Shown here one piece after another: positions 1-10,807 of a DNA stretch of 10,807 nucleotides. The position numbers were made by a program, and so were the translations under genes. Where the stretch lies: assembly GCA_003167305.1 (NCBI GenBank), contig PMTP01000095.1:8000-18806 (forward strand), given 5' to 3'. The stretch's first letter is position 1, and each line of letters starts with the position of its first letter. Under the pieces are notes generated by a model. The model ran no database searches. It had not been told where the DNA came from and was given only the letters and a program-made list of their open reading frames with translations. Source of the DNA: Acidobacteriaceae bacterium. GTDB lineage: Bacteria; Acidobacteriota; Terriglobia; Terriglobales; Acidobacteriaceae.

Positions 1-2
1 TG

Positions 3-86
3 AAGCCTGCGCTGCCGGCCGGCGAGTTGGTGCGGGTGCGCGTGGAAGAGACAGAGAACAACTTTTTTGAGTGCGAGGGCGAGTGA
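3..86 (+). CDS. C-terminal end of an upstream gene (5' end outside the window)
   Basis: An open frame enters the window and ends at TGA 84-86, giving 27 residues that end in NNFFECEGE. The piece is rich in alternating hydrophobic and charged residues ([10 protein letters not shown]), which reads as a beta-strand pair. It faintly resembles the end of a TRAM domain, as found at the C-terminus of MiaB/RimO-type radical SAM methylthiotransferases. That resemblance is weak and I do not name the gene. It lies 37 bases before the chosen folE start on the same strand, so the two may be co-transcribed. Confidence 0.4.
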
Positions 87-123
87 ACGGCGCCCGATTC
101 CCCAGGGCGGAAGGATGAGGACC

Positions 124-756
124 ATGGCACAGCCAATTGCGATGAGCAAGGCGATTCATCGGGCAGCGGAGATCGACGAAGGCATCAGCGGATTCAGCAC
201 CGAGGAGATCATCCGCGAGATTCTGCGCCGCCTGGGCGAAGACCCCAGCCGCGACGGCCTGCAGGCCACGCCGGAGCGCGTCGAGAAGTCGATGGGCTTC
301 CTCACCAAGGGCTACCGCGAGAATCCGGCCGAAATCCTGCGCGGTGCGCTCTTTGACGAGGACTACGACGAGATGGTCATCGTAAAGGACATCGAGATCT
401 TCTCGCTCTGCGAGCATCATATGCTGCCCTTCTTCGGCAAGGTGCATGTGGCCTATGTCCCCAAAGGCAAAGTGATTGGTCTCAGCAAGATACCGCGATT
501 AGTTGAAGTCTTTGCTCGCCGTTTGCAGATTCAAGAGCGGCTCACCCGGCAGATCGCCGACGCCATTCAGGATGCAATCAAGCCGCAGGGCGTCGGAGTG
601 GTGATCGAGGCGCGCCACCTGTGCATGATGATGCGCGGCATCGAGAAGCAGCACTCATCCACAGTGACCTCGGCGATGCTAGGCTGCTTCCGCCAGAAGG
701 AAACTCGCCTGGAGTTCTTATCGCTGGTCCGCCAGCCAGCTAACGGTGGTATATAA
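124..756 (+). CDS. folE: GTP cyclohydrolase I
   Basis: This enzyme converts GTP to 7,8-dihydroneopterin triphosphate, the first step of tetrahydrofolate synthesis (and a source of other pterins) in the cytoplasm. From ATG 124 the product has 210 residues, normal for the family. The zinc and active-site signature CEHHMLPF begins at Cys96, with His98 and His99. The second metal motif, RHLCMMMRG, gives His165 and Cys167, followed by the conserved [12 protein letters not shown] segment. All ligands expected of the zinc-type FolE (as opposed to the cambialistic FolE2) are present. The start at 124 has AAGG at 111-114 with 9-base spacing. ATG 115 and TTG 67 are also in frame, but TTG 67 would overlap the preceding gene, and ATG 115 has only a GGGCGG four bases away. 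A repeat-containing spacer follows before truB. Confidence 0.97.
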
Positions 757-780
757 GCTCCGTGTGGTGGTGTGTAAGTT

Positions 781-832
781 GGGTGCCCCATCCTTTCGCG
801 TTCTTGGCGAACGGTGGGAGACCACGAACCTC
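781..832 (+). repeat. Interspersed palindromic repeat, copy 1 (folE-truB spacer)
   Basis: The element starts with GGGTGCCCCA (781-790) and ends with ACCACGAACCTC (821-832). Between them is a hairpin CGTTC-ttggc-GAACG (799-813), and outside it CCCA and TGGG can pair. The same head (one mismatch) and the identical 12-base tail recur at 10487-10532 around a different hairpin. Two copies about 9.7 kb apart, both intergenic, mark this as an interspersed REP-like element rather than a gene-specific regulator. It fills most of the 104-base folE-truB gap, so it may also affect readthrough or mRNA stability there; that is inference. Confidence 0.6.
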
Positions 833-860
833 AACTGGCCTGGTCAGATAAAGTGAAGTA

Positions 861-1751
861 GTGAACGGGCTTCTCGTCATCGACAAACCGGCCGGCATGA
901 CCAGCCACGATGTGGTCTATCGCCTGCGCAAGATCACCGGCGAGCGATCCATCGGCCATCTGGGCACGCTGGACCCCATGGCCACCGGCGTTTTGCCCAT
1001 GCTGCTGGGCAAGTTCACCCGCCTGGCGCAGTACTTCTCCTCGGCGGAAAAATCCTACATCGGAACGATCCGCTTCGGCTTCGCCACCGACACCTACGAC
1101 GCCGAGGGCGAGCCTGCCGGGCCCGACCGCTCCGCGGTTTTGGACCCTCCGTTGTCGTTGGAGAGGATACAGGCTGCAGCCGCCCGCTTTCACGGCGAGA
1201 TGGAGCAGATGCCGCCGTCGTTTTCCGCCAAGAAAATTGCCGGCAAGCCCGCCTACAAGCTGGCCCGCGAGGGCAAGCCGGTGGAGCTGAAGGTCGCCAC
1301 GGTCTATATTGCCTCGTTTGAAATCACCGCGCTGGACGGGGCCGAAGCCAGCTTCACAATGAGCATCAGCGCCGGGGGTTATGTGCGCTCGGTGGCTCAC
1401 GAGCTGGGCCAGGATTTGGGCTGTGGTGCGCACCTGAGCAGCCTGCGCCGCACCCAGGCCGGAGTCTTCACGCTGGACGGCGCGCATACGCTGGAAGAAT
1501 TAGCCCCACTCACTGGCAACGTCGAAGCGCTGGAGGCACTCTGCCTCCATCCGCGCAACCTGCTGCCGGAGATGCCCTCCGTCACCGGCGACGAGCTGGC
1601 CCTCGGACGGCTGCGCAACGGCGCGCAGGCCAACCTGCCGGAGTTTTCCTCGGCGTCGCTGGTCAAAGTCTTTGCCGGCCAGCGCGAGCTGGTGGGAATC
1701 GCCAAACGCGTAGCCGGAACGCTCTTTCAGCCGGTCGTAGTGATGGGTTGA
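861..1751 (+). CDS. truB: tRNA pseudouridine(55) synthase TruB
   Basis: TruB isomerises U55 in the T-psi-C loop of most elongator tRNAs and acts as a tRNA chaperone. The 296-residue product begins MNGLLVIDKPAGMTSHDVV, the classic family N-terminus, which fixes the GTG start at 861 even though the Shine-Dalgarno sequence is poor. The catalytic aspartate is Asp38 in the motif GHLGTLDPMATGVLP. Further family blocks follow: the SAKK..GKPAYKLAREG region and GGYVRSVAHELG, which contact the base and stabilise the fold. Residues from about 230 onward form a C-terminal extension with a short RNA-binding, PUA-like character. Its stop lies seven bases from the stop of the convergent serine hydrolase, leaving no room for a separate terminator. 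In many bacteria truB sits next to rbfA or ribF; neither is visible here. Confidence 0.97.
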   Translation: MNGLLVIDKPAGMTSHDVVYRLRKITGERSIGHLGTLDPMATGVLPMLLGKFTRLAQYFSSAEKSYIGTIRFGFATDTYDAEGEPAGPDRSAVLDPPLSLERIQAAAARFHGEMEQMPPSFSAKKIAGKPAYKLAREGKPVELKVATVYIASFEITALDGAEASFTMSISAGGYVRSVAHELGQDLGCGAHLSSLRRTQAGVFTLDGAHTLEELAPLTGNVEALEALCLHPRNLLPEMPSVTGDELALGRLRNGAQANLPEFSSASLVKVFAGQRELVGIAKRVAGTLFQPVVVMG

Positions 1752-1758
1752 AGGCTGC

Positions 1759-3174
1759 CTAATTTCCCGCCTTGGATTGGTTGACGCGGACCGCCGGAAA
1801 CTCCCTGCCGCCCATTTTTATCAGGATCTGGTTCACGCCGCCCTTTTCGTCAACGATGAATCGGACCTCGGGGATCGTGTCGTTGAAGTAGAATTCCGTC
1901 TCCGATGTAGCAATCATGCCGAACGGCGTCGGCTGCCCGGTGCTTAACATATACAGCTTGCCGTTGCGCAGGGTGATCTTGATTGCCATCGGACCTAGCT
2001 GGTAATCGCCCACATAGCGAGCCAATACATTTTCGGCCGGATGTACAATCGCGCGCTCCACGGGAACCGCGTACGTCGCTCCGAACAGGATCGCGGTCAC
2101 GTCCTGCGCCACGGCGTCCGTGTTCAGTGTTTCGAAGTTGCCGAGCACGATCACCGTTGCGTCGTCATCCGGATAGCGCTCGAATTTGGAAACGAAGCCG
2201 CCGATCCATCCTCCATGGCCCACATATTTGTGCCCGAACTTATCCCCAATCATCCATCCGTAGCCGTACTCCGCCTCAAGCGGGAAGGGCGGCGGTGCGC
2301 TCCAATGGCCGTAGGCGGTCCAGGCCTTGGCCTTGATGGCGGCTGAGAACAGCTTGTCCGACTTGAGGGCGCGGTCGAACTTGTAGAGGTCGTCCACGGT
2401 GGAGCGTAAGGCCCCAGCGGCGCCTGCTCCCGCTGCGTCTTCCTGGCCGGCGTTGATGATCGTCTCGCCGTCGAATTTATAGCCATTGGCGCGGTGAGGA
2501 ACCAGCGGCGTCGCGTGGTCGAAGGCTGTGTTCGTCATGCCCGCCGGCCCAAGGATATTTTTCTGAAGATAATCCTCGTAGGATTGTTCGCTGACCTTTT
2601 CAATCACCCTGCCCAGCAGGATGTATCCGGAGTTGCTATAGCGCAATACCTCGCCGGGCTGGCTTACCAGCGGCTTATCGGCGTATTCCTTGAGGGCATT
2701 CTCCACATGCAGTGGGTTGTCCAGCTCGCCGTAGGCTTTGGCGTTGGTAAACTCCGGCATGCCGGATTTATGGCAAAGCAACTGATGGATGGTGATGGCA
2801 TTCCAGGCCTGCGGAAAGTCGGGAATGTACTTGACCACCGGATCACCGACTTTGAGCAGACCCCGCTCTTCCAGTTGCAGAATGCTGAGCGCGGTAAACG
2901 ATTTGGTGATGGATCCAATGCGGAAGACGGTCTCCGGGGTGTTGGGCGCACTCAGCTCGAAGTTTGCCATGCCGTAGCCCTTGCGCAGGAGAATCTTGTC
3001 ATCCTTGGCGATCAGCACAGCTCCGGAAAAGCGGCCCTGTTTTGCCCAGGTGCTCAAATAAGCATCGGCCTTAGCGGCCACATCCTGGCCTGCCGCCAAA
3101 CCAGTCACACACAGCATCAAAGCGGCGCTTGCAAGCAAAAGTCGTCCTATACGCATCATGGTCTTGCCCCACAT
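1759..3174 (-). CDS. Secreted serine hydrolase, beta-lactamase/penicillin-binding-protein fold (class C-like)
   Basis: The product has 471 residues. It begins with an export signal (MRIGRLLLASAALMLCVTGLAAG, positive start, hydrophobic core, small residues near the cut), so it acts in the periplasm or outside. The class C beta-lactamase/DD-peptidase active site is complete: SITK (Ser88, Lys91), YSN (Tyr179, Asn181) and HGG (320-322) in place of KTG. QLLCHKSGMP is the usual conserved block after the nucleophile. A C-terminal beta-rich region (about 385-465, beginning RYVGDYQL) resembles the DUF3471/lipocalin-like appendage of many such esterases. Families with this layout include esterases, D-aminopeptidases and peptidoglycan-related hydrolases; the substrate cannot be told from sequence. 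An alternative start at ATG 3159 (MMRIG) has GGGG seven bases upstream and gives a tidier signal peptide. It lies 63 bases downstream of tesA on the same strand and could share its transcript. Confidence 0.9.
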   Translation of the reverse strand: MWGKTMMRIGRLLLASAALMLCVTGLAAGQDVAAKADAYLSTWAKQGRFSGAVLIAKDDKILLRKGYGMANFELSAPNTPETVFRIGSITKSFTALSILQLEERGLLKVGDPVVKYIPDFPQAWNAITIHQLLCHKSGMPEFTNAKAYGELDNPLHVENALKEYADKPLVSQPGEVLRYSNSGYILLGRVIEKVSEQSYEDYLQKNILGPAGMTNTAFDHATPLVPHRANGYKFDGETIINAGQEDAAGAGAAGALRSTVDDLYKFDRALKSDKLFSAAIKAKAWTAYGHWSAPPPFPLEAEYGYGWMIGDKFGHKYVGHGGWIGGFVSKFERYPDDDATVIVLGNFETLNTDAVAQDVTAILFGATYAVPVERAIVHPAENVLARYVGDYQLGPMAIKITLRNGKLYMLSTGQPTPFGMIATSETEFYFNDTIPEVRFIVDEKGGVNQILIKMGGREFPAVRVNQSKAGN

Positions 3175-3237
3175 TCTTGAAGTGGTAGAGGATACGGAGA
3201 GGCCAGCCGTTTGGTTCCTATTAGTTTGCCGGAATGG

Positions 3238-3870
3238 TCATTTTGTTGTTTTCTTCAACAAGGGGGTGAGAACCGGCAGCAGCGTCCGCGCGATGATCTC
3301 GGACCCTTTGGCGGTGGGATGGATGCCGTCGGGCTGAATCGTGCCGGGGACGTTGATCAGGTCCTTGTAGAGCATGGGCACGAAGGCGACGTGGTGTTTC
3401 GCCGTCAGGTCGCGGAAGAGCTGCTCGAAGGCTTGAATGTACTCCCGGCCGTAATTCGGCGGCAGAGTGATTCCGGCCAGCACAACATTGAGGTGGGCGT
3501 TTTCGAGCGCTGTCAACACGGCGTCGAGGTTGCGGCGGGTCTGCTCCAGGGGAAGTCCGCGCAGGCCGTCGTTGCCGCCGAATTCGACGATGACCACCGC
3601 GGGATGCAGCTCCAGAATGGCACGCAAACCGGCGACGGCGTCCTTGGTGGTGGCGCCGCTGGTTCCCTGGTTGTTCACCTGGAAGTGGTAGCCGCGCGCG
3701 TCCAGGTCGCGTTGCAGCGCGTCGGGAAAGGATTGGCCTGCGTCGAGGCCGTGGCCGGCGGTGATGCTGTCGCCGTAGCAGACAAGGAGCGGCCGGCTGG
3801 CGGCCCAAAGCGGGCCACCGGCCAGAAGAATCAATCCCAGCGAAACAAACAGAGAGCGGCGAACGTACAC
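3238..3870 (-). CDS. tesA: Arylesterase / SGNH-type (GDSL) thioesterase, TesA family
   Basis: This is a 210-residue secreted hydrolase of esters, thioesters and possibly lysophospholipids. A signal peptide (about 1-24, ending GGPLWA before ASRPLL) sends it to the periplasm. All four SGNH blocks are visible: GDSITAGH with nucleophile Ser35, NQGTSG around residues 67-72 (oxyanion Gly), GGND with Asn100, and DGIHP with the catalytic pair Asp181 and His184. The length matches E. coli TesA (about 208 residues). The start is GTG 3870; no ATG lies in frame and the ribosome-binding site is weak. It is transcribed away from the YbbA/YbbP-type ABC genes across a 200-base spacer, as in E. coli. That context supports naming it TesA rather than an unrelated GDSL lipase. 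Confidence 0.93.
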   Translation of the reverse strand: MYVRRSLFVSLGLILLAGGPLWAASRPLLVCYGDSITAGHGLDAGQSFPDALQRDLDARGYHFQVNNQGTSGATTKDAVAGLRAILELHPAVVIVEFGGNDGLRGLPLEQTRRNLDAVLTALENAHLNVVLAGITLPPNYGREYIQAFEQLFRDLTAKHHVAFVPMLYKDLINVPGTIQPDGIHPTAKGSEIIARTLLPVLTPLLKKTTK

Positions 3871-3890
3871 ATGGATAGTGTAGCGAAAAA

Positions 3891-3918
3891 CAGGGAACAG
3901 GGATCAGGGGTCAGGGTG
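3891..3918. repeat. Tandem heptamer repeat (CAGGGNN x4)
   Basis: Four heptamers stand head to tail: CAGGGAA, CAGGGAT, CAGGGGT and CAGGGTG. They begin 21 bases upstream of the tesA start codon, in the tesA/ybbA divergent spacer. The 11-mer AGGGGTCAGGG at 3906-3916 recurs at 4051-4061, just before ybbA, where it supplies part of the ribosome-binding site. A seven-base period outside coding sequence suggests replication slippage or a recruited repeat family. Its location inside a promoter region makes length variation potentially regulatory (inference). Confidence 0.7.
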
Positions 3919-3979
3919 ATTGAGTTGCTTAGAATCTGCGCAGCTTGACTGGCCGCGAAATAGCACGATCCGGAGGGAG

Positions 3980-4035
3980 GCGGGGGTTTCAACCCCCGCA
4001 CAATGCCGACAGAATCAATGTGGGGCTTTAGCCCC
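3980..4035. repeat. Two adjacent perfect palindromes, REP-like pair
   Basis: The first is GCGGGGGTT-tc-AACCCCCGC (3980-3999), a perfect nine-base inverted repeat. The second is GGGGCT-tt-AGCCCC (4022-4035), a perfect six-base one. The 22-base spacer contains CAATG twice. Two GC-rich hairpins in tandem within an intergenic spacer are typical of REP/BIME-like elements mobilised by RAYT (Y1-type) transposases. No such transposase is present in the window. A terminator role is unlikely, because no U-tract follows and the flanking genes diverge from this point. Confidence 0.7.
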
Positions 4036-4057
4036 GGAGAGAATCACATTAGGGGTC

Positions 4058-4064
4058 AGGGAGG
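4058..4064 (+). promoter_or_regulatory. Ribosome-binding site deciding the TTG start of ybbA
   Basis: AGGGAGG lies six bases before TTG 4071. This strong site is what makes the unusual TTG the best start; no ATG precedes the Walker A region in a suitable place. It overlaps the second copy of the AGGGGTCAGGG repeat (4051-4061). Confidence 0.65.
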
Positions 4065-4070
4065 CCGGGA

Positions 4071-4794
<724 letters not shown>

Positions 4795-4802
<8 letters not shown>

Positions 4803-7356
4803 GCGCGCATTGAGTTGGAAGCGGGCCGGGGCCATCGGCTGGCGTGATCTGCGCTCCGCTCCGGGCAAGTTCGGCTTTGTCGTGCTCTCGGTAGCCGTGG
4901 GAGTGGCGGCGCTGGTGGGCGTGCGCGGCTTCAGCGACAGCTTTCGACGGACTCTGGGCACGGAGGCTCGCTCGCTGATGGCCGGCGATCTGAGCGCGCG
5001 CATCTTTCATGAGCCGACGGCCGAGGAAAGCGGCAAAATTGCGGCGATTGCCAGGCAGGGCGGACTGCGCACAACTTGGGTGACGGAAACGGTTTCGATG
5101 GCTTCAGCGCCGCCTGACCCGGTTCCATTGCTGGTTTCGCTCAAAGCCGTGGACCCAGCCGAATACCCGTACTACGGCGCGGCCGAACTGGAGCCAGCGA
5201 TGAGCCTGCCGCAGGCTTTGGACGGCGACTCGGCGGTGGTGGCCGAGGAGTTTCTCATCCGGCTGAATGCGCGGGTGGGGCAGACGTTGCGGCTGGGCGG
5301 TAGGGATTTCAGAATTGCCGCAGTGCTGCGCCAGGAGCCGGACCGCCTCAATGCGGCGGCGGCGATCGGGCCGAGGGTGATGATCTCGCAGGCGGCGTTG
5401 CAGCGCACCGGCCTGATCGTTACCGGCAGCCGGGCCACCCAGCGGCTGCTGATGAAGCTGCCGCCGCAAGCCGATCCCGTCGCTCTGCGCAAGCAGGTGG
5501 AGGCGGCGCTGCCCGACGCGCAGGTGATGGACTACCGCGAGGGCAATCCGGGGCTGAGCCAGGGGCTGGACAACGCCACCGCGATTCTCAGCCTGATCTG
5601 CCTCGTGGCGATGGTGCTGGGAGCGATTGGCGTGGCCATGGCCATGCACGCCCACCTCGAACAGCGCATGGACATGCTGGCCATTTTGAAGGCCGTGGGC
5701 GCAAGTTCCGGCGATCTGCTGCGCATCTTCTTGTTGCAAACATTAGGTCTGGGCTTGGCCGGAGGTCTCGTCGGAGTGGCCGCCGGCGTGGGCGTGATGG
5801 CCGCGCTGCCGACTGTCTTCGGCCATCTGCTGCCGGTTCAGGCGCAGCTCGAATTTCCCTGGCGCTCGGTCGCGGCGGGGCTGGGAACGGGCCTGCTGAC
5901 CACGTTGCTCTTCTGCCTGCCTCCGTTGTTGGACGTACGCGCGATCCGCCCTGTACTGGTGCTGCGCAGGCTCGTCGAGCAGGGGCCGGAGGGCTTCGTC
6001 GCCTGGCTGGCGAGCTGGTGGGCGCGCCGCCTGCAACTCGGCCTTGCAGCTTTGGTCGTCGCCGCGCTGGGCGGAATCGCCTGGGCGCTCTCGGATTCGG
6101 CCAAAGTGGGTGGCTGGTTCGCTCTTCTTTTCTCGATTGCCTTAGTCGTTCTGTTGATCATGGCCGCCATAACGCTATGGGTTCTGCGCTTTCTGCTCAA
6201 CCGCGTGCGCCTGCGCCTGCCTTCGTTCCTGCGCCACGGGCTGGCAAATCTCTATCGTCCCGGCAACCAGTCGGCCGCGGTCATGGCTGCGCTGGGCACC
6301 GGCGTCATGCTCATTCTGACGGTTTATCTGATGCAGGCGTCGCTCTTGCGCGATCTGCGCGAGACCGCCTCGCCCAAGCTGCCCAATGTCTTTCTGATCG
6401 ACGTGACGACCGATGAGGTTGCCGGCATCAAGGACTTCTTTGCGCGTCAGTCCGGAGTGAGCCAGGCCTTGGAGTTGATGCCGGTGGTGACCGGGCGTTT
6501 TGTCTCTCTCAACGGCAAGCCGCTGGACCAACTGAAGGAGCAGCATTTTCCCCGGCGAATGCTGGAGAATGCCCAGATGACCTGGGCCGACGCGCCTCCA
6601 TCGGGCGATAAAGTGACGCAGGGCAAGTGGTGGACCGCGGCGGACGCATCCGAGTTGGCCATCGGCGAAGGCGTAGCCCAGCGGCTGCATCTGGGCCTGG
6701 GCTCGGCGGTCGAACTGGAAGTGGGCGGTGTTACGCGCGCGCTGAAGGTGGCCGCCATCTACCGCGCCGACGGAAATCATCTGGGCGGGCGCATCGAGTT
6801 TGTGATGCCTTCCGGCCTGCTCCAGAACCAGACAGCCACCTGGTACGGCGGCGCGCACGTCGATCCCCGTCAGGTGGCGGCGATGGAGCGGGCGCTCTTC
6901 GCGGCTTATCCCACGGTCACGGTGATCAATCTGGCCGACGTGCTGGGGCGCATTGAGAGCGTCGTCGATCAGGTCACCTTTGTCGTGCGCTTCCTGGCCG
7001 GCTTCTCCATCTTCGCCGGGCTGATGATCCTTGCCTCCAGTATCGCCAGCACGCGCTTCCGCCGGATGCGCGAGGCGGTCGTGCTGAAGACGCTCGGTGC
7101 CACGCGGATGCGGATCGTCCGCACCTTCAGCGTCGAGTTCAGCGTCCTCGGCCTGCTGGCCGGCTCGGTCGGCGTCCTCTTCGCCAATCTGCTCACGCGG
7201 GTACTGCTGCGCAAACTGGAAGTCGGCTTCCATATCGAATGGCGCGCCACCATGATTGCGCTCATCGGCACGGCGCTTCTGGCCACGGCCACCGGCTGGA
7301 TCGCCAGCTACCGCATCCTTGGCCTGCGCCCGCTGGAAGTGCTGCGCGAGGAATAG
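4795..7356 (+). CDS. ybbP: ABC transporter permease, FtsX fold, YbbP type (type VII)
   Basis: An 853-residue inner-membrane protein. I see about ten hydrophobic helices: near 25-45, 264-285, 310-337, 362-380, 414-432, 440-466, 492-515, 726-750, 778-800 and 818-836. Two large periplasmic parts lie at about 46-260 and 516-725. The two FtsX-type cores carry matching coupling-helix motifs: MDMLAILKAVGAS (about 292-304) and REAVVLKTLGAT (about 759-770). Each is followed by a helix and a C-terminal LRPLEVL-type or IRPVLVL segment. This duplicated ten-helix layout is that of YbbP (E. coli about 804 residues), not of four-helix LolC/MacB. ATG 4795 overlaps the ATPase stop and has GAGGA five bases upstream; an upstream TTG 4720 in the same frame is inside ybbA and rejected. 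It likely extracts or moves hydrophobic molecules for the secreted TesA-type hydrolase. Confidence 0.92.
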
Positions 7357-7501
7357 AAACGGCCCTTATGAGAAAATAGAAGAGTGGAACCTCTCCGGGG
7401 CTGTGCGCACGCATGCGCCCCAAACCTTTGATTCAACCCCAGCTTCACTTCGCCCGCGCGGCTGTACCCTCGCCGCGCCTTAAATAGGAACAAGAAAAAG
7501 A
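7357..7501 (+). other. 145-base spacer/leader before the ABC-F gene, with one GC-rich inverted repeat
   Basis: GGGGC (7397-7401) and GCCCC (7417-7421) can pair around a 15-base segment that itself contains TGCG/CGCA. No T-run follows, so a rho-independent terminator is poorly supported. AGGAA at 7486-7490 is the likely ribosome-binding site for the ABC-F gene, with a long 11-base spacing. I see no convincing sigma-70 promoter and no leader peptide beyond a trivial three-codon ATG AGA AAA TAG. Confidence 0.3.
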
Positions 7502-9115
7502 ATGATCAGTGTCAGCAATGTGACCATGCGCTACGGCGCCAAGGTGCTCTTCGAGGACGTGAGCGTCGCCTTTATCCCCGGCCGCCGCTACGGCCTCACC
7601 GGCCCCAACGGCTCCGGCAAAACCACCTTCATGAAAATCCTCACCGGCGAGCTCGACGCGCAGAAGGGCAACGTCGTCCGCCCGCGCAAGCTCGGAGTGC
7701 TCCGCCAAGACCAGTTTGCCTTTGACGCCTATCGCGTCATCGACACCGTCATCATGGGCAACAAGCCCCTCTGGGCTGCCCTCGAAGAACGAGATCGGAT
7801 TTATGAGAAGCCTGAGCTTTCTGACGCCGACGGCATGCGCCTCGGCGAGCTCGAAGGCGTCATCGGCGACGAGGACGGCTACACCGCCGAGTCCGACGCC
7901 GCCGTCCTCCTCGACGGCCTCGACATTCCTGAAGCCCTCCACGAGCGCCGCATGGGCGAGGTGCAGGGCGGCCAGAAGATGCGTGTCCTGCTCGCCCAGG
8001 CTCTCTTCGGCAAGCCGCAGGCCTTGCTCCTCGACGAGCCCACCAACTACCTCGATCTCGACTCCGTCCACTGGCTCCAGGACTTCCTCCAGAGCTACGA
8101 CGGCACGCTGATCGCCATCTCCCACGACCGCCACTTCCTCAATAGCGTCACCACCCACACCGCCGACATCGATTACGAAACCATCATCACCTATACAGGC
8201 GGTTACGACGAGATGGTGATGGCCAAGACGCAGATCCGCTCCACCCTCGAATCGCAGAGCGCCCAGCGCGAAAAGAAGATCGCCCAGCTCAACGACTTCA
8301 TCGCCCGCTTCTCCGCCGGAACCCGCTCCTCCCAGGTCACCAGCCGCCGCAAGGAGGTCGAGCGCCTGCAAACAAACGACCTCGCCCGCTCCAACATCGC
8401 CCGCCCCTACATCCGTTTCGACCAGGTGCGCCCCAGCGGCAAGCACGTCCTCGAATTCAAGCACATCACCAAAATCTACGGCGGCCACAAGGTCATTGAC
8501 GCCTTCAGCGCCAACCTCCTGCGCGGCGAACACATCTGCCTGATGGGCCGCAACGGGGCAGGGAAGACCACGCTTCTCAAGAGCCTCCTCGCGAACTATC
8601 CCGGCCTCGCCGACAAGGACTTCGAGTTAGACTCGGGTTCCGTCTTCTGGGGCCACGAGGCGCAGATCGGCTACTTCCCCCAGGACGTAGGCGCAACCCT
8701 AAGTAGTTCGAAAAATGACAACGGCCTTACCGTTTGCGAGTGGCTCCATCGCTGGAAGCCCGACGCCCACGTGGAAGACATCCGAGGCATTTTGGGCCAG
8801 ATGCTCTTCAGCGGCGAAGAGGGCGACAAGCAAACCAAAGCTCTCAGCGGCGGCGAACAGGCCCGCCTCGCCTTCTGCAAGCTCATCCTCACCAAGCCCA
8901 ACATCCTGATCTTTGACGAGCCCACCAACCACCTGGACCTGGAAGCCATCAACGCCCTGAACATAGCCCTCCAGCGCTACGAAGGCACGGTCCTGTTAGT
9001 CACCCACGACCACGATTTAATTGACGAAGTAGCCACCCGCCTCTGGGTCTTCCACGAAGACGGCATCGAAGACTTCCAAGGCCCATACGCTGAGTGGAAA
9101 GGCAAGCATAACTGA
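7502..9115 (+). CDS. ybiT: ABC-F family ATPase, YbiT type (ribosome-associated translation factor)
   Basis: A soluble 537-residue protein with two ATP-binding cassettes and no membrane segment. ABC-F proteins bind the ribosomal E site and act on stalled or difficult translation. Cassette 1 has Walker A GPNGSGKT (34-41), a degenerate signature VQGGQKMRV (from 154) and Walker B LLLDEP (Glu179). Cassette 2 has Walker A GRNGAGKT (349-356), a canonical LSGGEQARLAF (from 448) and Walker B LIFDEP (Glu473). Between them, about 240-310, is the charged helical P-site-tRNA-interaction linker. Length and the weakened first signature fit the YbiT subgroup rather than EttA (EttA-specific arm absent) or Uup (no C-terminal coiled coil). 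It starts at ATG 7502 and appears to be its own unit after ybbP. It is the last core gene before base composition drops. Confidence 0.93.
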   Translation: MISVSNVTMRYGAKVLFEDVSVAFIPGRRYGLTGPNGSGKTTFMKILTGELDAQKGNVVRPRKLGVLRQDQFAFDAYRVIDTVIMGNKPLWAALEERDRIYEKPELSDADGMRLGELEGVIGDEDGYTAESDAAVLLDGLDIPEALHERRMGEVQGGQKMRVLLAQALFGKPQALLLDEPTNYLDLDSVHWLQDFLQSYDGTLIAISHDRHFLNSVTTHTADIDYETIITYTGGYDEMVMAKTQIRSTLESQSAQREKKIAQLNDFIARFSAGTRSSQVTSRRKEVERLQTNDLARSNIARPYIRFDQVRPSGKHVLEFKHITKIYGGHKVIDAFSANLLRGEHICLMGRNGAGKTTLLKSLLANYPGLADKDFELDSGSVFWGHEAQIGYFPQDVGATLSSSKNDNGLTVCEWLHRWKPDAHVEDIRGILGQMLFSGEEGDKQTKALSGGEQARLAFCKLILTKPNILIFDEPTNHLDLEAINALNIALQRYEGTVLLVTHDHDLIDEVATRLWVFHEDGIEDFQGPYAEWKGKHN

Positions 9116-9133
9116 TCCATTGTGTTCGTGGAT

Positions 9134-9139
9134 TATGAT
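9134..9139 (+). promoter_or_regulatory. Possible -10 element (TATGAT) before the accessory gene
   Basis: TATGAT matches the sigma-70 -10 consensus at five of six positions and lies in the 140-base gap after the ABC-F gene. No good TTGACA-like box sits 16-18 bases upstream, so this is weak. If real, transcription would begin near 9146, which rules out the TTG at 9139 as the start and favours the ATGs at 9217-9256. Confidence 0.25.
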
Positions 9140-9255
9140 TGAATGTGACAGCCAAGGGGCGGAATGAGAGACAGCTTGGCCCAACAACGGAGGCATCAGG
9201 AGCTGCATCCCGCACTATGCCAGGACTCCGACCGATGCATGGAGCATACGCAGCA

Positions 9256-9900
9256 ATGAAGAATCAATGGCCCTCTATCGATGTTCGCCTCGGAGTGCCG
9301 GGGTCAGAGCGGGAGATCGCGACACGCGGCCAACTGGTCAATGCTGTGCTTGACACAGGATCAAGTATGACCTGCATTAAGGAGGCGCTAGCCAGGCAAA
9401 TCTATAGTTCCAGCGGATCTGCATATACACCAATTTGGAATGTGCCGATTGCTGTCCCAGGTGGCTCGCTCGAAACCCACGCGGTTCCGTTACTGATCGC
9501 CCTCGACTTGGAAGACGGAGAAGCCGTTCACTCACTAATCAATTGTGTCATTATGGAGGGATCCTTTTCTCAGTTACTAATAGGAAACGATATTCTATCG
9601 AATTTGGCGCTTGACCTAAAGATCGATTACAAAAATCGGACGCTATCCCTTAAGCGATACACGTGGGACCGTTTCGAAGACGATGTAGCCTCCGCTTATC
9701 GAGCACTTGGCGCAACTGTCAGTCGAAATCTCAACTTGGCGGGATTTCAGATCGACCTGCTCGCCCAAGAAGAAACGCAATCAAAGCAGAAACTTCGCTT
9801 GGCAGTTGAATGTAAAATACTACAAGGACCCAATAGGGAATCGAATCGTCAACGATTTTGCACGGGTAGTTGCAACACTCAAGCAAGCGAACCTAGCTGA
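9256..9900 (+). CDS. Retropepsin-like aspartic protease fused to the N-terminal half of an Mrr-type nuclease (5' part of a frameshifted gene)
   Basis: As read, 214 residues from ATG 9256. Residues 1-135 form a retropepsin-like fold: a single-domain aspartic protease motif AVLDTGSSMTC (catalytic Asp33) and, near 108-114, LIGNDIL, the second conserved turn of retroviral-type proteases. Such enzymes work as dimers. From about 138, WDRFEDDVASAYRALG begins a PD-(D/E)xK nuclease of the Mrr type, with Asp166 in GFQIDLLAQ and Glu185-Cys-Lys187 in AVECK. Directly after this lysine the reading frame stops resembling the family; the remaining 27 residues are out-of-frame noise. The correct continuation lies one base on. 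GGAG at 9241-9244 (11-base spacing) supports ATG 9256; the frame is open back to TTG 9139, and ATG 9217 and 9235 are alternatives. Base composition is clearly lower in GC than the genes before it. Confidence 0.7.
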   Translation: MKNQWPSIDVRLGVPGSEREIATRGQLVNAVLDTGSSMTCIKEALARQIYSSSGSAYTPIWNVPIAVPGGSLETHAVPLLIALDLEDGEAVHSLINCVIMEGSFSQLLIGNDILSNLALDLKIDYKNRTLSLKRYTWDRFEDDVASAYRALGATVSRNLNLAGFQIDLLAQEETQSKQKLRLAVECKILQGPNRESNRQRFCTGSCNTQASEPS

Positions 9901-10462
9901 TCGAGGTGTAATAATCTCCCATGCAGGGTTCACGCAGGATGCCACACTGGTCGCGACGGCATCGGGCGTTGACCTCCTTACTCTCGATGACCTTCGCCAA
10001 CAGTCTGCAGGGTCATCTAAGCAGAACCCACCCCAATCCCTCCCGGAGCCAGCTACAACCCTCACTACCCCGAAAGCAAAAGAAGCCTACCAGTGCTTTG
10101 TTCTAATGCCATTCGAGCCTGAACTCGACGACGTGTACCATCTCGGGATTCGTGAGGCGGTCAACTCATTAGGCGGGGTCTGCCAAAGGGCCGATGAGAT
10201 CCAGTACTTGGGCGGAATCATTGAGAAGATTTATGACGCGATCCGCAGTGCGGATGTCATCGTTGCTGAAGTGACGCGACCAAACCCCAACGTGTTTTAT
10301 GAGGTTGGCTTTGCTCACGCATTATCGAAGCCGGTCGTTCTGATTACCCGCGACATTCAGACTTCCCCCTTCGATCTTCGTGGGCACAATCACATCATCT
10401 ACAAGAGCATCGTCGATCTGCGAGGCCAACTTGGCGCAATGCTAACTCAGCTTTTCCGCTAA
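9707..10462 (+). CDS. C-terminal half of the Mrr-type nuclease plus nucleoside-deoxyribosyltransferase-like (DRHyd) domain (3' part of a frameshifted gene)
   Basis: The frame is open from TTG 9707, but meaningful sequence begins at 9818 (YYKDPIGNR), where it continues the nuclease: VNDFARVVATLKQA, then GVIISHAGFTQDA and GVDLLTLDDL, the usual end of Mrr-type domains. A flexible Ser/Pro/Thr linker follows, about residues 98-126 of this frame. The last 120 residues form a DRHyd/nucleoside 2-deoxyribosyltransferase-like domain: CFVLMPFEPELDDVY, ADEIQYLGGIIEKIYDAI, SADVIVAEVT and NPNVFYEVGFAHAL (probable catalytic Glu199), then PFDLRGH. DRHyd domains cut N-glycosidic bonds or bind nucleotides and recur in bacterial immune systems. 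This frame has no credible start codon of its own (only TTG 9707 and 9806, both inside the 5' frame), so it is the continuation of the preceding frame. Joined at 9816/9818, the protein would be 401 residues. Confidence 0.7.
   Translation: MAQLSVEISTWRDFRSTCSPKKKRNQSRNFAWQLNVKYYKDPIGNRIVNDFARVVATLKQANLADRGVIISHAGFTQDATLVATASGVDLLTLDDLRQQSAGSSKQNPPQSLPEPATTLTTPKAKEAYQCFVLMPFEPELDDVYHLGIREAVNSLGGVCQRADEIQYLGGIIEKIYDAIRSADVIVAEVTRPNPNVFYEVGFAHALSKPVVLITRDIQTSPFDLRGHNHIIYKSIVDLRGQLGAMLTQLFR
9811..9820 (+). other. Frameshift site in an A4 run splitting the three-domain gene
   Basis: TGT AAA A TAC: with three A's the reading is ECK-YYK, continuous with the family on both sides; with four it diverts. 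The extra base (within 9814-9817) lies immediately after the catalytic lysine codon. It may be a true inactivating insertion, an assembly or sequencing error, or a recoding site. A run of only four A's is short for polymerase slippage, so I favour mutation or error. Confidence 0.75.
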
Positions 10463-10486
10463 GCTTTCAGTCAACACGCGACGGGC

Positions 10487-10532
10487 GGGTGGCCCAGGTC
10501 TGGATTTTCAGACCGGGGATACCACGAACCTC
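10487..10532 (+). repeat. Interspersed palindromic repeat, copy 2
   Basis: Head GGGTGGCCCA (10487-10496), central hairpin GGTCTG-gatttt-CAGACC (10497-10514), then GGGGAT and tail ACCACGAACCTC (10521-10532). GTGG and CCC of the head can pair with GGG and CCAC of the tail side, giving a long nested hairpin. Head and tail match the folE-truB copy (781-832) while the central hairpin differs. The extended head GGGCGGGTGGCC (10483-10494) recurs at 10763-10774. It lies 25 bases after the stop of the DRHyd frame and could act as a transcript end; no T-run is present. Confidence 0.6.
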
Positions 10533-10582
10533 CGTCTCCCTTTTCCCAACCAGCCGAAGTTTCGGCACCGCAAGAGACAGAG

Positions 10583-10762
10583 CTACTTGCCGCCGCGTTG
10601 AACCGTGCGCAGAGAGGTCTTCAATTCCGCAACCTTTTCCGCGCACCAAAGTTTGATTAGAGACTGGTAGGGCACATCCAGTCTCCGCGCATGGTGGCGA
10701 ATGGTGTTCAGAACATCTTCAGGCATGCGCAGAGAGATGGTTTCGGTGGAGGGCCGCAACTT
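10583..10762 (-). pseudogene. CopG/BrnA-like antitoxin fragment (ribbon-helix-helix), missing its N-terminus
   Basis: Read on the - strand, codons 10762 to 10586 give about 59 residues followed by TAG (10585-10583). The centre, RPSTETISLRMPEDVLNTI, and RRLDVPYQSLIKLWCAEKV are characteristic of the small CopG/BrnA-type antitoxins that bind DNA by a ribbon-helix-helix and neutralise a BrnT-like or related RNase toxin. The family normally has 30-40 more residues ahead of RPST, usually with a DW motif. Here that part is missing: the frame meets TGA at 10798-10796, and no ATG or GTG precedes the core (only TTG 10759, or ATG 10726 inside the domain). The end of similarity coincides with the start of a repeat copy at 10763. 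The stretch before 10583 (10533-10582) holds nothing I recognise. No partner toxin is in the window; it could lie beyond the right edge. Confidence 0.6.
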
Positions 10763-10807
10763 GGGCGGGTGGCCACATTTGACCAGTCCCAGGTCTCAGA
10801 ATCGAGA
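10763..10807 (+). repeat. Interspersed palindromic repeat, copy 3 (runs off the window)
   Basis: GGGCGGGTGGCC (10763-10774) is identical to 10483-10494. Further on, CCCAGGTCTC (10788-10797) and AGAATC lead into GAGA at the window edge, so GGTCTC...GAGA(CC) would be a hairpin like the GGTCTG...CAGACC of copy 2, completed just outside. A 13-base insertion-like segment (10775-10787) separates the head from the CCCAGGTCT block when compared with copy 2. It abuts the truncated antitoxin. Confidence 0.5.

Follow-up and report, generated by a model that had tools for sequence, protein, structure and literature searches.

The gene at positions 9256-10462 of the window (the whole stretch of DNA analysed here, 10,807 nt, contig PMTP01000095.1 positions 8,000-18,806 of assembly GCA_003167305.1, an Acidobacteriaceae bacterium; C119:8000-18806 in our labelling) encodes, in order, a retropepsin-like domain, an Mrr-type PD-(D/E)xK domain and a DRHyd domain, split over two overlapping frames. 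It is best explained, with a probability that we put at roughly one in two, as a broken representative of a rare family of conflict effectors made as single chains, in which an Mrr-DRHyd core would be governed by an exchangeable N-terminal input, here a dimerising retropepsin-like module. The working core would comprise an Mrr-type nuclease or DNA-binding domain, which would detect or cut foreign DNA, and a DRHyd nucleotide-splitting domain (of the N-glycosidase or NADase type), through which the core would act by killing or signalling, and the N-terminal module would decide when the core acts. The retropepsin-like domain would make the chain dimeric and pass on the trigger; in lineages that bear the catalytic motif it could also cleave, and across the family some protease activity has probably been kept in most lineages. 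The source genome is a 2.48 Mb draft in 207 contigs, and is 80% complete.

The first of the two frames, ORF1, begins with an ATG at 9256 and runs on the forward strand to a stop ending at 9900; it encodes the retropepsin-like domain (9256-9666, +) and the N-terminal part of the Mrr domain, its last 27 residues being out of frame. ORF1 matches gag-asp_proteas (PF13975) above the Pfam cut-off (E 1.2e-6), and the first half of Mrr_cat (PF04471) at E 0.0013, which alone lies below it. A catalytic-type Asp33 (codon 9352-9354) sits within DTGSS, and LIGNDIL lies close to the end of the domain. The first part of the Mrr domain (9652-9816, +) carries D167 and E185-C-K187. Its second part (9815-9997, +), which contains ISHAGFTQDA, belongs to the second ORF in the other frame (9707-10462, +, stop ending at 10462), whose residues up to base 9814 do not match the family. 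This second ORF matches the second half of Mrr_cat at 3.2e-6 and Nuc_deoxyrib_tr (PF05014) at 2.1e-7; the latter match and an alignment with DNPH1/Rcl delimit the DRHyd domain (10088-10459, +), in which are found FVLMPF and NPNVFYEVGFAHAL with the invariant Glu349. Window residues Asp33, Glu185 and Glu349 correspond to residues 40, 192 and 356 of the intact relative P0002, less 7. The motifs named in the initial annotation of this DNA are found where it had placed them, its three domain assignments are borne out by Pfam matches and by intact relatives, and the 401-residue single chain that it proposed is what results when the two frames are joined, with intact one-frame relatives known.

The single-chain fusion of retropepsin-like, Mrr and DRHyd domains is real. 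A protein search with the second ORF returned 999 proteins at E 1e-3, and among the best 120 examined P0003 (402 aa) is encoded in one frame and shares 94% identity with the second ORF across 87% of that ORF, others likewise being in one frame. From these 120 we chose 58 full-length proteins with an alignable N-terminal domain (alignment A2). The selection passed over P0070 and P0083, both lacking the retropepsin-like part, along with proteins of other N-terminal types and entries that were short or truncated. Searching with A2 as a profile (8000 candidates scored, best 120 examined) gave 139 proteins at E 1e-10, and P0121 and P0122 were added, making 60 full-length protein clusters aligned with all three domains in one frame. 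Three domain profiles of our own, applied to 175 fetched proteins, identified 64 with the order retropepsin-Mrr-DRHyd (60 full-length, 4 N-truncated), 66 in which Mrr-DRHyd is preceded by at most 80 residues (a count that takes in fragments as well as P0123, whose winged helix is short), 22 in which it stands behind another, longer N-terminus, and 23 with DRHyd only. The 58 rows of A2 match these profiles by construction, since A2 seeds them; independent support comes from Pfam, which at E 0.01 finds Mrr_cat and Nuc_deoxyrib_tr in 58/58 rows each, gag-asp_proteas in 38/58 and RVP in 30/58. It had been envisaged at the outset that homologues might always keep the two frames as separate, unrelated genes; the homologues instead have the same domain order in one frame, and the existence of intact fusions rules out two unrelated neighbouring genes. 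As such, the initial observation is right, and is more general than one locus.

By listed source, most relatives are metagenome entries (among the best 120 of 999 and the best 120 of 139). Scans of genome contigs, which relied on three short patterns per scan and can overlook members, gave no three-domain copy besides that of the window's own genome in 396 genomes of the phylum (31 with any match) or in 399 of the class (40 with any match), and a scan of this kind using ORF1 gave no relative. Domain profiles applied to loci L002-L134 revealed no three-domain copy in the 80 genome-contig loci kept out of 181, in 30 phylum-genome loci other than the window's own, or in 23 viral loci, and neither plasmids (70 records matched) nor phages (33 matched) held a place covering 80% of the query P0005. 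As a protein query, the retropepsin part alone retrieved 3 proteins, all of the retropepsin-Mrr-DRHyd family, in a search that hardly surveys stand-alone or differently fused versions.

The conservation of the core is in keeping with a conflict effector. The D, E and K of the Mrr domain are each invariant (60/60), and Mrr_cat is matched by all 58 rows, as a whole in P0002 (8.1e-15) and split between two frames in the window, which places the domain among the Mrr-type PD-(D/E)xK nucleases. The Asn and Glu of the DRHyd domain are likewise each present in 60/60, and PF05014 in 58/58 together with the nucleophile Glu assigns this domain to the DRHyd/nucleoside deoxyribosyltransferase-like group. 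The PADLOC model of a TIR-type effector matches 58/58 and that of the ZorD Mrr-like nuclease 55/58, the latter over its Mrr part; the CAP12/Pycsar TIR model of Pfam matches 1/58 only, and weakly. Against the effector reading, NCBIfam gives no match near the cut-off for the two window ORFs and the best PADLOC matches span single domains, so that no known anti-phage system in either collection is matched over most of its length, but only single-domain stretches of larger models.

The closest solved relatives of the last domain by sequence are DNPH1/Rcl, with an alignment that is free of gaps around the catalytic Glu, and one may ask whether the protein is a DNPH1-type enzyme acting in the nucleotide pool or in base hydrolysis, outside defence, with the other domains as regulators. 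We consider this improbable. In DNPH1, Asp80 sits 24 residues before Glu104, according to the available part of PMC10483697. The family has Ile (58/60) or Val (2/60) at the position of Asp80 and Asn (59/60) or Asp (1/60) at that of Ser98, as judged from a sequence alignment only; none of the 60 combines Asp80 and Ser98 with Glu104 in that alignment, and identity as a DNPH1 enzyme is rejected on this ground. Some solved DNPH1/Rcl chains have Ala at the Asp80 place, and these we take to be engineered mutants. An Mrr nuclease with all of its catalytic residues would also be odd in an enzyme of this type, and the patchy spread (1/396 phylum and 1/399 class genomes, the window's own both times) fits it poorly. 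TIR, DRHyd and SLOG domains are described, in the accessible portion of PMC9503650, as a single clade whose members bind nucleotides or process them, NADases and makers of signals included, and an older proposal, in what is available of PMC3710099, is that domains of the TIR/DRHyd kind strip bases from DNA. We infer that nucleotide processing, NADase or signal-making activity, or DNA base removal, would be favoured over house-cleaning of the DNPH1 type.

The N-terminal domain is retropepsin-like (clan AA, family A2-type) by sequence profile, with the PF13975 and RVP matches given above. When 14 N-domains are combined into a profile, three solved retropepsins, HTLV protease (7.9e-6), ASPRV1 (about 1.1e-4) and DDI2 (5.7e-4), are retrieved, whereas the single window sequence reaches only 0.56 against HTLV protease. 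The catalytic motif D-[TS]-G is present in ORF1 of the window (as DTG) and in 43/60 relatives and absent in 17/60, of which 3 are also without the Asp, itself present in 57/60. On a quick tree built from the Mrr and DRHyd domains, with 58 rows and several long branches, at least 10 changes of the motif label are required, of which well-supported branches force 5, and the label is clustered by descent (2/500 shuffles as low). Motif-less N-domains match a profile made from motif-bearing rows alone (16/16 of A2, plus P0121 and P0122, at E 1.3e-13 or better); among the controls for that profile 0/32 shuffled or reversed sequences were listed, and 1/10 unrelated N-domains, only at E 9.6. These matches argue that losing the motif does not erase the fold signature, and the pattern across the alignment suggests that most lineages hold the motif under selection and some do without it. 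Both features, repeated change of D-[TS]-G and persistence of the fold signature, speak for an input module.

The initial annotation saw in the protease the driving mechanism. On this account a dimeric protease would cut its own chain, for example in the variable linker between Mrr and DRHyd, or a partner, and would so release or activate the effector. Part of the evidence is favourable: the Asp is one of the best-kept columns of the retropepsin-like domain (58-row alignment; domain mean 54%), although this is the fastest-changing domain, with a median identity to P0002 of 30% where the remaining two domains reach 65% and 66% (55 rows), and the linker is the least conserved part of all (median 14%, 55 rows). 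Retention of the Asp in 57/60 within so variable a domain argues that catalysis matters in most lineages, where the domain may still cleave something, and counts against a purely input-type role. However, 17/60 relatives are without D-[TS]-G, 3 of them without the Asp, and the same core occurs without any protease. A mechanism driven by the protease is possible, but it is not the one that we favour, and we think it rather unlikely. A more elaborate version, an immune protein with its three domains in series, in which foreign DNA or a phage product would trigger the protease, self-cleavage would free the DRHyd killer domain and some lineages would keep the dimer switch only, strikes us as doubtful; were it true, the family would be the bacterial equivalent of death effectors gated by a protease, with a retropepsin as that protease. 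For the input-module reading, dimerisation is the relevant property. Family A2 retropepsins are homodimers, according to the part of PMC11957791 that was available, and the retropepsin-like domain would therefore be expected to bring two cores together; by this analogy the retropepsin-like version probably dimerises.

A further argument for the input-module reading is that the Mrr-DRHyd core is also met on its own, or preceded by a winged helix, DUF2513, TIR_2 or a ~200-residue domain of uncharacterised type, and we read its N-terminal slot as one that takes exchangeable input modules. A Pfam scan of the N-termini of 10 other relatives identified a winged helix in P0123 (HTH_24, 4.4e-7), DUF2513 in P0087 (3.3e-21) and TIR_2 in P0153 (4.5e-8), whose Mrr_cat match is weak (9.8e-4). 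The scan gave no match in the ~200-residue N-termini of P0124, P0130 and P0132, in the N-termini of P0071, P0100 and P0083, or in the ~60 residues of P0133. In a Thermoplasmatota draft genome (locus L002) the ~200-residue domain is a separate gene (7378-7995, +) that overlaps the start of the Mrr-DRHyd gene and shares 56% identity with its fused counterpart in P0124, an arrangement that both a true split and a frameshift fit, and the next gene after Mrr-DRHyd has a HEPN_Swt1 domain (8.8e-10). Upstream at L003 are a SEC-C protein and a match to DUF2971 that falls below cut-off, and downstream come a cytochrome P450 and a decarboxylase; at L160 six ORFs near the Mrr-DRHyd gene showed nothing of note, one of them (5268-6482) overlapping the matched stretch on the other strand. 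The core would in this way act as a hub, combined with no fewer than four further N-terminal modules, which suggests where triggers may be sought. Some minor features of these N-termini were also apparent. P0153, with the order TIR_2, Mrr-like, DRHyd, places a nuclease-type domain between two nucleotide-splitting folds that are related to each other; the N-termini of P0071 and P0100 have, by eye only, a likeness to a nucleotidyl cyclase domain, Pfam having no match there; and the ~200-residue domain (N-termini of P0124-P0132) has, by eye, a conserved C-x-x-C.

The reading frame of the window gene is broken inside the Mrr domain near base 9816, directly behind E-C-K. Up to this base ORF1 shows 0 mismatches with P0002 in 187 residues, and from base 9815 to the end the second frame shows 1 mismatch in 215. 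The split falls immediately after the ECK of the nuclease, for which reason the window copy is probably dead. It could be argued that the break does not represent decay, and is an assembly error, or that the gene functions in two parts or through a programmed frameshift; the near identity of the intact P0002 (one mismatch) and the incompleteness of the draft genome would agree with such a view. Nevertheless, P0001, which has four differences over 251 residues, crosses the same break, which argues for a real common change and makes a lone assembly error less likely, and the split parts the ECK of the nuclease from the remainder of its fold. Neither P0001 nor P0002 has a listed source, and P0001 may accordingly stem from the same population as the window genome. 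On balance we regard the explanations other than decay as somewhat unlikely.

Several known systems resemble parts of this protein. With Mrr-type restriction nucleases and Zorya ZorD the family shares the Mrr_cat match, the D/E/K residues and the ZorD model match; the ZorD helicase is absent from the family chain, and the fusion is instead to DRHyd and a retropepsin-like domain. Conflict-system DRHyd/TIR-like domains (in the part of PMC9503650 available) and the DUF4062 TIR-like NADases (as far as the accessible text of PMC13174449 describes them) resemble the family in its nucleoside-deoxyribosyltransferase-type domain, its invariant Glu and its match to the PADLOC TIR-type model; a difference is the single, weak match to the CAP12/Pycsar TIR model. 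DNPH1/Rcl has the best PDB sequence matches and an aligned Glu, but differs at its Asp80 and Ser98 positions. To our knowledge, few bacterial retropepsins have a known role. By description rather than by sequence, the nearest precedent for the retropepsin-like module is RimB-RimK: RimB, a bacterial retropepsin, not only cleaves but also stimulates RimK, and in some bacteria the two are fused (per the available portion of PMC11957791), which lends support to a module that regulates its partner within a multi-domain protein, although the partner domains are different. AbiJ-type N-terminal domains are swapped onto Mrr nucleases and nucleoside deoxyribosyltransferases (NDT) in abortive-infection proteins, following the same principle of exchangeable N-terminal modules, yet NDT and Mrr are there in separate fusions, at least in the part of PMC3710099 available. 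Among the literature matches listed, from a search with subscription journals mostly outside it, no title or abstract concerned a retropepsin-Mrr-DRHyd fusion. The family couples a retropepsin to a nuclease and a nucleotide-splitting domain, and since its catalytic motif has changed repeatedly, protease and pseudo-protease versions of one effector can be compared directly.

The locus itself is a variable cargo site of low GC, which accords with the effector reading. The GC content is 0.51 in the gene versus 0.62 in window positions 1-9100, so that the low-GC setting remarked upon initially is confirmed. The closest ABC-F protein in 10 further genomes of the genus, that of G399, shows 98% identity; the flanks there are collinear with the window, but other genes lie between the ABC-F gene and the BrkB gene, a 551-residue ORF among them, which identifies the site as variable. 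This ORF (L147:1778-3433, +), at the same site in a same-genus genome, is possibly an alternative cargo gene, whose 539-residue version has no Pfam match and which by eye has a coiled coil and membrane segments. The antitoxin debris previously noted is also real: the C-terminal half of a CopG-type antitoxin lies at window 10586-10786 (-), with an in-frame stop upstream (CopG_antitoxin profile 36-78 of 79, E 1.7e-12). A defence island, however, was not borne out and is rejected for this locus. Ten ORFs scanned downstream matched household families or had no match, a defence family being the best match of none, and nothing of the kind lies close by except an IS200-like transposase and the antitoxin remnant; this counts against the effector reading, in a comparison that covers one three-domain locus, the window's, with its upstream genes mostly judged by eye. 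Directly behind the window end is a gap of two N (L136:808-809), and the upstream side of the antitoxin remnant is therefore not contiguous sequence. The IS200-like (Y1_Tnp) transposase ORF (L136:722-1366, -, 2.9e-9) is accompanied by repeats of ~48 bases (window 10483-10530; L136:1460-1507; L136:2709-2752) that recur in the same-genus loci L147 and L148, and the two together look, by eye, like a REP-associated transposase with its REP elements.
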